From contig JARXAE010000003.1 in the NCBI GenBank assembly GCA_029866005.1, forward strand, positions 124,001 through 188,000: a DNA stretch of 64,000 nucleotides, read 5' to 3'. This stretch comes from Fimbriimonas sp. Lineage in GTDB: Bacteria > Armatimonadota > Fimbriimonadia > Fimbriimonadales > Fimbriimonadaceae. Positions 1-64,000 of the stretch are shown here, one piece after another. The translations under genes were made by a program, and so were the position numbers. How positions within the stretch are numbered: position 1 is the stretch's first letter; every line of letters starts with the position of its first letter. The notes under the pieces are model-generated. The model worked only from the letters and a program-made list of their open reading frames with translations, did not search any database and was not told the DNA's origin.

Positions 1-1
1 A

Positions 2-421
2 GTGTTCGTCACCACAACCGAAGGACAGTTTGAAGTTGTTCCAGGTCAGAAGATAATTGATATTGATCAATCGAAGCAGCTTCTGACTGGCTATCAAGGC
101 GGTCTAGAGGTGATCAAGACTAAGGTGAGCACTGGGCGGTCTGGACACCGAACTCCAAACGGAGACTTTAAAACAGGACCCTACAAGTCAAAGATTCATT
201 ATTCTCGACTCTACGACAACGCTCCGATGCCGTACAGCATCCAGGTGGTCGGCAACGTCTTCCTGCACGGTTACAGTTCTGTTCCCAGTTATCCGGCATC
301 TCACGGTTGTATCCGGGTTCCGAACGGACGTTATAGCGCCACCAAGTATCTCTACAACTGGGCCGAGAAAGGCGTGGATGTGAAGATCCACGGTTCTTGG
401 ACTCCGAAAAAGCGGCGTTAG
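2..421 (+). CDS. L,D-transpeptidase (YkuD family), 5' end cut off
   Basis: This periplasmic enzyme forms 3-3 cross-links in peptidoglycan or attaches proteins to it. The visible 139 residues hold the YkuD catalytic core: HG at about 89-90 and SHGCIRVPN at 100-108 with the nucleophile Cys103. An upstream TGRSGHRTPNGDF segment matches the usual strand before the active site. The frame is open at the left edge, so the first GTG at position 2 is probably not the true start, and a signal peptide or binding domain may lie outside the window. The stop overlaps the stop of the convergent phosphoesterase by 4 nt (TTAG). Confidence 0.9.
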   Translation: MFVTTTEGQFEVVPGQKIIDIDQSKQLLTGYQGGLEVIKTKVSTGRSGHRTPNGDFKTGPYKSKIHYSRLYDNAPMPYSIQVVGNVFLHGYSSVPSYPASHGCIRVPNGRYSATKYLYNWAEKGVDVKIHGSWTPKKRR

Positions 422-1302
422 TCAGCCGACTCCCAGTTGATATAGGTGTGGGTGAAGGTTCCGTCCCCCTTCAGTTCGATAATCGGGAAGGCGGGACCAA
501 ACCCTTGGTTCGGTCCGTTCCACCACCCACCGCAAACCGCGCCGGCGCAAATGTAGCTCGTACCTGCATAGTCGACTCGGTCTTGCATGTGGGTGTGGCC
601 ACTGAGGACAAGTTTCACATTTCCGGCTTCGCGGAACAGCTTGACTGCCTCGTAATGGTTGCTCACATGAGAATCAAACGGAATCGGGAAGGCTCGATCT
701 TTGGGCTTTAGATTCGAATGCGCCAAAGACGTCACGGTGAGGATTGGAATGTGGCCGACAACCATTGTTGGAGTGCTCGTATCTTTGAGCTCTCCGGCAA
801 GCCACTCGAGTTGCTCGGGGTCAAGCCAGCCTTTGAAGCCATTGCCGTCCTGGTGGACAGTGTCGAGACCGATGATCTTCCAGCCGTTTTGCTTGTGAGC
901 CCAGAAGCGGCCCGGCATTCCAAAGTGATCGAGAGCCCGCTTTTTGCCGTTCATCACGGATGGGGTCGATTCCCACTGCTCAACATCATGATTACCCAAA
1001 ATCGCTCGAGAGGGCTTTTTGAGCCAGTTACCCATGACTCGCTTCCAGCCCTCGAATTGGCCCTTGATCGTCGGTTCATCTTTGTGATCGATTGCCATGA
1101 GATTGTCGCCGCCAAAGAGCACAAAATCGGCGTTACTGCTTGCGATGTCGATTGCCTCGGAAGCACGCTCCTGGATGAGGGGATCGACGGGAAGATGGAT
1201 GTCCGTGAGATAGCTGATCTTAAAGCTGGCAGGACGAGAGGGAATACCAGGCAGCAGACCGGCGGCAGCCAAACTAAGAGCTTCGCGACGTGAAAGATTC
1301 AT
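418..1302 (-). CDS. Exported calcineurin-like metallophosphoesterase
   Basis: This is a metal-dependent phosphoesterase of the calcineurin-like superfamily; its substrate cannot be read from the sequence. The metal-binding motifs appear in order: TDIH (33-36), GGDN (64-67), GNHD (103-106), GHIP near 184 and GHTH near 236. The N-terminus, MNLSRREALSLAAAGLLPG, looks like a twin-arginine or Sec signal with an RR pair and a hydrophobic stretch, so the protein is probably exported. Its 294 residues are normal for a single-domain member. It stands alone on the minus strand and converges on the L,D-transpeptidase with a 4-nt stop overlap. Confidence 0.88.
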   Translation of the reverse strand: MNLSRREALSLAAAGLLPGIPSRPASFKISYLTDIHLPVDPLIQERASEAIDIASSNADFVLFGGDNLMAIDHKDEPTIKGQFEGWKRVMGNWLKKPSRAILGNHDVEQWESTPSVMNGKKRALDHFGMPGRFWAHKQNGWKIIGLDTVHQDGNGFKGWLDPEQLEWLAGELKDTSTPTMVVGHIPILTVTSLAHSNLKPKDRAFPIPFDSHVSNHYEAVKLFREAGNVKLVLSGHTHMQDRVDYAGTSYICAGAVCGGWWNGPNQGFGPAFPIIELKGDGTFTHTYINWESAD

Positions 1303-1440
1303 TAAGCTTCAAGTTACCGGAACCCAATGATGGGTTGCTACCGTACAATTTTATCGTTCGGTAAACAATTCCGGGCGCTGAGTTACACCAGTAGAAGTCG
1401 CGCAACAATTTGACGTGGCCGTGTAATGCACGATCTCGCT

Positions 1441-1474
1441 CGTCCTGGCCTCAAGCGCCGGGACGCTTTTTTTT
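1441..1474 (+). terminator. Rho-independent terminator on the plus strand, possible sRNA 3' end
   Basis: Arms CGTCCTGGC (1441-1449) and GCCGGGACG (1457-1465) form a 9-bp stem with one G-U pair around a 7-nt loop, followed by eight T residues at 1467-1474. No plus-strand gene lies directly upstream: 418-1302 is a minus-strand gene and 1303-1440 has no convincing ORF. The hairpin may therefore end a small RNA encoded in the gap. It overlaps the stop codon of the minus-strand pseudopilin. Confidence 0.6.
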
Positions 1475-1916
1475 AATAGGACGTGAAAGGCTTCCCTTCC
1501 GTGTCCATTCCGGTCGCAGAACTGAAGATTTGCAGTCGCCCTGTATCCGCTCGCTTCGTGAGAAATGGCAAGTCACTGACGGGGTCCTTGGGCTCAATCA
1601 GCTGCCCTTCGCCATAGGCCATATATGGGCCGTGCCACTCTACCGATTTGTTCCAGGCCCTTTCTTTGGCTTTCAGCCAAAACGATCTCGGTGGACTCTC
1701 GCGTAGCAGATCTTTGACCTCGTCGGGGTAGCCGCCGGTGTCGATGTAGAACTGATCCACCGCCTTGCGGAAGTTTCTCAGCTCGAACTTCAGAGCCGCC
1801 TCTTTTGCCCGGTGAGTCGCGTGCACGAATTTAGGAATCGCTACGACAGTTGCCGTGCCGATCACCGCAGTGGAAATTGCGATCTCTGTGATGGTGAGTC
1901 CTCGCTTGCGGTGCAT
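1473..1916 (-). CDS. Type II secretion / type IV pilus pseudopilin (GspG-like)
   Basis: A 147-residue secreted protein with a prepilin leader: MHRKRG followed by LTITEIAISTAVIG, with Glu at the +5 position after the presumed cleavage site (G6-L7). The following helix (AIPKFVHATHRAKEAALKFEL) and FRKAVDQFYIDTGGYPDEVKDLL match the GspG/PulG pattern, in which a long N-terminal helix is followed by a small beta domain. Unlike the two big pseudopilins further on, it lacks the LFPVFAQAK signature. No other secretion gene is adjacent, so it is probably a minor pseudopilin of a system encoded elsewhere. It lies 54 nt downstream of lysC. Confidence 0.8.
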   Translation of the reverse strand: MHRKRGLTITEIAISTAVIGTATVVAIPKFVHATHRAKEAALKFELRNFRKAVDQFYIDTGGYPDEVKDLLRESPPRSFWLKAKERAWNKSVEWHGPYMAYGEGQLIEPKDPVSDLPFLTKRADTGRLQIFSSATGMDTEGKPFTSY

Positions 1917-1925
1917 ATTGCTTTT

Positions 1926-1943
1926 TAGGTTCCATTGAACCTA
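1926..1943. repeat. Inverted repeat TAGGTTC-N4-GAACCTA between lysC and pseudopilin
   Basis: Seven-base arms at 1926-1932 and 1937-1943 around CATT. No U-tract follows on the minus strand, so it does not look like a terminator. It may be an operator or a processing hairpin for the pseudopilin. The half-site TTGAACCT recurs in other intergenic places of this window (25644, 27797, 60756). Confidence 0.45.
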
Positions 1944-1970
1944 TCGGCAGGAACACGCAACTTTGCGGGG

Positions 1971-3326
1971 CTAGACCACTTCGTGGAGCTTGAACTTTTC
2001 GTGGAGGATTCGGACCGCACGCATCGTCTCAGCTTCGGGGACGAGCATCGAGAGCGAGTAGTCAGAGTCGCTGGTTTGGAGGACGCTGACTTGTCCCTCA
2101 TCTAACGTGCTCAGCACATCAAGGAAGACGCCGGGCTGTTGCATGTAGTCTTGGCCGACGAGGCTAACCACGGTGCAACCTTCTGTCAGGTCTGCACGAA
2201 TTCGGCGGACTTCTCCAAGGGAGGCGAGGAGCTTGACTTGGGTTTCCACTTCGGGGGTGGCGTTGCCAAGTTGGAAGACGTAAACCTTTCGGGCATCTCC
2301 CTCGCCAGCGGGAATTACGAGACCGTCGAGGACGTCTTCGACAATGGGATACTGCTCCCGCGGGACCGCGAAACCAGTTGATTCCGGGTTCACATTGAGC
2401 ATGAATAGCTGAACGCCATAGCGCTCCATAGTCTCGTAGATGCTGGATTCCAAAATGCTTCGATGCGATGCATCGCTAGTGCTGAGATCAAACTGCATGT
2501 AGACGAGCTTTCCGGTGTGAGTCACACCTGTAACTCGACGACCGGGGAACTTGTCTTTGCTGACGATCTCGGTTCCGGGGTCGTCGCTAAAGGTGTTCTT
2601 GACCCAAAGCGGAATGTTGTAGTTCATCGCAATCTCGGCAGCGCGGGGATGGACGACTTTGGCTCCGAGGTGGGCGATTTCGGCGACTTCGTCGTAGGTA
2701 ACTTGGCGCAAGGTAGGGGCGCCTTTGACCGCGTCGGGGTCGGCAGTTTTGACTCCATCGACGTCGGTATAGATTTCAACCGCCTCAGCTTTGAGAGCAG
2801 CGCCGAGGGCGGAGCCGGTGGTGTCGGAGCCGCCTCTTCCCAGCGTGGTGAGCTCGCCGCCTGGAAGGGCACGATCTTCGGAGTAGACTCCTTGGAAGCC
2901 ACAGACGACGGGGATTCCGCCCTGTTCGATGCATCTCACCAATGCCGTCGGATTGATGCTGACGATTCGGGCGTTCCCGAACACCCCGTCGGTTCTGATT
3001 CCGGCCTGGCCGCCTCGGAATGCCATCGCTTTATGACCAAGAGTTTTGAGGGTGTGGGCGAAGACGACAGAAGAGAGAATCTCGCCACAGGCGATGAGAA
3101 GGTCAAGTTCGCGCGGATCCGGCTCAACATCGGGATCAATCTCTCGAAGAAGGTTAATGAAGGTGTCGGTGGCGTAGGGCATCCCTTTGCGGCCGATCGC
3201 GCTTACGACCACGACGGGTTGGATTCCCTTCTCTTTCGCACTGATGACCCGCAAGGCTGAGGTCATTCGGGCTTCGGGCGTGGCGACACTGGTGCCGCCA
3301 AATTTCATGACGCGAATGCGACTCAT
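1971..3326 (-). CDS. lysC: Aspartate kinase
   Basis: Phosphorylates aspartate, the first step to lysine, threonine, methionine and diaminopimelate. The kinase domain opens with MKFGGTSVATPEARM (residues 7-21) and continues with TLGRGGSDTTGSALGAAL and YTDVDGVKTADPD, the ATP- and substrate-binding loops. Two ACT-type regulatory segments fill roughly residues 270-451. Its 451 residues are slightly longer than the usual 400-450 of monofunctional enzymes. The start overlaps the stop of the upstream ACT-domain gene by 4 nt (ATGA), so the two are translationally coupled, and the small protein may act as a regulatory partner. Confidence 0.95.
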   Translation of the reverse strand: MSRIRVMKFGGTSVATPEARMTSALRVISAKEKGIQPVVVVSAIGRKGMPYATDTFINLLREIDPDVEPDPRELDLLIACGEILSSVVFAHTLKTLGHKAMAFRGGQAGIRTDGVFGNARIVSINPTALVRCIEQGGIPVVCGFQGVYSEDRALPGGELTTLGRGGSDTTGSALGAALKAEAVEIYTDVDGVKTADPDAVKGAPTLRQVTYDEVAEIAHLGAKVVHPRAAEIAMNYNIPLWVKNTFSDDPGTEIVSKDKFPGRRVTGVTHTGKLVYMQFDLSTSDASHRSILESSIYETMERYGVQLFMLNVNPESTGFAVPREQYPIVEDVLDGLVIPAGEGDARKVYVFQLGNATPEVETQVKLLASLGEVRRIRADLTEGCTVVSLVGQDYMQQPGVFLDVLSTLDEGQVSVLQTSDSDYSLSMLVPEAETMRAVRILHEKFKLHEVV

Positions 3327-3817
3327 GCGACCTCCTTTTCGATCAACTGTTGGAGCTTAGTGGCGTTGTCTTTCGGAAGAATGATGAGCATTCGGTCATG
3401 CATATCGGTGACATGGTCGACCGCGATCCCCGCGCTGATGGTGCGGCGAACAATTCCTGCGACCATACCTTCTTCGTCGCGCATATTGACTGCGTGCACG
3501 AGGACGATACTACGATCTGTGACCATCTGAAACTGAAGTTCTGCGACCTCGAAAGTTGTTTGGATATCACTCGTTCGTTCGCTAGGGATGACAAAACTCA
3601 TTCCGGTTGGGGTGAGTTTTAGAAAGTCGAGGCTCACTTTAGCGGCACTGACCATTTCGAGCACTCCAATCCGACTTTTGGCGATGGGCTCAGGCAGGCC
3701 GGTGACGTGTACCTGGGTAAAACCATCGCGAACTTCGATACGGCTGATTCCCCGTCGTTTTTCGAAGTCGGTTTCAGCGATCTGGTTCTGAGTGAGAGTC
3801 GTCGGTTCCGTGCTCAT
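3323..3817 (-). CDS. Stand-alone ACT-domain protein coupled to lysC
   Basis: A 164-residue soluble protein related to the C-terminal regulatory part of aspartate kinase. ISRIEVRDGFTQVHVTGLPEPIAKSRIGVLEMV (24-56) resembles the first ACT strand-helix of aspartokinases, and VLVHAVNMRDEEGMVAGIVRRTISAGIAV (about 105-133) a second one. There is no kinase domain. It is first in an operon with lysC, sharing an ATGA overlap. In some bacteria a small aspartokinase subunit with only ACT domains arises from an internal start in lysC; here a separate gene may do that job. This role is inferred, while the ACT similarity is visible. Confidence 0.75.
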   Translation of the reverse strand: MSTEPTTLTQNQIAETDFEKRRGISRIEVRDGFTQVHVTGLPEPIAKSRIGVLEMVSAAKVSLDFLKLTPTGMSFVIPSERTSDIQTTFEVAELQFQMVTDRSIVLVHAVNMRDEEGMVAGIVRRTISAGIAVDHVTDMHDRMLIILPKDNATKLQQLIEKEVA

Positions 3818-3871
3818 TTCTGGTTGCGGCGACTCGGCGTTGAGTCAGGTTCTAGGTTACCTTGAGGGCAT

Positions 3872-3900
3872 AAAAAAAGCCCCGAGCTAAGCTCGGGGCT
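3872..3900 (-). terminator. Rho-independent terminator of the thioredoxin-like gene
   Basis: A perfect 10-bp stem AGCCCCGAGC / GCTCGGGGCT (3878-3887, 3891-3900) with a 3-nt loop is followed, reading on the minus strand, by seven T residues. It sits 17 nt after the stop of the minus-strand gene at 3917-4462 and before the next minus-strand gene (the ACT protein). Confidence 0.92.
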
Positions 3901-3916
3901 TCAATGGGGTCAGGAA

Positions 3917-4462
3917 TTACTTGACGAGCGCTTCGATCGCTGCGCCGACTTCGGCGAGGCCCTTTTCGTCAGCCTTGACGTCGACGAACTTCTGAGCGAC
4001 CTTCCAGTTCTTGTATGCGAACACGGTGTTGGCAGCCTTGAGATTAATCTTGTATGCCTTAACCGAAGGATCTTCTGGGGTGACGTAAGCAACGCTCACG
4101 TTCTTCCATGCCTTTTGCATCATCGGAGCAGCCTTCTCGATCTCTGCAGCAGCAGCCTTAGGAGCAACGATCACGACCATAGCCTTGAATTCCTTGTTGC
4201 CGTACTTTGCCATTGCCTTGTCGAGAGCGCCAGCCATTGCTTGGATGGTCTTCTGGTCGCCGTTGGTGACCCAAGCCTGAACCTGTGGTCGGTTCTGGTA
4301 GGTGCAAGGGAAGCACTGGTCGGTTCCCTTGAGGGCGCCCGAAACATGCTTAGGGTGGAATGGACTAACATTCTCGCCAACATTGAGACCGCTGTTAACG
4401 AAAGCCATTGCCATCGATGCTGCGCCTAGGACGACGCCCGTAATCAAAAGACCGTTTTTCAT
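3917..4462 (-). CDS. Secreted thioredoxin-like protein with a CFPC motif
   Basis: A 181-residue protein with a Sec signal peptide (MKNGLLITGVVLGAASMAMA, 1-20). The mature part has a redox-type motif CFPC at 50-53 in FHPKHVSGALKGTDQCFPC, then a predicted thioredoxin-like alternation of helices and strands (AMVVIVAPKA, NVSVAYVTP, AANTVFAYKNWKVAQKF). It probably acts outside the inner membrane in thiol-disulfide exchange or as a binding protein; the substrate is unknown. A GGAG ribosome site lies about 8 nt before the ATG. It is monocistronic, with its own terminator at 3872-3900. Confidence 0.7.
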   Translation of the reverse strand: MKNGLLITGVVLGAASMAMAFVNSGLNVGENVSPFHPKHVSGALKGTDQCFPCTYQNRPQVQAWVTNGDQKTIQAMAGALDKAMAKYGNKEFKAMVVIVAPKAAAAEIEKAAPMMQKAWKNVSVAYVTPEDPSVKAYKINLKAANTVFAYKNWKVAQKFVDVKADEKGLAEVGAAIEALVK

Positions 4463-4563
4463 GAGTTTTCTCCGCGATAGTTTTTCGCGCTTACTTATAG
4501 TGTATGCGCGGTTATTCTAATCCGTTCCAGTTTTGACGAAAATTTTACGTCCCCGTTCAGTTT

Positions 4564-5418
4564 ATGGGTAAACCGTTGTGCGTGAACGTCTTCATTTCCG
4601 TCGATATTGAGGGGATTACTGGCCTAGTTTCTTGGAGCCAGTGTAGCCGTCCCGATGGCGGTTCCTATGACTATCAGTTTGCTCGACGGATGATGACGCA
4701 CGATGTGAATGCCGCGATTCGCGGCGCTCGGGCAGCAGGGGCTTCTCGGGTGGTTGTGAAGGACTCACATGGGAACTCTAAGAACCTGTTGATCGAGGAT
4801 TTGGAGCCCGGCGTGGAGCTCATTTCAGGACACGGCTCGGGGCGAGATGGGATGATGGAGGGGATCGATTCGTCGTTTGATGCGGCGTTTTTGGTGGGGT
4901 ACCACGCCGGAGCTGGGACGGCTGGTGGGATGATGGAGCACACCTATACGGGTCGGTCGCATCGCCTTTTCATTAATGATGCCGAGATCGCAGAGATGGG
5001 CTTGGCGGCAGGAACGGCAGGACGTTATGGAGTTCCGCTGGTGTTTGTTTCGAGTGATGACAAAGGCTGTGCGGAGGCTTCCGCTTTGATTCCCGGAATT
5101 ACGACTGTAACAACAAAATTCGGATTTGGTCGGTACATGGGACGGTTGCTGCACCCATCCGAAACTGGGCCCGCCATCGAGGCAGGAGCGGCGGCGGCCC
5201 TGCGGGGCCTGACTGCGCCATGGCTTCCTTCGGAGCCGTGCGTTGTTCGATTAGAGGTCAATCGGACCGAAGATGCGGACTGGGCGGCCCGGATTCCGGG
5301 AGTTCGACGATTGGATGGATACTCGGTCGAGGTTTCGGCGGAGACCTATGAGGAAGCCCAAAGCTGGGCGGTTGTGCTCTTGAGCGTCGGGGCACTCGGG
5401 CCAGGGTCGCACGACTAG
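4564..5418 (+). CDS. M55 family D-aminopeptidase (DppA-like)
   Basis: A zinc peptidase of the DppA family, which cleaves D-amino-acid dipeptides and is often tied to cell-wall peptide recycling. The signature FISVDIEGITG (10-20) supplies Asp14 and Glu16 as metal ligands. Further His residues come from KDSHGN, GYHAG and MEHTYTG in the middle, the usual DppA order. Its 284 residues are typical. It has no signal peptide, so it is cytoplasmic. There is no transporter next to it. The gene ends in a 4-nt stop overlap (CTAG) with the convergent DNA glycosylase. Confidence 0.9.
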   Translation: MGKPLCVNVFISVDIEGITGLVSWSQCSRPDGGSYDYQFARRMMTHDVNAAIRGARAAGASRVVVKDSHGNSKNLLIEDLEPGVELISGHGSGRDGMMEGIDSSFDAAFLVGYHAGAGTAGGMMEHTYTGRSHRLFINDAEIAEMGLAAGTAGRYGVPLVFVSSDDKGCAEASALIPGITTVTTKFGFGRYMGRLLHPSETGPAIEAGAAAALRGLTAPWLPSEPCVVRLEVNRTEDADWAARIPGVRRLDGYSVEVSAETYEEAQSWAVVLLSVGALGPGSHD

Positions 5419-6017
5419 AGCTCCAGCACACGCCAGAGGTACCAACTGGCGACCGAGCGGTACGGCTTCCAGGGCTCCGCGAGGGCTTCCATTTGTCTTT
5501 TCCTGGGTCTATCCTCAAGGTTTAGCAGACGCTTCATGCCTTCCTGGACTCCCATGTCGTCCACCGGAAGGACGTCCATTCGTCCGAAGGTGAACATGAG
5601 GAGCATTTCAACCGACCAGCGTCCGATGCCTTTGATTGGGATGAGGCGTTGGATGATCGCTTCATCCTCCATGCCTTCTAACTCTTCGATTGAAGGAATT
5701 GTTGATGCTTTTGCAGCTAAATCTTGTAGATATCCCGCCTTCTGACGCGAGACTCCTACTGCCCGGAGTTCTTCGGGCGAAAGCGAGAGAAGACCCTCGG
5801 GTGGTGGGGCGTCCTGGCCTGGAAAGAGCGCGTAGAGCCGGCCTTTGATCGTACTTGCTGCCTTCGTCGAAAGTTGCTGGTATAGGATTGAGCTCATCAA
5901 GCTCTCATAAACATTGGCTCCGCGGAGGGGGTGGATGAGCTCACAAGGACCAAACCTTTCGACGAGCGGTGCGAAGCGAGGTTCGGCGGCAAGGATGTGC
6001 TTTTCGGCTTCGGTCAA
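5415..6017 (-). CDS. DNA-3-methyladenine glycosylase (AlkA-like, HhH-GPD)
   Basis: Removes alkylated purines from DNA at the start of base excision repair. The helix-hairpin-helix LIPIKGIGRWSVEMLLMF (about 126-143) is followed by DVLPVDDMGVQEG, whose second Asp fits the catalytic position. The C-terminal WKPYRSVASWYLWRVLEL matches the WxPxRSxAxxYLW ending of AlkA relatives. At 200 residues it has only the helical HhH domains and lacks the N-terminal beta domain of E. coli AlkA. It lacks the cysteine cluster of the Nth/MutY group. It is divergently placed from uridine kinase with 45 nt between starts. Confidence 0.88.
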   Translation of the reverse strand: MTEAEKHILAAEPRFAPLVERFGPCELIHPLRGANVYESLMSSILYQQLSTKAASTIKGRLYALFPGQDAPPPEGLLSLSPEELRAVGVSRQKAGYLQDLAAKASTIPSIEELEGMEDEAIIQRLIPIKGIGRWSVEMLLMFTFGRMDVLPVDDMGVQEGMKRLLNLEDRPRKRQMEALAEPWKPYRSVASWYLWRVLEL

Positions 6018-6062
6018 AGTAGCAGGTACGTTACCTCACCCCTGTCTGATAAACTAATCAGC

Positions 6063-6668
6063 GTGCTGATCGCGATTGCTGGTGGGACTGGGTCGGGGAA
6101 ATCGACCTTGGCTGACGCATTGGCAGCGGCGACCGGCGGCGTGGTCATTCGGATCGATGATTACTACCGACCGCTGAATCACCTCACGTTCGAAGAGCGG
6201 GAGTTAGTGAACTTCGACGCTCCGGATGCCATCGACCATGTTTTGATGACCGAGCAACTCTCGATGCTCTTGGATGGCCAGACCATTGAGAAGCCGGTGT
6301 ATGACTTCACGAAACACACCCGCGCGGTCTTTGGAGAGGAAGTGTCGCCTTGCTCAATCATCATTGTTGAGGGGCTGTTCGCCCTCTACTGGGCGGAATT
6401 GAATCAACTTTGCGGAACCAAAGTCTTTGTCGAGACCCCCTATGAACTTCGCTTCATGCGGCGCCTTCGCAGGGACATCGATGAGCGCGGGCGGGATGAG
6501 GACGAAGTGACCACTCGATTCCGCAGCCACGTCAACCCGATGCACGAGCGATTTGTTCAGCCGACATGTTCGAACGCAGATGTCGTCGTGCACGGAGATC
6601 GACCATTGCAGGAGAGCTTGGTGAAAGTTCTTGATCTGGTTGGTAGCGGTCAGGCGAGTCTACTGTAA
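6063..6668 (+). CDS. udk: Uridine kinase
   Basis: Phosphorylates uridine and cytidine in pyrimidine salvage. I take the GTG at 6063, giving VLIAIAGGTGSGKST at the N-terminus, as in known Udk proteins. A longer frame back to 5931 would run into the divergent glycosylase gene. The P-loop GGTGSGKS (7-14) is followed by IRIDDYYRPLNHLTFEERELVNFDAPDAID, the substrate-binding region, and by the RRLRRDIDERGR lid. With this start it has 201 residues, close to the family norm of about 210. It overlaps the convergent DCC gene by 9 nt. Confidence 0.92.
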   Translation: MLIAIAGGTGSGKSTLADALAAATGGVVIRIDDYYRPLNHLTFEERELVNFDAPDAIDHVLMTEQLSMLLDGQTIEKPVYDFTKHTRAVFGEEVSPCSIIIVEGLFALYWAELNQLCGTKVFVETPYELRFMRRLRRDIDERGRDEDEVTTRFRSHVNPMHERFVQPTCSNADVVVHGDRPLQESLVKVLDLVGSGQASLL

Positions 6669-7055
6669 GAACCGGACTCGTTGATCAGGGCTAGGCATGG
6701 CGCACGAATCCGCGCTGCCGAAGAACTTGAGCCGGCGTTTGGCGACGAAGTCGTAGACTTTGTCCCTGAGGATCCCAGGACATATGAGTCCGATCTGACC
6801 TAGTGGTTTCCAGATTCCGCCCATATTTGTCATGAGGCGAAGCACTCCGGTGGACTTAATAAAGAGTTGGGCACCCTCGGCAAGAACCATGGTGCTGATA
6901 TCTATCGGCTTGTTCGGGTTGTCTAAGGCTGCGTAGGTTGAACCTTGAATTGGGGCAAAGCGAACGATTCCGCGCTTGTCGTTGCGCAGACACCACTGCA
7001 CCGTTCGCGAGCAGAGGCCACATTCGCCATCGTAAAACATGATCGGTTGCGACAT
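6660..7055 (-). CDS. DCC-family thiol-disulfide oxidoreductase (DUF393)
   Basis: A 131-residue protein of the DUF393 family. The defining YDGECGLCSRTVQWCLRND lies at residues 8-26, with Cys12 and Cys15 as the redox pair. Members have a thioredoxin-like fold and are proposed to be oxidoreductases; no substrate is established. No signal peptide is visible. The 3' end overlaps uridine kinase by 9 nt on the opposite strand, which makes mutual transcriptional interference possible. Confidence 0.88.
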   Translation of the reverse strand: MSQPIMFYDGECGLCSRTVQWCLRNDKRGIVRFAPIQGSTYAALDNPNKPIDISTMVLAEGAQLFIKSTGVLRLMTNMGGIWKPLGQIGLICPGILRDKVYDFVAKRRLKFFGSADSCAMPSPDQRVRFLQ

Positions 7056-7144
7056 CTATCTCCTTCTACGTTCATTATTCCATTAAGAAACCCAGTACAA
7101 AGCGCGCCGAACCATGCCGCAAGCAGGGCGTTCTACCGATAAGA

Positions 7145-7150
7145 TATACT
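7145..7150 (+). promoter_or_regulatory. Probable -10 element of the tRNA-Ser promoter
   Basis: TATACT lies 18 nt before the first base of the tRNA, so a start near 7157 would leave a short 5' leader. I see no good -35 hexamer at the right distance. This promoter may also serve the transglycosylase gene, which starts only 24 nt after the tRNA. Confidence 0.45.
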
Positions 7151-7168
7151 GAGGTGTCCAAAACGAGC

Positions 7169-7259
7169 GGACAGATGGCTGAGTGGACGAAAGCGCCCGC
7201 CTGCTAAGTGGGTAAGGGATAACATCTCTTCTCGGGTTCGAATCCCGATCTGTCCGCCA
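7169..7259 (+). tRNA. tRNA-Ser (anticodon GCU)
   Basis: The cloverleaf folds fully. The acceptor stem is GGACAGA (7169-7175) with TCTGTCC (7249-7255), then G and an encoded CCA (7257-7259). The anticodon stem CCCGC/GTGGG encloses the loop CTGCTAA with anticodon GCT at 7203-7205, which reads AGC and AGU serine codons. The long variable arm expected of tRNA-Ser follows, and the T-loop is GGTTCGAATCC. The lytic transglycosylase start codon is 24 nt downstream, so the two may be co-transcribed. Confidence 0.97.
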
Positions 7260-7283
7260 GCTTGACCCTCTAAACGACTGAAT

Positions 7284-8252
7284 ATGAGATGGGTAGCGAT
7301 TCTGGCTGTGGTTTGTGCCGCAGGAATGAGCTTGGCGCAATCGCCAAGCGAGTATCTTGCATTACGCAAGAAGAACAAGATCACCGCGCCGGTCAGCATC
7401 AGCGAGCTTGATTCATTTGTTGGCTCCAAAATTTTTGAGCTAAAGTGCACCGTCAACGGCATTATGGACATGGACGGGAAGAGTTCCATTTCAGCTGAAA
7501 TGGGTTCGTCACTACAGGTGATTGATGCAGAAGTTGTTCCGGCTTGGCTGAAGGGTGGCACCGTTCAGGCGAGGTTGCTGGTGAAGGCAACACGCGAAGA
7601 GCAGTACGGCGCAGTCACGCTGAATCTACTGATGGCGAGCGCAGAGTCGGACATCGCAAAGTTCGACATCCAACCAAAAAAGGTTGCCTCCTTAAAGACG
7701 ACGACTCGTGCGACGTCAACCAAAGTTTCGCGCAGTGCGTCTTCAAAAGGTCGTCCGTTACCAGCACGAGAGGCGATTGCGGCTTATGCACCCACCTATG
7801 CGACGTTCATCAAGAATCACAACAAGCGCCTCAGCTACGACAAGGCATACGAAATCGCCTCGGCGGTGATTGGTTGGAGTGTCAACTACAACGTCGACGC
7901 GCGATTGGTGATGGCTCTTCTTATTGCCGAGAGTGACTTCAACCCGGCGGAGCTTTCTGGTCCAGGAGCAACAGGTCTTGGACAACTGATGCCGGAGACA
8001 GCCCGTGAGTTGGGTGTCCGGAATCCGTGGAACACGAACGAGAATCTCTACGGCACTGTGAAGTACTTAAAGACTCAGATGGATCGATACGGAGCTAGCG
8101 AGGACAACGCGCATCGACTGTCTTTAGCACTTGCGGCCTACAACGCTGGTCCCGGAGCAGTTAAGAAGCACGGCGGAATCCCGCCTTACCGTGAGACACA
8201 GAATTATGTGAAGCGAATTCTGCGGACCTACCGACAGCTCTGTGGAGCTTAG
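7284..8252 (+). CDS. Lytic transglycosylase (SLT domain) with an N-terminal extra domain
   Basis: Cleaves the MurNAc-GlcNAc bond of peptidoglycan with formation of 1,6-anhydro ends. A signal peptide (1-19, ending SLAQ) is followed by an OB-fold-like beta segment (about 45-125), a Ser/Thr/Lys linker (135-160) and a goose-type SLT domain (185-320). LLIAESDFNP places catalytic Glu216, and GATGLGQLMPETA and LAAYNAGPGAV are the classic SLT motifs. The fold of the N-terminal part is inferred from strand pattern only. It lies directly behind the tRNA-Ser gene. The stop overlaps that of the convergent TPR gene by 4 nt. Confidence 0.93.
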   Translation: MRWVAILAVVCAAGMSLAQSPSEYLALRKKNKITAPVSISELDSFVGSKIFELKCTVNGIMDMDGKSSISAEMGSSLQVIDAEVVPAWLKGGTVQARLLVKATREEQYGAVTLNLLMASAESDIAKFDIQPKKVASLKTTTRATSTKVSRSASSKGRPLPAREAIAAYAPTYATFIKNHNKRLSYDKAYEIASAVIGWSVNYNVDARLVMALLIAESDFNPAELSGPGATGLGQLMPETARELGVRNPWNTNENLYGTVKYLKTQMDRYGASEDNAHRLSLALAAYNAGPGAVKKHGGIPPYRETQNYVKRILRTYRQLCGA

Positions 8253-8797
8253 CTGTACCGGCGGATTGAGAGAGATTTCCCTCTGGCACGGGAGTCCAAT
8301 GCCTGGATTGAGCGTTGAACTTCGCACTCAAGACCCTTACCCTTTGTAGCTAGCTCTGCAGACTTTGCGTACTGAGCAGCAAAAACGGCGTCTTGCTCAA
8401 TGAGATCACGAACGAGGCTTGCCTGGAAGGCTTCAAGATCGGCAAGATGATTCACCGAGCCGGGATCACGCCGGAGGGCATGAACGGCCTCTCCGTACCT
8501 GCCCAGTGCTCTGAGTGCCATTCCTCGAAGGCCAAAGTAGCCTGGCTCGAAGGGATTGAGGGCGATGAGCCGGCGAGTTACTTGTTCAAGGGAGACGAAA
8601 TCTTGCTTAGCCCAAAGGCATTTTGCCATCAGTTCCAAAGCACCGAGGTGTGTTGGGTCGGCTTCTAGTAGCTGGCTACAGGTGAGCATTGCCGCCTCCC
8701 GTTTCCCCTTTTGAAAATCTCTACTCGCGAACCGAAGCATTCGAGCATTTGCTCGACGAATGCCGGAAGGCGGGCAGAAAGGAGAGCAGCTTTGCAC
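8249..8797 (-). CDS. Small TPR-type protein
   Basis: A soluble helical protein with two or three tetratricopeptide-like repeats, for example REAAMLTCSQLLEADPTHLGALELMAKCLWAKQDFVSLEQVTRRLIALNPFEPGYFGLRGMALRALGRYGEAVHAL in residues 34-110. It is probably a protein-binding adaptor; no partner can be named. The GTG at 8797 gives 182 residues; an ATG at 8740 gives 163 and would drop a cysteine-rich N-terminus that does not look conserved. It lies 57 nt behind the GAF-domain gene and is probably in the same transcript. Confidence 0.7.
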   Translation of the reverse strand: MQSCSPFCPPSGIRRANARMLRFASRDFQKGKREAAMLTCSQLLEADPTHLGALELMAKCLWAKQDFVSLEQVTRRLIALNPFEPGYFGLRGMALRALGRYGEAVHALRRDPGSVNHLADLEAFQASLVRDLIEQDAVFAAQYAKSAELATKGKGLECEVQRSIQALDSRARGKSLSIRRYS

Positions 8798-8854
8798 TTC
8801 CTATAGGGTATCTGGCACGATGTGCCAAACACCCTGGTAAAACTGCCTGTCAGT

Positions 8855-10774
8855 TTACGAAGCAGCCAAAAGCTGGTTCATTTGCGGGCTGGTTCTGGGA
8901 TCCAAAGCGGCGACCTTCACGCGGAGCTGCAGGGGAATTCTTTCCAGACCGTCTGGTGTGCGAATACCGGCGGATGGTGTCTTAGAACTAATCTCGTTGG
9001 CCCACTCGGTAGCCGCTTCTCGAGATGCCCCCGGAAGGTAGACCATAAACATCCCGTCTGGATGGCGGCACATCAGGGCCCCGGTGGGAACGTGGGGACG
9101 AATACGGAGCATGATGGTTCGCATGGCATGCGCCATAGCGGGTTTACCATACTTCTGCTCAAGGTCTTTAACCTGGAGTGGGAGGAGAGTGATCATCACG
9201 CCTTCGACACGCGAAACTCGGGAAATGAACTGCTTCGGTGAGAGAATTCCGTCTGAATCTTCGTCGGGTCGCTCACGCCTTGAGAGCAAGCGTGATAGTT
9301 CAGCCGCAGCAGCTCGGAGAGTTTCCACATCGCTCATGTCAAGACCTGCAATGCGTCCGCTGGCGGCAGAGATGTAGCCGATGGGATTAGCATCCGAACC
9401 GATGGGCAAGATCACGCAGGAACCAATTCGCTCCTTGATGATCAGCTCGCTTGGGAGCATGTCGTTGGAACGGGCATCAACGAGGCAAATTTCACCGCTT
9501 CCGCTTGCGATCCAGCCTTCGACGCCTCTCCCTTGCGCAAACTTCATCGAGTCAAGCAAAAGCATGTCACGTCCCTCTTGTGCGAGAACGACATCTTCAT
9601 CTGCTTCGATCGCGTGGATTGCGAGGTGCTCTAACTGAAGGACGGATTGGAATTCACGAGCCACTCGCGAGGCAACCTCAGCGCGAGTCAGACCACCATC
9701 GGCAGTAGCAACCACGGTGTAGAGAATCTCGGTCTCGGTCAGGCGGCGCTCCATCGAGCCGATTCGCTGCTCTTCACTCACCATTGTGGACAGCAATGCG
9801 GCGGTGGGCTCAAGAGCTTCCATTGCTTCAAACAACTTATCTCGATCGTCCCCGAGGATGGTTACAAGACCTATCACCCTATTATCGACCGAGAGGACGA
9901 TATTTGCACTGGGATAACCTGGCTCCAGATGCGCGCTGCAGGTATCTGCCTGCTCGCGGATGACAGCGATCGATTGCTTGGAACGGATCGGGAAGGCTTC
10001 GGTTAGTTGAGCCTCGCTCAGTTCACCCGCTCCGCCACTGACCACGAATGAGTCACCGTACTGGCTTGCAAGGTAGAGGATGGTGCCTCGGGCGCCGCTG
10101 GCTTCAACGATCTTTTCGCACAAGCGGAAGTAACCACCACGAGCTTCGGCGATGATCGCCGCGACTCGATCTTTGTGACTCTTGCGGTAGAGGACGCGGT
10201 AAGCGTCGCACATCTGTCGATACGACTCACGAAGCTCAAGAATCTGGTTCTCAGCCTCAAGAACGATCGGCGAGAGGTCGATTTCTTCTCGAGTCGGACC
10301 TTCCACTTGTTCGATCACGATCTCTCGCTGGACCTTCATCGGTTTGACGAGAGAGCCGATGGCTAAGAAGAGGAGCGACTGAACCAAAATTTCGTTCGGA
10401 GGCAGCTTCCAGGCATGGTGCATCATGTGCGCCACCACGATGCTGGCAGCAGCGATGGGTGCCATGAGGAAGGGGTTTGCACGGTGTTTTGCTGCGGCAA
10501 TAATGATCGGAGCCAGTGCGACGAGCGAATAGATTCCAAGTCCGTCGGGTATTGCGGCGAGCGTGAGCGTAATGAGAACGGAGTCAACGCCCGCAAGGAG
10601 TCCCGCAATTGCAGGGGTTCTTAGCGATCTTGTTTCCAATCGGTTATGGAGGTACGCCAGGGAAACCTGAACCATTCCGATCTTAAGTGCAATCGGAAAT
10701 GCTGGTATGCCGAGGACTCCGGCGACGAACACCAAGATTCCACCAAGCAGAAGACGAACTGATAGCTCGATCAT
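8855..10774 (-). CDS. Membrane GAF-domain protein with a degenerate GGDEF-like domain
   Basis: A 639-residue putative signalling protein. Residues 1-150 form about five to six membrane helices. A predicted coiled coil follows at about 160-195 (EAENQILELRESYRQMCDAYRVLYRKS), then two GAF-like regions (about 200-330 and 345-495). The C-terminal region (510-620) has the layout of a GGDEF domain, but CRHPDGMFMVYLPG replaces the G-G-D/E-E-F loop, so diguanylate cyclase activity is unlikely. This may be a sensor that binds a small ligand. It is followed by the TPR gene and lies downstream of der (33-nt gap). The domain order is seen; the ligand and output are unknown. Confidence 0.72.
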   Translation of the reverse strand: MIELSVRLLLGGILVFVAGVLGIPAFPIALKIGMVQVSLAYLHNRLETRSLRTPAIAGLLAGVDSVLITLTLAAIPDGLGIYSLVALAPIIIAAAKHRANPFLMAPIAAASIVVAHMMHHAWKLPPNEILVQSLLFLAIGSLVKPMKVQREIVIEQVEGPTREEIDLSPIVLEAENQILELRESYRQMCDAYRVLYRKSHKDRVAAIIAEARGGYFRLCEKIVEASGARGTILYLASQYGDSFVVSGGAGELSEAQLTEAFPIRSKQSIAVIREQADTCSAHLEPGYPSANIVLSVDNRVIGLVTILGDDRDKLFEAMEALEPTAALLSTMVSEEQRIGSMERRLTETEILYTVVATADGGLTRAEVASRVAREFQSVLQLEHLAIHAIEADEDVVLAQEGRDMLLLDSMKFAQGRGVEGWIASGSGEICLVDARSNDMLPSELIIKERIGSCVILPIGSDANPIGYISAASGRIAGLDMSDVETLRAAAAELSRLLSRRERPDEDSDGILSPKQFISRVSRVEGVMITLLPLQVKDLEQKYGKPAMAHAMRTIMLRIRPHVPTGALMCRHPDGMFMVYLPGASREAATEWANEISSKTPSAGIRTPDGLERIPLQLRVKVAALDPRTSPQMNQLLAAS

Positions 10775-10807
10775 TACACTAGGTATTTGGGTGTTTCTCC
10801 CAAAACC

Positions 10808-12163
10808 TTAGTCTTCTTCGTTCTTCTTGTGGCTACTTCTTGCAAAAAGGCGAATTGGGGTGCCTTGGAGCGGGAAGAGGGCTCGGATTTTATTGAGCAA
10901 GTAGCGCTGATAGCTGAAGTGCATCAGGTCGGGATCATTGCAGAACAACACGAACGTCGGCGGGCAGGTTGCCACCTGCGTGGAGTAGTAGACCTTGAAG
11001 GGACGACCATGGATCACGTGCGGCTTGTCGAAGATTGCGTCTTGTACGAGGCGGTTGAGCTGGCCGGTTGAGATTCGGAAGTTGTAGCTTTCGAGGGCAC
11101 TGAGAACTGTATCAAGAGCCGGCTCGAGGCCCGCGTTCTCCTTGGCGCTTGTAAAGACGATTGGGGCATAAGCTAGCTCGGGAATCTGATCGCGGAAGAT
11201 CTTGGTGAAGTCCTTTTTGAGCTGAGACTGCTTCTTGGGATGACCGTTCGGCGGCTCTTTGACATCCCACTTGTTGACGGCGATGACGCACGCTTTGCCG
11301 GCGTCGTGGGCAAGCTTCATGACTCGCTTGTCGCCGTCAGTGAGGCCTTCCTCGCCGTTGACAACAACCATTGCGCATTCGCAGCGGGCGATTGCCTTTT
11401 CGGCGCGGTTGACCATGTAGTACTCGACGGAGCCTTGGATCTTGCCACGCCGGCGGATACCAGCGGTGTCGATGAGGCGGAACTGTTCACCTTCGTGGGT
11501 GAGCTCGGTGTCAATGGCGTCTCGCGTTGTTCCGGCGATGTTGCTCACGATCATCCGTTGTTCGCCAGTGAATGCGTTGACCAAAGAACTTTTTCCAACA
11601 TTGGGACGGCCAACGATAGCGAGTCGGATTTCTTCTTTTGCCTCTTCGATCGGGACTTCGGGAGGAAGGTTGAGAACGACTTCATCGAGGACATCGGCGA
11701 CGCCGGTGCCATGGAGAGCCGAGATCGGATAGACATTTCCGAGGCCGAGAGCATAAAACTCAGGGGCATAATCTTCGCGGTCAAAGTTGTCAGCCTTATT
11801 GACAGCTACCAAGACCGGAGTCTTGATCCCTCGCATCTGGTTGGCGAGATCACGGTCGTCGGGATGGAGACCGTCGGTTACGTCCGTGATAAACAGAACG
11901 ACATCAGCCTCGGTAAGGGCGACGTTGGCTTGAACCCGAATTTGCTCGGAAAGGGGATCGGAATCTTGGAAGACGATACCGCCGGTGTCGACGACGTTGA
12001 ATCGGCGGCGATTCCAGTTCACCTCGGCATAAAGGCGGTCACGGGTGATACCGGGGGTGTCTTCGACAACAGCAACTCGCTTACCGACAAGGCGGTTAAA
12101 AAGGGTGGATTTTCCGACATTTGGACGCCCAACAATGACGACGGTGGGCATAGTTTTTCGCAT
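10808..12163 (-). CDS. der: Ribosome-associated GTPase Der (EngA)
   Basis: An essential double GTPase that helps mature the 50S subunit. Two complete G domains are seen, each starting with GRPNVGKS(T/S) (about residues 12-20 and 183-191) and containing DTPGITRD / IAGTTRDAID, then NKAD and NKWD. The C-terminal KH-like domain ends in GTPIRLFARSSHKK. Its 451 residues match the family. ATG at 12163 is used; a second ATG four codons in is also possible. It is probably the first gene of a transcript that continues into the GAF protein. Confidence 0.97.
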   Translation of the reverse strand: MRKTMPTVVIVGRPNVGKSTLFNRLVGKRVAVVEDTPGITRDRLYAEVNWNRRRFNVVDTGGIVFQDSDPLSEQIRVQANVALTEADVVLFITDVTDGLHPDDRDLANQMRGIKTPVLVAVNKADNFDREDYAPEFYALGLGNVYPISALHGTGVADVLDEVVLNLPPEVPIEEAKEEIRLAIVGRPNVGKSSLVNAFTGEQRMIVSNIAGTTRDAIDTELTHEGEQFRLIDTAGIRRRGKIQGSVEYYMVNRAEKAIARCECAMVVVNGEEGLTDGDKRVMKLAHDAGKACVIAVNKWDVKEPPNGHPKKQSQLKKDFTKIFRDQIPELAYAPIVFTSAKENAGLEPALDTVLSALESYNFRISTGQLNRLVQDAIFDKPHVIHGRPFKVYYSTQVATCPPTFVLFCNDPDLMHFSYQRYLLNKIRALFPLQGTPIRLFARSSHKKNEED

Positions 12164-12220
12164 GGGAACGCCTCAGGCTCATGACGAGCGGCGTAGGAAG
12201 GGTACCTTAACTTAGGTTTT

Positions 12221-12823
12221 ATGCTCCCTTTTGAACCTACTGTCGAACCATCTGCGCTGATTCCATTTGCGGTTCGGGAGAATTTGCGTCACGAGCGTGG
12301 CTTGGCTTGGTGGGAGCAAACAGAGAAGGAATTCAACTACTACACGCTGGGATATTCCGTTCGCTCTCAGCTGATCTTGGGCTCTGAAGATAAGCGATCA
12401 GGGGGGGGATTTTCACTCGCGGTAGGCCGTGAGGACCGGCAGCTTCGCTCTGGGAACGTGCCTGGAGAGCTTATCTGGGAGGCTTACTTCATGAACACCA
12501 CCTCGGAGGGTGTTAACGGTGATCCGCCAAACTCCTCTGCAAGCTTCGGAGTTTTGGCCAGCGGTCGATGGCGATGGGAGTTTCGCCGAGATATGAACTT
12601 CTTCGGAGATTTCGGGTTTGGCATTCAGTGGTTGAACCACACATCAAACGATGTGCCTTTGGCATTCAACACGACTCCTTCGTTTGCTTTTGGAATGGAG
12701 TTTAAGACCAAGGGCGGAGCCGTTTTGGCAGGGGCTCGACTGCTCCACGTGAGCAACGCGGGTCGGGGAACGACAAACCCGGGTCAGAACTTACTCCAAT
12801 GGTTTATCGCGTTCCGATACTGA
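12221..12823 (+). CDS. PagL-like lipid A 3-O-deacylase family protein
   Basis: A 200-residue protein with the alternating pattern of an outer-membrane beta barrel. Its C-terminus, ARLLHVSNAGRGTTNPGQN, matches the PagL active-site strand: His176 and Ser178 line up with the catalytic His and Ser. The Glu expected 14 residues after His is Asn190, so activity is uncertain. The last residues, WFIAFRY, end in an aromatic residue as barrel proteins do. No signal peptide is visible, and the frame closes with a TAG at 12194, so it cannot be extended upstream. Export would need an unusual route, or the start region is degenerate. Lipid A genes occur 1 kb further on. Confidence 0.62.
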   Translation: MLPFEPTVEPSALIPFAVRENLRHERGLAWWEQTEKEFNYYTLGYSVRSQLILGSEDKRSGGGFSLAVGREDRQLRSGNVPGELIWEAYFMNTTSEGVNGDPPNSSASFGVLASGRWRWEFRRDMNFFGDFGFGIQWLNHTSNDVPLAFNTTPSFAFGMEFKTKGGAVLAGARLLHVSNAGRGTTNPGQNLLQWFIAFRY

Positions 12824-12830
12824 GCTGCCG

Positions 12831-13559
12831 TTAGGGCAGATTCTCAATGAGCCTTGCCAACTGCTTCCGACTTGCGTCTTCTTCAAGCTTTCGGTCGACT
12901 TGGTAGAGTCCGATCTGGCAGACGACGGCTTGATGCATGGTGGCGCCGAGAGGGTGGTTTTCGATGACGAAGCCTTGGTTGGCGGTGAAGAAGACCGCGG
13001 AACAGTGGTCAACCACGAGTTCAAGCGTGTCCTGGTCAAATGCCTCTGAAGGAATCTCGATGACCCGAGGATCTTCGCTGGAGTCTCCGTTGGTCATGGC
13101 GAGCAAGTTTGGAATGTTGGGCAAGGCGCCGAATGCATCCATCACGGCTTTACTCGCAATCAAAACGACAGTCTTTTCGGCGGTGCTCAGTAGGTGTGAG
13201 GCATAAGTAACGGCTTGATCCAGAGTGCCGACGGGAACCAATTTACTGAGCGATGCGGGAACGGTCGCGTCTTTGAAGGCTTTGAGCGCGCTAGTACGAT
13301 TCTTCTCAAACTCTTTGTTGAGTCGAGTGAGCAATGTCTCGGGCGCGATCGGGGCGTACGACTTCTTTTTGACGTCATCCTGGACAACAGCTCCTTTTCT
13401 CAGAAGGGCTTCCAAGGCCTTGTAACTGTTTGCTGCAGGTTTACCAATGGTCTGTGCGACGCGATAACCGCTCATCGAGCCCTCTCGAACCAAACAAGCA
13501 TAGATTTCTGACTCGAGGGCAGTAAAGCCTAAACTCACTAATGCATCTTTTGCGGCCAT
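12831..13559 (-). CDS. TrmB-family transcriptional regulator
   Basis: A 242-residue DNA-binding protein. The N-terminal winged helix (MAAKDALVSLGFTALESEIYACLVREGSMSGYRVAQTIGKPAANSYKALEAL) is the TrmB type, best known from sugar control in archaea and found widely in bacteria. The remaining 150 residues resemble the PLD-like effector domain (TVVLIASKAVMDAFGALP, VFFTANQGFVIENHPLGATMHQAVV). The effector and targets are unknown. It converges on the PagL-like gene with 7 nt between stops. Confidence 0.85.
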   Translation of the reverse strand: MAAKDALVSLGFTALESEIYACLVREGSMSGYRVAQTIGKPAANSYKALEALLRKGAVVQDDVKKKSYAPIAPETLLTRLNKEFEKNRTSALKAFKDATVPASLSKLVPVGTLDQAVTYASHLLSTAEKTVVLIASKAVMDAFGALPNIPNLLAMTNGDSSEDPRVIEIPSEAFDQDTLELVVDHCSAVFFTANQGFVIENHPLGATMHQAVVCQIGLYQVDRKLEEDASRKQLARLIENLP

Positions 13560-13679
13560 GGTAGATGAAGTTTACAACTTATGAGTGGTTCGCGCTACTT
13601 CTTAATTCTTTAGGTCAAAAGCCAAAACCTCGCAAAATCACGTTCCAGTTTTTCCAAGAGATGACCAATAACCCTAGTA

Positions 13680-13853
13680 ATGCTGATTCCGCTTGTTCTG
13701 GGATATGTTGTGGGAGCCGTGGGTTTTTACACACTCCTCTCTAAAACCGCCCCTGTCATCAAAGTAGAGGGCACGTCTTCTATGACGGGAGCCGGGGAGC
13801 ATTCTGAGGTCATCGAGCTGTTCCCTGATCAGGAAGAGCAGAAAGCCGCCTAG
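13680..13853 (+). CDS. Small single-pass membrane protein (57 aa)
   Basis: The frame encodes an N-terminal membrane helix MLIPLVLGYVVGAVGFYTLL and an acidic soluble tail ending EVIELFPDQEEQKAA. No family is recognised. It is supported as a real gene by a plus-strand terminator 32 nt after the stop (13886-13915), which no other plus-strand gene would use. No clear Shine-Dalgarno sequence precedes the ATG. The opposite-strand frame in the same place has a less natural composition. Confidence 0.6.
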   Translation: MLIPLVLGYVVGAVGFYTLLSKTAPVIKVEGTSSMTGAGEHSEVIELFPDQEEQKAA

Positions 13854-13885
13854 GGCTGGCTTGCCTCGGACGAACCAAATTGTAT

Positions 13886-13915
13886 GGCAGTGTGCTTTCA
13901 GCACCCTGCCTTTTT
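13886..13915 (+). terminator. Rho-independent terminator of the 57-aa protein gene
   Basis: GGCAG-T-GTGCT (13886-13896) pairs with AGCAC-C-CTGCC (13900-13910) across one mismatch, and five T residues follow. It lies on the plus strand and overlaps the 3' end of lpxC, so lpxC mRNA contains the complementary hairpin without a U-tract. Confidence 0.65.
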
Positions 13916-14713
13916 GGCATTGGTGGCCTCGAACATCATTGCTGCCATTTTTACGTTTGCGGTATGGCCGTTTCGGGTTCCGACGACATTGAGAAATCTC
14001 GCGGGAATTCCGCTTAGGTAGAGATCGCCCAGCATGTCCAGCAGTTTATGACGAGCTGGCTCGTCAAAGAACCTCGTTTCGTTCTCGTAGCCGTTGTCAC
14101 CCAGAATTGTCACCGATTCCTTGGTGAGTCCTTTCCCAAGACCGAACTGCTCAATCATGGGGAACTCCTCAGTGAGCACGAAGGTTCGAGCTGGGGCGAC
14201 CTCTGATTGGTAGCTATCAATGATGTTCATCGACTCAAAGTGCATGGAGCCTGGCCAGCGTTCGCCGGTTTCGAACTCATATCTCCAATGTCCAGTTCCC
14301 TTTCCGACAGCAATTTTGAGGGGGAGTTCTTGCAGAAAGATTCGAGAGTACAGACTCGGGAGTTCAATTTCTTGTCCTACTGTCAGGCCCACTTGAAGCA
14401 ATCCTTTGACAAAGGGCGCGGCACTACCATCCATACCCGGGACTTCGGGGGCGGTGAGTTCGATCTCTGCATCCGTGATCTCTAGCCCAGCAAGGGCCGA
14501 CATTAGGTGCTCGACCGTGCCGATCTCGCCAAGCTTGGTACTGCGGCGAGTATCCGTAACGTTTTCTGGCGTTGCCAGGGTTCTAGATGAGCCGTATCGA
14601 AAGGCGATTCCGTTCTCACCAGGATGGACATTGAGCTTTACCGGGACTCCCGTATGGAGCCCGAGACCATCAAAGCTGGCTGAGTTCAGGAGCGTTCTGC
14701 GTGCGTAATTCAC
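13898..14713 (-). CDS. lpxC: UDP-3-O-acyl-N-acetylglucosamine deacetylase
   Basis: A zinc enzyme that commits UDP-acyl-GlcNAc to lipid A. GTVEHLMSALAG (about 65-76) carries the first zinc His, and RHKLLDMLGDLYLSG supplies the distal His and Asp. LLNSASFDGLGLHTG and MDGSAAPFV are further family motifs. Its 271 residues are a little shorter than the usual 300. It is the last gene of the outer-membrane operon and overlaps lpxD by 4 nt. Together with lpxD it shows that the cell makes lipid A-type LPS. Confidence 0.95.
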   Translation of the reverse strand: MNYARRTLLNSASFDGLGLHTGVPVKLNVHPGENGIAFRYGSSRTLATPENVTDTRRSTKLGEIGTVEHLMSALAGLEITDAEIELTAPEVPGMDGSAAPFVKGLLQVGLTVGQEIELPSLYSRIFLQELPLKIAVGKGTGHWRYEFETGERWPGSMHFESMNIIDSYQSEVAPARTFVLTEEFPMIEQFGLGKGLTKESVTILGDNGYENETRFFDEPARHKLLDMLGDLYLSGIPARFLNVVGTRNGHTANVKMAAMMFEATNAKKAGC

Positions 14714-15750
14714 TCTTCCCCCTTGATCGCTTTGACTTCCTTTTCGAGAGCTCGGACACGCTTAACGAGTTTGGGAAGGTCGTTGTGAGCCGCGACGGAT
14801 CGCATGTGCTCACTTATCGGGATCGCCGGGGTCCCGCCATACACTCCGGGCTTGTGAATGGAGGAGAGTCCGGCTGCACGACCAGCGAGGACGACGCCAT
14901 CACCAATCACAAGGTGATCCGCGTATCCGCTTTGACCGCCAAGCATCGCTCTGGCGCCGACTTTCGTGCTTCCCGCGATTCCGACACCGCTGGCGTAAAC
15001 ACCGTGGGGACCTAGCTCAACGTTGTGGGCAATCTGGACGAGGTTGTCGATCTTGTTGCCTTCGCAGATCAGAGTGTGACCCGCGGTCGCGCGGTCAATC
15101 GCAGTGAGTGCACCGATGTCCACGTGGTCTCCTAACCTCACGCCTCCAACCTGGGGAATCCGAATCTGCTTTTCGCCATCCCAGGCGTAACCGAAGCCAG
15201 AGTGCCCGATTACCGTGCCTGGCCCAACAACGCAGTAGCGACCGATGATGACATCCTGGACGAGCACGGCGTGAGGCATCACGACAGTTCCTGACCCGAT
15301 GATGCACCCGGGACCAACGTAAGCGAAGGGCATGATGACAGCTTCAGAATCGATGAATGCTTCGGCTGAGACAAACGCCATCGCTCCAATTGACGCGGTT
15401 GGTGCAACCTGCAAGGTGTTTTCTACGACCGCTGAGGGGTGGATTCCAACCGCTTGCTCGATTCGACGCTCGAAGTAGTGCAAAACCTTGAGATAGGCAA
15501 GGCGAGGATTGGGATGCTTGACGTGGGGATTCGGAAAGTCGGTCGTTTCCGGGGAAACAATGACACCGCCCAGATCAAGCTTTCTGGCCTCGGCGACGTA
15601 TTTCGGAGATTCTGCGAAGGCGATCCCGCTCGGACAGTCGCCCGATACCGAACATGCTTGATCGATATGAACCGAGCCGTCGCCGACCAACTCGCCCCCC
15701 ACATAAGCCGCAAAGTCGGCTAGCGTTTTGAGGTTAGGCCTGCTCTCCAT
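14710..15750 (-). CDS. lpxD: UDP-3-O-acylglucosamine N-acyltransferase
   Basis: Adds the N-linked acyl chain in lipid A synthesis. An N-terminal uridine-binding domain (1-100) precedes a left-handed beta helix of hexapeptide repeats (about 105-310: IGAMAFVSAEAFIDSEAVIMPFAYVGPG and onward). The catalytic His lies in NLVQIAHNVELG, and a C-terminal helix (KLVKRVRALEKEVKAI) completes the trimer. Its 346 residues are typical. The start overlaps the upstream lipoprotein gene by 31 nt, and the stop overlaps lpxC by 4 nt, so expression is coupled. Confidence 0.95.
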   Translation of the reverse strand: MESRPNLKTLADFAAYVGGELVGDGSVHIDQACSVSGDCPSGIAFAESPKYVAEARKLDLGGVIVSPETTDFPNPHVKHPNPRLAYLKVLHYFERRIEQAVGIHPSAVVENTLQVAPTASIGAMAFVSAEAFIDSEAVIMPFAYVGPGCIIGSGTVVMPHAVLVQDVIIGRYCVVGPGTVIGHSGFGYAWDGEKQIRIPQVGGVRLGDHVDIGALTAIDRATAGHTLICEGNKIDNLVQIAHNVELGPHGVYASGVGIAGSTKVGARAMLGGQSGYADHLVIGDGVVLAGRAAGLSSIHKPGVYGGTPAIPISEHMRSVAAHNDLPKLVKRVRALEKEVKAIKGEE

Positions 15751-16718
15751 TTAATGAATTCCTGTGTTGCGTCGCGGGCTCCGGCTGGTGAGCCGGCAAA
15801 GTCGTATCCGTTGAGGGCTAGCCACGTCTGCAACTGGCCGTGAATATCTGTTGGCAGCACCACTGTGCGACTTGTAGAAGGTACCCCTTTGAATCCGGAG
15901 TTCGTTGAGCGAAGCTCCACTGACAAACTGGCACCGTCCCGGAATGGTAGCCTTTTCGCGCCCTGAGGCACCAGTCTCTCGTTGAGGACGTCGGTCAGAG
16001 TATTCACCTGCTGCCTCGCCTCGCGCTCGGCTCGTTGGTTGATTTCTTTGCGTTTTGCCTCCACTCGCGCATTCATCTGCTCCTCGCGATTTTGGATTGC
16101 TGTGCGAGTTTGCCCATCAACCGTCGCAATCTCAAGTTCATATTGCTTGTCGAGTTGAGCAATTTGTCGCTGGAACTCGCGTATGCGTTCGACTCGCGAT
16201 TGAATGGCTGGCTCAGATTCCGGGTCAACTTTGACCAGTTGTTCCGGATTGGGAAACTCAGTGAGAACCGTCAGGCTCACCAAGAGTGGACCTCGCTGCT
16301 TGGCGTAGCGTTCAAAAATGGGGCGAATCTTCTCACGATAAGCTTTCCATTCCTCTTGGGCAGCTGGCGCGAGGTCCGCGTACTCCATTTCGAAGAACTC
16401 GTCAATCTCAGCTTGGTAGTACTGCTTCAACCTTTCAGATATTGCGGTTCTTGCGACCGCAGATTCCGCTTCCAAGAGATCACGAATCGCCTTGGCAGAA
16501 TGGGCTGTATCGACTGCTACCAATCGTTCTGGCAACGCTGGAATACTAACTGCTTTGCGAACGCCAGGTGCCCCGAGGGAGGATGGTACTTCAAGTGTTT
16601 GAAGGGGCTCAGCAACCTGTCTTGAGACCAGATTGAGGTCAACGTAAACGATTGGAGCAGATTGTTGGCATCCAATAAGGCTGGCGACGAGCCCGATTGA
16701 GATGCCGTGACGCTTCAT
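15720..16718 (-). CDS. Coiled-coil lipoprotein in the outer-membrane operon
   Basis: The N-terminus MKRHGISIGLVASLIGC is a lipoprotein signal with lipobox Cys17. The mature part is rich in charged helix (residues 60-130 and 170-250, for example RVERIREFQRQIAQLDKQYELEIATVDGQTRTAIQNREEQMNARVEAKRKEINQRAEREARQQ), predicted to form a long coiled coil, with a beta-rich C-terminal part. Helical prongs and an operon place beside two Skp-like genes suggest a lipid-anchored relative of the Skp/OmpH chaperone. That is inference, and no exact family is recognised. It overlaps lpxD by 31 nt. Confidence 0.65.
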   Translation of the reverse strand: MKRHGISIGLVASLIGCQQSAPIVYVDLNLVSRQVAEPLQTLEVPSSLGAPGVRKAVSIPALPERLVAVDTAHSAKAIRDLLEAESAVARTAISERLKQYYQAEIDEFFEMEYADLAPAAQEEWKAYREKIRPIFERYAKQRGPLLVSLTVLTEFPNPEQLVKVDPESEPAIQSRVERIREFQRQIAQLDKQYELEIATVDGQTRTAIQNREEQMNARVEAKRKEINQRAEREARQQVNTLTDVLNERLVPQGAKRLPFRDGASLSVELRSTNSGFKGVPSTSRTVVLPTDIHGQLQTWLALNGYDFAGSPAGARDATQEFIKWRAGLTSKR

Positions 16719-16720
16719 AT

Positions 16721-17359
16721 CTACTTCTTAGCGTTCATCGCGGCGAGAGACAGATCGGTGATATCGTTTGCCCCGAAAACAGCTACCGAGCCCTCGATCA
16801 CCATGGTGTAACCATCTTTTGCGGCGACCTCGGCGGCGGCGGCTTTGGCTTTCTGGTAATTCTGCTCCCGGCTGGACGCAACCCAGTTCTGGACTTCGTC
16901 GCTAAACTCGCGCAGCCAGCGGGTGGACGTCTCGTTCATAGTTTGAGACCGCCGAGAATACTCCTCAACAAGGGTGCGCTCTTCAGGGGTGTAATTAGGT
17001 TTCGTTGCCAGTTCAGCGGACCGCTTGCTCGTCGCAATAATGTCGGCCTTGAGTCGCTCTAGTTCAGCTTCTTCAGGCTTTGTTTTCTCTTTCAAGAGCA
17101 TGAGCTCGCGAAGGCGATTGGCCTGCTCAATGGTAAGAATTCGGTACTGGTCGATGAACTCAAGAAGCCCTTCTCGTGCTGCCTTCATCTCTTCGAACGA
17201 TTTCTTACCTGACTTGCCGGCGTCGCTTTTGTCAATGACTGCATTCAGATCGACAACACCTAGCTTGAGCGAAGGAGTCTGGAACCCGGAACCAAGCATG
17301 ATGCCTGCGAGTCCCGCCGCAACTATCCATCCCGACCAGGCCAACTTTTCGCGTTTCAT
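16721..17359 (-). CDS. Skp/OmpH-like periplasmic chaperone, copy 2
   Basis: A 212-residue exported protein. After a signal or anchor helix (SGWIVAAGLAGIMLGSGFQ) comes the OmpH opening KLGVVDLNAVIDKSDAGKSGKKSFEEM, then a charged helical hairpin typical of Skp tentacles, and the closing strand YTMVIEGSVAVFGANDITDLSLAAMNAKK. Skp proteins hold unfolded outer-membrane proteins on the way to BamA. It is adjacent, with no gap, to another Skp-like gene and 2 nt before the coiled-coil lipoprotein gene. Confidence 0.8.
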   Translation of the reverse strand: MKREKLAWSGWIVAAGLAGIMLGSGFQTPSLKLGVVDLNAVIDKSDAGKSGKKSFEEMKAAREGLLEFIDQYRILTIEQANRLRELMLLKEKTKPEEAELERLKADIIATSKRSAELATKPNYTPEERTLVEEYSRRSQTMNETSTRWLREFSDEVQNWVASSREQNYQKAKAAAAEVAAKDGYTMVIEGSVAVFGANDITDLSLAAMNAKK

Positions 17360-18007
17360 TTAGCCCTTCTTAGTGGCAATCTTAGCCGCAGCATCCGTGA
17401 CATCGTTAGCAGCAAAGGGAGCCACATTCTTGTCAAAAATGACACCGTAACCGTCCTTCTTTCCGATCTCCATAATTGCCGCTTGGTAGGCATCTTGGAG
17501 TGAGCTCAAGTGCTTTTGGCGCAGCTCCTTCATGTCGTTCTGGGTGTCCTCAACAAGTTTCTTGCCGTACTCACCCATTTCTGCCTGCCGATTGCGGTAC
17601 TCATCGAGGAGCTTCAAGTCGGCATCGGTGGGATTTGCCTTGACTTGGAGGTCATTGAACTTTTTCTTTGCATCAGCTGCGGTGATCTTTACTTTTTCGA
17701 GTTCCGCTTTCTCGGCATCGGTTTTTGTCGCCTTGAGCGTGAGGGTCCAGAACTTCTCTGCTTCCTCCTTCTTCATAACGCGATTTTGGCTGAGATACTG
17801 GAGAGCGTTTTCCCGCTCGTTGAAGTAGTTCTTCTCCTCTTCACGGTAGTTGCGAGACGTTTCGACGGCTTCCATCACCTTAATGGCATCAACGACGCCG
17901 GTCTTTGCGCTCGCGCCCTGAAAACCGGAGCCGAGAAGGACGACCACCATACCAAGAGCGACCACCGAAGTTCCGCTGAGAAAGCCTGTGAGATACGATT
18001 TATTCAT
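17360..18007 (-). CDS. Skp/OmpH-like periplasmic chaperone, copy 1
   Basis: A 215-residue paralog of the next gene. It shares the signal-region ending LLGSGFQ, the opening KTGVVDAIKVMEAVETSRNYREEEKNYFNERENALQYL, and the closing strand GYGVIFDKNVAPFAANDVTDAAAKIATKKG. The middle is a long charged helical hairpin. It lies 23 nt after bamA in the same operon, the usual place for skp. Two copies suggest a hetero-oligomer or different client sets. Confidence 0.85.
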   Translation of the reverse strand: MNKSYLTGFLSGTSVVALGMVVVLLGSGFQGASAKTGVVDAIKVMEAVETSRNYREEEKNYFNERENALQYLSQNRVMKKEEAEKFWTLTLKATKTDAEKAELEKVKITAADAKKKFNDLQVKANPTDADLKLLDEYRNRQAEMGEYGKKLVEDTQNDMKELRQKHLSSLQDAYQAAIMEIGKKDGYGVIFDKNVAPFAANDVTDAAAKIATKKG

Positions 18008-18030
18008 TGTTTCTAGTTTGTCCTTAGGTC

Positions 18031-19875
18031 TTAGAAGTTAGTTCCGATCATGAAGTGAGGTCGACTGCCGCCTTCGTTGTTGAATGCAAAATCGAGACGG
18101 ATCGGACCCAGTGGCGTTCGAAGCCGCAAGCCAATTCCGTATCCCATCTTGAGAGAAAACGAATTACTTTGGACGAAGTCGCTACCCGCTCCTGAGCCAT
18201 AGCCGCCCCAAGCCGATCCAATATCAAAGAATGTGACGAGTGAGAACTGCTCTTGGAGCGGTTTTCTCCACTCCATACTGGCCATGAGTAGATTTTTTCC
18301 CCAGAAGCGATCCTCAATGTAGCCTCGGATCGAGTCGTTTCCGCCAGCGAAGTACTGTTCGAAGAAAGGGATGACACCTTGGACGGTTCCACCTCGGAGT
18401 CGGAACGCAAAGACTTCGCGAGAGACATCGTCGGCAGTTCTCCGCTTCTTATTTGGTGTGTAGTACGATCTGTAATCAAAGCCAAGACGAACGAATCCAA
18501 ATCGTCCTTCCGGATTATCACCGGTGATATTGGTGCTGATCGGGCGAATTGTCGAGAATCCTGGTTCAAGATCGAGCCGTAGGAAGGTGCCCTTCGCGGG
18601 GTCGAAGTCAAGGTCTCTCGTGTTGTTAATGCTGGAGAATCCGAGGACACCAACTTCGCCATCTTGCTGGATAAAGTTGTTCACGTTTCCACTTGATGGG
18701 TCGAACGGAGGAACATTGACTCGCTCAAATCGGGAAGAGATTGTATAGCTCTTCTTGTCGTTGATTGGCTTCGTGAAGCCCATTGAGCCGCCGGTGCGTC
18801 GCTCACTGTACTGATTGGCGTTGTTTAGATTTCCGCCTCCAAAGGCGTTATTTATAAACCTGAACTGGACCCGGTCGTAGATTGAGGCTCGGAAAGTCGA
18901 ATCGTTTGCATCTGCAAACGGGTTTGCGTAGTCCAAGCTGATACTCCCGCCTGTTCCCTGAACTGTCGCCTGGGTGTAATTGAAGGCTACGTTTTGTCCA
19001 GATCCGTTGAAGTTTGAATCTGAATAACTGATGGTTCCGGCAAGGGAGTTTTGCGGGTTGAGAACCACGCCTGCGTTGAACATGCCCGTTCGCCCGTCAT
19101 TGAGCTTCATCCGAAGATCGACCAAGCCAGTCTCCATTGCAGAGAACGAGACCGGAGAGGGGCTGACGCCCTCAAACCACTGGGTGTTGATCACTCGCAG
19201 TGCATCTTTTTCCCATTGGAATCGACTGTACGGCTGACCTGGTTTGGACTTGATCAGTCGGTTAAAGACTTTATCCTTCGTGGCGGTAAACCCCTCGATG
19301 GTAATGGAGTTGATGACTGCTTCCTTGATTTTCAGAATCCAGGTTCCCGGACTATATGGATCCGGGTCCAGAGTTTCAACTCGACCGAAGTAGCCCTGAT
19401 CGTCGTAGAGCCGGTTGATTGCATCGGTCGAGGGTTTCAGTTCGCTCAGGTTGAGGGGACGTAAGTCTTCCTCCTTTGCTCCCGGAGCCGGCTTGAACTG
19501 AATAAGCTTCAGAATGTCTTCCGTTTTGATGGCTGAGTTACCGACAACGGCGATTTCACGAACGACTTCATTTTCGTCGACATCGTAGGTCAGTTGCCAC
19601 GTGTTGTCTTGGAGAAGAGTCTTGTTATAGGACACCTTTCGGAACCAGCCCATCTCGTAGACCCTGGTGCGATCTTCCTCAATCGCCTTGAGGTTCAAAA
19701 TCTGCCCCTCTCGGACCTGCAAAAGAGCCTTGATAACAGCTGGCGAAATCTTCTTCGTGCCACGGATGGAGATTTCCTTGATGATGCCAACATCCTGGGC
19801 GATAGCTGCCGCCATGACCCCCATGGCCAGCACTCCCACCGCGACGCTGCGAAAAACTCCCCTCACTCCACCCAT
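18031..19875 (-). CDS. bamA: Outer-membrane protein assembly factor BamA
   Basis: Inserts beta-barrel proteins into the outer membrane. The signal peptide (1-26) is followed by about three POTRA domains (27-100, 100-190 and 190-265: IKEISIRGTKKISPAVIKALL, VREIAVVGNSAIKTEDILKLI, INSITIEGFTATKDKVFNRLI). E. coli BamA has five. The 16-strand barrel fills the rest and includes the loop motif NDSIRGY and the terminal beta signal ending in Phe (FMIGTNF). At 614 residues it is short because POTRAs are missing. It lies 13 nt after tamB and 23 nt before skp. Confidence 0.93.
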   Translation of the reverse strand: MGGVRGVFRSVAVGVLAMGVMAAAIAQDVGIIKEISIRGTKKISPAVIKALLQVREGQILNLKAIEEDRTRVYEMGWFRKVSYNKTLLQDNTWQLTYDVDENEVVREIAVVGNSAIKTEDILKLIQFKPAPGAKEEDLRPLNLSELKPSTDAINRLYDDQGYFGRVETLDPDPYSPGTWILKIKEAVINSITIEGFTATKDKVFNRLIKSKPGQPYSRFQWEKDALRVINTQWFEGVSPSPVSFSAMETGLVDLRMKLNDGRTGMFNAGVVLNPQNSLAGTISYSDSNFNGSGQNVAFNYTQATVQGTGGSISLDYANPFADANDSTFRASIYDRVQFRFINNAFGGGNLNNANQYSERRTGGSMGFTKPINDKKSYTISSRFERVNVPPFDPSSGNVNNFIQQDGEVGVLGFSSINNTRDLDFDPAKGTFLRLDLEPGFSTIRPISTNITGDNPEGRFGFVRLGFDYRSYYTPNKKRRTADDVSREVFAFRLRGGTVQGVIPFFEQYFAGGNDSIRGYIEDRFWGKNLLMASMEWRKPLQEQFSLVTFFDIGSAWGGYGSGAGSDFVQSNSFSLKMGYGIGLRLRTPLGPIRLDFAFNNEGGSRPHFMIGTNF

Positions 19876-19888
19876 AAATGTACCTGTG

Positions 19889-22800
19889 CTATTTACGTGG
19901 GACGCCTAAAGTGAACGAACGATACGCCGGTTTTGAAGTTCGGACTCGTTGACTGAAGTCTGCGGAGAGTTTGTAGGGGCGAATCTGGTCCGTTCCAAGC
20001 GAGAATGATAGGTTCCGAATCGACTCTGGTCCCGACCTTGGGCGATAAGCGAGCCGGAAGTCGTAGGCAATGATTTGGCCCGGAAGTGGCGTGGCAAGCT
20101 GTCTCCTTCCTTGTAAAAAGAAGCCACTCCCCAAGGATTTAGCGGCCGAAATCGAGGCCTGCTCATAGGCATTGTAATCAACGTTGACGTACTCGAAGCC
20201 AAAGTTTTGGGCCAGCCGGTTGGTAAGACCACCTAGGAAATTGGGAAGCGCGTAGCTCGTCAGAGCATTCCGGAAGTCTTCTTCGATTTGACTGTTGGAG
20301 CCGGGTTGAGTAACGCTGTTAATGAGGTCAAGACGTCCGAGCATTCCCATGATCTGGACATCGCTTAGGTCGGCAGGGCGGTTGGGAAACGTATAGACAA
20401 GCCTCCCTTGGTTTTGCTCGCCTGGTCGCGTGAATGCGTCGCTATCGCTTCCACCTTTGCCCAGCATGTCCCCATCAACCTTGATCGTTAGATCGTAGCG
20501 CTCTGGTGTCACCGCGTTTTTGAGGACCGTTAGGCTTGTCTCACCGGTAAGATTTGCGATCAACTTGGCTTTCGCATCTGCTCTGTCTGCACGATAACTA
20601 AATGCAAGCGTGCCATCAGCAAGGAGTTTCACCCTTGCTCCTGGAAGTGCGAGTTGACCACTTTCTACAACAAGAGTTGCATCTGCTGATAGATTACTTA
20701 GCTTGCCTTTTAGGGTTCCAGCTCCAGAAAGGCGCATCTCCGCAGCTGAAGATTTGATCGAAGCGACATCGGCAATGCGGTAAGAAAGATCAAAACTCGG
20801 GTCAATAGTCAACCGGTCGTCGCCACCGGATGTGGGCAGAAGAGTTGGGATGATGCTTGCAACTTGGCTGGCAACGATTTCACCACTAATCTTGGGGGAC
20901 CCTAGGTTTCCAGTCACCGAGATAGGTTTGGGGGTTTCAATCGTTGCGTTGAAATAGCTTGCATCCGGGAAGATTTGTGCAAGTCTCAACCCTATAATAT
21001 TAACGAATCCATCCTCGATGACCTGATCCAGCACCGACTTGGAAAGATCGGCTAGGCTAACGGAAGCTCCAAAAGAAACGGATCCCTTGTCGCTGGTACT
21101 CACTCCAGTTGATCCTTTCAGCCTTCCCAGCAACCCGCGAGAATCTCGTTCAAATCCGAGTTCAACCAGGGTGTCTTTGAGTCCCACTTGGATGGGTCCC
21201 CCAATCATCGGACTGATCGCAGTGGACTGAGCTTGATCGATGGCAAGCCGAAGCGCACCGCTTGCTTCTGGCTTTTCGAGCGTCCCTCCAAACTTGTAAC
21301 CACCGGAAATTCGGGCGCCTTTCTCGCCAAGTTTGAGATCTTGTGCATTGGCCAAGAAATCGGCAAGACTTCGCTCCCCTACCAACGAAAACTCACCTGA
21401 GATCGACTGCGATTGTTGATCCGAGTCACCGAGAGCGACGGGTAATGACGTTTTGAAGAGTGCTTCGAGCGACTTGAACGTGAGAGTGGATTCTTGGGTG
21501 AGATCGACTAAGTCGCTTCCTTTTCGAGGCACTGCCGTTAGTTTAGTCTTCGCTCGAAGGCGCTCGCCCGAGAGGGGTCCAGTGTCTTTTCCACTCAACA
21601 GGGAGGACTCGACGTCGGCAGTCAGGGCGGGATCATCCGGGGTTCCGGACAGTCTTAAATCGGCAAAGTCGATCCTGACGGACGACTTCGCCAAGAAGTC
21701 TTGAGTGCTGGAGAGCTTCGCGGTACTATCAGCCCCAAGAAGCGGAGCAAACTTACTGACGGGGAATCCAAACAACTCCAAACGTCCTTGAACCTCTGAC
21801 TTCGAAATTCCGGCTGAAAACCGAGCGGTACCTTCAGAGATTCCCTGTTTTTCGGTGAGCTTGATCGTTCCGAATGGCAGACTGATTTTAGTTAACTTCG
21901 GACCGAGAATCGAGCCCTCTGTGACCTGCCAACCTTCAGAAGAGTAGACGCCCTTCATGGCCACCGTGCCGAGACTTTGGTCGGCGAGCATCAAGTTTCC
22001 GACTTCAAAGTCTCCAAGCGAAACAACAGGATCTTCGGAGGTGCCCCCCAGAACAGCAGATAATCCCATCTTGCCTTTGAGCAAGTCGAGCCTCTCGTAC
22101 ACACCTGGAAACTTGCGAAGCTTTGATTCGCCCGCGAGGATCATTTCACGAATTGGGACGTTGTAAGCAATGAGCTCACCGTTGAGCTTTTTCGTCGATT
22201 TGTTGTAACTTGCCCCGGTTAGTTGGAAGTAGTCATCAAGGGACCCGAGTATCGCATCAACCCGATATGATTCGCCATCGAACCCAAACTTCCAGTCCCC
22301 AGCACCAATCGTCGCCTGGTTGAGCTTCACAGCGTCGATAAGTCCGCTCGCATCGATCGATTCAATTTTGGAGTTACGGACTGCTAAATTGAACTCTGCG
22401 CCTGTGGTGCCACGAACGTCAAGATCCTCACCCAAGAAGTCTGATTTTCCGTCGCCAATCTGTCGGTTCACAATCTGTCGAATCTCGGTGAAGGAGAGCT
22501 TCTTTGCTTTGCCTGTAATCGTGCCGGCTTTGGTCTTGGTATCGTAGCTCAGTGCCCCATCGAAAAGGTCTCCATCTGCGACTTGGGCAACTAATCCAGA
22601 GAGATTGAGTTTGTTACCGTCCAAAGAAACTTTCCCTGAAAGGTTTGTGAGCTTGGCGTTAGCAGCTAACAGTGTCGGGGATTCCGCGAGTCCACTGATT
22701 TTTGGGTTTGTCAGTGTGCCTCCAATCACGACGTCTTTGAGGTCGATAACGCCTGCCACCGGACCCTCATAGAAGTCTGAGATCGTTAATCCAGAGGCTG

Positions 22801-24658
22801 TTAGCTCTCCAGAGAGTGCTTGAGACTTAAACGTTAAGCCCAACGCACCGGAGACTTGGCCCGCGCCCTTCACGCCGAGAACGTGGGTGAGGTTGGCTCC
22901 ATTTTGGTCAACAGAGACCTCCGCAGTAACTGCGGTGACTGAATCGTTGTACTCCCCGTAACCCAGACCGATCGCTTGAACGAGACCCGTGAATTGTGGC
23001 TTTCCAAGCAAACCCTGCAGTCGGCCCTTCACATCTGCTTCGCCGGTCAATTCGGGCAAGAACTGAGACAGGACCAGTCCAGAACCCTCAAGGTCCACAC
23101 TCAGACCATTCTTGAGATCGATCGTTCCGGTGGCAACGATGCTGCCATTACGACCTTCGCTCGTCGCACGATTAACACGGATCGTACGACCATCGAAGCT
23201 ACCCCGAACCTCTGTGTTGTCGAACTGCAACGTTCGGCCATCCACTGCCAGCCTTGCATTCAACTTCGAGGCGAACTGCAGTTCGTACTTTGCCCCGACG
23301 CCAGATCCGATAATGCTAATAGATCCGGTTGTTCCCTTGAGCTCCGGCGGTGCGTATGTCCCAAAATCGGTGGCGAATGCTCGGTCTGAATTGGCTGCGA
23401 CCTGCCACTTGGAAGACCCAAACTTGTAGGTTGCAACCCCCTCGGTCTTGGTCTTTCCGAGGGCAACCTCGTTCCAAACTGCAGTCAATCCTTCTTTGTC
23501 TAGGTCCACTTTAGCCGCAGCTGACGGCAATTTGAGTCCAGCCGCGACGACGCCAGAAGCGTTCAGAGATCCGCGAAAATCGACTGCGTCGCTCCCAAAT
23601 CCGAAGCGACCACTCGCCTGCGCGTTGCCAAAGCTGAGCCCTTTTGGCAGTGACACCCCATATTTAGTAAGCAGTGCCGGGGTGACCCCACGGGCATCGG
23701 CATATCCATCGAGAACCACCCCTTTGGACCAGTCTGTAAATCCACGGAGTATTGCAGTGCTGGTGCCTTCTGTCAGTTGCCCAACAAATCTAACATCCTT
23801 CTCCGAGAGAGACGCCTGTATCCGCGCTTTCGACGCCGTGTAACGATCCCAACCCAGGTCCGTAAGGTCCCCGGTCAAGCTGGCTTGGTATGTCGAGTCC
23901 GTCTTCGGCGGAATCATTACTTGGAATGTTCCGCGCACCTTTCCCGCACCGATTTTGAGCTTTTGTAGATCGAACCAAGTCTTCTTTTCTGGACCCAGGA
24001 GGAGCCGAGTTCGTAGTTTGCCAGGATCAAGTTCCAGATTTTTGCCTTCAAGCGCAATGCCACGAATCGTCTTTGTTACTTGAAGGTCGGTAGATCCGAG
24101 TCCGACCAAGTTCGCATTCAAAGAGGCGTAAAGATTGTCCCCCAGCCCACTGATTCGCCCCGAAGCGATGTAGAGCTGGTTGGCCGGATTTCCGACTGCA
24201 GCTTCATCTAAGAGGTTGATTCGGCCTCGAAGGAGTTCAACTGAGTAGGCCGTCGCTCCTGGCTCATCAGTAGGTTTCGGAAGGTAACTCTGAAGGTCAA
24301 TTTTTCCGTCAGGCTTTCTTCGAATCCAGACTTGCGCGTCTTGCAAGATGACTTTGGGGGCGAGCCGCTGATCTAACCGGAGTCCCGTGACCAGGATCCT
24401 CGGAAGACGAGCGATGAGCTTGCCGTCAGGGTGCCGAATCTCCAGACTTTGGGCGCTCAGGTTTCCTCGAAGAGGATCGAAGCTGTAATTCTGACATTGA
24501 AGGTTCACCAGACCGGCGTCGGTTTGGTAGTCAATTTTGAACCCAGTACTCGGCGAGAAAACCTCCTGAAGACAATCCCAGAAGTAGAGTCCGCCAACGA
24601 CCCCAACTCCTGCGATGGGAGCATACATCGCGACAAACCTGAGGGGGAAACTAGCCAT
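19889..24658 (-). CDS. tamB: TamB-family translocation/AsmA-like protein (DUF490)
   Basis: A 1589-residue inner-membrane-anchored periplasmic bridge. A single N-terminal helix (FVAMYAPIAGVGVVGGLYF) is followed by an AsmA-like start (FDPLRGNLSAQSLEIRHPDGKLIARLPRILV) and then a very long run of repeated beta strands, consistent with the hydrophobic groove of TamB proteins. These help outer-membrane protein assembly and carry phospholipid to the outer membrane. The C-terminal 350 residues hold the DUF490 part (YDLTIKVDGDML, PNRPADLSDVQIMGMLGRL). It lies immediately upstream of bamA; no separate TamA is present, so BamA may be its partner. Confidence 0.9.
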   Translation of the reverse strand: MASFPLRFVAMYAPIAGVGVVGGLYFWDCLQEVFSPSTGFKIDYQTDAGLVNLQCQNYSFDPLRGNLSAQSLEIRHPDGKLIARLPRILVTGLRLDQRLAPKVILQDAQVWIRRKPDGKIDLQSYLPKPTDEPGATAYSVELLRGRINLLDEAAVGNPANQLYIASGRISGLGDNLYASLNANLVGLGSTDLQVTKTIRGIALEGKNLELDPGKLRTRLLLGPEKKTWFDLQKLKIGAGKVRGTFQVMIPPKTDSTYQASLTGDLTDLGWDRYTASKARIQASLSEKDVRFVGQLTEGTSTAILRGFTDWSKGVVLDGYADARGVTPALLTKYGVSLPKGLSFGNAQASGRFGFGSDAVDFRGSLNASGVVAAGLKLPSAAAKVDLDKEGLTAVWNEVALGKTKTEGVATYKFGSSKWQVAANSDRAFATDFGTYAPPELKGTTGSISIIGSGVGAKYELQFASKLNARLAVDGRTLQFDNTEVRGSFDGRTIRVNRATSEGRNGSIVATGTIDLKNGLSVDLEGSGLVLSQFLPELTGEADVKGRLQGLLGKPQFTGLVQAIGLGYGEYNDSVTAVTAEVSVDQNGANLTHVLGVKGAGQVSGALGLTFKSQALSGELTASGLTISDFYEGPVAGVIDLKDVVIGGTLTNPKISGLAESPTLLAANAKLTNLSGKVSLDGNKLNLSGLVAQVADGDLFDGALSYDTKTKAGTITGKAKKLSFTEIRQIVNRQIGDGKSDFLGEDLDVRGTTGAEFNLAVRNSKIESIDASGLIDAVKLNQATIGAGDWKFGFDGESYRVDAILGSLDDYFQLTGASYNKSTKKLNGELIAYNVPIREMILAGESKLRKFPGVYERLDLLKGKMGLSAVLGGTSEDPVVSLGDFEVGNLMLADQSLGTVAMKGVYSSEGWQVTEGSILGPKLTKISLPFGTIKLTEKQGISEGTARFSAGISKSEVQGRLELFGFPVSKFAPLLGADSTAKLSSTQDFLAKSSVRIDFADLRLSGTPDDPALTADVESSLLSGKDTGPLSGERLRAKTKLTAVPRKGSDLVDLTQESTLTFKSLEALFKTSLPVALGDSDQQSQSISGEFSLVGERSLADFLANAQDLKLGEKGARISGGYKFGGTLEKPEASGALRLAIDQAQSTAISPMIGGPIQVGLKDTLVELGFERDSRGLLGRLKGSTGVSTSDKGSVSFGASVSLADLSKSVLDQVIEDGFVNIIGLRLAQIFPDASYFNATIETPKPISVTGNLGSPKISGEIVASQVASIIPTLLPTSGGDDRLTIDPSFDLSYRIADVASIKSSAAEMRLSGAGTLKGKLSNLSADATLVVESGQLALPGARVKLLADGTLAFSYRADRADAKAKLIANLTGETSLTVLKNAVTPERYDLTIKVDGDMLGKGGSDSDAFTRPGEQNQGRLVYTFPNRPADLSDVQIMGMLGRLDLINSVTQPGSNSQIEEDFRNALTSYALPNFLGGLTNRLAQNFGFEYVNVDYNAYEQASISAAKSLGSGFFLQGRRQLATPLPGQIIAYDFRLAYRPRSGPESIRNLSFSLGTDQIRPYKLSADFSQRVRTSKPAYRSFTLGVPRK

Positions 24659-24677
24659 CCTGGCCCTACGTGTAAGT

Positions 24678-25625
24678 TCAGACGTTTACGGTGTGGTTCT
24701 CGCTTTGCGCTTCCAGGTCGGCAAGGAACTTCGTCCTTTCGGCCTCGTCAAGCTGGCTAAGCCGATCGCCCATCACTTTCTTGCTGAATTCAATTGCATT
24801 GTACGACGAACGGATGAACGGACCGCTTGCGACAAACGCAAATCCCATGTCTTCGCCGATTTTCTCGTATTCCTTGAACTCGGTTGGATGAATGTATTCA
24901 ACAACCGGCAGGTGGCGCATTGTCGGGCGGAGATACTGACCGATGGTCACTGCATCCACTCCGATATCCCGAAGATCTTGGAGCGTCTGGACGACTTCCT
25001 CTTTGGTCTCGCCGAGGCCAAGCATGATTCCGCTCTTGGTGTAGATCGACGGATCGATTTCTTTTACTTGCTCGAGAACGCTCATGGTTCTGGCGTACTT
25101 TGCTTGAGGGCGAACGAGGGTGTGAAGCCGCTCGACAGTTTCAATGTTGTGATTGTAAATTTCCGGCTTCGCGTCGCAGACGTTGGTGATGCACTCTCGG
25201 TTCCCCTTAAAATCGGGAGTGAGAACCTCGACGATGCAGAGCGGGTTCACTTTGTGGAGCTCACGAATGGTGTGGGCGAATTGCATCGAACCTTGATCGG
25301 CGAGGTCGTCACGAGCGACGCTTGTGACAACGATATGCTTGAGCCCAAGGTCAGCGGCGATCTTGGCAACGTCAGCGGGTTCTTCTGGGTTTACGGTCAG
25401 GCCACGCCCGACCTTGATGGCACAGAATCCGCACGAGCGCGTGCAGGTGTCACCCAGGATCATAAACGTCGCGGTCTTCTTGCTCCAGCACTCAGGAAGG
25501 TTTGGGCATCGGGCAGACTCACAGACCGTGTGCAGATTCTTCTGCCGCATCATGCTCTCGACCTGACGAATCGTGTCTGGGCGAGGCATTCGGATGGTCA
25601 GCCATTCAGGCAACCGCTGGTTCAT
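24678..25625 (-). CDS. lipA: Lipoyl synthase
   Basis: A radical-SAM enzyme that inserts two sulfurs into octanoylated lipoyl domains. It has both cysteine sets: the auxiliary cluster Cys35, Cys40 and Cys46 (CESARCPNLPEC) and the SAM cluster Cys61, Cys65 and Cys68 (CTRSCGFC). Conserved ILGDTCTR, VTSVARDDLADQG and FVASGPFIRSSYNA follow. Its 315 residues are typical. It lies 19 nt upstream of tamB, so it may head the outer-membrane transcript. A TAGGTTCAA element occurs at 25644-25652 on the same strand, about 20 nt before the start. Confidence 0.96.
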   Translation of the reverse strand: MNQRLPEWLTIRMPRPDTIRQVESMMRQKNLHTVCESARCPNLPECWSKKTATFMILGDTCTRSCGFCAIKVGRGLTVNPEEPADVAKIAADLGLKHIVVTSVARDDLADQGSMQFAHTIRELHKVNPLCIVEVLTPDFKGNRECITNVCDAKPEIYNHNIETVERLHTLVRPQAKYARTMSVLEQVKEIDPSIYTKSGIMLGLGETKEEVVQTLQDLRDIGVDAVTIGQYLRPTMRHLPVVEYIHPTEFKEYEKIGEDMGFAFVASGPFIRSSYNAIEFSKKVMGDRLSQLDEAERTKFLADLEAQSENHTVNV

Positions 25626-25713
25626 ACCTCTAGTTTACGTCAATTGAACCTAAGAAGGCACAAACAATGTTTGCAACGGCGGTGCAATGCTGGTGTAGTT
25701 AGCATAGATCGGC

Positions 25714-25956
25714 ATGAGTACGAGGAACCGATTTATTGCAAATTCCAACCGCATTCGGAAGGGGCAAATCTTGAAGTGCAATGACTCGGGAGAGTTGTGG
25801 GTCGTGATCCATCAAACCCAAACTGGTGCATTGATCTCACTCTACGGGGAGTTTGTTTTCGGTTGCCGTGCATTGCACCGGAACGATGAGTGTGTTATTT
25901 TTGTGTCGCAAATCGGAACTCGTTATCGGACAATTGGTTTCATTGGATTCGTATGA
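25714..25956 (+). CDS. Hypothetical small protein (80 aa)
   Basis: An 80-residue basic protein, MSTRNRFIANSNRIRKGQILKC at the start, with a predicted small beta fold (ELWVVIHQTQTGALISLYGEFVFGCRA, DECVIFVSQIGTRYRTIGFIGFV). No family is recognised and no signal peptide is seen. A weak promoter (TTGCAA near 25671, then TGTAGT 17 nt later) sits before it, but there is no Shine-Dalgarno sequence. The stretch between this frame and the HIT gene holds nothing clear. Confidence 0.4.
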   Translation: MSTRNRFIANSNRIRKGQILKCNDSGELWVVIHQTQTGALISLYGEFVFGCRALHRNDECVIFVSQIGTRYRTIGFIGFV

Positions 25957-26095
25957 TTCAGATTGCCCCACTTTTCTGAGCACCTAATAGGTGTCTTTAT
26001 CCTGTAGGCCGGTGGTCTAACTTTTTCGTACTCAATCTCAATCTTCACTCGAAGATCACGTAATCTCAACGGAAACGCGATAGAATAAGGGGATA

Positions 26096-26572
26096 ATGTC
26101 CCCGAGCGAACGCCTGCAAGAGCTGTTGGATGGCGAGAATCCTCGCCTTGTGCTTCGGATGCGGAGCGGATTCGCGGTGATGGGCGATAACCAGTTCCTC
26201 CCGGGTTATTGTCTCTTGATGGCATATCCCCATGTCAATCAGCTCATTGAACTGCCAGAAAAGCAGAGATACGTCTTTCTTGAAGACATGTCGCTTTTGG
26301 GTGAGGCGATTGATCGGGTGACGGAGTCGAAGCGGATCAATTTCGCGATGTACGGAAACGTTGATCCATTTCTTCACGCTCACGTTTGGCCGCGCTACGA
26401 GTGGGAAGTCCCTGAGTTTGCCACGCTGCCGCCCTTGTCGATTCCTGAGGAAATCAGGATGCACGAGGACACGGTTTGGGATCCGGCGGTTCACGGGAAT
26501 CTCCAGAATCAGATTCGCGAGATGATCCTCAAAGTTCAGGACGAGCGCGCGAGTGTTGATATCGTTCACTAG
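26096..26572 (+). CDS. HIT-family nucleotide hydrolase
   Basis: A 158-residue member of the HIT superfamily, enzymes that cleave or transfer nucleoside phosphates such as Ap4A. The strand GYCLLMAYPHVNQLIELPE (37-55) and the motif NVDPFLHAHVWPR (88-100) are as in the family, and PRYEWE follows. His94 sits at the nucleophile position and His96 at the third position of the H-x-H-x-H triad, but the first His is replaced by Phe92. Activity is still likely because the nucleophile is kept. It is monocistronic and followed by a 218-nt gap with direct repeats. Confidence 0.85.
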   Translation: MSPSERLQELLDGENPRLVLRMRSGFAVMGDNQFLPGYCLLMAYPHVNQLIELPEKQRYVFLEDMSLLGEAIDRVTESKRINFAMYGNVDPFLHAHVWPRYEWEVPEFATLPPLSIPEEIRMHEDTVWDPAVHGNLQNQIREMILKVQDERASVDIVH

Positions 26573-26646
26573 GCATTTGCTGGTCAAGTTCTAGGGGCAA
26601 CTTTGCAACAGGGCACGTGAAATTGTTAAAGGTGCTTTAAGAAGAG

Positions 26647-26686
26647 CCAGGCATTCTTACTGGCAATAGCCAAGCATTCTTGCTGG
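26647..26686. repeat. Two 17-bp direct repeats upstream of the GC-rich PEP-CTERM gene
   Basis: CCAGGCATTCTTACTGG (26647-26663) and CCAAGCATTCTTGCTGG (26670-26686) differ at three positions and start 23 bp apart, about two helical turns. Each is also an imperfect palindrome with CCA/TGG ends. They lie about 105-145 nt before the start codon. This is the layout of a tandem operator for an activator or repressor. Confidence 0.55.
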
Positions 26687-26790
26687 TTTCATGGTTGTCA
26701 CGAGACGTGATTTGCAAACACTAGGTTAAATCCCAACTGTTATATTTGTTGGATTTTTTGCTTGAAAAATCTACAAGTAAGGAAGCATTC

Positions 26791-27690
26791 ATGTTCACTA
26801 AATCCTTTTCAATCATGGCCAAGATTTTGGTCAGCGGCACCTTTGGCGTGTCTCTCGCCTCGGCCTCCATGGTCGACATCAACGGCGGTAACTCGTGGGC
26901 GGGCTGGAACTCCGAAGGCAACTCGCAGACCTCGGGGATCTGGGTGAAGGGCTCGACCAACCGCACCTACGACATCTACAGCACCTCCTTCGTGCTGAGC
27001 GCAGGTCAGACCGTGGGCGGCACGCGCATCGCCAACGGCGCTGCGGGCGACGGCGTCGGATACACGGGCGAGACGGCGGGCAGCCTCTTCAGCGGCGTCT
27101 GGCGGGCCGGCGACCGTATCGTCGGCATGGGCATCCAGTACACAGGCACCACCCGCGGCTCGACATTCTTCTTCCACCGCGATTCTGGGGGAAACAACAT
27201 CGCTGCGGCCTCAAGCTTCGGCGCGAACGACGGCGTCTTCAGCCACGATGTGGGCGACTCGTCATCGTACATGACGACCACCTCTGGGAACCCCCGCGGG
27301 CAGGTGCGCAACTACACAGTCTGGAATGGCTTCAGCCAGAACGGCTCGCCCGCCGAAGGTAACTTCACGACGCCGTACTCCTCACCCGCCACGCCGTTCC
27401 CCGACTTCCCGACGCGAAGCTTTGCGGTGCTTGACAACGGCTCAATGGACCAGACCAAGAGCGTGCAGTACTTCGTCAACTACGATGCGATCCTTCGCTC
27501 GAACAGCGGCCTGACCTTCGGCGACGGCGACTTCGGACCGAACACGCGCTTCGGATTCTGGGAAGGCATTTCGGGAACCGGCAACTTCAGCCAGCAGATC
27601 TTTCCCGTCACAACAGTCCCTGAGCCAGCCAGTATGATTGCACTTGGTGCAGGTGCCTTTGCTCTGCTTCGCAGACGGACTAGAGCCTAG
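26791..27690 (+). CDS. PEP-CTERM sorted secreted protein, GC-rich
   Basis: The ATG at 26791 is preferred because AAGGAAG lies 5 nt before it; this gives 299 residues. A signal peptide (MFTKSFSIMAKILVSGTFGVSLASA) is followed by a Gly/Ser/Thr/Asn-rich extracellular domain and a C-terminal tag: VPEPASMIALGAGAFALLRRRTRA. The tag has the PEP motif, a membrane helix and an Arg cluster, recognised by exosortase. Exosortase itself is not in the window. GC is far above the neighbours in the first half: 46 and 44 of 60 bases are G or C in the lines beginning 27001 and 27061. Transfer from a GC-rich donor is likely. Confidence 0.85.
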   Translation: MFTKSFSIMAKILVSGTFGVSLASASMVDINGGNSWAGWNSEGNSQTSGIWVKGSTNRTYDIYSTSFVLSAGQTVGGTRIANGAAGDGVGYTGETAGSLFSGVWRAGDRIVGMGIQYTGTTRGSTFFFHRDSGGNNIAAASSFGANDGVFSHDVGDSSSYMTTTSGNPRGQVRNYTVWNGFSQNGSPAEGNFTTPYSSPATPFPDFPTRSFAVLDNGSMDQTKSVQYFVNYDAILRSNSGLTFGDGDFGPNTRFGFWEGISGTGNFSQQIFPVTTVPEPASMIALGAGAFALLRRRTRA

Positions 27691-27741
27691 GCTTTCAGGC
27701 TGTTTTGCCGTCAACATTTGGGTTGGCGGTTTTGGCGAGTA

Positions 27742-27836
27742 TAGGTTCAACGTGTGTCTCTTTTGGCCGTCAAGTTGGCGAACTTGGCGCAAACCGTTGA
27801 ACCTAGTTTCGCCAACCTATGGTACGGTTGGCGAAA
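27742..27836. repeat. Nested inverted repeats in the PEP-CTERM/RNase J spacer
   Basis: The 320-nt gap 27691-28010 has no gene but is strongly structured. TAGGTTCAACG (27742-27752) pairs with CGTTGAACCTA (27795-27805). Between them CAAGTT-GGCG-AACTTG (27771-27786) forms a 6-bp hairpin. TTTCGCCAACC (27807-27817) pairs with GGTTGGCGAAA (27826-27836) around 8 nt. The units TTTTGCCGTCAA (about 27700) and TTTTGGCCGTCAA (about 27760) are also imperfect direct copies. No U-tract follows, so it is not an ordinary terminator. It may be a structured 5' leader of RNase J, an operator cluster or a repeat-element remnant. Confidence 0.6.
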
Positions 27837-28010
27837 GTGGCCTCTGGGCCACTCTTGTCGCATGGACATGGCTACTCCCTAGGCGAAGAAGTGGGGGATT
27901 TGTCAACCATGCTGGATAAAGATTGACTTCGGGTGCTCCTTGCTTCTCGTGTACCTTCGTTCCAATTGGTGCACGGAACCACAAGACCTACCAACAGGTA
28001 CCCTGATACC

Positions 28011-29657
28011 GTGGATTCTGTTAAAATCGTTGCACTTGGCGGCGTCGGAGAAATTGGGAAGAACTGCGCCGTTGTAGAGCAAGGCGACGATATTGTGGTC
28101 ATTGACTGCGGATTGTCGTTTCCGAACGAAGAGATGCTCGGCATCGACATCATCGTTCCCGACTTTACTTACCTCCTTCAAAACAAAGAAAGGGTTCGCG
28201 GAATCTTTCTTACTCACGCCCATGAGGACCACATCGGTGCCCTCCCCTATCTGCTGAAGCAGATGAATGTGCCGATTCACTGCTCAGAGTTCACGCACGC
28301 GCTGATTCGTCACAAGCTGGACGAGCGGTGCCCAAGTGTTAAGGTTGACTACCGGATTTTTAAGCCGGGCGAGGTGATTCAGGCCGGTGGACTTTCGGTT
28401 GAGCCGATTCGGGTGACTCACTCGATTCCGGAGAACTGCGCGATGGCGATCAAGACGGTTCACGGCTACGTGCTGTTTACCGGAGACTTTAAGTTCGACT
28501 TCACACCGGTTGACGGCAAGCTCTCTGACATGAAGCGGTTTAGCGAGATCGGCGCGGAGGGAGTGGTCGTGTTGCTTTCCGACTCGACGAACGTTGAGCG
28601 TCCAGGCTGGGGCCCTAGTGAATCGATCGTGACCGAAGGGCTTCGCAAGGTTTTCAACGAGGCGAAGGGGCGAGTTCTGCTGACGACATTCGCAAGCAAT
28701 ATCCACCGAATGCAACAGGTGTTTCAGATCGCCAAGGAGACTGGGCGGAAAGTTGCGGTTGTCGGGCGAAGCATGGAGCGCAACTTGGACATCTGCATGC
28801 GACTTGGCTACGTCAAGATTCCCAATGGAGTTCTGCTACCGCTTGACGATGTTCGCGGGTTGCCAGACCATCAAGTGGCTCTACTCACCACCGGATCGCA
28901 AGGCGAGCCAATGAGCGCACTCGTAAAGATGAGCAAGGCTGAATATGGCCGAATGCAGGTGAAGGAAGGGGATACGCTGATCTACTCTGCTCGCCCGATT
29001 CCGGGCAACGAGGGAGCGATTTGGCGAACGATCAACCGCCTGTTCCTGCAGGGTTGCCAGGTGGTCTACGAAGCCGCCCGACCGATCCACGTTTCGGGTC
29101 ACGCGTATCAAGAGGAGCTGAAGATGATGATCAATCTGACTCAGCCTTTCTACGTTGCTCCTGTTCATGGCGAGCCACGGCACCAGTTTGTTTATAACAA
29201 AATTGCCGAGGATATGGGGTATCCGGAGCATCGCCGATTCACCCTCACAAGCGGAGTCCCGTTAGTGATTGATGATACAAAGGCGTACTTGGGCGAAGAA
29301 ATTCCTACCGGTCGCGTGCTGGTGGATAACTCTGGCACACCGGGCGTGACGGATTCGGTGCTGCGAGATCGGTACAACTTGGCTAACGATGGATTGGTCA
29401 TCGTTTCGATTGCGGTCGATTCAACTCACGGCGAGATCGTTGGCGATCCTTCGCTTCATGCGAAAGGCTTCCACGGTCCTGCCGGGATTCTGGAAGAAAC
29501 GCACGACATCATGGTTGACATGCTGGCTTCGCTCACTCCGAACGACTTGAAGGACCTCAACAAAGTGAAACAAGCGGCGACTGAGATTGTGCGGAAGACG
29601 ATTGTGAAGCGAGCTCAGCTTCGGCCCTTGATCGTTCCTAGCGTTATCGAAGTTTGA
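28011..29657 (+). CDS. rnj: Ribonuclease J
   Basis: An exo- and endonuclease of the beta-CASP metallo-beta-lactamase family that degrades and matures RNA. The GTG at 28011 gives VDSVKIVALGGVGEIGKN, matching the usual RNase J start and a length of 548 residues; the open frame reaches back to 27933. The metal motif HAHEDH is at 69-74, followed by DSTNVERPG, the beta-CASP domain (TTFASNIHRMQQV) and SGHAYQEELKMMINLTQPFYVAPVHGE. Its long structured 5' region may be autoregulatory. The window also encodes RNase Y, so both enzymes coexist. Confidence 0.96.
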   Translation: MDSVKIVALGGVGEIGKNCAVVEQGDDIVVIDCGLSFPNEEMLGIDIIVPDFTYLLQNKERVRGIFLTHAHEDHIGALPYLLKQMNVPIHCSEFTHALIRHKLDERCPSVKVDYRIFKPGEVIQAGGLSVEPIRVTHSIPENCAMAIKTVHGYVLFTGDFKFDFTPVDGKLSDMKRFSEIGAEGVVVLLSDSTNVERPGWGPSESIVTEGLRKVFNEAKGRVLLTTFASNIHRMQQVFQIAKETGRKVAVVGRSMERNLDICMRLGYVKIPNGVLLPLDDVRGLPDHQVALLTTGSQGEPMSALVKMSKAEYGRMQVKEGDTLIYSARPIPGNEGAIWRTINRLFLQGCQVVYEAARPIHVSGHAYQEELKMMINLTQPFYVAPVHGEPRHQFVYNKIAEDMGYPEHRRFTLTSGVPLVIDDTKAYLGEEIPTGRVLVDNSGTPGVTDSVLRDRYNLANDGLVIVSIAVDSTHGEIVGDPSLHAKGFHGPAGILEETHDIMVDMLASLTPNDLKDLNKVKQAATEIVRKTIVKRAQLRPLIVPSVIEV

Positions 29658-29714
29658 TCGAAAATTCGGAAAAAACGACCTCTTGACTTTCTAACGAGTC
29701 CCGATGATTACCGT

Positions 29715-29963
29715 ATGAATACGGTGCATTTGGTCAACCCGAAGGAAGTCGAGAGATTTTTGTTGGATCAGGAGGGCATTATTGATGCAAGTGCCTGGTT
29801 TGACAACGGTGTACTTACCGCCCAGGTGACCTTCTTGGAAGGCACCCCCGTTACCGAGCGAGCCCTCATCGCGCTTTGCAAACTTGGCCTCGGGAACGAA
29901 AAAGCTCCCAGTCAGGTGATGATTAACATCGCCAAACCGAGAGCATTTGTTAGAGTTGCTTAA
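29715..29963 (+). CDS. Stand-alone domain like the C-terminus of AMP-forming ligases
   Basis: An 82-residue protein. EVERFLLDQEGIIDASAWFDNGVLTAQVTFLEG, then ERALIALCKLGLGNEKAPSQVMI, follows the order of the AMP-binding_C domain in acyl-CoA synthetases (EVExxLxxHPxVxEAAV, KYKxPxxIxFV). The catalytic Lys of such enzymes is not obvious, and there is no large ligase domain nearby. It might be a relic, a regulatory subunit or a chance likeness. It starts 57 nt after RNase J. Confidence 0.5.
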   Translation: MNTVHLVNPKEVERFLLDQEGIIDASAWFDNGVLTAQVTFLEGTPVTERALIALCKLGLGNEKAPSQVMINIAKPRAFVRVA

Positions 29964-29978
29964 AGGCTTAAGCCTTCA

Positions 29979-30182
29979 TTAATCCTCGTCTTCTTCGAGT
30001 TCTTCGAGCACCGGCTCGCCTTCAATCTGCGTACCCGCGTCTTTAACACCCGCGGCGAGCGAAACGAACGCGATGTTCTTTGTCTGCCGATTAGGGCAGT
30101 TGTTGCAAACGAATTCTACTTTCGCCGATTGGAGCCAGTTTGGCACCTTATCAATCGACTTTCCACACGTGCACGAAACCAT
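29979..30182 (-). CDS. Small zinc-ribbon protein with an acidic tail
   Basis: A 67-residue protein with CTC at 4-6 and CNNC at 26-29, forming a likely four-cysteine zinc site. It ends in a very acidic tail, EPVLEELEEDED. Such proteins often bind nucleic acid or partner proteins, but no family or function is recognised. It lies 6 nt after the small two-helix membrane protein gene and is probably co-transcribed. Confidence 0.6.
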   Translation of the reverse strand: MVSCTCGKSIDKVPNWLQSAKVEFVCNNCPNRQTKNIAFVSLAAGVKDAGTQIEGEPVLEELEEDED

Positions 30183-30188
30183 AAGTTC

Positions 30189-30452
30189 TTAGTTGTTTTC
30201 CTCTGAGCTATCCCACTGAGCGAGATACGCTCGGTGTGAAATGAGACCATTGATGAGCATTACCACGCTCGCCGCTAGATAGATCATCCAGAGGTTACTT
30301 TCGTGAATCTGACCCGGATCCCGGATCGATTTGTCGCCCTTCACCAATCCAAAAAGTCCGAGAAGAAGGAGGATCGCGGCGATCCAGAAGTAGGTGTTCT
30401 TCACCCACGAGTTCTTCCCTGGGCGGTTGGCTGGTGTTGGCTTCTCGCTCAT
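30189..30452 (-). CDS. Small two-helix membrane protein
   Basis: An 87-residue inner-membrane protein with two clear transmembrane helices, TYFWIAAILLLLGLFGLV and LWMIYLAASVVMLINGLIS. The short termini are hydrophilic. ATG 30452 is chosen because AAGGTG precedes it; a GTG one codon earlier is in frame. No family is recognised. It is followed at 6 nt by the zinc-ribbon gene. Confidence 0.65.
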   Translation of the reverse strand: MSEKPTPANRPGKNSWVKNTYFWIAAILLLLGLFGLVKGDKSIRDPGQIHESNLWMIYLAASVVMLINGLISHRAYLAQWDSSEENN

Positions 30453-30511
30453 CACCTTAAAGTGTACCGCTACGGGCAGTGAGTCGTTCCCGCAAAAGAG
30501 CTTCCTGGTAG

Positions 30512-30706
30512 TTAGGCTCTAATGTCGATGATCTGCCCTTTACCCTCGAGGAGTTTAAGGAGTTCGGCACCCTGACTCTTCTGAGCGTCAAGGGTCTTCT
30601 TGAGCATTGACAGAGCAACTCCACTCTCCGACGATTGGGCCGCCGAGAGTGCGCTACTTGCGCTTGATGCACCAGAAATGCCATTCATCAAAGAAATGAT
30701 TGGCAT
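30512..30706 (-). CDS. YjfB-like small protein (putative motility family)
   Basis: A 64-residue protein. The C-terminal half, ALSMLKKTLDAQKSQGAELLKLLEG, fits the YjfB family pattern of a helix with Q/E-QGxxLLKLLE, and the N-terminus is Ser/Ala rich. The family has been labelled as putative motility proteins, without experimental proof that I know of. It lies 15 nt after the ECF sigma factor gene and may be in the same transcript. Confidence 0.6.
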   Translation of the reverse strand: MPIISLMNGISGASSASSALSAAQSSESGVALSMLKKTLDAQKSQGAELLKLLEGKGQIIDIRA

Positions 30707-30721
30707 TTCTATGATGAATCC

Positions 30722-31303
30722 TTAGCGGAACTGATATCCGCCGCGGATAATAGCTTCCTTGAGAAGCCGGCGTCCCCGGTGGATTCGCGACCGAACGGTA
30801 CCAATGGTGGTGTTCTGATGATCGGCGATCTCGTAGTAGCTCAGACCTTCAAGGTCGCACATCCGCAGAGCGGTGCTGTAAACATCCGGTAGCTGGGCGA
30901 GTGCCTTTGCAAGCTGCTCTTTGTACTCTTCTCGCAATAGCTCTTCGTCAGGAGTGATTCGATCATCGGCGACCTGAAACTCCAGGGAGTCTCGATCATG
31001 AGGCGTAATCAAAGCGTTTAGCGACTCAGCTTTGCGAACTGGGTTCTCGCGTCGGCGCGAGTCAAGATAGGCTCGCTGCATGATTCGGAGGAGCCAGTTG
31101 AGAAAGGAACGATCTGGAGCGTAGGAGTCAAATCCTCGCCAGGCCTTAACGTAAGTCTCTTGGACGAGGTCCTCAGCATCGCTTGCGTTGCGTGTGAGCT
31201 GAATCGCCATCGAGTATGCCCTCCTTCGGGTTTCGCCCATCATCGCCTGGAATTTTTCCGCGTCGATCGGATTCTGACCTGTGGATTCTTGGATTTGATT
31301 CAT
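30722..31303 (-). CDS. ECF-type RNA polymerase sigma factor
   Basis: A 193-residue extracytoplasmic-function sigma factor. Region 2 is recognised in RRAYSMAIQLTRNASDAEDLVQETYVKAWRGFDSY and FLNWLLRIMQRAYLDSRRR. Region 4 is PDVYSTALRMCDLEGLSYYEIADHQNTTIGTVRSRIHRGRRLLKEAI, with its helix-turn-helix. No anti-sigma gene is adjacent, so control must come from elsewhere. A GAGG ribosome site lies just before the ATG. It is divergent from the gene at 31415, with about 110 nt between. Confidence 0.92.
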   Translation of the reverse strand: MNQIQESTGQNPIDAEKFQAMMGETRRRAYSMAIQLTRNASDAEDLVQETYVKAWRGFDSYAPDRSFLNWLLRIMQRAYLDSRRRENPVRKAESLNALITPHDRDSLEFQVADDRITPDEELLREEYKEQLAKALAQLPDVYSTALRMCDLEGLSYYEIADHQNTTIGTVRSRIHRGRRLLKEAIIRGGYQFR

Positions 31304-31377
31304 CTTCCTCTATGTCCTTTCCATGTTATATCACAATAGAATGATATGAAGATGATGTTTTTGATTTTTTAATGAAC

Positions 31378-31406
31378 TTGCACAGATTTTTTTTTTATTG
31401 TATGAT
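31378..31406 (+). promoter_or_regulatory. Sigma-70-type promoter giving a near-leaderless mRNA
   Basis: TTGCAC (31378-31383) and TATGAT (31401-31406) are spaced by 17 bp, and the spacer contains a long T-run. The expected start, about 7 nt after the -10 box, falls at or beside the ATG at 31415. No Shine-Dalgarno sequence is possible, so translation would be leaderless. Confidence 0.65.
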
Positions 31407-31414
31407 CGTTGCAG

Positions 31415-31780
31415 ATGCGATTCGTACTGCTCACAAAGGAAGAGGAAATAGTCGCTGAAGCGCGAGAAGGCTTCCATCCGAGCGATACATTTGAGCACTA
31501 CGCCTCTTGGGAGGAGGCGTTGGAGAAAGTCGCGGGGGCTGATCTGTTCTTTGTCGATCTGCTCGCAACGCTTGAGGAACCGCACAAAATAGCGGGCTAC
31601 GAGAAGTTTGCGATGGCGAAGATGGAACATCCAACAGCCGCAGGCGTTCCGCTGGTTCTTATATCACCGCCGGATGATTACGACCTTGACTTTATGGCTG
31701 GTTGGCCGGATTTTGTGTTCGCTAATGTGCGACGGCCGATTACTTACAAGATTTTCCGCCGGGCTTCGACCTGGGTCTAA
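31415..31780 (+). CDS. Receiver-like small protein of unknown function
   Basis: A 121-residue soluble protein starting MRFVLLTKEEEIVAEAREG. Alternation of strands and helices and the acidic FFVDLLATLEE in the middle suggest a response-regulator-like alpha/beta fold, with AGVPLVLISPPDDYD near a fourth strand. The residues needed for phosphotransfer cannot all be placed, so this may be a pseudo-receiver. ATG 31415 fits the promoter just upstream. It ends in a 4-nt stop overlap (CTAA) with the convergent Xer recombinase gene. Confidence 0.6.
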   Translation: MRFVLLTKEEEIVAEAREGFHPSDTFEHYASWEEALEKVAGADLFFVDLLATLEEPHKIAGYEKFAMAKMEHPTAAGVPLVLISPPDDYDLDFMAGWPDFVFANVRRPITYKIFRRASTWV

Positions 31781-32628
31781 TTTGACTTCGGGTGAGCGTT
31801 CGCTACCGTCTCTTTCAGCCGCTCGATGCTGACGTGGGTGTAAATCTGCGTCGTCGCCAGACTCTCGTGTCCGAGTAGTTGCTGGACAGTTTTGAGATCA
31901 GCACCGCCATCCAACAAGTGCGTTGCAAACGAGTGGCGCAAGGTGTGGGGGGACGTTTCGGGTGGCAGGCCGGCAGCGATTGCCCATCGCTTAACGATGT
32001 TCTGCACGGTTCTTGTGGTGAGGGCAAGACCTTTTTCGTTGGTGAAGAGGGCTTCGCCAGCTACTCTTGGGCCCCGGATGTAGTCGTCCAGGGCGGCGGC
32101 GGCGGTTGAACCATAGAAGACGACCCGCTCCTTGTTTCCCTTTCCGATTACTCGCAGTGATCGCTCGGATAGGGAGATGTCGGCAAGGCGGATCGAGACC
32201 ACCTCAGCGGCACGAAGTCCTGCCGAGTAGAGGAGTTCTAAGAGTGCCCGGTCACGTTCTGGTGTCCGACCCACCGACGCTTGATCGAGGAGCTCACCCG
32301 CTTGGGGCTGGTTCAGGCTCTTCGGAAGCTTCTTGCGCTTGTAGGGGGCTTCGAGCGGCTCGGTAGGGTCTGAGTCGAGGGCACCAACGGTTCGAAGGTA
32401 GCCTGCGAACGCTCGAAGGGTTGAGAGCTTACGAGCTCGGGAGACGGGCTGACCTCCGTGTTTCCTGAGAAAGAGGCGAAGGGTGGAAGTGTCGAAGGCG
32501 GCCGCTTCTTCGACAAAACCCAGATATTGCTTCAGGTCGGACCCGTAGGATCGGACGGTGGCGGGTGAGCGCCGGGCAGAAAGGTGAACTAGAAACCCTT
32601 CAATGTGCTCAGCCAGCGAGCCGGTCAT
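31777..32628 (-). CDS. Tyrosine recombinase, XerC/XerD type
   Basis: A 283-residue site-specific recombinase, probably for resolving chromosome dimers at dif. A SAM-like core-binding domain (5-95) precedes the catalytic domain with all residues: Arg139 (AGLRAAE), Lys163 (GKGNKER), His228 and Arg231 (HTLRHSFATH), His254 (LGHESLATT) and Tyr263 (YTHVSIERL). The size and motif wording are those of housekeeping Xer proteins, not phage integrases. XerC and XerD cannot be told apart here. It lies 6 nt after fabF in the same direction. Confidence 0.9.
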   Translation of the reverse strand: MTGSLAEHIEGFLVHLSARRSPATVRSYGSDLKQYLGFVEEAAAFDTSTLRLFLRKHGGQPVSRARKLSTLRAFAGYLRTVGALDSDPTEPLEAPYKRKKLPKSLNQPQAGELLDQASVGRTPERDRALLELLYSAGLRAAEVVSIRLADISLSERSLRVIGKGNKERVVFYGSTAAAALDDYIRGPRVAGEALFTNEKGLALTTRTVQNIVKRWAIAAGLPPETSPHTLRHSFATHLLDGGADLKTVQQLLGHESLATTQIYTHVSIERLKETVANAHPKSN

Positions 32629-32634
32629 GAGGCA

Positions 32635-33891
32635 TTAACCCTTGGTCATGATCAGCGAGACATTGTGTCCGCCAAATCCGAAGGAGTTGTTGAGAACGTA
32701 GTTGAGCTCGCGCTTTTGGGCAACGTTGGGAACGTGGTTGATCCCCAAATCAGTGTCCTGATTCTCAAGGTTGATGGTCGGTGGCATGATTCCATCGCGC
32801 ATTGCCAAGATGCAGATCAGCGACTCAATCGCGCCAGCTGCGCCCAATGTGTGGCCGTGCATCGACTTCGTTGAACTGACTGCAAGCTTGTAGGCGTGCT
32901 CACCAAAAACTTTCTTCACTGCCTCAATCTCCATTGGGTCGCCAACTGGAGTGGAAGTTCCGTGGGCATTAATGTAGTCAATTGCCGTCGGTTCGATTCC
33001 GGCTTTTCGCAGCGCCATGTTCATCGACTTCGCCGCGCCACGCCCTTCCGGGTGAGGCGAGGTGATGTGATAAGCGTCCGCCGAGAAGCCGTATCCGACG
33101 ATTTCGCAGTAGATTTTTGCGCCACGCGCTAATGCGTGGTCTCGGTCTTCCAGGACAAGTGTTCCGGCGCCCTCACCCATCACGAAGCCATCACGATCCC
33201 TGTCGAACGGCCTGGAGGCCCTTGTTGGCTCATCGTTACGGCTGGTCATTGCACGGCATGCGCAGAACCCAGCGACGCCAATCGGGTTTACAGGGGCTTC
33301 GCTTCCGCCTGCGATCATCATTCGGGCGTCGCCGCGCTTAATGATCTCGTAGGCATCACCGATTGCGTTTGCACCGGTTGAGCAGGCAGAAACGATTGCA
33401 TGGTTTGGCCCGCGTAGATCGTTCATGATCGAAACGAGACCGCTCGCCATGTCGGCGATCATGTAGGGCACAAAGAACGGTGAAACTCGGTCGGGCTTCA
33501 GGTCGTGGATGAATTTCGTCTGCTCGTACATCGACTTCAGACCGCCGATTCCCGAGCCGATCAACACGCCAAACTCGTCCTTCAGTTCATCGGTGAGGGT
33601 GACGTTAGCATCCTGAAGCGCCATTGTCGCGGCTGCAATTGCATACAGCAAAAAGGGATCCATGCGACGGGCGTCTTTTTTGTCGACCCAGTCGCTCGGT
33701 TCAAAATCAGGAATTTCTCCCGCGATTTGGCAGGAGTAGAGCTCAAGGTTCTCCATCTGCTGAATCCGGCGGATACCAGACTCACCAGCAATGACCTTGG
33801 GCCAAAAGACATCGACACCGGTGCCGAGCGGAGTAACCGCTCCAACTCCGGTGACGACGACGCGCCCGGATGGTTCGGGCAAGACGCTCAT
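32635..33891 (-). CDS. fabF: 3-oxoacyl-ACP synthase II
   Basis: The condensing enzyme that elongates acyl chains in type II fatty acid synthesis. The catalytic triad is visible: Cys170 in VSACSTGAN, His in NAHGTSTPVGD and His in SMHGHTLGAAG. The C-terminal NNSFGFGGHN is also conserved. Its 418 residues are typical. The start overlaps the acpP stop by 1 nt (TAATG), so the enzyme is made together with its carrier protein. The same transcript continues into the Xer gene. Confidence 0.97.
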   Translation of the reverse strand: MSVLPEPSGRVVVTGVGAVTPLGTGVDVFWPKVIAGESGIRRIQQMENLELYSCQIAGEIPDFEPSDWVDKKDARRMDPFLLYAIAAATMALQDANVTLTDELKDEFGVLIGSGIGGLKSMYEQTKFIHDLKPDRVSPFFVPYMIADMASGLVSIMNDLRGPNHAIVSACSTGANAIGDAYEIIKRGDARMMIAGGSEAPVNPIGVAGFCACRAMTSRNDEPTRASRPFDRDRDGFVMGEGAGTLVLEDRDHALARGAKIYCEIVGYGFSADAYHITSPHPEGRGAAKSMNMALRKAGIEPTAIDYINAHGTSTPVGDPMEIEAVKKVFGEHAYKLAVSSTKSMHGHTLGAAGAIESLICILAMRDGIMPPTINLENQDTDLGINHVPNVAQKRELNYVLNNSFGFGGHNVSLIMTKG

Positions 33892-34133
33892 TAGCCGGCG
33901 ACTTTCTTCGAGATGTAATCGACTGCGTTTCCGACAGTCTTGATCTCGCCGACTTCTTCGTCCGGAATCTCAATCCCGAACTCGTCCTCGAAAGCCATGA
34001 CCAACTCAACGACGTCCAGTGAATCTGCACCCAGATCCTCGGTGAAGCTAGCTTCAGTGACGACTTCTTCGGCCTTCACGTCGAGTTCTTCGACGGTGAC
34101 CTTCTTGACTCTTTCAAAAATGTCTGTAGACAT
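33891..34133 (-). CDS. acpP: Acyl carrier protein
   Basis: Carries growing acyl chains on 4'-phosphopantetheine. The DSL motif in [28 protein letters not shown] gives the attachment Ser38. ATG 34133 is chosen ([12 protein letters not shown]); a TTG two codons earlier is in frame but unlikely. At 80 residues, with an acidic composition, it is typical. It is first in an operon with fabF, and it supplies acyl chains for lipid A as well as phospholipid. Confidence 0.97.
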
Positions 34134-34269
34134 AATCAATCAGAACAATACCCGTTCTGCCCTTATCTATCTTACGCTTGGAGGTATGAAATAGGTGCGT
34201 TTCGACCACGAAGATTAATCAAGAGCGGCTTGCAAACAACCGCTGCCGACCTATCACTCCTCCACACCC

Positions 34270-35292
34270 ATGCGCGACGAAGAGAAGAACTACGCCCTGT
34301 ATCAGAAGGGTTTAGAGGCACTGGAACGGGGAAGTTACGAGCGGGTTCTCAAAATCTCAGAAAAACTGCACGTTGCTCGGTACTCAGGAGCTTTTGAACT
34401 TGAAGCTCGTGCCCGCTATGAAATGGGTGATCCCCAAGAGGCGACGCGCATTTTAGAGATGGGACTACGGAAAACTCCCGGCGTTTACATCCTAGCCTCT
34501 TACTTGGGTGAGTACCAATCGAACCAGGGTCATTACCAACTGGCAATCGAAGCATTCGACAAAGCTCGAGACGGGGACCAAGACACGGACTCATATGCGG
34601 ATCTCAATATCGGAGTCTGCTACGCAAGGATGGAAATGTACGACCGCGCTGCCGAGTACTACCGAAAAGTTCGATTCTCCGAGGGATACCACGGCTGGCT
34701 TTTCTATTGGACCTGTAAAGCAAAACTCGAATGGAGTCTAGGAAATCACGACCAATTCCTCAGAGACTGCGAAGAAGGCATTGCCCTCGCCAACCGTGAA
34801 CATCGGCAGAACATCAAAAAGCAAGCGGCCTGGATCTACGCCTACCGAGCTGAATACTACTTTGGAGAAGGAAAGCGCGCACCGGCCGAAGCGGACCTGA
34901 AAGCCGCTAAGTTACTTGACTCACATCTGGAGCAAGTGCTCTACGTCCACCGCTTGCTCTACGGTCGTCGGCTTGCAAAGGCAACTTCACATTACGTTGT
35001 TTTGAAAGGGACAGCGGCTGGCCTGCGGGGAATGCCGAAGAAAATTGGAATGATTGCCTGGTTCTACATCATCGCCGAGAGTGAGATTGACCTTGTTCGG
35101 TTAGCCCAGCAGCATGCCGAAGAGTGGCAAACATGGGAGGAAGTTGTCGAGATCAGAAGCACGAAGGAGTTCCAGGATGTCTATGAAGGTGTCACTAGGA
35201 TGCAAGTGGGCGGAGGTCTTGCACACCAATTTGGGTTGTTTCACAGACTCAGAGCTCGACTCTCCGGGATCGAGTATTGGAAACACGATTGA
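34270..35292 (+). CDS. TPR-repeat protein
   Basis: A 340-residue helical protein with about five to six tetratricopeptide-like repeats from residue 5 to 250, for example ALEARARYEMGDPQEATRILEMGLRKTPGVYILASYLGEYQSNQGHYQLAIEAFDKA. The last 90 residues form further helices (AWFYIIAESEIDLVRLAQQHAEEW). It has no signal peptide. The function is likely protein binding; no partner is evident. It is monocistronic on the plus strand behind the divergent acpP. Confidence 0.7.
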   Translation: MRDEEKNYALYQKGLEALERGSYERVLKISEKLHVARYSGAFELEARARYEMGDPQEATRILEMGLRKTPGVYILASYLGEYQSNQGHYQLAIEAFDKARDGDQDTDSYADLNIGVCYARMEMYDRAAEYYRKVRFSEGYHGWLFYWTCKAKLEWSLGNHDQFLRDCEEGIALANREHRQNIKKQAAWIYAYRAEYYFGEGKRAPAEADLKAAKLLDSHLEQVLYVHRLLYGRRLAKATSHYVVLKGTAAGLRGMPKKIGMIAWFYIIAESEIDLVRLAQQHAEEWQTWEEVVEIRSTKEFQDVYEGVTRMQVGGGLAHQFGLFHRLRARLSGIEYWKHD

Positions 35293-35584
35293 GTTTCAGC
35301 AGCCTCTTGATACTTTCCCGACGTGACCAGGGTTTTGCGCTCCTCTGAGATTTGAGATTTGGGGACAATCCTTTGACGGATTCGTAAAACGCGGTGCTGG
35401 TCGCAAACCCGGGCTAGCCCTCCAAACAGCAAAGCCATAGCGAAGACTAAGATCGAGATCTGATGGAGCATACGGAGTATGAGTCCTCTTGTTTTGGCAA
35501 AGAATCTGAACGTGCTGTTTCACCCGAGACCTTTGGCGAAAGCTCAGATTGTGGTATCGACTTCACTCATAATCGAATAGGAGT
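35293..35584. other. Intergenic stretch with no clear gene
   Basis: Between the TPR and VOC genes. A 76-residue minus-strand frame (35241-35471) starts with a hydrophobic segment, MLHQISILVFAMALLFGG, but its 3' end lies inside the TPR gene and its tail looks random, so I do not call it. No terminator or repeat was seen. Confidence 0.4.
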
Positions 35585-36037
35585 ATGAGCGTAAAATCGT
35601 TTTTTGCCGGCGTTTCTGCGGCTCTTTCCTTGATGATCATGATGCAGTCCAACACCAGGCCGAATCTCCCGGTGGTCTACTTCGAGGTGCCGGTCGTGGA
35701 TATGAATCGAGCCACTAAGTTTTATGAGGCCGTATTCGGATATGACTTTGAGATGGCAACGATCGATGGAAATGAGATGGCGCTCTTTCCAGCGGACCCT
35801 TCGGCCAGCGGCGCTTCCGGGGCACTTGCAAAGGGTGAGAGCTACAAGCCGTCACTAAACGGAGCTCGGTTGTACTTCTACACGGCAGACATTGTGGATA
35901 CGATGGAACGAGCCAAGGCAGCAGGTGGAAAGGAGTTGTATCCGATCACGGATGTTGGAGAGTTTGGGAAGGTGGCGGAGTTTCGTGATTCAGAGGGGAA
36001 CCGGATAGCCCTGAGCCAGCCACCGAAGGCCGAATGA
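35585..36037 (+). CDS. VOC-superfamily protein (glyoxalase/bleomycin-resistance fold)
   Basis: A 150-residue protein with one VOC module pair: LPVVYFEVPVVDMNRATKFYEAVFGYDFEM (29-58), GARLYFYTADIVDTMERAKAAGGKELYP and GKVAEFRDSEGNRIALSQPP. It belongs to the group found in many bacteria next to stress genes; the substrate is not known. The N-terminal 25 residues (MSVKSFFAGVSAALSLMIMMQ) look like a signal peptide or membrane anchor, which is unusual for this fold. AGGAG lies only about 2 nt before the ATG, so the exact start is uncertain. Confidence 0.82.
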   Translation: MSVKSFFAGVSAALSLMIMMQSNTRPNLPVVYFEVPVVDMNRATKFYEAVFGYDFEMATIDGNEMALFPADPSASGASGALAKGESYKPSLNGARLYFYTADIVDTMERAKAAGGKELYPITDVGEFGKVAEFRDSEGNRIALSQPPKAE

Positions 36038-36136
36038 ATCGCCTGAGGAACGAGCGACTCCGTCGCTGACGAACTAAACCCTCGAAAGGATGCACATTTC
36101 GCAATTTTTCTTTGAGGTACACTCTCTGATTCAGAA

Positions 36137-36415
36137 ATGGCAAATAAGAAGTCGAGTAAGAAGGACATCCGCCGCATTGCGAAGCGGACCGCAGTTAACA
36201 CCAGCGTCAAGAGCGCTTTGAAGACCTACATCAAGAAGAGCCGCAAGGCAACTGCTTCGGGTGAACCGGCCGAAGTCAGCTCCAACTTGGTCACCGCAGT
36301 GAAGGCTCTTGATAAAGCCGCGCAGAACGGTCAGATTCACCCAAACCAGGCTGCTCGACGAAAGTCGCGCATCGCAAAGAAAGCCGCCGCTGCTCTCAAA
36401 GCCGCCGGTAAGTAA
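36137..36415 (+). CDS. rpsT: 30S ribosomal protein S20
   Basis: A primary 16S rRNA-binding protein. MANKKSSKKDIRRIAKRTAVNTSVKSALKTYIKK is the basic N-terminal helix of S20, and QIHPNQAARRKSRIAKKAAAAL is its conserved C-terminal helix. Its 92 residues are normal. It is monocistronic and followed 27 nt later by a strong terminator. A TACACT box 17 nt before the ATG may be the -10 element. Confidence 0.96.
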   Translation: MANKKSSKKDIRRIAKRTAVNTSVKSALKTYIKKSRKATASGEPAEVSSNLVTAVKALDKAAQNGQIHPNQAARRKSRIAKKAAAALKAAGK

Positions 36416-36442
36416 GTCCACTCGGAAGCCATTTCCGAACCC

Positions 36443-36474
36443 AAAACCCCTCAACATCCTTGAGGGGTTTTCTT
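36443..36474 (+). terminator. Rho-independent terminator of rpsT
   Basis: AAAACCCCTCAA (36443-36454) pairs perfectly with TTGAGGGGTTTT (36460-36471) around CATCC. A T-rich run follows (TTTTCTTTG). It ends the rpsT transcript. Confidence 0.93.
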
Positions 36475-36554
36475 TGTGTCTTGACCTTGTGAAGAAGTGA
36501 TTAAATCTTTAGAGCAATAATCTGCGGTTAACTTTGCGGGGTGAAAATGCCGTC

Positions 36555-37454
36555 ATGCCATTGATTCGCAGAGCATTCACCCTCATCGAACTTTTGGTGG
36601 TCATTGCGATCATCGCAATTCTAGCCGCCATCCTCTTCCCAGTTTTTGCCCAAGCGAAAGCCGCAGCCTACAAGACGTCCTGCGTTTCGAACAACAAGAA
36701 CCTTGGCGTTTCGTTCCTTCTATACGGAACTGACTTTGACGACATTCTCCCAAGTCCTGGTGGAGGAACACGAATTGTCGATCCTCCGAACGGTCGCGTT
36801 ATGACAGGCTGGAACCAGACGAATGCCGACGGAAGCGGTGGCGGAATCTGGCCTTACGTCAAGAGCCGCAGCGCGACCAGCGCAAAAGGCAACATTTATT
36901 CCTGCCCAGAAGCCACCGACTATACCGGAGTCATTCCTCCGAACACGCCGATCTGGGAGGACTTCCAGCGCAACTACATCATGAACGACTACCTACGAGG
37001 CTCCCACCCAGGAACCTTTGTCACTAACGTTCTTTCGACAACTCCCCAACAACCCGTCAGCTTCGCGAGCGGAATTTCGACGACGCAAGTTCCCGAAGTC
37101 GCGAGCGTGATCTTGTTGTATGAAGGTTCACAGCGGACCGATGGCGGCACCAACCGCAACGGAGCACCTTATCACCGACGAACGGCGGGAATTAGCTCAC
37201 GGCCTGCCTTCACCATCGGCTTCCCGGTTGGTTTCCACAGCGGACGACGCATGTCGAACTTCTTGTACCTTGACGGTCACGTCAAGACGATCGCTCCTGG
37301 TACCACCTGGACGGCGGATACGAACGACGAGATGCAGACGATCAACCCGTTCACTTGGACCAACGCCTGCGTTCCCAACGTCGAGTCGATCAACTGCGGA
37401 TCAGGCCGGGTGGATCAGTGGAATCCGCAGATCGGTAGCGTTGTCTACCCATGA
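36555..37454 (+). CDS. Large pseudopilin-like secreted protein (DUF1559 type)
   Basis: A 299-residue protein with a prepilin leader, MPLIRRA then [19 protein letters not shown], followed by LFPVFAQAK, the form typical of Armatimonadota and Planctomycetes paralogs. The C-terminal YLDGHVKTI is the H-x-DG type ending of DUF1559 proteins. The middle is an exported Gly/Pro/Asn-rich domain of unknown role. ATG 36555 is chosen since the longer frame (36534) has no ribosome site. The stop overlaps the start of the next gene by 4 nt (ATGA), so the two are made together. Confidence 0.88.
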
Positions 37455-38227
37455 TTGTAGTATCCCTCGCAATTCTCGCCTCTGCAGCTCAGACTGAGTT
37501 TGCAGAGGTGAAGACGGTTAGACGTTACAACGCTCCGGAGGCGCGTCAGGCGGTGGCGGTCGATGCGCAACATTTCTACGCGATTACAAACGCAAAGATT
37601 GGGAAGTACCTGAAATCGACCGGAGAACGCGTTGCGGGGTGGGAGGATAAAACCGGAACGATCACTCACCTAAACTCAGGTGTGGTTGTCGGAAAGAAGC
37701 TGTACTGTTGTGGCTCGAACTATCCAGAGATTCCGATGGTCGGCGAAGTCGAAATCTTTGACACGGAATCGTTGAAGCACGTTGGCACCCATAGTTTTGG
37801 TCTTGATGCTGGCTCGGCCACTTGGATCGACTGGCGGAGCAACGCTTGGTGGGTGGTCTTTGGTCATTACAACGGTAAAGGAGGCGAGCCAGGAAAGAAG
37901 AACGATCAGACGGTTCTGGTCAAGTATGATCGCGAATTCCGAAAACTTGAGAGCTGGGTTTTTCCAAGGACGGTGATTGATCGATGGGACGGGATGACCT
38001 CTTCGGGAGGGTACTGGACCTCGCGAGGAACCCTCATGACTTCGGGGCATCATACGCCGGAACTCTACGAGCTTCGACTTCCATCTGCGGGATCGGTTTT
38101 GCAACTCGTGAGGATTCTTAAATCGGAATGTGAAGGACAAGGGATCTCGGCAGATCCTAAGGATCCTTCAGCCGTCTGGGGCATCCAGCGAAAGACGGGC
38201 GAGGTTTTGGTCGGCAAGCTTCCGTAG
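37451..38227 (+). CDS. Secreted protein with beta-propeller-like pattern, coupled to a pseudopilin
   Basis: A 258-residue protein with a short signal ([14 protein letters not shown]). The mature part has repeated four-strand units ([80 protein letters not shown]), as in partial beta propellers. No catalytic motif is seen, and no family is recognised. It starts inside the stop of the pseudopilin gene (ATGA), suggesting one complex or pathway. The small membrane protein gene follows 15 nt later. Confidence 0.65.
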
Positions 38228-38242
38228 GTAATCTGTTGCCAG

Positions 38243-38404
38243 ATGGCAAGGATCCGAAGCAACATCCGGAGGTCAAAGTCGAGCTTTCCTTGGCTTTGGC
38301 TACTTGCTTTGCTGGGTTCGATTTATTTGTTTTGGATCTTTCCACGCCAGCGACCAGCGTCAGCTCCGACGCTCACGGATGTCGTGGTCAAGGCACCCAA
38401 CTAA
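38243..38404 (+). CDS. Small single-pass membrane protein (53 aa)
   Basis: The frame encodes a basic N-terminus (MARIRSNIRRSKSSF), one membrane helix (PWLWLLALLGSIYLFWIF) and a short tail PRQRPASAPTLTDVVVKAPN. The positive-inside rule puts the N-terminus in the cytoplasm. It lies 15 nt after the secreted protein gene and probably belongs to its transcript. The stop shares 4 nt (CTAA) with the polA stop on the other strand. No family is recognised. Confidence 0.6.
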   Translation: MARIRSNIRRSKSSFPWLWLLALLGSIYLFWIFPRQRPASAPTLTDVVVKAPN

Positions 38405-40983
38405 ACCGGAGTCATCTCGTTCCAGTTCTCGCCCACTTTGGCGTCAACCTCAACCGGAACCTTGAGGGGTAGCGATGTCTCCATGAGGTTTCTAATCGGC
38501 TCTAGCACGCCGCTATCGCCGTCCTTGAGCTCGAAGACGAGTTCGTCGTGGACGTTGAGGAGCATCTTGGTTTCTGAGCCGGCGAGCTGCTTGCGGACGG
38601 TCATCATCGCAAGCTTGATCATATCGGCGGCAGTACCCTGAATCGGGGCGTTCATGGCTTGTCGTTCGGCTGAGTTTCGATCGTTGAACCTGGATGAGTG
38701 GATGTCGGGAAAGTAGCGGCGGCGTCCGGTGAGCGTGGTTGTGAACCCTTTGGACCGGGCATCGACAACGACGTCCTGGGTGAACCCCTTGACGGTTGGG
38801 AATCTCTCGTTATACAGATTGATGAGTTCTTTTGCTTCGGCCCGGCTGAAGCCGCCGCCAAGCTGGTTGGCAAGTCCGAAATCGGTGACGCCGTAGAGTA
38901 CGGCGTAGTTAAGGAGCTTTGCGTATCTTCTCTGATCTTTCGTCGGCTCCTCAGTTCGGAACATGATTCGGGCAGTCGCGCTGTGAACGTCTTCCCTTTT
39001 CTCAAATGCGGAAACAAGAGCGGGTTCGCCGCACATGTGGGCGAGGACGCGGAGTTCGATTTGGGAGTAGTCGAATGAGGCGAGGGAGTAGCCCTCGGCG
39101 GCGATGAACGCCTTGCGGATTGAGCGACCAAGCTCGGTTCTGATCGGGATGTTTTGGAGGTTGGGGTCGTTCGATGAGAGGCGTCCGGTGGTGGCGGTTG
39201 TTTGGGAGTAGGTGGTGTGGATCCGTCCATCGGCGCCAATTTGGGTTTGGAGGGCGTCGGCGTAAGTCGATTTGAGTTTCGTGAGTTCGCGCCAGGTAAG
39301 GACTTCACCGGCGATCTCGTAAGTCGGGGCAAGTTGCTGGAGTATTTCGGCACCCGTGGCGTATCCGGTCTTGGTTTTAGTCGCACCCGGGATTTGCATT
39401 TTATCGAAGAGAATTTCGCCCAGCTGCTTTGGTGAGCCAATCGTGAACTCTTGTCCGGCGAGTTCGTAGACCCTCTTCGTGGATCCTTCGATGGCGATAG
39501 CGAGCTCCTTGGAGAATTCGTGAAGTTGGCTTTTGGATGTTCGGATTCCGAGAACTTCCATCTCTGCAAGGATGGGCGTGAGGGGTAGTTCAATGGTCTG
39601 GAGGACCGACGTTTGCCCCTCTTTTTCGAGGCGATCAAGCATTGCCTTTTGCAGGTGAAGCAACGATGCCGCGGTTTCCTCAGGGGTTGACGGAACCACG
39701 AGATCTGTATAACCCTGAACAAGATCGCCTAGGACATATCCGGCGCGACCGGATTGGAGAACGTACCCAGCGAGAAGGGCGTCGAAGCCGACGGCTTGGT
39801 CAAATTTCTTGGCTGCTTTGTAGAGGGGTTTGGCATCATGGACAATCGCCTGGGAGGGAAATGTCGAGAGCAGGCGGAGTCCGTCTTCTCGCGAGCAAGT
39901 AAGGACTTCGTGGCCGACGGCGACGTATGCTCGCTCGGCCTCGGTATCAAATAGGTCGTCGGTCTGCAGGGCGGCAAAGTGCAGGCCAAAGGGCTGGCTG
40001 TTCACCGTGCTTTTGAGCATGATGAACGAGCCAACTTCACGGGTGGCGAACTCGAGCTTTTGCTGAACAACCTCAACAACTGGCTCCGATGTTGACGCAC
40101 CTTCGACGTAAGGACCCAGCACCCGCTGAATGTTCTTGGCATGTGAGCGCATCTCAAAGCGTTCAAGAAATTCCTTTCCAGCGGCAAACTCGGCCTGAGT
40201 CAACACGAACGGTTCGAAATCGTAAGACACCTCGCAATCACGCTTGATCGTTGCCAACCATTTGCTGAGCTTCATCGAATCCACAGCAGGCTCGATCTTT
40301 TTCTTGTACTTCTCGGGGACCTCGTCCCAGCGTTCAAGAATCGCCTCGATCGTTCCAAAAGTGGAAATCAGCTCAGCAGCGCCTTTGTCGCCAATCCCTG
40401 GGACGCCGGGAATGTTGTCGCTCGGGTCGCCCTTTATGGCTTTAAAGTCCACGACTTGGGCGGGAGTCACTCCCCATCGCTCGAAGACTTCCGCCGCCGT
40501 ATAGGTCATCGTCTCGGACATTCCAGTCTTGGGTGTCAACACGCTTACCCAATCGTCAACCAACTGGAGTGTGTCCATGTCGCCCGTCACAATCGTTGTC
40601 TTATAGCCATTCTGTTCCGCCTTTAACGATAGAGTTCCGATGATGTCATCAGCTTCAAAGCCGATGAGTTCAAGCTGAGGAATTCCCAAAGCGGTCAGAA
40701 GGTTGCGAGATTCGTCGAGCTGGACGATCAGCTCGGGAGCGGTCTCTTTGCGAGTTCCTTTGTAGTCGGCAAACTCGGTGTGTCGGAAGGTCTTCCCGGG
40801 CGCGTCGAGAGCGACGACGATCGCGTTGGGGCGGATGATCTCCAGGATTTGGAAGAGCATCGAGGTGAAGCCATGAAGCGCGTTGGTCGGACGTCCATCG
40901 CTCGTGGAGAGGTACCGCGTGGCGTAGAACGCCCTGAACAGAAGGGCGTAGCCATCAATAATCACCAGTCGCTTTTCCGACAT
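38401..40983 (-). CDS. polA: DNA polymerase I
   Basis: Repair and Okazaki-fragment polymerase of 860 residues. The 5' nuclease domain (1-300) is intact: DYKGTRKETAPE, GFEADDIIGTL, TGDMDTLQLV and KAIKGDPSDNIPGVPGIGDKGA. The middle (310-470) has the proofreading fold but lacks the D-x-E and other metal residues, so 3'-5' exonuclease activity is probably lost. The polymerase domain has SFDYSQIELRVLAH and VHDELVFEL. In the O helix, RRYAKLLNYAVLYG has Tyr where E. coli has Phe762, a change known in this family to relax discrimination against dideoxynucleotides. Confidence 0.96.
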   Translation of the reverse strand: MSEKRLVIIDGYALLFRAFYATRYLSTSDGRPTNALHGFTSMLFQILEIIRPNAIVVALDAPGKTFRHTEFADYKGTRKETAPELIVQLDESRNLLTALGIPQLELIGFEADDIIGTLSLKAEQNGYKTTIVTGDMDTLQLVDDWVSVLTPKTGMSETMTYTAAEVFERWGVTPAQVVDFKAIKGDPSDNIPGVPGIGDKGAAELISTFGTIEAILERWDEVPEKYKKKIEPAVDSMKLSKWLATIKRDCEVSYDFEPFVLTQAEFAAGKEFLERFEMRSHAKNIQRVLGPYVEGASTSEPVVEVVQQKLEFATREVGSFIMLKSTVNSQPFGLHFAALQTDDLFDTEAERAYVAVGHEVLTCSREDGLRLLSTFPSQAIVHDAKPLYKAAKKFDQAVGFDALLAGYVLQSGRAGYVLGDLVQGYTDLVVPSTPEETAASLLHLQKAMLDRLEKEGQTSVLQTIELPLTPILAEMEVLGIRTSKSQLHEFSKELAIAIEGSTKRVYELAGQEFTIGSPKQLGEILFDKMQIPGATKTKTGYATGAEILQQLAPTYEIAGEVLTWRELTKLKSTYADALQTQIGADGRIHTTYSQTTATTGRLSSNDPNLQNIPIRTELGRSIRKAFIAAEGYSLASFDYSQIELRVLAHMCGEPALVSAFEKREDVHSATARIMFRTEEPTKDQRRYAKLLNYAVLYGVTDFGLANQLGGGFSRAEAKELINLYNERFPTVKGFTQDVVVDARSKGFTTTLTGRRRYFPDIHSSRFNDRNSAERQAMNAPIQGTAADMIKLAMMTVRKQLAGSETKMLLNVHDELVFELKDGDSGVLEPIRNLMETSLPLKVPVEVDAKVGENWNEMTPV

Positions 40984-41031
40984 GGCAAGAGTTTAACTCC
41001 CAAATCGAGTCGTTAGGTACAAATCCGCCAC

Positions 41032-41046
41032 TGTACCGCTGGTACA
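41032..41046. repeat. Inverted repeat TGTACC-GCT-GGTACA between polA and TfoX-N genes
   Basis: Six-base perfect arms with a 3-nt centre in the 116-nt divergent intergenic region. It is placed where an operator for polA or the TfoX-like gene would sit. No consensus match to a named regulator is claimed. Confidence 0.4.
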
Positions 41047-41099
41047 CTTGATCCACGGTGATTCGGCATGGAAGCTGACCCGTTCTGGTAACTGGAACG

Positions 41100-41438
41100 A
41101 TGGTGTACAGACCACTTCGGTACGAGCAGATCATGCAGGCCGCTGATGCCTATGAAGTCCGTGCGCGTCGCATGTTTGGCGGCATGGGTGTTTACACTAG
41201 TGAGCGCATGTTTGCGTTCCTCATGGAAAACGACGTTGCCTTCAAGCTTAATCCTTCCGATTACGAAGAAGCCATGAGCATTGACGGGGCCTCCGTCATG
41301 GTGCCGGAACCTGGAGCAGATCCTCTCCGAGAATATGTTCGCTTCCCAAAAGCAATTCTTGACGACACCGTTGAGTTTATGAAGTGGTTGGATCGCAGTG
41401 CCGAATATGTTCGGAACCGCGCCGCACGTACCGCGTAA
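41100..41438 (+). CDS. TfoX N-terminal domain protein
   Basis: A 112-residue protein consisting of the TfoX/Sxy N-terminal domain: RARRMFGGMGVYTSERMFAFLMENDVAFKLN (21-51) and EYVRFPKAILDDTVEFMKWLDRS. TfoX/Sxy proteins induce competence in gamma-proteobacteria. Single-domain forms are widespread, and their role elsewhere is unclear. The TfoX C-terminal helix-hairpin-helix domain is absent. It is followed 15 nt later by the DUF4127 gene, so the two may be co-transcribed. Confidence 0.85.
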   Translation: MVYRPLRYEQIMQAADAYEVRARRMFGGMGVYTSERMFAFLMENDVAFKLNPSDYEEAMSIDGASVMVPEPGADPLREYVRFPKAILDDTVEFMKWLDRSAEYVRNRAARTA

Positions 41439-41453
41439 ACTAGTCAAGACTTC

Positions 41454-43076
41454 ATGTTCAAACTTCTTCTTGCGGGTGCCTTGTGCTTTTCCACGGTCGT
41501 ACCGCAAGAACCAGTCGTGGTGAGTCCCGCTCCTCGGATTCTCATGATCCCACTTGATGGTCGACCTGCTGCCGGGCAGTTTGCCAAGATGATTGGAGCG
41601 ATGGCGGGTTACGAAGTCGTTTTGCCTCCGCAAAACTTGCTGGGAAGGTTCACGGAAGAGGCTCAAGTTGACCAGATTTTTGAGTGGTTAGAAAGCCAGG
41701 ATCTGACGAATGTCAAAGCTTTAATCGCCAGCGCAGACATGGTGGCCTACGGTGGGTTGATTCAATCCCGGGTGATAAGCGTTGATTCTTCAACGGCGAT
41801 TCAGCGGTTACGCCGGCTGATCACATTTCGTGCAAAGCAAGAGTCGAATATGAAGTTTTACATGTTCGCCTCAAACATGCGGCTCACTCCGACTGCAACC
41901 ACCAAGGCGGCTCCCTACCGGATGAACCTTGCAAAGTACGAAGAAATCAAAGATAAGTTCGAGCGCACGGGCGACAAGAGTCTTTTGAGCAAGCTCAAGA
42001 ACCTGAAGGCGATGGTCCCCCAGGAGGAGATTCAGCGCTATGAGAACACTCGGATGCGAAACTTTGAGGTCATCCGGACCCTCATGAAGATGACGAAGAC
42101 GGGACCCGTTGACTACTTGATCATTGGCCAGGATGACGCCAAACCAGACGGACCACAGATTCAGGAAAATGCTAAGTTGCGCGAGTTTGCGAAATACATT
42201 GAGCTCGACGATAAAGCGTATTTTTGCGAAGGCATTGACCAGCACGGCAACATCCTTGTCTCACGGGCAATTCTGTCGGATTTGAATTTCAAACCGAAAG
42301 TGAGAATTGTTTACAGCGATGGTGATGGCAAGAAGGCATACGCCCTCTACGAGTCCAAGCCGATCGAGGAAAGCCTTGCTGACCAGCTTTTCGCTTCTGG
42401 GGCAGTTCATGTCAAGACCGGTGAAGAGTTTGACTACACGCTTTACGTCAACACGCCGAGGCGGCGTCGAAACACGTTTCAGGCGTTTATGAGGAATCTG
42501 AAGGACGAGATTGATCAGGGATTCCCGGTTGCGGTTGCAGATATCAATTTCGGAGTTGATGGCACTTCGGATGAAGAGCTTTTTGCTGGTTTGAGTGAGG
42601 AAAGAAGAGCGCATAAATTGCTCGCTTTCGCGGGATGGAATACAGCCGGGAACACGATCGGCACCGCGATTCCAGCGGCGAACGTGTTTCTGAGCGGGCG
42701 CGCATTGGAGACCGACGCGTTGCCTCGAGAAGTTGCTCAGCGGGAGTTTTTGCTTCACCGGATGATCGACGACTACGCCTACCACCAGTACACAAGACCC
42801 GCGGCGTACAAGCTGATCGACAAGTACCAGAATCAACGGGATGAGGTGTATGGAGACACGTTTGACCGGGTGAACCAATTTGTCGAGGAAGATCTGAAGA
42901 AGTATGCAAGGCAGCTCTTTGATTTGCAGTTTGAAGGAAAGACCTTCTTTGCAAGCAACAAGGAGTACCGTATTTCTGGGATGGACTCCCTCAACGTTTA
43001 CTTGCCCTGGCCGAGGGCTTACGAGGCGGCAATTGACTTCAAGTTTCAGGTCGAACCCGCAGGGACCCAGCGATGA
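41454..43076 (+). CDS. DUF4127 family secreted protein
   Basis: A 540-residue protein with a signal peptide (MFKLLLAGALCFSTVVPQEP). RILMIPLDGRPAAGQFAKMIGAMAGYEVVLPPQNLLGRF (28-66) is the DUF4127 opening (IPLDxRPxN). YLIIGQDDAKPDGPQ and VAVADINFGVDGTSDE are further conserved blocks, and the Asp-rich loops suggest a metal-binding hydrolase-like fold. No activity is established. The stop overlaps the ruvA start by 4 nt (ATGA). Confidence 0.85.
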   Translation: MFKLLLAGALCFSTVVPQEPVVVSPAPRILMIPLDGRPAAGQFAKMIGAMAGYEVVLPPQNLLGRFTEEAQVDQIFEWLESQDLTNVKALIASADMVAYGGLIQSRVISVDSSTAIQRLRRLITFRAKQESNMKFYMFASNMRLTPTATTKAAPYRMNLAKYEEIKDKFERTGDKSLLSKLKNLKAMVPQEEIQRYENTRMRNFEVIRTLMKMTKTGPVDYLIIGQDDAKPDGPQIQENAKLREFAKYIELDDKAYFCEGIDQHGNILVSRAILSDLNFKPKVRIVYSDGDGKKAYALYESKPIEESLADQLFASGAVHVKTGEEFDYTLYVNTPRRRRNTFQAFMRNLKDEIDQGFPVAVADINFGVDGTSDEELFAGLSEERRAHKLLAFAGWNTAGNTIGTAIPAANVFLSGRALETDALPREVAQREFLLHRMIDDYAYHQYTRPAAYKLIDKYQNQRDEVYGDTFDRVNQFVEEDLKKYARQLFDLQFEGKTFFASNKEYRISGMDSLNVYLPWPRAYEAAIDFKFQVEPAGTQR

Positions 43077-43657
43077 TCGGGCGATTAGTCGGATCGGTTG
43101 TTGAAGTTGAAGGGAGCATGGTTTTGCTTGATGTCCAGGGTGTGGGTTATGAAGTCACCGTTCCCGATTCTTGTCTTCCAAAACTGTTGCCCGGCACATC
43201 TACCTCGCTTTACACTCGGCAGATTTTTCGTGAAGATGGGGTTTCGCTTTGCGGGTTTTTAGAGAGGAAAGATCGGCGGGTTTTTGACTTGTTACTGGAC
43301 GTCAAAGGGTGCGGGCCGAAGGTGGCTCAGGCTCTCGTTGGGCAGGTTGGTACCGACGATGTTTTGGACGCGATCTACATCAATGAGCCCAAAACGCTAG
43401 CCCGAGCAACCGGAGTTGGGCAACGGCTTGCGGAACGGATTATCTTGGAATTGAAGCCGAAGATTGACCAATTCAAGGTCGTCATCTCGGGAACGTCTGG
43501 CTCATCACCAGCTATCTCTGCAGATGCAGAACTCGTGGAGGCTCTGATCGCACTTGGTTACCGGCGACCAGATGCCGAAAGTGCTGCTCTGAAGACTTCA
43601 CCCAGTGAAAATACTGAAACAAGGCTGAAAGCGGCGCTCAAAGTCCTAAGCCGCTAA
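43073..43657 (+). CDS. ruvA: Holliday junction helicase subunit RuvA
   Basis: Binds Holliday junctions and loads RuvB for branch migration. The OB fold is at 1-62 (MIGRLVGSVVEVEGSMVLLDVQGVGYEVTVP), followed by two helix-hairpin-helix motifs (LLDVKGCGPKVAQALVG, LARATGVGQRLAERIILELK). The C-terminal RuvB-binding domain holds ALIALGYRRPDAESAAL. Its 194 residues are typical. ruvB and ruvC are not next to it. It is coupled to the DUF4127 gene by an ATGA overlap. Confidence 0.96.
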   Translation: MIGRLVGSVVEVEGSMVLLDVQGVGYEVTVPDSCLPKLLPGTSTSLYTRQIFREDGVSLCGFLERKDRRVFDLLLDVKGCGPKVAQALVGQVGTDDVLDAIYINEPKTLARATGVGQRLAERIILELKPKIDQFKVVISGTSGSSPAISADAELVEALIALGYRRPDAESAALKTSPSENTETRLKAALKVLSR

Positions 43658-43743
43658 CGATAATGGTATTTCTCGTGTATATTGAATTCGATTGACCTCG
43701 GTCGACACCTGTCCTCATTCTCCCTTTTCGCAGGTTCTCCCTT

Positions 43744-44670
43744 ATGAAAAACCAACGCAATGCAGCGTTTACGCTCATCGAACTTCTTGTCGTCATCGCA
43801 ATTATCGCGATCCTCGCCGCCATCCTCTTCCCAGTCTTTGCTCAGGCAAAACTCGCGGCGAAGAAAGCAGCAGCGATCTCCCAAACCAAGCAAGCGGCAA
43901 CCGCTATGATCCTCTATACTGCAGATTCAGATGATCAGGGTCCTTGCGGAACGGTGCCCGACCTATCTTCTGTCGGTGTTCAGCGGTACAAGCCCAATGT
44001 CTTCACGATGATGAGCCCAGCGGGCTGGTTTGTGAATCCAGTCATCGAAGACGAGCACGCGCTCATCTGGCACAACACAACTGAGCCTTATCGCAAGAAC
44101 TTTGAGATGCTGAATCTCCCTGGCACCCGAGCAGTAGGAGTCACTGGCTGGCCAGCCGGCGTGCAGCGAAGAGCTCCTCAAGGCTCTAACCTGACCTTCA
44201 ACGGACATCTGCAGTACTACTCGATGACCGCAATTGAAGCTCCAAGCATCAACCCAATGCTTTGGCAAGGATTTGGCAATATCACGCGGACTGGAGCGGC
44301 CTCAACAAACCCTCGCTTGAACTGCGCTGGCACCGGTCCCTGCATGTTCAATCCTGGTGGACCTCCACAAGGAGACATGGCAGCTAACGCTCGTGGAGAC
44401 GTCTTCAACATCCTGTTCACGGGAGAGACAAGTTACTACGTTTATGGGCAAACGATTATCTTCGTTGCAACTGACTCCTCCACGCGAGTGATCAAGCCTG
44501 GCAACGGCAACCGAGCCGCAGGCAATGCACGCCTGAATACGGTCTGGCCCATTCAGTTCCTCCAGCCTGATGGCTCGGTACGCCCAGCGGATAACTTCAT
44601 TCGCGGTGGCTTTGCCGGATCTTCACTTCATGTTGGCGGTTTCATGCCCAACAACACCTACGCGAACTAA
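43744..44670 (+). CDS. Large pseudopilin-like secreted protein, second copy
   Basis: A 308-residue protein, [19 protein letters not shown] and onward, with the same leader and LFPVFAQAK sequence as the protein at 36555. The rest diverges: SQTKQAATAMILYTADSDDQGPC, then a Gly/Pro/Asn-rich exported part, ending SSLHVGGFMPNNTYAN. No AGGAGG is seen, but TTCTCCCTT lies before the ATG. The stop and the next start share one base (TAATG), so a small lipoprotein is translated directly after it. This repeats the pseudopilin-plus-partner layout of 36555-38227. Confidence 0.85.
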   Translation: MKNQRNAAFTLIELLVVIAIIAILAAILFPVFAQAKLAAKKAAAISQTKQAATAMILYTADSDDQGPCGTVPDLSSVGVQRYKPNVFTMMSPAGWFVNPVIEDEHALIWHNTTEPYRKNFEMLNLPGTRAVGVTGWPAGVQRRAPQGSNLTFNGHLQYYSMTAIEAPSINPMLWQGFGNITRTGAASTNPRLNCAGTGPCMFNPGGPPQGDMAANARGDVFNILFTGETSYYVYGQTIIFVATDSSTRVIKPGNGNRAAGNARLNTVWPIQFLQPDGSVRPADNFIRGGFAGSSLHVGGFMPNNTYAN

Positions 44671-44897
44671 TGAAGAATCTGATCATTCTAACTGTCGTCT
44701 CAGCCCTTGGTTTGGTTGGCTGTGGATCTTCTGAACAAGTGTCAGCTGAACCAGCGATTCCGCCGACGCAAGCGGCTCCAGCTGGTGAAGCAGCTCCTTC
44801 ATCAATTGCAACTCCACCTCCCGCATCAGCGGGGGGATTACCTCCCGAGAATGCTTCGGGGAGTGCAATCAAGGCGAACGAACTAGGTCCTCAGTAG
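44670..44897 (+). CDS. Small Pro/Ala-rich lipoprotein
   Basis: A 75-residue lipoprotein with lipobox Cys18 in MKNLIILTVVSALGLVGCGSS. The mature part is a disordered Pro/Ala/Ser-rich linker ending SAIKANELGPQ. It is translated with the pseudopilin gene (1-nt overlap). It may anchor or guide the pseudopilin, or may be only a spacer peptide. It converges with the APC transporter gene 5 nt later. Confidence 0.7.
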   Translation: MKNLIILTVVSALGLVGCGSSEQVSAEPAIPPTQAAPAGEAAPSSIATPPPASAGGLPPENASGSAIKANELGPQ

Positions 44898-44902
44898 AGT
44901 AT

Positions 44903-46891
44903 CTAGCTCGCTACGTGAATTACGGGTCGAAGGTTGGGATCAGCCTCGACCCGTCTTAGTATCTCCCTGGTAAGCGGAGCGATATCGCCTTCCCCAGAGA
45001 AGAGGAATTTGAGCAGGTAGGCACCAGGGCCTCGCTCGCCCCAGTTGAAGTAGGCGTGGGCACGCTTTCCGGTGAGCTTCCCGATGTGAAGCAGAAGCGC
45101 CGCGAGTGAGTTGGGAACGGCGACGCCGGTCGCCCGCAGTACGCGGTGCCCATCAACCTCATAGCCACGAACCTTGACGTTTCCTTCGAAGTTCGAAGCA
45201 TCTCGGACAGCGATTTCCAAGAACAGAATTGGCTCGTTTTCGGGGATGTCATGGTCACGGCGAGTCTCGGCGATCTTTTGCTCATACTCCGCTTGATCTC
45301 GTCCATCTGGTCGGTTCGGTATGAGTCGGATCTGACCGCCGGCCTGGGCTGCTTCTTGAACGAACTGAATCGCCCGGAGGTCGAGATCAACTCCTTTGAC
45401 TCGTAGTTCGAGCGTTCTCCAGATTCGCGAGATAAATGACACGAACATGATTCCGCCGATGAAGACGAGCGCAATCTTGAGCCCTTCTGGCTTTTCTTTA
45501 ATGTTCACAATCGTTGTAAAAACAAAGATTGCGGAGATAACCCCAAACGACCAACGGGCGAACCGTTTTCGCTTTTTCGTCGCGATCGTGGCAGCGATTG
45601 CAGCTGAGGTCATGAGCACCAGAACACCCGTGGCGTAAGCCCCGCCTTGCTCCGAAACAGAAGCCTTGAAGTAAACCGTGACGGCAAAGCACATCGCGGT
45701 GAAGATCAGCACAAGGGGACGCGATGCCTTTGTCCACTCTGGCGCCATACCAAACTTCGGTAGATACTTGGGGACAAGGTTAAGCAGCCCCGCCATCGCC
45801 GAAGCTCCGGCAAACCAGAGAATCAAGATTGTGCTGAGGTCATAGAATATGCCGAATGTTTTTCCGACCTTCTCGTAAGCAAGATAAGCGAGCGCCCGCT
45901 CGTATGCCGCGCCACCTTTGACGTATTCATGAGCAGGAATCAGAGTTGTGGTGATGATGGAAGAAGAGATCAGTGCAACGCTCATGATGAGCGCAGCTGA
46001 AAGAAGTAACTTCTTGGTGTTTTTGATGCGACCGGCGGGATGCTCTGAGGAATCTCCTTTTGAGCCTTTCACCAAGGTCATCACTGAGACTCCAGTCTCA
46101 AATCCAGAGAGACCCAGGGCTAGTTTAGGAAACAGTAACGATGCCAAGAGGAAAATCTTTAGCGGACTACCATTGCCTGTTTTCGGGGTCGAGATGTTGG
46201 TTTGCCACTTCGCAAGAACCTCAGGATGGGTAAAGACCTCGACGAGACCCGTACCGATGACCACGATGTTCATCCCAAGATAGAAGATAACAAGTGCAAC
46301 GGCGATAATGACGGCCTCTTTGAATCCTTTTAAGAAGACAGCTGAGAGGGAGAGGATCAGAATCGACGTGACGAGCACCTCTTTTCCTTCAAGGTGAAGG
46401 TGAAGTGTGTCTTTAACGAACTGGTTTTCGATGACGTGAACGGCGGCGTCAGCTGCCGAAAGCGTAATCGTGATGATCCAAGCGGTTGCGGCAAATCCGA
46501 GCAGTACGAGAACGAACAACTTCCCTTGCCACCAGGACAGGAGTCGTTGGAGCATCGAAATCGATCCTTCGCCATGAGGACTATCCTTGGCTACTTTTGC
46601 ATAAACGGGATAGGCGCCAAAGAGTGTTAGGATGACGAGGATGATTGTGGCAAACGGGCTTAGATAACCCGCCTCTTTGAATGCAATAAACGGCTGATAG
46701 CCGAGTGTTGAGAAGTAGTCGACACCCGTCAGGCACATGACTTGCCACCAGGGGTGGGTCTTGTGTTTATGCTCCTTGGTGCTTTCTGGTTCAAGCGGCC
46801 CTTCCGGGTCCGGCACGTGCCCTTCAAGCAGCCACTTCACGAGGGGCGAACGTTTCGTATTAGTCAGCTTTGATGGGAGCTTAATTTCCAT
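44903..46891 (-). CDS. APC-superfamily amino acid permease
   Basis: A 662-residue inner-membrane transporter. After a hydrophilic N-terminus (1-45), about 12 helices run from residue 48 to 490. [33 protein letters not shown] and the SPHGEGS loop in helices 1-3 match an APC group seen in many bacteria, and [18 protein letters not shown] continues it. The last 165 residues form a cytoplasmic alpha/beta domain ([29 protein letters not shown]), probably regulatory. The substrate is not evident. It is a single gene convergent with the lipoprotein gene. Confidence 0.82.
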
Positions 46892-47202
46892 ATTCGGCCT
46901 GCGCCAGTGTCGGCTTTGACTCCTTTAGGATAGCTCATAAAAACCGCCCGAGGACGGGTGATCAATGACGCCGACCGCGTCGTCAATTGTTCGGAAATCT
47001 ATAACAAACTGGGTTCTTTTTAGAGAGAAAACTCCATCTAGGGAATGGCCTCCGCCACAGGGTGAACTTCTATTCTACAAAAAACATGCTGGCGCTCCCA
47101 CTTTGGCACCGCGAACATGCGCGGCACATGCTTAAGTGAACTGGCTTTCGGTGATTGTCGAGCGACGCAATCAGTAGTTGACGGAGATATGCAAACGCCC
47201 TC
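46892..47202. other. Intergenic stretch without a gene
   Basis: This 311-nt piece between the APC transporter start and the small basic gene contains no convincing ORF, hairpin with a U-tract, or repeat. It must hold the transporter promoter, but I see no pair of -35/-10 boxes good enough to name. Confidence 0.5.
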
Positions 47203-47427
47203 TCACTTGCCCCGATACCCATGCTGGATCAGGCGCGCCCGTAACCGGTTATTGTGAGACAACGGAGTCCGTTCGAGGCGTTTGCAGGTTTGATCCAGCT
47301 GAAGCGTAGCTAAAAACCTCAGCTGAGTCACCTTTTCGTCCGAAGACTTGGAAACCAAATCGAGTACTCGAGTTCTCTTGACCAATCGGTCAATAAATGT
47401 CGCGTTGCGACGGAAAGATTTACGCAT
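47203..47427 (-). CDS. Small basic protein with weak S14-like features
   Basis: A 74-residue Arg/Lys-rich protein, preceded by a perfect ribosome site (AAGGAG, then 6 nt, then ATG), which makes it a likely gene. The region SSDEKVTQLRFLATLQLD and the end RLRARLIQHGYRGK recall ribosomal protein S14, which has RLRxR and GRPRG in this order. The conserved S14 tail is missing, and no frame after the stop restores it. It may be a truncated S14 paralog or an unrelated RNA-binding protein. It is isolated between two transport genes. Confidence 0.5.
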   Translation of the reverse strand: MRKSFRRNATFIDRLVKRTRVLDLVSKSSDEKVTQLRFLATLQLDQTCKRLERTPLSHNNRLRARLIQHGYRGK

Positions 47428-47596
47428 GAAGGGCTCCTTGTGCGCTGTGTGTACCGGAGGTTATCTGCCAGGTTAGAGCCGAATGAAACTCTTCCTATTC
47501 TAGTTAGGACGCACCCCAGGTTGTTGCCAACAATTGGTTCCCCCGCATGGATGTACTCACCGAACACGACATCTTTGTTACAGTATCCTTGTGGTC

Positions 47597-48670
47597 ATGG
47601 CTGAGCAAAGCATGGGCACAAAAGAAATGGAAGAGGTTCGTCATGGGATCATTGCCGGAGCAAAGCTCAGTGCGCCCTACCTCATTATGAACACGCTCGC
47701 GACGATCGTCGCTTGCTACGGGTTGCTATCAGACAGCACAGCGGTTGTGATCGGAGCAATGATTATCGCGATGTTGTTAGGTCCAATTATGGGACTGGCA
47801 CTGGCGATGGTGGATGGAGATCTTCAGTTGCTAAGAACAGCAATCATCGCCGAGACGATCGGGGCGCTGATGGTCGTTGCAATCGGCATGATCTTGGGCA
47901 AGATACACTCGGGCATCTACCTGACTCCAGAGATTTTGGTTCGTACGAGGCCGAACTTGCTAGATTTATTCATCGCCCTTGCGGGCGGAGCAGCGGGAGC
48001 TTATGCAACCGTCTCGCCGCGGGTAGCGATTGGTCTGGTCGGAGTTGCGATTTCGACTGCATTGGTTCCTCCGTTGGCGAGCTGCGGAATTTGCATTTCC
48101 CGAGGAGCCTACGGTCAGGCAGGTGGCGCTTTTATCTTGTTTGCCACGAACTTGGTTGCCATTCAAGTCGCATCATCAGTCGTGCTCTACGCATTTGGCT
48201 ATCACAAGGTGAGCCAACGAGATGCGTCGGACAAAAACTACGTTTTCCGAATTGCAGCAGATGCGGCCCTCTTCTTACTGTTGGCTGGATTCTTGTCGGT
48301 GCAGTTGTCAGAATCAATCCGCGCTGATTCCACTCGACGCAAGATTCAGGAAACGATCGTGAACGGCTTGCGCGACATTCCTGGTGCGTACCTGACAGAG
48401 GTTCAGAATGAGACCCGCGATCCGGCTGAACTGGTCTTCGCGGTCGTTAGAGTGCCCAATTCGATCACTCCAGAACAGACAAAAACAATTCAATCTGCTC
48501 TCGAATCTACATTCCGGAGACCGTTCGAACTTCACGTACGATCGCTATTGACGAAAGAGGTAACGACTGCCGGATATCTGTATGAGCTCCCGCCTGAGGA
48601 GCGTAGCTCGTTAGATGTCTCGCCGTCGACGGGAATTGATCCACTATTGGCTCCTACGCCAGGGCCCTAG
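47597..48670 (+). CDS. DUF389 family membrane protein
   Basis: A 357-residue protein of the DUF389 family. ATG 47597 is used, since the longer frame from 47534 adds an unlikely Cys/His-rich leader. The block AIIAMLLGPIMGLALAMVDGD (about 53-73) and ALAGGAAGAYATVSPRVAIGLVGVAISTALVPPLASCG are family signatures. About six to seven helices are followed by a soluble C-terminal part (about 250-357). The function is unproven. It is followed 33 nt later by a Na+/H+ antiporter gene, which may mean a shared role in ion handling. Confidence 0.88.
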   Translation: MAEQSMGTKEMEEVRHGIIAGAKLSAPYLIMNTLATIVACYGLLSDSTAVVIGAMIIAMLLGPIMGLALAMVDGDLQLLRTAIIAETIGALMVVAIGMILGKIHSGIYLTPEILVRTRPNLLDLFIALAGGAAGAYATVSPRVAIGLVGVAISTALVPPLASCGICISRGAYGQAGGAFILFATNLVAIQVASSVVLYAFGYHKVSQRDASDKNYVFRIAADAALFLLLAGFLSVQLSESIRADSTRRKIQETIVNGLRDIPGAYLTEVQNETRDPAELVFAVVRVPNSITPEQTKTIQSALESTFRRPFELHVRSLLTKEVTTAGYLYELPPEERSSLDVSPSTGIDPLLAPTPGP

Positions 48671-48703
48671 GCTGAGCCCGCTAGGAGTGGAGAGCCATCA
48701 CAA

Positions 48704-49903
48704 ATGAATCCCGTATCTGTTGAAGCCGCAGGTGCCCTCCTGCTCATCGCGTCCCTAGTTGCTCTTGTAGCAAAGCGCCTGAAGCTGCCCTACACAGTTG
48801 GGCTCGTCATCGTAGGATTTGTTTTGGCGGCGAGTGGGGTTGCAGAAGGCATCCAACTCACCAAGGAACTCGTCTTTAGGGCGCTTCTTCCTCCGCTGAT
48901 CTTTGAAGCGGCATTTTTCCTGCCCTTCGCGGAAATCCGAAGAAATTTGAAGCCAATCCTCGTTTTGGCTTCAGTTGGAGTTCTTTTGTCTGCATTCGTC
49001 ATTGGTGCGGTCATGTCTGTCGTGGCCGGTTGGCCATTCGCGGTGGCTTTGGTTTTTGGTGCTCTCATTGCCGCAACCGATCCTGTTGCTGTGATTGCAA
49101 TGTTTAAGGAACAAGGTATTCACGATCGCCTTCGGATCTTGGTGGAAGCTGAGAGTTTGGTTAATGACGGAGTTGCGGCTGTATTGTTCAGCGTTGCGAC
49201 ACTAGTAGCTATGGGAACTCAGCTTTCCGTAGGGGACGCATTCGCGATCCTTTGCCGAGAAGCGTTTGGGGGCGTTCTTGCTGGGGCTTCGGTTTCACTC
49301 ATTGGGCTATTCCTAGCCGGTAGAACGGATGACCACTTAGTGGAGCTGTCATTTACTGCGATCATCGCCTACGGGTCGTTTTTGCTGGCTGATCACTTCC
49401 ATGCATCGGGCGTTTTAGCTGTTCTCACCGCAGGATTGATTGTCGGAAATACAGGACACATAGGAGCAATCACCGATCACGGGCGTCAAACAGTTTCCGC
49501 ATTTTGGGAGTTTGGAGCATTCTTGTCGAACTCTGTCATTTTTCTTCTGATCGGTACGCACGAGTTTTCCTTGATTAACTCGCTGATTGCGGAACGGAAG
49601 ACGGTTTTCCTGGCCGTTACCGTATCGCTTGCCGCTCGAGCCATGAGTTCCTACGGTCTCTCGGCGGTGTTCAGAAAGTCAAAAGACCGTATCGAGCGCA
49701 GCCATCAGCACGTGCTCTTTTGGGGCGGACTTAAGGGCGCTCTCTCTTTGGCACTTGTTCTTGGCTTACCTGAAACTTTCCCGTATAAGCGGCAGTTGAT
49801 CGCCGCGGCCTTTGGTGTGGTAGCGTTTTCAATCGTAGTCCAAGGCGTCACGATGCCAAAGCTCTTGAGGCAAACAAGCAGTAATCCCGACTCCCAAGAG
49901 TAA
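48704..49903 (+). CDS. CPA1-type Na+/H+ antiporter
   Basis: A 399-residue cation-proton antiporter with about 12 helices. The two CPA1 signatures are present: [13 protein letters not shown] (with the Asp that binds the ion, about 125) and [29 protein letters not shown] and the final [17 protein letters not shown] are also typical. Its likely job is sodium and pH balance. It follows DUF389 and precedes gatB by 16 nt. Confidence 0.92.
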
Positions 49904-49919
49904 ACTCATTGCCAACTCA

Positions 49920-51374
49920 ATGCCGAACTACGTGACCAGCGTCGGAATGGAGGTTCATGCGGAACTCTCCACGAAAAGCAAGATGTTCTGCCGATGCCAG
50001 GTGGCGTTTGGTGGGGAGCCGAACACGCGCACTTGCCCGGTTTGTTTGGCATTACCAGGATCGCTTCCGGTTCCTAATCGCGAGGCGATTGAGATGGTCA
50101 TCAAGACCGCGCTTGCGCTGAACTGTAAAATCGGCGGCACAAAAGAAGAGAGCATCTTCCACCGGAAGAACTACTTCTACCCAGACATTCCCAAGGGTTA
50201 CCAAACAACCCAATACGGCGAGGAAAATCCTTTTGGGTATCACGGCTACCTCGAAATTCCAACCCCCGAAGGTGGCACCAAGCGCATCGGCATCCGACGA
50301 ATTCACCTCGAAGAAGACACTGGGAAGCTGATGCACCTGCCTTCCGGTGGCTCCGGAATCGACTACAACCGCGCAGGAACGCCTTTGATGGAGATCGTCA
50401 CCGACTTCCCACCAGATATCCATAACGGTGAGGAAGCCAAGGAGTACCTCTCCCAGCTTCGACAAATCCTCATGTATCTCGGAGTCTGCGACGGAAAGAT
50501 GGAAGAGGGGTCCCTTCGTTGCGAGCCGAACATCTCGATCGCCCCGGAGGGTGCGAAGGAGCTTGGCGTCAAGAGTGAGCTGAAGAATCTGAACTCCTTT
50601 CGATCCGTTCAGATGGGAATCGCTTTCGAGAGTCGCCGCCAAGAGGCAGCCATCGAGAACGGCGAGACTTTGCTTCAGGAAACCCGAGGGTGGAACGAGC
50701 AAAAGGAAAGCTCCTTTGCAATGCGAATCAAGGAAGCGGAAAACGACTACCGATATTTCCCCTGCCCGGATCTTGTGCCGATGTGGTTCACTTCGGAGTA
50801 CATCGCTGAGCTCAAGGCAAACCTTCCTGAGCTCCCTCTGGGCAAGTTTCAGCGTTACACGCAGGAGTATGGACTGAGCGCCTACGACGCCAACCTGCTG
50901 ATATCGGAACGCGAGTGGGCTTATTGGTTTGAAGAAGCCATTGCGAATGGCGGAGATCCGAAGGGGATCTGCAACTGGATGAACTCAGATTTTGCAAAGA
51001 TGCTCAACGAAGAGGGAATTACCTCTCGGCAGAGCAAAGTGACGCCGGATCACCTGGTTGAGCTCGTCAAGCTGATTGAAGATGGCACTATCAGTGGAAA
51101 GATCGCTAAAACGATCTTTGCCAAGGCCTACCAAACTGGCCAGATGCCTCGCCAGCTCGTCGAAGAGAGCGGGGCAACCCAGATCACAGATACTGTCGCG
51201 ATTCGAGCTCAGGTGCAAGGAGTTCTGGATGCGAACCCAGATGTCGTTGCCAAGTACAAGAGCGGCAACATGGGCGTCAAAGGATTTTTAGTTGGACAAA
51301 TAATGAAAGCAACACAGGGTCGTGCAAATCCCGGTATCGTCCAACAATTACTTGACGAGCTTTTGAGCTCGTAG
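49920..51374 (+). CDS. gatB: Asp-tRNA(Asn)/Glu-tRNA(Gln) amidotransferase subunit B
   Basis: Amidates mischarged Asp-tRNA or Glu-tRNA as part of Gat[22 protein letters not shown] (8-26) supplies the zinc-cysteine motif, with [13 protein letters not shown] next. The catalytic cradle holds [11 protein letters not shown] and [10 protein letters not shown]. The tail domain closes with [26 protein letters not shown]. Its 484 residues are typical. gatA and gatC are not nearby. A TPR gene follows 8 nt later. Confidence 0.97.
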
Positions 51375-51382
51375 GAATATAT

Positions 51383-51919
51383 ATGAAAACCGCCGCCATT
51401 GTCTCTGCTCTGCTTCTCGCCGGAGCGGCGATTGCCCAAGATCGTGTCGATGAGATTTGGGGCCATGCAACCAACAGGCTTGTTGACCAATTGGATCAAT
51501 CTTTTGAAGACGGTGACTTTCCGTTTGTCGTCTCGATGTTGCGAGTGAGCTTCGCTGATGAGCCGAAGAATTACGATACTGCGACGAATCTCGGTTGGAT
51601 GCTTGAGAACGTTCAGGAATGGGGGCAGGCAGAGGATTTCTACAAGCAATTCCGACTCGATAATCCCGGAAACCCCGAGGCCGCCTATCCTCTTGGGTTC
51701 TTCTACTACCTGCGCAAGCGTTACACTGATGCCGAAAAAGTGCTCGAGCCGACGGTGAAAGTTGCGGTTCACCCGAACACGTTCCGAGTTCTGGCGAAGT
51801 GCTATGAGCGAGAAAAGAAGTACAGCGAGGCAATTCGCATTTGGGAATTGCAAATCAAAAAGTGGCCCGATGATTTGCCTGCGAAAGCGAATATTGAACG
51901 GGTTAAGAAGAAGATGTAA
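51383..51919 (+). CDS. Exported TPR-type protein
   Basis: A 178-residue protein with a signal peptide (MKTAAIVSALLLAGAAIAQ). Helical repeats follow, such as NYDTATNLGWMLENVQEWGQAEDFYKQFRLDNPGNPEAAYPLGFFYYLRKRYTDAEKVLEPTVKVAVHPNTFRVLAKCYEREKKYSEAIRIWELQI, about three TPR units. It probably acts in the periplasm as an adaptor. It follows gatB with an 8-nt gap and so is likely co-transcribed, although the two functions seem unrelated. Confidence 0.72.
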   Translation: MKTAAIVSALLLAGAAIAQDRVDEIWGHATNRLVDQLDQSFEDGDFPFVVSMLRVSFADEPKNYDTATNLGWMLENVQEWGQAEDFYKQFRLDNPGNPEAAYPLGFFYYLRKRYTDAEKVLEPTVKVAVHPNTFRVLAKCYEREKKYSEAIRIWELQIKKWPDDLPAKANIERVKKKM

Positions 51920-51965
51920 CTGACAGTCGGAGACGGTCAGCTTTCGGTTCACTTCGAAAGAGCGG

Positions 51966-52214
51966 ATGATGACTGATGGCCGACGACAGAAAGCGATGCT
52001 CATCACCGTCCGTCTGCAACCAAAATCCAGCCAGAACCGGCTGGAGCAAGACGGCGAAACCTACAAAGCCTGGGTCTCCGCTCCGCCCCTCGATGGGGCG
52101 GCGAATGAAGCGTTGATCAAGCTGGTGGCGAAGCACTTTGGAGTCGCGCCGAGTAAAGTGGAGATTGTGAGAGGGCACACTTCCAGGTTAAAAACGATAC
52201 GACTGAAAGGCTGA
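51966..52214 (+). CDS. DUF167 (YggU) family protein
   Basis: A small cytoplasmic protein of 82 residues. The family core VRLQPKSSQNRLEQDGETYKAWVSAPPLDGAANEALIKLVAKHFGVAPSKVEIVRGHTSRLKTIRL is complete. The structure is known in relatives, but the function is not. A second ATG (51996) would remove a 10-residue leader. It is convergent with the PIN toxin gene, separated by one base. Confidence 0.88.
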   Translation: MMTDGRRQKAMLITVRLQPKSSQNRLEQDGETYKAWVSAPPLDGAANEALIKLVAKHFGVAPSKVEIVRGHTSRLKTIRLKG

Positions 52215-52215
52215 T

Positions 52216-52635
52216 TCATTGGTTGAAAGAAGTTATATGGAGTATGCCGGGAACGATGAGCTTCGAAAGCCTTTGATCGTTCGTTGCGAAGACATCTACG
52301 TTTGAAATCGAAGCGCAACTAAGATGAATCGCATCTGGCGGTTTGACTCCGATGCCTCGAAGCTTTGCGAAAACCAAAGCGCACTCTTGGTTAAAGTCAA
52401 TCACTTTGATTTGCGGTGGCTGAAAGAAGGATTCATACTTACGAAGGAGGTCGACGTCCCCCGCTCGGAGTGGCTTGACAAAAACTTCACCTACCGCGAG
52501 GGAGCTGGTCATAAGAGCATCGCCACGTTGTTCGCAATCGGCAACAAAACTCTTCGCCATTTGGGCTGCCGGTGAAATGCCTTCAATCAGGTAGATCAAT
52601 ATGTTTGCGTCCAGGAAGACACTTCTCAATTCCAT
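52216..52635 (-). CDS. PIN-domain ribonuclease toxin (VapC-like)
   Basis: A 139-residue PIN-domain protein, probably an endoribonuclease toxin. The four acidic residues of the active site are seen: Asp9 (SVFLDANILIY), Glu50 (SSLAVGEVF), Asp101 (KPPDAIHLS) and Asp120 (FATNDQRL). Length and order match VapC proteins. The start lies inside the end of the upstream gene (10-nt overlap), which is the usual toxin-antitoxin arrangement. The upstream gene does not encode a common VapB; see 52626-53135. Confidence 0.88.
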   Translation of the reverse strand: MELRSVFLDANILIYLIEGISPAAQMAKSFVADCEQRGDALMTSSLAVGEVFVKPLRAGDVDLLRKYESFFQPPQIKVIDFNQECALVFAKLRGIGVKPPDAIHLSCASISNVDVFATNDQRLSKLIVPGILHITSFNQ

Positions 52636-53135
52636 GCCTCGTTGGATTTAGCGATGTATTCTTCGGCGCTCTCGTTAACGAATAAGTGTCGCGCTGATCC
52701 GGACAGGCTCAGGAGGCTGGGTTTTTGGGAACCAGGGTAGCTACTGGTCCAGCTCTCAAAATAGCTTTGGGCAAATCCAAGAAGATTAGCTTCGTCCGAA
52801 GTCAGTTCGTCGGTTGTTGGCCAAGTGACAGACCAAAGTGGATTATCAATCAAATCCGAAGCTCGCGCTAAACGAAACCGATCCCGTGAGACTCTCACCA
52901 GAAAGCGCTGTTCTGTCGTATGATGCACTGGGGCGTTGACAACGCAGTTTGAACTTACATGGGTACTCAAACTGGCTGGCTCGGTACAGCCCGGATACAG
53001 TTGTTCCACCATGTCGCGAATCTCACGGCTAGAGAAAAGCTGATCAGCCGAAGCGTCCTGAGTTAACTTTGAGATTGCACATAGCACCCGAATTCCAATC
53101 GTTACACCTCGACTTACATGAATAGTTGTGTTCAT
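52626..53135 (-). CDS. Antitoxin candidate with an N-terminal winged-helix-like domain
   Basis: A 169-residue protein from ATG 53135; a GTG at 53150 is in frame but lies upstream of the predicted transcript. Residues 5-95 (IGIRVLCAISKLTQDASADQLFSSREIRDMVEQLYPGCTEPASLSTHVSSNCVVNAPVHHTTEQRFLVRVSRDRFRLA) match the layout of a DNA-binding winged-helix domain of the DUF7669 kind, as I remember that family. The tail LFVNESAEEYIAKSNEAWN could be the toxin-binding part. The gene overlaps the PIN gene by 10 nt. A palindrome spans its start, which fits self-repression. None of the usual VapB folds is seen. Confidence 0.6.
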   Translation of the reverse strand: MNTTIHVSRGVTIGIRVLCAISKLTQDASADQLFSSREIRDMVEQLYPGCTEPASLSTHVSSNCVVNAPVHHTTEQRFLVRVSRDRFRLARASDLIDNPLWSVTWPTTDELTSDEANLLGFAQSYFESWTSSYPGSQKPSLLSLSGSARHLFVNESAEEYIAKSNEAWN

Positions 53136-53147
53136 ACATGTATTATA
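53134..53147 (-). promoter_or_regulatory. Antitoxin promoter -10 box, leaderless start and palindrome
   Basis: On the minus strand a perfect TATAAT (53147 to 53142) lies 6 nt before the ATG at 53135, so transcription would begin at or beside the start codon. The palindrome ATACATGTAT (53134-53143) covers the space between -10 and start. A weak TTGTAT could be the -35 at 53172-53167 (19-bp spacer). This is a natural place for an autoregulatory operator. Confidence 0.55.
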
Positions 53148-53276
53148 CACTGATTATCATAAAACTATACAACTACTGTTTTTGGTTTGCTTTCAACTGT
53201 CGGAGCGTAAATCTTAGAAAACTCCTCATCCAGCTAACCGATTCCGCAAAAATACCGAGAAAATAGAAGTAGACCG

Positions 53277-54173
53277 ATGAGCGACGCAAACCGAACCCAG
53301 ATGCTGGCCAGCGACCCGAACCGAACGGTGATGGGGAGCGCGCCGACGCTTGACCCGAATAAGACGATCATGGGGTCGGCTCCAACGATCAATGCGACCG
53401 TCACCATCAAGCCGATTCAGTGCCCGGTCTGTAAGACTTTTAACCCTGGTGGCGTGATGTTCTGCGTCGATTGCGGACTCATTTTCGATCGAGCTCTCGA
53501 TGGCGATGCTTTCGGCGCGCCTGCCGTACAGGTTCCGATGCTGGTTGATCAGAACGGCCGCGAGTACCCTCTCCGCCCAGGAACATCTGTCGTCGGCCGT
53601 GAAGCCGACATCTCGCTCATGGACAGCAAGATCAGTCGCCGGCACGGCCAGGTCACCAATACGGACGGAGTTCTCGTCTTCGAAGATCTTGGTTCGACCA
53701 ACGGTTCGAAGGTGAACGGCAATAAGGTTTCGGCGGGTGAAAAGGTTTCGCTGAATGGCGGCGACAAGATTAGCCTCGGCGGCTTCGAAGTCGCGATTCA
53801 GCTTCCAGGCGGACCGGGTGCCGGTGTCACCCAGGCGTTTGGTGGCAACAAGACCGCTGCAATTAGCGTCGCCCCACGCAAGGAAGTCGGCGCAGGAACG
53901 CTCAAATGGAATGATCAGCTGTTTACTCTGAAAGCCGGTGTCAACACGCTCGGCCGGAAGAGCGACAAAGATATCTGCATCCCTGATCCATACGTATCAG
54001 GTTCCCACGCGACCGTCGAGATTGCCGAGGACGGCGTTTATGTCACCGACATCGGCTCGACCAACGGCACGATGATCAACGACAGCAAGCTCAACCCGAA
54101 CATGCGAACCCTTATGGGTGAGGCGGATGTGATACGTATTGGGGCAATTGAGCTGACGGTTAGCTTGGCTTAG
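53277..54173 (+). CDS. Double FHA-domain protein with zinc ribbon and threonine repeats
   Basis: A 298-residue soluble signalling protein. The N-terminal 43 residues repeat a short motif with threonine: NRTQM, DPNRTVMGSAPT, DPNKTIMGSAPT, NATVT. A zinc ribbon follows (Cys49, Cys52, Cys63, Cys66). Two FHA domains come next: about 98-165 (VVGREADISLMDSKISRRHGQV, LGSTNGSKVNG) and 205-295 (TLGRKSDKDICIPDPYVSGSHATV, IGSTNGTMIND). FHA domains bind phosphothreonine, so the N-terminal repeats may be kinase targets bound by its own FHA domains. A PP2C phosphatase gene follows 19 nt later; no kinase is present. Confidence 0.88.
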   Translation: MSDANRTQMLASDPNRTVMGSAPTLDPNKTIMGSAPTINATVTIKPIQCPVCKTFNPGGVMFCVDCGLIFDRALDGDAFGAPAVQVPMLVDQNGREYPLRPGTSVVGREADISLMDSKISRRHGQVTNTDGVLVFEDLGSTNGSKVNGNKVSAGEKVSLNGGDKISLGGFEVAIQLPGGPGAGVTQAFGGNKTAAISVAPRKEVGAGTLKWNDQLFTLKAGVNTLGRKSDKDICIPDPYVSGSHATVEIAEDGVYVTDIGSTNGTMINDSKLNPNMRTLMGEADVIRIGAIELTVSLA

Positions 54174-54192
54174 GTACTCTCGCACAACTCCC

Positions 54193-55017
54193 ATGGACGA
54201 GATAACCGCCGAATACGCCGTCGCCGATCTTCTGCCACCGGCAGAGTTGAAGGTGCTTGCCCATGTGAAAATTGGCGCTAAAACCGACCTCGGTCGGGTT
54301 CGGGAAAACAACGAAGATAAGTTTGAGTTCTACATTCCCGACGACGAACTCGTTCTCGCGAGCAGGGGACAGATTTTCGTCGTCTGTGACGGAATGGGTG
54401 GCCACGCCGCCGGACAGATCGCCAGCGAGCTCGCCTGCAAAACGTTTATTGACGTCTATCTCAGCCACCCTGGCTCGGATCCAAAGGAAGCACTCGGAAC
54501 CGCCATCCATGCGGCGAACCGATGGGTTTTCCTCACCTCGCGAGCAAACACCGCGCGCCGCGATATGGGAACAACGCTCTCCGCGTTGGTTCTTTTGCAG
54601 GAGAAGGCGTACATCGTTCAGGTCGGTGACTCGAGGGTGTATCGTCTCCGAGACGGAGAGTTGACGCAGATCACGGAAGATCATACTTTTGTGAACGAGC
54701 TGGTGAGGCTCGGAACGATCTCACCCGAGGACGCGATCAACCATCCCAAGAAGAACGTGATCACCCGCGCAGTTGGCGTGGAAGAAAACGTTATTCCCGA
54801 CTTCTTTGAGTTCGATATCGTCGAAGGTGATGTCTACTTCCTCTGTTCTGACGGAGTGATGAATCACGTGGATGACGCTGGAATCCACTCCATCTTGAGC
54901 ACAAATGGCCCCGCTTCGGCAGCTTGGAAGATGGTCGGCCAGGCCCTTCTCGGTGGCGGAAGTGATAACACCACCGCCATGGTTCTACACGTTGAGCGTC
55001 TAGAAGTTCGGGACTAA
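54193..55017 (+). CDS. PP2C-type serine/threonine phosphatase
   Basis: A 274-residue cytoplasmic phosphatase of the PPM/PP2C family. All motifs are present: TDLGRVRENNEDKF, VCDGMGGHAAGQ, VGDSRVYRLRDG, LCSDGVMNHV and GGSDNTTAMV. Dephosphorylation of the adjacent FHA protein at Thr residues is a reasonable inference from the pairing. It has no membrane segment. The gene may be in one transcript with the FHA gene. Confidence 0.92.
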   Translation: MDEITAEYAVADLLPPAELKVLAHVKIGAKTDLGRVRENNEDKFEFYIPDDELVLASRGQIFVVCDGMGGHAAGQIASELACKTFIDVYLSHPGSDPKEALGTAIHAANRWVFLTSRANTARRDMGTTLSALVLLQEKAYIVQVGDSRVYRLRDGELTQITEDHTFVNELVRLGTISPEDAINHPKKNVITRAVGVEENVIPDFFEFDIVEGDVYFLCSDGVMNHVDDAGIHSILSTNGPASAAWKMVGQALLGGGSDNTTAMVLHVERLEVRD

Positions 55018-55067
55018 CACTCCAAATTAGCGGCAACGCTTTAGGCACCTAATCGTGACAAATTTTC

Positions 55068-55136
55068 TTACATGATAGTGTAACACTCATATTATCTGTA
55101 GGCGTATATATCAAATGGAGGCGCCAAGAAAGGCGC
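55068..55136 (+). promoter_or_regulatory. hsp20 promoter and 5' UTR hairpin
   Basis: TTACAT (55068-55073) and TATTAT (55090-55095) with a 16-bp spacer form a plausible promoter. The leader then contains GCGCC-AAGAAA-GGCGC (55121-55136), a 5-bp hairpin just before the ribosome site. A thermometer-like role is possible, but the Shine-Dalgarno GGAG is not paired in this fold. Confidence 0.35.
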
Positions 55137-55150
55137 TAACTGGAGAAACA

Positions 55151-55585
55151 ATGCACAACATCATCGCTTTTAACCCACTGGAAGACGTTCGCCGATTCGA
55201 GGAGTCGTTCAATCGCCTCTTCTCTGCCCCAGCTCCGGCGCCGACCTCGAATAACATTCCGATTGACGTAACCGAGCAGGACGGTAAGGTGATGATCCGC
55301 GCCGCCGTTCCCGGCATCGCACCCGAAGAACTCGAGGTGACGGTCGAGAAGAATGTCTTGACGATCAAGGGTGAGCACCGCCACGACGAGCTTTCTGAAG
55401 ATGGCAAGGTCTTCCGACGCGAAAACATCTATGGAGTCTTCCAAAGATCCATCCGCTTGGCTGAAAACCTGAATACGGACGGCATCGCAGCGACCTTCCG
55501 ACATGGAATGGTCACCGTCACGATTCCGAGGAAGGAAGAAGAGAAGCCAAAGGCTCTTCGGATTCCCGTCACGACCGAGGGTTAA
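55151..55585 (+). CDS. Small heat shock protein, Hsp20 family
   Basis: A 144-residue chaperone that holds unfolded proteins. ATG 55151 is chosen for its GGAG at -6; an upstream ATG at 55115 gives an unlikely extension. The alpha-crystallin domain is at about 40-132 (IPIDVTEQDGKVMIRAAVPGIAPEELEVTVEKNVLTIKGEH, FRRENIYGVFQRSIRL, GMVTVTIP), followed by the C-terminal I-P-V type tail RIPVTTEG. A terminator-like hairpin ends the gene. Confidence 0.93.
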   Translation: MHNIIAFNPLEDVRRFEESFNRLFSAPAPAPTSNNIPIDVTEQDGKVMIRAAVPGIAPEELEVTVEKNVLTIKGEHRHDELSEDGKVFRRENIYGVFQRSIRLAENLNTDGIAATFRHGMVTVTIPRKEEEKPKALRIPVTTEG

Positions 55586-55596
55586 GCCACCTACGC

Positions 55597-55626
55597 GTGC
55601 TCCAGAACATCTCAGCTCTGGAGCAC
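55597..55626 (+). terminator. Likely terminator of hsp20
   Basis: A 10-bp perfect stem GTGCTCCAGA (55597-55606) / TCTGGAGCAC (55617-55626) with a 10-nt loop, then GTCGTTTT. The U-tract is short and offset, so efficiency is uncertain. Confidence 0.6.
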
Positions 55627-55737
55627 GTCGTTTTACCGACACACCAAGTCTGTCCACAAAAACCTGACAAAGCCCCTCAAGTTTTCTCATTGAGCCCCGA
55701 TACAAATACCAGGACTCGGAAAGAGGAGACTTGAAAC

Positions 55738-56787
55738 ATGTCGGTTACGGAATTTGAATGCGCCATCGCCAAATCACAGATTGGTAGATACATCAACGGG
55801 GAGAAGCTTGGACAGGCGGTTGTGGACCAGCTTGAGTCGCACATTGCGGCTTGTCCACGCTGCAAGCTTGTCCTTGAAGAGAAGCGAAACAGTTTGATGT
55901 CGACCATCGAAGCCGATCGGCAAGAGCGAATTCGAACCACCGTCGAATCGATCCCAATGAAAACTTCCCCTTCGCAAATGACTCCGGGTAACACGGCACC
56001 CCAGCTAGATTCCCCACGCCCGGAGACGTTTGGTGCGTTGGCTCGCAAGTTTGCCGAGCCAGTTGAAGGCGATCCCAAATCAGAGCTTCGAAAACAGCTT
56101 GAGGCTTTGGCGAGTATGCGCACGGGACACATCGAAATCCCAGTTGTTGCTCCAGCTTTCGCTCATCAGGAGCAAACCGAAACGGTGAAGCTTACGGTTG
56201 TTGAAGAAGAGCCGATTGGCAAGAAGAACTTGCTTGAGGCGTTTGCTTTATTCAAGCGCACCAACGAGTCGGAGGCTGAAAATGCGCCCGCCAATCCGAC
56301 TCCAGATGCGACGATGAAGAAGCCAATTGCCTACATGGCAGGACTGACCACCGTCGTGATCGCAATGTCCCTGATCGCAAAGAACCCGACCGCAATGTTT
56401 GGCCCCAAGGCGAACGACACCCGTGTCGTTGTCGCCCCGACAAAGGTCACTCCGAGATCGGAAGCAGCGCAAAAATTTGCAACAATTCGAGAGAAGAGCA
56501 AACAGAAGCAGGCGGAAAAACTTGCGGCGCTCAAGAAGAAATCGGCTGCGCAGATTGCTGCTAAGAAGGCGCCTAAGAAGTCCATCGCGGTTAAAGCAAC
56601 TTCACCATCGGCGGTCAAAAAGACTCCGAGGGCCGCCAAACGTAAACCTGCCCCGCCAACCAATATTGCTCGAGTGACTACGAAGCGCAACACTAGCGCT
56701 CAGCGGTTTAGCTCGAAGGCAAAGAAGACCCGTACGAAAGCGACAACTCCAAAGAATGGAACAGTCAAGATTTACGCTCCCAACTGA
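55738..56787 (+). CDS. Anti-sigma-like zinc-finger membrane protein with polycationic tail
   Basis: A 349-residue single-pass protein. The N-terminus has an HC2-type zinc finger: Cys8, then HIAACPRC (His35, Cys39, Cys42), as in anti-sigma factors. Residues 195-214 (KPIAYMAGLTTVVIAMSLIA) form the one membrane helix. The last 120 residues are rich in Lys, Ala and Pro, histone H1-like (KKSAAQIAAKKAPKKS, KKTPRAAKRKPAPP), and would lie in the periplasm. The tail could bind LPS, peptidoglycan or a periplasmic partner. The next gene, 8 nt away, encodes a secreted STN-domain protein. No sigma factor is adjacent. Confidence 0.7.
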   Translation: MSVTEFECAIAKSQIGRYINGEKLGQAVVDQLESHIAACPRCKLVLEEKRNSLMSTIEADRQERIRTTVESIPMKTSPSQMTPGNTAPQLDSPRPETFGALARKFAEPVEGDPKSELRKQLEALASMRTGHIEIPVVAPAFAHQEQTETVKLTVVEEEPIGKKNLLEAFALFKRTNESEAENAPANPTPDATMKKPIAYMAGLTTVVIAMSLIAKNPTAMFGPKANDTRVVVAPTKVTPRSEAAQKFATIREKSKQKQAEKLAALKKKSAAQIAAKKAPKKSIAVKATSPSAVKKTPRAAKRKPAPPTNIARVTTKRNTSAQRFSSKAKKTRTKATTPKNGTVKIYAPN

Positions 56788-56795
56788 GGAAAACC

Positions 56796-57395
56796 ATGAA
56801 GAAGCTGCTGATTACTACACTCATCGCTACCCTCTCTGTCGTGGGTCTCGCCCAAAGCATGACCGTGCGAGTGAAGGCAAAAGGAGATGACCTTCGAGTC
56901 GTCCTGGCCTTGATCTTTGAGCAGACGGGTCAACAGTATGTTGTCCAGACATCCGCTAGGCAAGGACTGTATCTCAGCCTGGATGGCGTGACTCTTGAAT
57001 ACGCAATGGAAGCGATCGCTGAAGTTGCTGATCTTGAGTTTGAGAAGAAGGCAGGTGTTTGGTACGTGCGGACCAAGAAGCCGGTAGTTCACACTCAGGC
57101 TCAGGGTTTTGCGACCACACCAGTTACGACCATCGCCAAGCCAAAAATTGATCCTTTGATCCTTGAAAAGAAGGTATCGACCAAACTTACCAAGACCTCG
57201 ATCAAAGATGTTTTTGCGGCATTTGCCAAGCAAACGGGAACCACGATCACGCTTGATAAGAATGTTCCTTTGTATAAGATTGATGCCTTTATGTATGACA
57301 CATCTCTCAAGTTCGCCCTCGAGCGAATCTGTAAGGCTGCGGGCCTGAAATACGAATTACTCCCTGGCAAAACGGTACGCATCAGCAAAGCCTGA
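56796..57395 (+). CDS. Secreted protein with two STN (secretin/TonB short) domains
   Basis: A 199-residue exported protein. The signal peptide (1-20) is followed by STN-like units: MTVRVKAKGDDLRVVLALIFEQTGQQYVVQTSARQGLYLSLDGVTLEYAMEAIAEVADLEFEKKAGVWYV (22-91) and KLTKTSIKDVFAAFAKQTGTTITLDKNVPLYKIDAFMYDTSLKFALERICKAAGLKYELLPGKTVRI. In secretins this domain docks the channel, and in TonB receptors it contacts FecR-type regulators. There is no secretin barrel here, so a signalling link to the upstream zinc-finger protein is possible. Confidence 0.8.
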   Translation: MKKLLITTLIATLSVVGLAQSMTVRVKAKGDDLRVVLALIFEQTGQQYVVQTSARQGLYLSLDGVTLEYAMEAIAEVADLEFEKKAGVWYVRTKKPVVHTQAQGFATTPVTTIAKPKIDPLILEKKVSTKLTKTSIKDVFAAFAKQTGTTITLDKNVPLYKIDAFMYDTSLKFALERICKAAGLKYELLPGKTVRISKA

Positions 57396-57422
57396 GTCGC
57401 ATAGCACGAGCAGCTCCTCATT

Positions 57423-57463
57423 GTCCGGCCACGCCATTAACCCCGGCGGCCGGACTTTTTTTT
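57423..57463 (+). terminator. Rho-independent terminator of the STN gene
   Basis: GTCCGGCC (57423-57430) pairs with GGCCGGAC (57448-57455), and eight T residues follow (57456-57463). It lies 28 nt after the STN gene and touches the rny stop codon on the other strand. Confidence 0.9.
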
Positions 57464-58631
57464 ATAGCTTTATCGTTTCCGAGTGGCGACTCTCTCGGAT
57501 GGTGATGATCGTGATCTGTCCCCGATGATCAGAGCTAGCTTTCAGCCTTTCTCCGACCCGTTGAACGATCTCCTGAAGGCTTTGATCGCTGGTTTCCTCG
57601 GGCTTCAATATGATTCTTAGCTCTCGACCAGCTTGGATTGCAAAGCTCTTCTCGACTCCTGGTTCATTGTTAGCGATTGCTTCAAGGCTCTGAAGGCGTT
57701 CGATGTAATTGTCGTGAGCCTCTCTTCTTGCCCCGGGGCGAGATGCGCTGAGAATGTCGGCAATGATGACGACTCGGGCTTCGGGGCTGGATGGCTCGAT
57801 GTCATGGTGGTGTGCCCCGACGGCGTTCAGGACGAGCTCTGGCTCCCCGTGGATCTTAAGAAACTCCATACCTGTCAGGGCGTGCGGACCATCTGCGTCG
57901 ACTGCCTTGCCGATGTCGTGGAGCAAGGCGGCCCGCTTGGTCACCTCTGCGTCGAGGTTGAGTTCTTCTGCGATTTGAGTAGCGAGAATAGCAGTCTCGA
58001 TACTGTGATCAAGGACATTCTGGGCGAAACTCGTCCGGTACTTGAGCTTGCCGAGCTTTTGGGAGATTGGCTTAGGGAGCGTGAGATTGAGCCGTTTCGC
58101 TGCGTTTTCGCCAGCTTGCTGAATCGAGTTTTCGACTTGTTTGGTAGCGACGTGATAGGTCTCTTCAATTTTTGAAGGCTGGATTTTTCCATCCTTGACG
58201 AGGGCTTTGAGAGTTTGGCACGCAACCTCTCTGCGGTACGGGTCAAAGCAACTCAGCGTGACGGTGTTCTCCGCGTCATCGATGATGAGCTCAACCCCGG
58301 TGACTTGCTCGAACGACTTAAGATTGCGCCCTTCGCGTCCGATGATTCGCCCCTTCACGTCGGGTGATTCGAGGACGATCGTCGTGGTCGATGACTCGAT
58401 GGCAACGCGCATCGCGCTAGATTCCATCGCAATCAGTAGGCGGTCTCGAATCTCGACGTCTTCGTCAAGCCAAACCTTCTGACTTGGAGTTTGTGTTGGG
58501 AGTGTTTCTGGTATCCGGACTTCACGAACAACCTCAATCTCTTTGACCTCCGTGACGACCTTGGGTTTCTGGCCAAGAAGGTACGCCAGCACTCCGCAGA
58601 GCACAGCAAGGAAGGCTACGAGATAGATCAT
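57462..58631 (-). CDS. rny: Ribonuclease Y with a short coiled coil
   Basis: A membrane-anchored endoribonuclease that starts mRNA decay. An N-terminal helix (IYLVAFLAVLCGVLAYLLG, 2-20) is followed by only about 35-65 residues of linker before the KH domain (GRIIGREGRNLKSFEQVTG, 94-112). The HD domain has LLHDIGKAVD (His238-Asp239) and AHHHDIEP. B. subtilis RNase Y has about 520 residues with a long coiled coil; here 389 residues suggest that most of the coil is gone. recX overlaps its start by 4 nt. Confidence 0.92.
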   Translation of the reverse strand: MIYLVAFLAVLCGVLAYLLGQKPKVVTEVKEIEVVREVRIPETLPTQTPSQKVWLDEDVEIRDRLLIAMESSAMRVAIESSTTTIVLESPDVKGRIIGREGRNLKSFEQVTGVELIIDDAENTVTLSCFDPYRREVACQTLKALVKDGKIQPSKIEETYHVATKQVENSIQQAGENAAKRLNLTLPKPISQKLGKLKYRTSFAQNVLDHSIETAILATQIAEELNLDAEVTKRAALLHDIGKAVDADGPHALTGMEFLKIHGEPELVLNAVGAHHHDIEPSSPEARVVIIADILSASRPGARREAHDNYIERLQSLEAIANNEPGVEKSFAIQAGRELRIILKPEETSDQSLQEIVQRVGERLKASSDHRGQITIITIRESRHSETIKL

Positions 58632-59077
58632 TCCGATTCAGCCCACGGAAGGTTTTCGAGGACTGACTCAATTGTGGACTCGTCGAAGCCGCGGGAGTAG
58701 AGAAATCGTCCGATTTTGGCAGGAGATGTCACTGCTTTGTAGTGTTCGCGCACCAACTCCGTTGCTCGCACCGTTTCGGGTGCAAAAGCAGATTCGATGA
58801 TCTGGCCAATGCTTTCTGACGAGATTCCGCACTTTAGCATCTCCTCTCGTAATCGAGAGTCACCAACACTTCGCTTAGCACTATATCGAACACTGAGAGA
58901 ATCGATCACTCGTTGTTCGCTGACTAGGCCTGTCGATTCCAGCCGAGTCAAGACCGACTCAATTGCAGCAGAGTCGTGTTTCTGAACGAGTCGCGCCCTC
59001 AACTCAGAAGCTGAGTGCGTACGTTGCGCCAGATACCTGAGCGCATCCTCCATGGTGAATTGCTCTGCACTCTTCAT
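58628..59077 (-). CDS. recX: RecX-family protein, copy 2
   Basis: A 149-residue three-helix-repeat protein that modulates RecA. ATG 59077 is used; a GTG at 59113 lies inside a hairpin. The units EDALRYLAQRTHSASELRARLVQKHDSAAIESVLTRLESTGLVSEQRVIDSLSVRYSAKRSVGDSRLREEMLKCGI and ESAFAPETVRATELVREHYK are the RecX repeats. The stop overlaps rny by 4 nt. It is the second recX-like gene in the row recA-recX-recX-rny. Confidence 0.82.
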   Translation of the reverse strand: MKSAEQFTMEDALRYLAQRTHSASELRARLVQKHDSAAIESVLTRLESTGLVSEQRVIDSLSVRYSAKRSVGDSRLREEMLKCGISSESIGQIIESAFAPETVRATELVREHYKAVTSPAKIGRFLYSRGFDESTIESVLENLPWAESE

Positions 59078-59092
59078 AGCAAGTATCGAACG

Positions 59093-59114
59093 AGTGCTCA
59101 ACCTTTTGAGCACT
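59093..59114. repeat. Intercistronic hairpin between the two recX genes
   Basis: AGTGCTCAA (59093-59101) and TTGAGCACT (59106-59114) form a perfect 9-bp stem with a CCTT loop (AAGG on the minus strand). It lies between the recX copy 1 stop (59120) and the recX copy 2 ATG (59077). No U-tract follows, so it probably affects mRNA stability or processing. Confidence 0.55.
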
Positions 59115-59119
59115 CAGTT

Positions 59120-59533
59120 TCAATCCATACGTTCGACAAGAGCCTTGGCAACGACCTCATCAACTCCTCGAAAGCTGAGGAACCGGAAGACTTTTTCAGG
59201 ATCTTTCTCACCTGGCAAGTTTAGACGAATCAGCTCCTTTGTCTGTTCAACCGCCGCTGCGAGATCAGATTCAAGCAAAAGGTCGATTGAGCTTGCGTCA
59301 ATGCCACGTTTTCGCAGCCTTGCTTTCAGTTCCTCGTAACCGATAGCGCGCCTCGGCGTTGTCCCCTGGCCACTTGAAATCATCCCGGTCTCACGAAGCA
59401 GTTGGATCACCGGCTCGTACGAAGTATCTGGGTGGCGTGAGGCGAGTAAACCAAGCATCTCTACCTCCGAATATTCCCTTCTTCCAAGCAGTTTTGCAGC
59501 GTCAATCAGGGCTAGTCTGGCGGCATCAGTCAT
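59120..59533 (-). CDS. recX: RecX-family protein, copy 1
   Basis: A 137-residue RecX-like protein starting at ATG 59533, 4 nt after the recA stop. MTDAARLALIDAAKLLGRREYSEVEMLGLLASRHPDTSYEPVIQLLRETGMISS, RRAIGYEELKARLRKRGIDASSIDLLLES and AVEQTKELIRLNLPGE are the three helical repeats. It differs clearly from the next copy, so the duplication is old. Close coupling to recA fits a regulator of RecA filaments. Confidence 0.8.
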   Translation of the reverse strand: MTDAARLALIDAAKLLGRREYSEVEMLGLLASRHPDTSYEPVIQLLRETGMISSGQGTTPRRAIGYEELKARLRKRGIDASSIDLLLESDLAAAVEQTKELIRLNLPGEKDPEKVFRFLSFRGVDEVVAKALVERMD

Positions 59534-59537
59534 GTGT

Positions 59538-60638
59538 TTAGGATTCGAGATCGTACTCGGGCTCCTTTTCCTCATCTTCTATAACGGCGGTGTACCGTAA
59601 AGCGGCGCGCTCAAGGGCAAATGCGTCTCGAATCTTCTTATCGATTTCGTTGAAGATCGCTTCGTTTTGCTCGAGGAAGGTTCTCGCGTTGTCTCGACCC
59701 TGGCCAAGGCGTTGCTCGCCGTAGTTGTAAAACGTTCCGCTTCGGTTGATAATGTTTCGGATGACGCCAATGTCAAGGACGTCGCCGGCTCGCGAGATTC
59801 CTTTGCCAAAGATCATGTCGAACTCGGCTGTCTTGAAAGGCGGAGCAACCTTGTTCTTCACGACTTTGACTTTTGTTCGTGCGCCAATCTGCTCTGTTCC
59901 GACCTTGATCGCATCTCCCTTACGCACTTCAAGTCGGACAGAAGCCCAGAATTTGAGGGCACGTCCTCCAGGTGTGGTTTCGGGGTTGCCGTACATCACA
60001 CCGATCTTTTCTCGAATCTGGTTGATGAAGATGGCAGCAGTTTTAGACTTATTGAGGGATCCGCCAAGCTTTCTGAGGGCTTGAGACATCATTCGAGCCT
60101 GCAGCCCCACGTGTGAATCGCCCATTTCGCCCTCGATTTCTGCACGAGGAACGAGAGCGGCAACCGAGTCAATCACAACCAAACCAACCGCACCTGACTT
60201 GATGATCGTATCGGCGATCTCAAGCGCCTCTTCTCCGCTCGAAGGCTGCGAGATATAGAGCTTGTCAATATCAACTCCCAACGTTTGAGCGTATTCCGTG
60301 TCCAGAGCGTGCTCCGCGTCGATGTAGAGGCAAAGCTCACCTTTGCGCTGAGCTTCGGCGACTATATGCAAGGCGAGGGTTGTCTTTCCACCGGACTCAG
60401 GTCCGTAGATCTCCGTGATTCGACCGGACGGGATTCCACCAATCCCGAGTGCCATATCCAGATTCAGCGAGCCAGTTGAGATGGCGTCAATAGCGTCTCT
60501 CTGGTCTTGACCCATCTGCATGACTGAGCCTTTGCCAAAGTTCTTCTCGACTTGGCTGAGTGCCATTTGCAGTGCTCTTGCCTTGTCGTCTAACGCCACA
60601 TCGGCGATTTTTTCTGTGGTTGCAGATGCTTTTCTCAC
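59538..60638 (-). CDS. recA: RecA recombinase
   Basis: Strand-exchange ATPase that also triggers the SOS response. I take GTG 60638, with AAGGGG just before it, giving 366 residues; the frame can be extended to 60683, but that part includes the promoter. Walker A is [10 protein letters not shown], and [38 protein letters not shown] is the conserved core. Loop 2 and the final [14 protein letters not shown] region are typical. It heads the row recA-recX-recX-rny. Confidence 0.97.
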
Positions 60639-60674
60639 GATTCCCCTTACATGCGCTTGCGTGCTGTGATCAAC

Positions 60675-60696
60675 ATTATACATAGACGAGCGTCTA
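60675..60696 (-). promoter_or_regulatory. recA promoter with a palindromic operator
   Basis: On the minus strand, TATAAT (60680 to 60675) is the -10 box. Two bases upstream lies a perfect inverted repeat TAGACG-AG-CGTCTA (60683-60696), filling the spacer between -10 and -35. This is the place a LexA-type repressor would bind. The sequence fits none of the common SOS boxes (CTGT-N8-ACAG, GAAC-N4-GTTC), so it may be a lineage-specific one. Confidence 0.6.
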
Positions 60697-60787
60697 GTAA
60701 ACCAATAACTTTCGGTTTTTTCTTTTGCCCCGTTGAACTCGTATTGATACCGGGTTTGAACCTCGATGTTAAAAGATTACATCAGGT

Positions 60788-60818
60788 TTGGCACTCTGAA
60801 CCTTGAACAACTTATACT
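60788..60818 (+). promoter_or_regulatory. Possible promoter of the PEP-CTERM pair
   Basis: TTGGCA (60788-60793) and TATACT (60813-60818) with a 19-bp spacer lie about 50 nt before the ATG at 60870. The spacing is longer than ideal. Confidence 0.4.
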
Positions 60819-60869
60819 AGAGACGGAATCAGAGATCGCAATGGTTCTCTGTGCCTTGGCTGGCTTTCT

Positions 60870-61460
60870 ATGAAAATTAAATGTTTTGGGGCTTCTTTGC
60901 TCGCGGTCGGACTGGTCTCTCAGTCATTCTCAATCACTTTCGGACCGACTGTGACTGTTGATGGCAACAACTACACCGTTGGTGGCGGAATCGGAGCTAA
61001 CGGAATTTCGGTTCAGCAAATCGGAAATACTCTGGCATTTGCATTGCCCAACGGATTCTCCGTTGGCTCGAACAAGTCAATGTTTCTTGAGTATTCGGTC
61101 TTTGCCGACCCAGGTTTCTTCCTATCATCAATCAGCCAAATTTCCGGAAACGGGATTGCGACAGGCACGGCAAGCGTTGCCATTTCGACGAGTTTCATTG
61201 GGGTTCTAAACGAGACTGCGCCGATCATCAACTATCCTGCGGGTTCATCGTTCCCGACGTTCACCTACAGTTTCACAAGTGCACCAACCCAGTGGACCCC
61301 GGTGAAAACCAAGATCGACCTCAACGGAATCGGTGGAATTGCAAAGGTTTCCACCTACAACGCCAACTTCAACCAATCCCCTGTTCCTGAGCCAGTATCG
61401 GTCATCGTGCTTGGATCTGGTCTCGGTGCTATGCTGCTACGACGGAAGGCTACAAAGTAA
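60870..61460 (+). CDS. PEP-CTERM protein, first of a pair
   Basis: A 196-residue secreted protein. The signal peptide (MKIKCFGASLLAVGLVSQSFS) is followed by a beta-rich Gly/Ser/Asn domain, then the sorting tag PVPEPVSVIVLGSGLGAMLLRRKATK. No catalytic motif is seen, so it may be a surface or matrix protein. The stop and the next start share one base (TAATG), so it is made with the second PEP-CTERM protein. Exosortase is not in the window. Confidence 0.85.
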   Translation: MKIKCFGASLLAVGLVSQSFSITFGPTVTVDGNNYTVGGGIGANGISVQQIGNTLAFALPNGFSVGSNKSMFLEYSVFADPGFFLSSISQISGNGIATGTASVAISTSFIGVLNETAPIINYPAGSSFPTFTYSFTSAPTQWTPVKTKIDLNGIGGIAKVSTYNANFNQSPVPEPVSVIVLGSGLGAMLLRRKATK

Positions 61461-62095
61461 TGAAAAGCACACTTGTTTTTATCGGGATCTCACTCGCAGC
61501 TGCCTCACAAGCGTCGCTGTTCAACACCACAGTTTTTACGACCTCTGACGGTCTGGGTGGAAGCCCATCTCTTAATCCGGTTTTTGTGACCAACGGAAAC
61601 ACCTACACGGCTAATTTCTCAGGTCCAAACATCACCGGTGGAAGCGCACTTGATATTGTTTGGTGGCACACCTTTGACACAACTCAGGCGTCGAACAACT
61701 CGCCAGTCAGCGCACCATACACCCAGGTTACTCAGACATTAAGCGGACTTGTTCGTCAGGTAGTCGGAACAGGGCCGGCAACATTTACCGCGGTTCTGAC
61801 CGAGAACATCCTCAACAACAGCGGAGGAGCAATGGGTAGCAATCGAGGAGAATTCAACTTTAACCAACAGGTTGGAACTCAGTGGGTCCCATTTAGCTAC
61901 AGTGTGACAACGGTTTTCAGCTCGCCGATGACGGCCGGAGTGAGCCAAAAGGATGATCTCCTGGTCAACACAGGTCAAGGCGTTGAAGTCCAGATCACTT
62001 CGATCTCACAGAACTACACCCCAGTCCCAGAACCCGCCACCATGGCAGTTCTCGGTCTCGGAGCCGCCGCGCTCATTCGACGCCGACGGAAGTAA
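61460..62095 (+). CDS. PEP-CTERM protein, second of a pair
   Basis: A 211-residue secreted protein with signal MKSTLVFIGISLAAASQA, a Thr/Asn/Ser-rich beta domain and the tag PVPEPATMAVLGLGAAALIRRRRK. It is coupled to the preceding PEP-CTERM gene by a 1-nt overlap, so the pair probably acts together at the cell surface. A strong terminator follows 15 nt later. Its base composition matches the neighbourhood, unlike the PEP-CTERM gene at 26791. Confidence 0.85.
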   Translation: MKSTLVFIGISLAAASQASLFNTTVFTTSDGLGGSPSLNPVFVTNGNTYTANFSGPNITGGSALDIVWWHTFDTTQASNNSPVSAPYTQVTQTLSGLVRQVVGTGPATFTAVLTENILNNSGGAMGSNRGEFNFNQQVGTQWVPFSYSVTTVFSSPMTAGVSQKDDLLVNTGQGVEVQITSISQNYTPVPEPATMAVLGLGAAALIRRRRK

Positions 62096-62110
62096 GCTAC
62101 TCGCCACGAT

Positions 62111-62141
62111 AACGCCTCGGCCCCATGGTCGGGGCGTTTTT
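62111..62141 (+). terminator. Rho-independent terminator of the PEP-CTERM pair
   Basis: AACGCCTCGGCC (62111-62122) pairs with GGTCGGGGCGTT (62127-62138) with two G-U pairs, and T residues continue to 62141. It ends the two-gene transcript before the transporter gene. Confidence 0.88.
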
Positions 62142-62161
62142 GCGCTAGGATATTGGTAGCA

Positions 62162-64000
62162 ATGCAACGTCGAATTCTCTGCCTCCTCTGTTTGCTGATT
62201 GCAGCAATTGCGATGAGTCAAGAAGAATTGACGATTCGGATGATGTCCGGTCCTTACGGCATCCCGCCCAAGGAATCAACCTCCACCTCGGCACAAATCA
62301 AACGGAAGACGTTCGAGGAGTTCCATCGCGCCAACCCCGGTCTGCGGGTCGTCAATGCAGGAGGACTCAGCTTCACAGGTGGGAATCTCGACGACTCGAT
62401 GTTTTTGATGTCGATGGCGGGCGATTCTGCCCCCGACGTGTTTTACGTCAACTTCCGACAGTACTACACGTTTCTTGAGCAAGGTTTCTGCCGTCCCTTG
62501 GACGACCTGATTGCCAAAGACCCCCAGGTCATGGAGCGATGTAACCCGACAGTCAAAGGAGTCCTAACGAGCTACGATGGCAAAGTCTATGCCGTCCCAT
62601 TTTTCCAAGTTGCTGTCGCACTGTACTACCGAAAGGACCTCTTTAAAGAAGTTGGGCTAGACCCGCAGAAGCCTCCGAAGGACTGGAAGGAGTTCTATGA
62701 GTATTCCAAGAAGCTGAGCAACCCTTCGAAGGGGCGCAGCGGCTTCATGATCTCATCACCTCCGGGCTATCAGTGGTCGAACTTTATCTATGCCGCCGGT
62801 GGTGAGGCAGTAAAACAAGAAGGGACAAGGTGGAAGTCGGCGATTAACACCCCTGAAGCCGCTAAGTCAGTCGAATTCTTTCGCAAGATGCTGGTCGGAA
62901 AGGACGCTCCCGCCGCGATCTCCAAAAACCTTACCGATGACATTCGCACTGGCAAGACCGCCATGTGGCTGAACTACTCGAATGATGTTCTGATCCAGTC
63001 CAGCGACCTCTCACCGAGCGTGGTTGGTATGGCTCAAGTTCCCGCTGGACCGGCGGGGCACGCAAACGAAATCAACGCCGGGATGTGGGCGATTTCCTCC
63101 CGAGTCACCGACCCCAAGAAACTCGAAGCCTGCTGGAAGTTCATCAAGTTCTTTGCCGGTGATGAAGCGGCCAAGATCAATACCGACAAGTGCGTCGAGA
63201 TGGGAATGGGAAACCTTGTCAACCCTCTCTTCCTCAAGAAGTTTGGCTACACCGAGTACCTGGCACAGGTCGATGAGTCCTACGTTCGCGCGAATGAGGA
63301 GTTGTTTAAGACGGGTCACCCCGAGCCGTACGGCAAGAACTGTCAGCAGGTCTATTCAGTGCTAGATAACATGTTAGATCGGGCGAGACTCAACCCTCAG
63401 GAGCCTGCAGAAAAGATCTTGGCGGCGGCAGCCCAGGAAATGGACGAGAAGCTGCTGGGCTACACTCCGCCGGAGATTTTGGCGCGGCAACGAGGATGGG
63501 CGCTGGGGATTTTGGTTTCGCTGTGCTTGTTCCTGACTGGGCTTGGTTACTATTTGCTGCGAAAAGCACGATCAACGCCGGATACCTTTGTCGAAAGAAT
63601 TCCTGCGGGAACAAACCGGGCGAAGATGCGCCGATTCATGACGGTCTGCCTGTTTCCGGCAGTCGCAACAATCGCCACCTGGCACTACTACCCCTTGCTG
63701 CGAGGGCTCGTCATCGCGTTCCAAGACTACGGAATTCAGCGTGGGGCGCGATGGGTTGGTCTCGATAACTTCATAGGAGTCTTCACCCAGCCGCTCTTCT
63801 ACCAGTCGCTTTGGAACTCGTTCGTTTATGTGTTCTTGGCTGTCTCAGTCGGGTTTCTCGTGCCGATCTTTTTGGCGCTTGCGCTCAACGAGATCCCTCG
63901 GTTCAAGGTATTGTTCCGCACGGTTTTCTACCTGCCAGCAATGACGTCTTCGATTGTCATCGCCTTTGTTTGGCGACAGCTTTACGACAAATCACCAACT
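62162..64000 (+). CDS. Solute-binding protein fused to an ABC sugar-type permease, 3' end cut off
   Basis: The frame is open from ATG 62162 to the right edge (613 codons); I read every codon and found no stop. A signal peptide (1-19) leads a family-1 solute-binding domain (about 22-430: GKVYAVPFFQVAVALYYRKDLFKEVGL, AMWLNYSNDVL, KLEACWKFIKFFAGDEAAK). A membrane helix follows (446-466, GWALGILVSLCLFLTGLGYY), then a short cytoplasmic link and a MalF/UgpA-type permease from about 489 (RRFMTVCLFPAVATIATWHYYPLLRGLVIAFQDYG, WVGLDNFIGVF, VLFRTVFYLPAMTSSIVIAFVWRQLY). The membrane-helix count keeps the binding domain in the periplasm. The substrate is probably a sugar. Confidence 0.9.
   Translation, partial: MQRRILCLLCLLIAAIAMSQEELTIRMMSGPYGIPPKESTSTSAQIKRKTFEEFHRANPGLRVVNAGGLSFTGGNLDDSMFLMSMAGDSAPDVFYVNFRQYYTFLEQGFCRPLDDLIAKDPQVMERCNPTVKGVLTSYDGKVYAVPFFQVAVALYYRKDLFKEVGLDPQKPPKDWKEFYEYSKKLSNPSKGRSGFMISSPPGYQWSNFIYAAGGEAVKQEGTRWKSAINTPEAAKSVEFFRKMLVGKDAPAAISKNLTDDIRTGKTAMWLNYSNDVLIQSSDLSPSVVGMAQVPAGPAGHANEINAGMWAISSRVTDPKKLEACWKFIKFFAGDEAAKINTDKCVEMGMGNLVNPLFLKKFGYTEYLAQVDESYVRANEELFKTGHPEPYGKNCQQVYSVLDNMLDRARLNPQEPAEKILAAAAQEMDEKLLGYTPPEILARQRGWALGILVSLCLFLTGLGYYLLRKARSTPDTFVERIPAGTNRAKMRRFMTVCLFPAVATIATWHYYPLLRGLVIAFQDYGIQRGARWVGLDNFIGVFTQPLFYQSLWNSFVYVFLAVSVGFLVPIFLALALNEIPRFKVLFRTVFYLPAMTSSIVIAFVWRQLYDKSPT

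Follow-up and report, generated by a model that had tools for sequence, protein, structure and literature searches.

The gene pair and its domains

The window, that is, the whole 64,000-nucleotide stretch of Fimbriimonas sp. DNA analyzed here, carries two adjacent genes on its plus strand, which is the strand of every feature of the pair located below. ORF1 (positions 55738 to 56787) encodes a protein of 349 residues that consists of a zinc-finger anti-sigma-like domain, a linker, one transmembrane (TM) helix, a long spacer, and a C-terminal motif. ORF2 (56796 to 57395) encodes a secreted protein of 199 residues with two STN domains. The gap between them is 8 nt and both genes have ribosome-binding sites; that of ORF1 was read directly from the sequence at 55721 to 55729. 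The coordinates and spacing given in the initial annotation, along with the anti-sigma type of zinc finger, the single TM helix, and the secreted two-STN protein that it described, were all borne out. The source genome measures 2.81 Mb in 38 contigs, and its named relatives are Armatimonadota, many of them labelled Fimbriimonadaceae.

The pairing, which the initial annotation had proposed to follow up in related genomes, recurs in them. An early search matched ORF2 in 55 of 61 genomes, a count that includes weak paralogue matches, and ORF1 in 30 of 61. Among 40 neighbourhoods of relatives, chosen for carrying ORF2, a zinc-finger gene lies directly upstream of ORF2 intact in 39 and split by a frameshift in the remaining one (L098). 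The partner gene is present at all 27 named loci, and the upstream gene ends in the C-terminal motif at 26 of them. The named loci L205, L207, and L210 are cut at their upstream end by a contig end, L202 shows no zinc-finger pattern in the reading used, and the tail end of ORF1 differs at L198, perhaps by frameshift. Judged by this gene order, ORF1 and ORF2 are a real pair that is conserved throughout the order. Conserved neighbour genes were also considered and rejected, because the surroundings of the pair are not constant between genera; flanking genes, named by reading, include uvrC- and YebC-like ones. In the window, genes for an FHA protein, a PP2C phosphatase, and an Hsp20 protein lie upstream of the pair (53277 to 55585). 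In a close relative (L063), too, the pair is preceded by FHA- and PP2C-like genes that belong to the same clusters. No TonB receptor was seen beside the pair, and a sigma profile search of 41 neighbourhoods of the order found no adjoining sigma gene. The nearest sigma gene on the same strand is 6.4 kb away, and only 4 of the 41 stretches hold any sigma gene. The description of the two genes as a pair that stands without receptor or sigma gene was therefore correct.

The N-terminal domain of ORF1 (residues 1-70, 55738 to 55947) appears to be a zinc-binding three-helix bundle of the anti-sigma kind. Its ligands, C8 and the H35xxxC39xxC42 motif, are invariant in 40 aligned sequences, and an AlphaFold model places helices at residues 3-19, 26-38, and 40-70 with a pLDDT of about 95. 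The Pfam family zf-HC2 reached an E-value of 0.0021 in a protein scan, under the Pfam cut-off, and 22.6 bits in a genome scan, above it. NCBIfam models did not match ORF1; its f19 homologue matches anti-sigma models below their cut-offs. Among PDB entries, the sequence profile matches the anti-sigma factors RslA (4e-4) and RsiW (0.005) most closely, and in a structure comparison with 26 PDB chains the top two for the bundle were RslA (Z 5.5) and RseA (Z 4.0). All of these similarity scores are weak. An anti-sigma type of zinc finger is supported. The linker between zinc finger and TM helix varies from 29 to 274 residues among relatives. In the window protein, the model has helices at 98-106 and 113-128 that gave no reliable alignment to the known anti-sigma helix 4; short helices that may correspond to helix 4 recur before the TM helix in f1 sequences, as read from the alignment. 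The TM helix spans about residues 196-214 (56323 to 56379) by hydropathy and 191-215 in the model.

ORF2 begins with a signal peptide, recognized as a hydrophobic N-terminus (residues 1-20, 56796 to 56855). Two STN domains are predicted from structure, one at residues 23-93 (56862 to 57074) and the other at residues 120-198 (57153 to 57389), and both folds are modelled mostly with a pLDDT above 90. Pfam detects only the second, and weakly (STN 3.7e-4, FecR_C 0.0026). The best VIA match of STN domain 1 is the STN domain of a putative anti-sigma factor (4m0h; Z 12.6, rmsd 1.1, 71 residues aligned), and the STN domain of PupR is also similar (6ovk; Z 10.9, rmsd 1.5, 71 aligned). STN domain 2 resembles EscC (3gr5; Z 11.6, rmsd 2.2, 81 aligned) and the N0 domain of PilQ (4av2; Z 10.9, rmsd 1.9, 76 aligned). 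As modelled, then, the nearest folds are STN domains of anti-sigma regulators for STN domain 1 and secretin N0 domains for STN domain 2. PilQ is also the best sequence match of the ORF2 family (9e-8); a secretin barrel domain is absent from the 199 residues of ORF2. In family f2, ORF2 has no signal peptide at any of eight loci (L088, L090, L091, L092, L093, L094, L099, and L101); it starts at the STN domain, overlaps ORF1 in an ATGA, and carries a zinc ribbon at its end.

The part of ORF1 that follows the TM helix is a tail of about 133 residues, 26% of which are Lys or Arg, and it is modelled as one helix plus disorder. Most of it is a Lys/Ala/Pro-rich spacer (56386 to 56763) whose length and charge vary among relatives. 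Across 40 relatives, the tail is 80 to 276 residues long and its net charge runs from -15 to +37, being zero or negative in 11 of the 40. It is the very tip that is conserved. The window protein has VKIYAPN there (56764 to 56784), and most relatives have [VI]x[VIL][YF]-D-x-x-G-x-x-[IV], typically read as IxVYDxxGxxI; the conserved part covers the last 7-22 residues. The core [VILF]x[VIL][YF] occurs near the very end of the tail at 39 of 40 loci, where shuffled tails would lead one to expect 0.30, and does not occur a second time elsewhere in the tails. The exception, L089, ends in VEILDPSG. The pattern of the tip looks like a strand or hairpin, which may dock on the STN protein. The initial annotation was right about a long Lys/Ala/Pro-rich tail, but its suggestion that the polycationic stretch is the binding element was rejected, because it is the tip and not the charge that is conserved.

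Probable origin in ECF sigma operons

Profile A1 detected weaker homologues through the phylum. Outside the order, 29 loci were retrieved; at 17 of them, an ECF sigma gene lies 667-927 nt upstream of the STN gene, and in 14 of these 17 triads a zinc-finger gene was recognized between the two. The other 12 loci have no ECF gene upstream on the same strand, and some of them encode STN proteins rich in Gly, a kind found next to secretins. Such Gly-rich proteins, about 250 residues long, were seen at L189 (G013:C87), L185, and L186; at L185 and L186 they lie beside a 550-residue secretin-like protein, and G013 has several tandem copies. Evidence that the triads and the pair are related comes from both of their components. 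The triad anti-sigma profile aligns with the ORF1 profile over the zinc finger (hhalign 97.8%, E 9.5e-13), and f19 STN proteins match the ORF2 profile over almost their full length (about 1e-30 to 1e-33). Furthermore, the STN proteins of f19 and of families f2-f5 alike have a zinc ribbon at the C-terminus. The pair thus looks like a descendant of an Armatimonadota operon for an ECF sigma factor, a zinc-finger anti-sigma factor, and an STN protein, from which the linked sigma gene was lost. The reading of the two genes as a stripped-down signalling pair was therefore right historically as to its link with sigma signalling.

Which sigma factor descends from this operon? In a tree of 67 sigma rows, a sigma of the source genome (G000:C22:34902) nests inside the triad sigmas with support of 99/92 and 98/94. 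The ECF gene at window position 30722 (G000:C20:155043), which the initial annotation had named as a possible partner, does not group with the triad sigmas and has no recognized anti-sigma-like gene beside it, and was rejected. The C22 sigma gene is followed by a gene for a 238-residue membrane protein with a C-terminal STN-like domain that Pfam does not see (G000:C22:34800-36085; L165:2801-4086). The two form a receptor-less, FecR-like unit that is found across family f1, non-flagellates included. The C-terminal domain of this fused partner matches STN domain 2 of ORF2 (hhalign 94.7%, E 6e-8), and its N-terminus matches ORF1 weakly (66%). A shared promoter further connects the unit with the triads. 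The sequence GTAAC-N15..18-CGTC precedes 11 of the 17 triads (0.18 expected) and 12 of 30 C22-type genes (0.23 expected), the copy of the window genome not being among these 12, and was found upstream of ORF1 in 1 of 40 cases. As the C22 sigma stands beside its own fused partner, sigma and pair have parted in this order. The C22-type sigma is also present in 9 of 9 genus members that have no pair, and none of the f2 and f4 genomes searched, nearly all of which have the pair, matched it with more than 100 bits. It was thus rejected as an obligate partner. A sigma of another kind, encoded at L168:2962-4275 (G000:C14) and 437 residues long, reads as WhiG/FliA-like with a GGDEF-like C-terminal half and adjoins a pilC-like gene, all of these being named by reading only.

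A FliA-type promoter and the flagellum

In place of the triad promoter, a FliA (sigma-28)-type promoter, TCAAG-N15-CCGATAC, lies at 55677 to 55703 and ends 34 nt before the ATG of ORF1. It matches TAAAG-N15-CCGATAA at 10 of 12 positions, a score that none of 200 shuffles reached. Loci of families f1, f3, and f5 have before ORF1 the consensus TAAAG-N15/16-CCGAYAA, with which the E. coli FliA sites tabulated in PMC4183435 agree. Sites matching at least 9 of 12 positions precede ORF1 at all 31 f1, f3, and f5 loci and at none of the nine f2 and f4 loci. They also precede it at 20 of 21 named loci, a set that overlaps in genomes with the unnamed one, compared with 10.1% of random window chunks. Elsewhere in the source genome and its relatives, exact sites precede genes that by reading are flgM-, flgB-, fliJ-, motB-, fliK-, and flhF-like, and the flgM-like gene has a FliA-type site in the source genome and three relatives. 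The genomic pattern search returned 70 sites against 33 in a reversed control; at about twice the control, the list as such was rejected and was used for downstream genes only. Taken with the promoter of the triads, these sites make it look as if the pair moved from ECF control into the flagellar (FliA) regulon in f1, f3, and f5.

The distribution of the pair also follows that of the flagellum. With presence of the pair defined as a profile E-value of at most 3e-24 and weaker matches taken as paralogues, the 88 good genomes of the order comprised 78 with both the pair and FliG, nine with neither, none with the pair alone, and one, the good flagellate genome G135, with FliG alone. All 113 genomes of the order comprised 91 with both, 3 with the pair only, 5 with FliG only, and 14 with neither. 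The Fisher p-value for the association of pair and FliG, 1.8e-11, ignores kinship. The 14 genomes with neither are confined to four genera (g1, g14, g42, and g33), so that the counts are not independent and the number of losses may be estimated at about three to six. Presence of the pair was checked by neighbourhood for G152 and G153, two 1.5-Mb genomes of the family that keep the pair and FliG and whose ORF1 is enlarged to 467 and 456 residues (L179 and L180). Outside the order, where a genome not among the FliG positives was taken to lack FliG, triads were found with and without it; the flagellar link is thus not ancestral. A further idea, that the pair substitutes for a missing P ring, was rejected because 46 of the 49 FliG-bearing genomes among the 61 searched encode FlgI; the three without it are f2 genomes of 81-93% completeness.

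Proposed working and relation to known systems

The pair may be a flagellum-linked descendant of an ECF cell-surface-signalling operon in which ORF2, tethered by the tail, sets the state of the zinc finger, an explanation that we regard as about evenly balanced between right and wrong. Its basis lies in sequence comparison, namely the pairing, the domain make-up, the conserved tip, the homology with the triads, the change of promoter, and the co-occurrence with FliG; that the tip docks on ORF2, that the zinc finger still binds a sigma factor, and that a signal is passed on are inferred. ORF1 would be anchored in the inner membrane in an N-in orientation, the zinc finger facing the cytoplasm, and its flexible periplasmic tail would serve as a tether for ORF2. 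The C-terminal strand or hairpin of the tail would dock on the tandem-STN protein by strand addition. ORF2 could then be unbound, attached to the tail, or attached to some envelope component of the flagellated cell, and its state would decide whether the zinc finger holds an ECF-class sigma factor. More tentatively, the pair could be a flagellar checkpoint in the periplasm, with a membrane-bound anti-sigma factor that is gated by STN domains, was captured from an ECF operon into the FliA regulon, and lets the state of the envelope control an ECF sigma factor. Several results count against these proposals. The C22-type sigma, which descent would suggest as the partner, occurs in genomes that have no pair and is missing in f2 and f4. 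Families f2 and f4 also keep the pair without a FliA-type site. Finally, the model of a periplasmic partner fails for f2 as it stands, because ORF2 has no signal peptide there.

A serious rival, and a possible one although we lean away from it, is that the role is purely structural. The pair would be an assembly accessory, a periplasmic tether or spacer (anchor, spacer, and STN cap) that assists the flagellum in traversing the envelope or in being held there; the zinc finger would be a relic or would bind a protein of flagellar export or of the switch, without any sigma factor taking part. The loss of the pair together with FliG, the FliA-type promoter before ORF1, the locus without a sigma gene, and the variable linker between zinc finger and TM helix are all consistent with this, as is the fact that N0/STN domains build ring-forming secretion machines. 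However, with FlgI in nearly all FliG-bearing genomes no obvious part is missing, the zinc ligands have remained invariant, and the possible helix-4-like helices before the TM helix in f1 would suit an anti-sigma factor. The same promoter and the same loss with flagella could be explained if the zinc finger of ORF1 bound sigma-28 and acted as a second brake on FliA with feedback from the envelope. This is very unlikely, as the same promoter already precedes the gene for a FlgM-like protein, which is the kind of anti-sigma-28 factor that is known, and class I anti-sigma domains are described in PMC7406223 as regulators of ECF sigma factors. A free-standing stripped-down pair that acts in trans on an ECF factor, for example the one near 30722, would agree with the conserved pairing, with the anti-sigma type of finger, and with the presence in the genome of ECF genes that have no evident anti-sigma neighbour. 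Yet such a pair would have no tie to the flagellum, and the co-occurrence and the promoter speak against it, as does the position of the 30722 gene outside the triad sigma group. This part of the initial reading is weakened and we consider it unlikely.

If the checkpoint proposal is true, building a flagellum installs a sensor through which the envelope state of flagellated cells reaches an ECF sigma factor. More generally, the pair represents a phylum-wide cell-surface-signalling module without a TonB receptor. The module seems to have shifted from ECF control to the flagellar regulon, with another promoter, without its linked sigma gene, and with losses that coincide with those of the flagellum. 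This shared distribution suggests that an ancient device for sensing the envelope was turned to the service of swimming. An uncharacterized gene pair thereby gains a testable role in motility, and a short C-terminal peptide becomes a possible STN ligand. A title and abstract search of one library for STN, anti-sigma, sigma, secretin, and flagellum, and for motility in Armatimonadota or Fimbriimonadales, found no report of this pair.

Among known systems, the class I anti-sigma factors (RslA, RsiW, ChrR, and RsrA) share with ORF1 the three-helix bundle and the Hx3Cx2C motif, and RslA ranks at the top in both sequence and structure; ORF1 differs in having no adjoining ECF gene and in its low scores. 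The N0 domains of secretins (PilQ, GspD, InvG, and EscC) have the same fold as the STN domains of ORF2. ORF2, however, has no barrel and consists entirely of two N0/STN folds. The C22 unit is alike in that its partner resembles STN domain 2 at the C-terminus and, weakly, ORF1 at the N-terminus, but this partner is one fused protein without a zinc finger that is linked to its sigma and kept in non-flagellates. TonB-dependent cell-surface signalling, as in FecI-FecR-FecA and PupI-PupR-PupB, has in common with the pair an anti-sigma domain, one TM helix, a periplasmic part, and STN folds. The periplasmic domain of PupR ends in an STN domain and binds the STN domain of PupB (PMC7186176), whereas the periplasmic part of ORF1 is mostly a disordered spacer with a short motif and has no CJM plus STN fold. 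Moreover, the STN domains of the pair form a separate secreted protein in two copies and are not carried on an outer-membrane receptor, and the pair has a FliA-type promoter. It also has no receptor and no linked sigma gene, although its homologues outside the order do have an adjoining ECF gene. Three defining features of TonB-dependent signalling are absent, and the pair is thus not a member of that class, though it is built from anti-sigma and STN parts.

Follow-up and report, generated by a model that had tools for sequence, protein, structure and literature searches.

The window, a stretch of 64,000 nucleotides (G000:C20:124001-188000) from a genome of 2.8 Mb in 38 contigs (G000), ends inside a long open reading frame that joins a solute-binding protein (SBP) to a MalF-type permease. 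We call its product FUS (Table 1). The frame starts at ATG 62162, with an in-frame alternative at TTG 62153 upstream, runs open to the end of the window and closes beyond it at L002:6544 (G000:C20:188543), so that the full contig encodes a protein of 793 aa from the ATG or 796 aa from the TTG. An earlier note on this DNA had proposed extending the frame past the window, and the extension shows that the permease ends at this stop and that FUS is complete. Just 5' of FUS, at window positions 60870-62095, are genes for two neighbouring secreted proteins with PEP-CTERM-like tails, such as VPEPATMAVLGLGAAALIRRRRK. The hairpin listed in Table 1 weakly suggests that FUS is transcribed separately, given that four terminator-like sites were found where three are expected by chance. 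The next long frames on the 3' side encode a 162-aa protein with no Pfam match and then a 556-aa AMP-binding-type enzyme, and a shorter frame may also occur after FUS at L002 6612-6944.

Table 1. Features of the FUS locus, in window coordinates
Feature	Position	Strand	Evidence
FUS, part within the window (613 of 793 codons)	62162..64000	+	ORF; stop at 64543, outside the window
Predicted signal peptide of FUS, Sec type, MQRRILCLLCLLIAAIAMS	62162..62218	+	Sequence; hydropathy peak aa 1-19; helix 2-17 in the model of orthologue L138
SBP_bac_1 match, CUT1-type solute-binding domain of FUS	62288..63175	+	Pfam 1.8e-31 (aa 46-341)
Added membrane helix of FUS, LGILVSLCLFLTGLGYYLL, between binding domain and permease; basic cytoplasmic stretch next	63503..63559	+	Hydropathy 2.06, aa 448-466
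MalF-type permease domain of FUS, start	63641..64000	+	Pfam BPD_transp_1; UgpA 3e-19, GlcT 2e-17; alignment A1
Terminator-like hairpin GCCCC-ATGGTC-GGGGC + GTTTTT, between the upstream PEP-CTERM-type gene and FUS	62120..62135	+	Sequence

Both halves of FUS resemble components of carbohydrate uptake 1 (CUT1) ABC importers. Its SBP_bac_1 and SBP_bac_8 (Pfam 3.9e-22) scores exceed the curated cut-offs, which places the N-terminal domain among the family-1 solute-binding proteins of this class. The permease half matches BPD_transp_1 (Pfam 2.2e-08, aa 568-778) and is of the MalF/UgpA type; its EAA motif (YEAADLDGA...ITLP), encoded beyond the end of the window, hardly varies among orthologues. The best partial matches in NCBIfam (UgpA, GlcT, UgpB, MalF and MalE) are nearly all CUT1 proteins; those of the permease, which include MalF at 4e-08 in addition to the two in Table 1, are below the equivalog cut-offs, and FUS scores far under the cut-offs of the MalE and MalF equivalog models, which speaks neither for nor against maltose or maltodextrin as its substrate. 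The PDB sequence matches are likewise CUT1 binding proteins and permeases.

The predicted topology accommodates this arrangement. The hydropathy profile passes from the core of the signal peptide to a lone helix and then to the permease helices. No lipobox is seen in the signal peptide sequence, which is probably cleaved. A predicted structure of the FUS orthologue L138 (mean pLDDT 74) contains a signal helix, a two-lobed binding domain, a long helix at 444-478 and the permease helices, the permease half being of middling or low confidence, as it is in the model of a MalG relative discussed below. The binding domain of the L138 model is similar to the CUT1 SBPs MalE3, UgpB and a cycloisomaltooligosaccharide-binding protein (E about 1e-16, TM-score by target 0.72-0.79), and the entire domain in FUS is predicted to span about aa 22-440. 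These data support an order of signal peptide, periplasmic SBP, one helix leading inward, basic cytoplasmic stretch and permease, which is consistent because of the added helix. Two claims made earlier are thereby borne out: that a single uninterrupted frame holds a signal peptide, a family-1 binding domain, a membrane helix and a MalF-like permease (ORF, Pfam, NCBIfam and hydropathy), and that the added helix returns the chain to the cytoplasm before the permease (Pfam, hydropathy and the L138 model).

The fusion is maintained among related genomes. The earlier note had called for a search for proteins with both domains, which finds FUS orthologues in 38 of 61 related genomes, its own included (identity 49-95%), and further fused proteins in other phyla. 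Only the G054 orthologue, which lies at the end of a contig, is incomplete. Mean column identity is 71% across 24 aligned orthologues, and the permease domain with its EAA motif is among the best-conserved parts of the alignment. At the junction (aa 410-500), eight of nine close orthologues are free of indels, and the only gap in the ninth is one residue long. For the two closest pairs, pN/pS is lowest in the binding domain (0.03) and the permease (0.05), higher in the linker (0.11) and highest in the added helix (0.28-0.31), ratios that indicate purifying selection across the junction. The sequence of the added helix varies freely and its hydrophobicity is kept, which fits the expectation for a membrane anchor.

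An assembly error or frameshift that joins two genes would be the simplest alternative account of such a frame, and we found no point in its support. The identical fusion occurs in many independent assemblies, the junction is kept in frame among orthologues, and the same genome has two paralogous fusions. We give this artefact practically no chance and reject it. The refutation envisaged earlier, a stop or frameshift hidden at 63430-63630, fails with it, since the junction stays in frame in the orthologues and pN/pS is 0.05-0.31 over aa 410-500 in the two closest pairs. Chance cannot explain the open frame and the fusion.

No MalG-type gene or ATPase gene lies just 3' of FUS, where both had been looked for; the 162-aa protein and the AMP-binding-type enzyme are there instead, and the likely MalG partner is an orphan elsewhere, with MalK at a third locus. 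The partner MalG and the ATPase gene are also absent beside the FUS orthologues in all 29 loci opened in the window's order. Many of these orthologues have recA, recX-like and RNase Y-type genes next to them, named here from their translations, and no metabolic genes were seen next to FUS in the window's lineage. At one locus (L071), a second fusion with its own MalG adjoins the FUS orthologue.

A candidate partner for FUS is found on another contig. The MalG-type gene at G000:C25:32025-33533, here MalG25, encodes 503 aa, of which about 230 separate helix 1 from helix 2, carries the EAA motif in its MalG form and is the only MalG-type gene in the permease list of this genome for which no MalF neighbour was seen. 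Its distribution closely follows that of FUS. Among the 61 genomes, 37 have both genes, FUS occurs alone in one (G054, 73% complete), MalG25 occurs alone in none, and 23 lack both (Fisher p = 6e-16). This p-value ignores kinship and the counts are inflated by shared ancestry, so the association can be called strong and nothing more. A phylum sample of 201 genomes gives 89 with both, 2 with FUS only, 8 with MalG only and 102 with neither, again uncorrected for kinship; the 8 have no FUS above threshold, and threshold or incompleteness effects may lie behind the exceptions. The 19 FUS-partner MalG proteins in a permease tree form one clade (SH-aLRT 99), and the other MalG proteins of this genome fall outside it and are encoded next to a MalF or fused MalF of their own. 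The second, different permease subunit of MalG type that a CUT1 importer has is here probably the co-retained orphan MalG25, whose homologues adjoin those of FUS in relatives.

FUS might instead be a membrane-anchored sugar sensor or scaffold that has lost transport, a reading that draws on the lack of adjacent metabolic genes in the window's lineage and on the frequent proximity of recA and RNase Y. We regard it as highly improbable, because the permease domain and its EAA motif are highly conserved, the FUS permease is under purifying selection, and FUS is co-retained with a MalG permease.

Homologues of the two genes are adjacent in other lineages. In other Armatimonadota families, 52 FUS copies share a contig with the MalG at a distance of no more than 6 kb, versus 0 of 29 genomes of the window's order in the phylum sample. 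In families f17, f26 and f28 the two genes also occur on separate contigs, which may partly be due to contig breaks, and in one case they are 846 kb apart on the same contig. A neighbouring FUS-MalG pair is also present in GTDB species genomes or MAGs labelled Cloacimonadota, Delongbacteria, Lentisphaerae, Victivallales, Lentisphaeria, Phycisphaeraceae, Kiritimatiellae, Oligosphaera ethanolica and Actinomycetota, and in a Delongbacteria MAG a MalK gene directly precedes the pair.

These arrangements bear on the possibility that FUS forms a homodimer of two fused MalF-type chains with two tethered SBPs, in the manner of OpuA- and GlnPQ-type importers, with MalG dispensable. Such a homodimer would agree with the lack of a MalG beside FUS in the window's order, and it would leave unexplained both the adjacent FUS-MalG homologues in many lineages and the co-retention of orphan MalG25. 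The apparent MalG partner argues against it, and we consider a homodimer very unlikely.

Genes near the FUS-MalG pairs of distant relatives offer hints about substrates. GH38 and GH130 enzymes are encoded near the pair in the Cloacimonadota and Delongbacteria loci, with GH20 as well in Cloacimonadota, and the Phycisphaeraceae locus has glucosamine-6-phosphate isomerase-type and GlcNAc 2-epimerase-type proteins. These neighbours suggest oligosaccharides with mannose and GlcNAc as the substrates in those three groups. They tell little about FUS itself, for which a mannose- or N-acetylglucosamine-containing oligosaccharide would be a guess.

The large insert of the partner MalG is modelled in a relative (L150) as a helical domain with high confidence. 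The permease part of this model is similar to MalG, SugB and AlgM2 (Foldseek, VIA-align). For the insert, the matches are limited to short pieces of beta-amylase, GH50 and GH167-like enzymes with Z of 7 or less, and so no fold is claimed for it. A BLAST self-comparison reveals no tandem repeats. In homologues with long inserts (L150:12497-14401, L143 and L144), profile comparison relates the insert to a helical stretch of beta-galactosidase (E = 3e-05) and of a GH167 enzyme (E = 5e-05), and motifs such as LN..YGT.YASW occur there. This resemblance is not seen with the shorter MalG insert of the window's order.

The genome has one gene with an OB_MalK domain, as does each of 12 relatives tested. 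It encodes a MalK-type ATPase of CUT1 character, with ABC_tran, OB_MalK and TOBE domains, and lies on contig C6 (L097), unlinked to FUS. This MalK gene adjoins one for a protein with a type IV pilin-like N-terminal methylation motif, and no permease was seen nearby. Because several CUT1 permease sets accompany a single OB_MalK gene, the C6 ATPase is probably common to several CUT1 importers, a reading from gene number only, and the FUS permease would use it as well. Multitask ATPases that serve several CUT1 importers are described in PMC7658222 and PMC5730181, for example MsmX of Bacillus, and the lone MalK-type gene of this genome and of the 12 relatives resembles them insofar as gene number implies sharing.

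If an ATPase is shared, then sharing of other parts is plausible in principle. FUS could borrow the MalG of another importer (such as those on C16, C34 or C13) and have no dedicated partner, and other MalG proteins of this genome, of which there are several, could serve it. We judge borrowing to be very unlikely. The other MalG genes adjoin their own MalF or fused MalF, their products lie outside the FUS-partner clade, and it is MalG25 that tracks FUS in presence and absence.

The same genome contains three SBP-MalF fusions, FUS on C20 and two others on C16 and C34, each of the latter followed by a MalG gene. Fused CUT1 proteins were also found in scans of genomes labelled with several other phyla. 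The MalG proteins beside SBP-MalF fusions at L021:5703-7442 (G000:C34), L071, L091 and L092 have extended N-termini or a long loop behind helix 1, reaching up to 764 aa, and the C34 protein has no Pfam match beyond its permease part. One contig of 5343 bases (G000:C3, L022) has a complete, unfused MalE-MalF-MalG set with a TM_PBP2_N domain, together with glycosidase-like genes. It is possibly a contaminant; its G+C of 0.556 does not stand out. The earlier note had considered a fused CUT1 importer unusual: the fusion itself stands, and it is less exceptional than the note implied, in view of the three fusions here, those in other phyla and the work of Licht et al. 2019.

The fusion may have arisen more than once. 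In the permease tree, 25 FUS-type proteins form one clade (SH-aLRT 100), the C20 type is separated from the C16 and C34 types, and the starred branches force at least three changes. SBP-MalF fusions of 799 and 784 aa occur at L167:4407-6806 (a MAG labelled Proteobacteria) and L156:9848-12202 (Sumerlaeota), and their permease domains cluster with MalF proteins that lack a fused SBP. The trees suggest multiple origins on this basis; the AU test does not settle the matter, as a single clade of all SBP-MalF fusions is not rejected (p = 0.168).

We consider it very likely that FUS, MalG25 and the C6 MalK constitute a CUT1 importer that has a single tethered binding domain and an operon dispersed in the window's lineage. 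FUS would be one subunit, in which the extra helix links the SBP to the N-terminal end of the MalF-type permease. The signal peptide would be exported, the binding domain would fold into the periplasm, and one helix would bring the chain back to the cytoplasm ahead of the permease. We infer that FUS assembles with MalG25 into a heterodimeric channel that is active in transport and would be powered by the C6 MalK. The tethered domain, one per transporter, would capture an oligosaccharide in the periplasm and hand it to the channel without diffusing away. The MalG25 insert would be on the periplasmic side, where it could contact the binding domain.

A broader reading is more speculative, and we put it forward tentatively, as something we doubt more than we believe. 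These proteins may represent a separate CUT1 family in several phyla, in which the helical periplasmic domain of a dedicated MalG docks or gates the tethered SBP, a part that the P2 loop of MalF plays in E. coli. The dispersed operon, the joint retention of FUS and MalG and the frequent position of FUS by recA might then suggest constitutive uptake of a core nutrient, and the longer inserts, with their likeness to a glycoside hydrolase segment, might bind glycans.

A fusion of MalE to MalF is already on record, reportedly from Bdellovibrio. This maltose/maltodextrin transporter is the subject of Licht et al. 2019 (Res Microbiol 170:1-12; cited in PMC7756565 and PMC9045158), and such a complex is described as transport-competent; the fusion as such is consequently not new. 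Like FUS, it combines MalF and a lone CUT1 binding domain in one chain. FUS differs by its MalG with a large periplasmic insert and by the unlinked MalG and MalK genes, a comparison made by description only. Our literature searches found nothing on SBP-MalF fusions in Armatimonadota, nor a description of a wide family with a dedicated large-insert MalG or of the dispersal of its genes in the window's order.

A fused binding domain sets the number of catchers per channel, whereas the binding protein of most importers is made in excess, and a CUT1 system that is tethered by nature and conserved widely makes this trade-off testable. The case also illustrates that complete importers can escape annotation, and that a lone permease gene can be matched to its partner through co-retention and through relatives with an intact operon.

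OpuA and GlnPQ share with FUS a binding domain covalently joined to the permease. They belong to osmolyte and amino-acid families and have homodimeric permeases with at least two binding domains, whereas a heterodimer with one binding domain is expected for FUS, whose best NCBIfam and PDB matches are CUT1 proteins and not the OTCN or PAO permease families. E. coli MalEFGK2, Mycobacterium LpqY-SugABC and AlgQ-AlgM1M2S have in common with the FUS system a MalF/MalG-type heterodimer (a likely pairing in the case of FUS), the CUT1 SBP fold and a MalK-type ATPase; in these three the SBP is a separate protein, and in FUS it is fused. The large periplasmic addition of the E. coli transporter is the P2 loop of MalF, whereas that of the FUS partner is in MalG, between helices 1 and 2.
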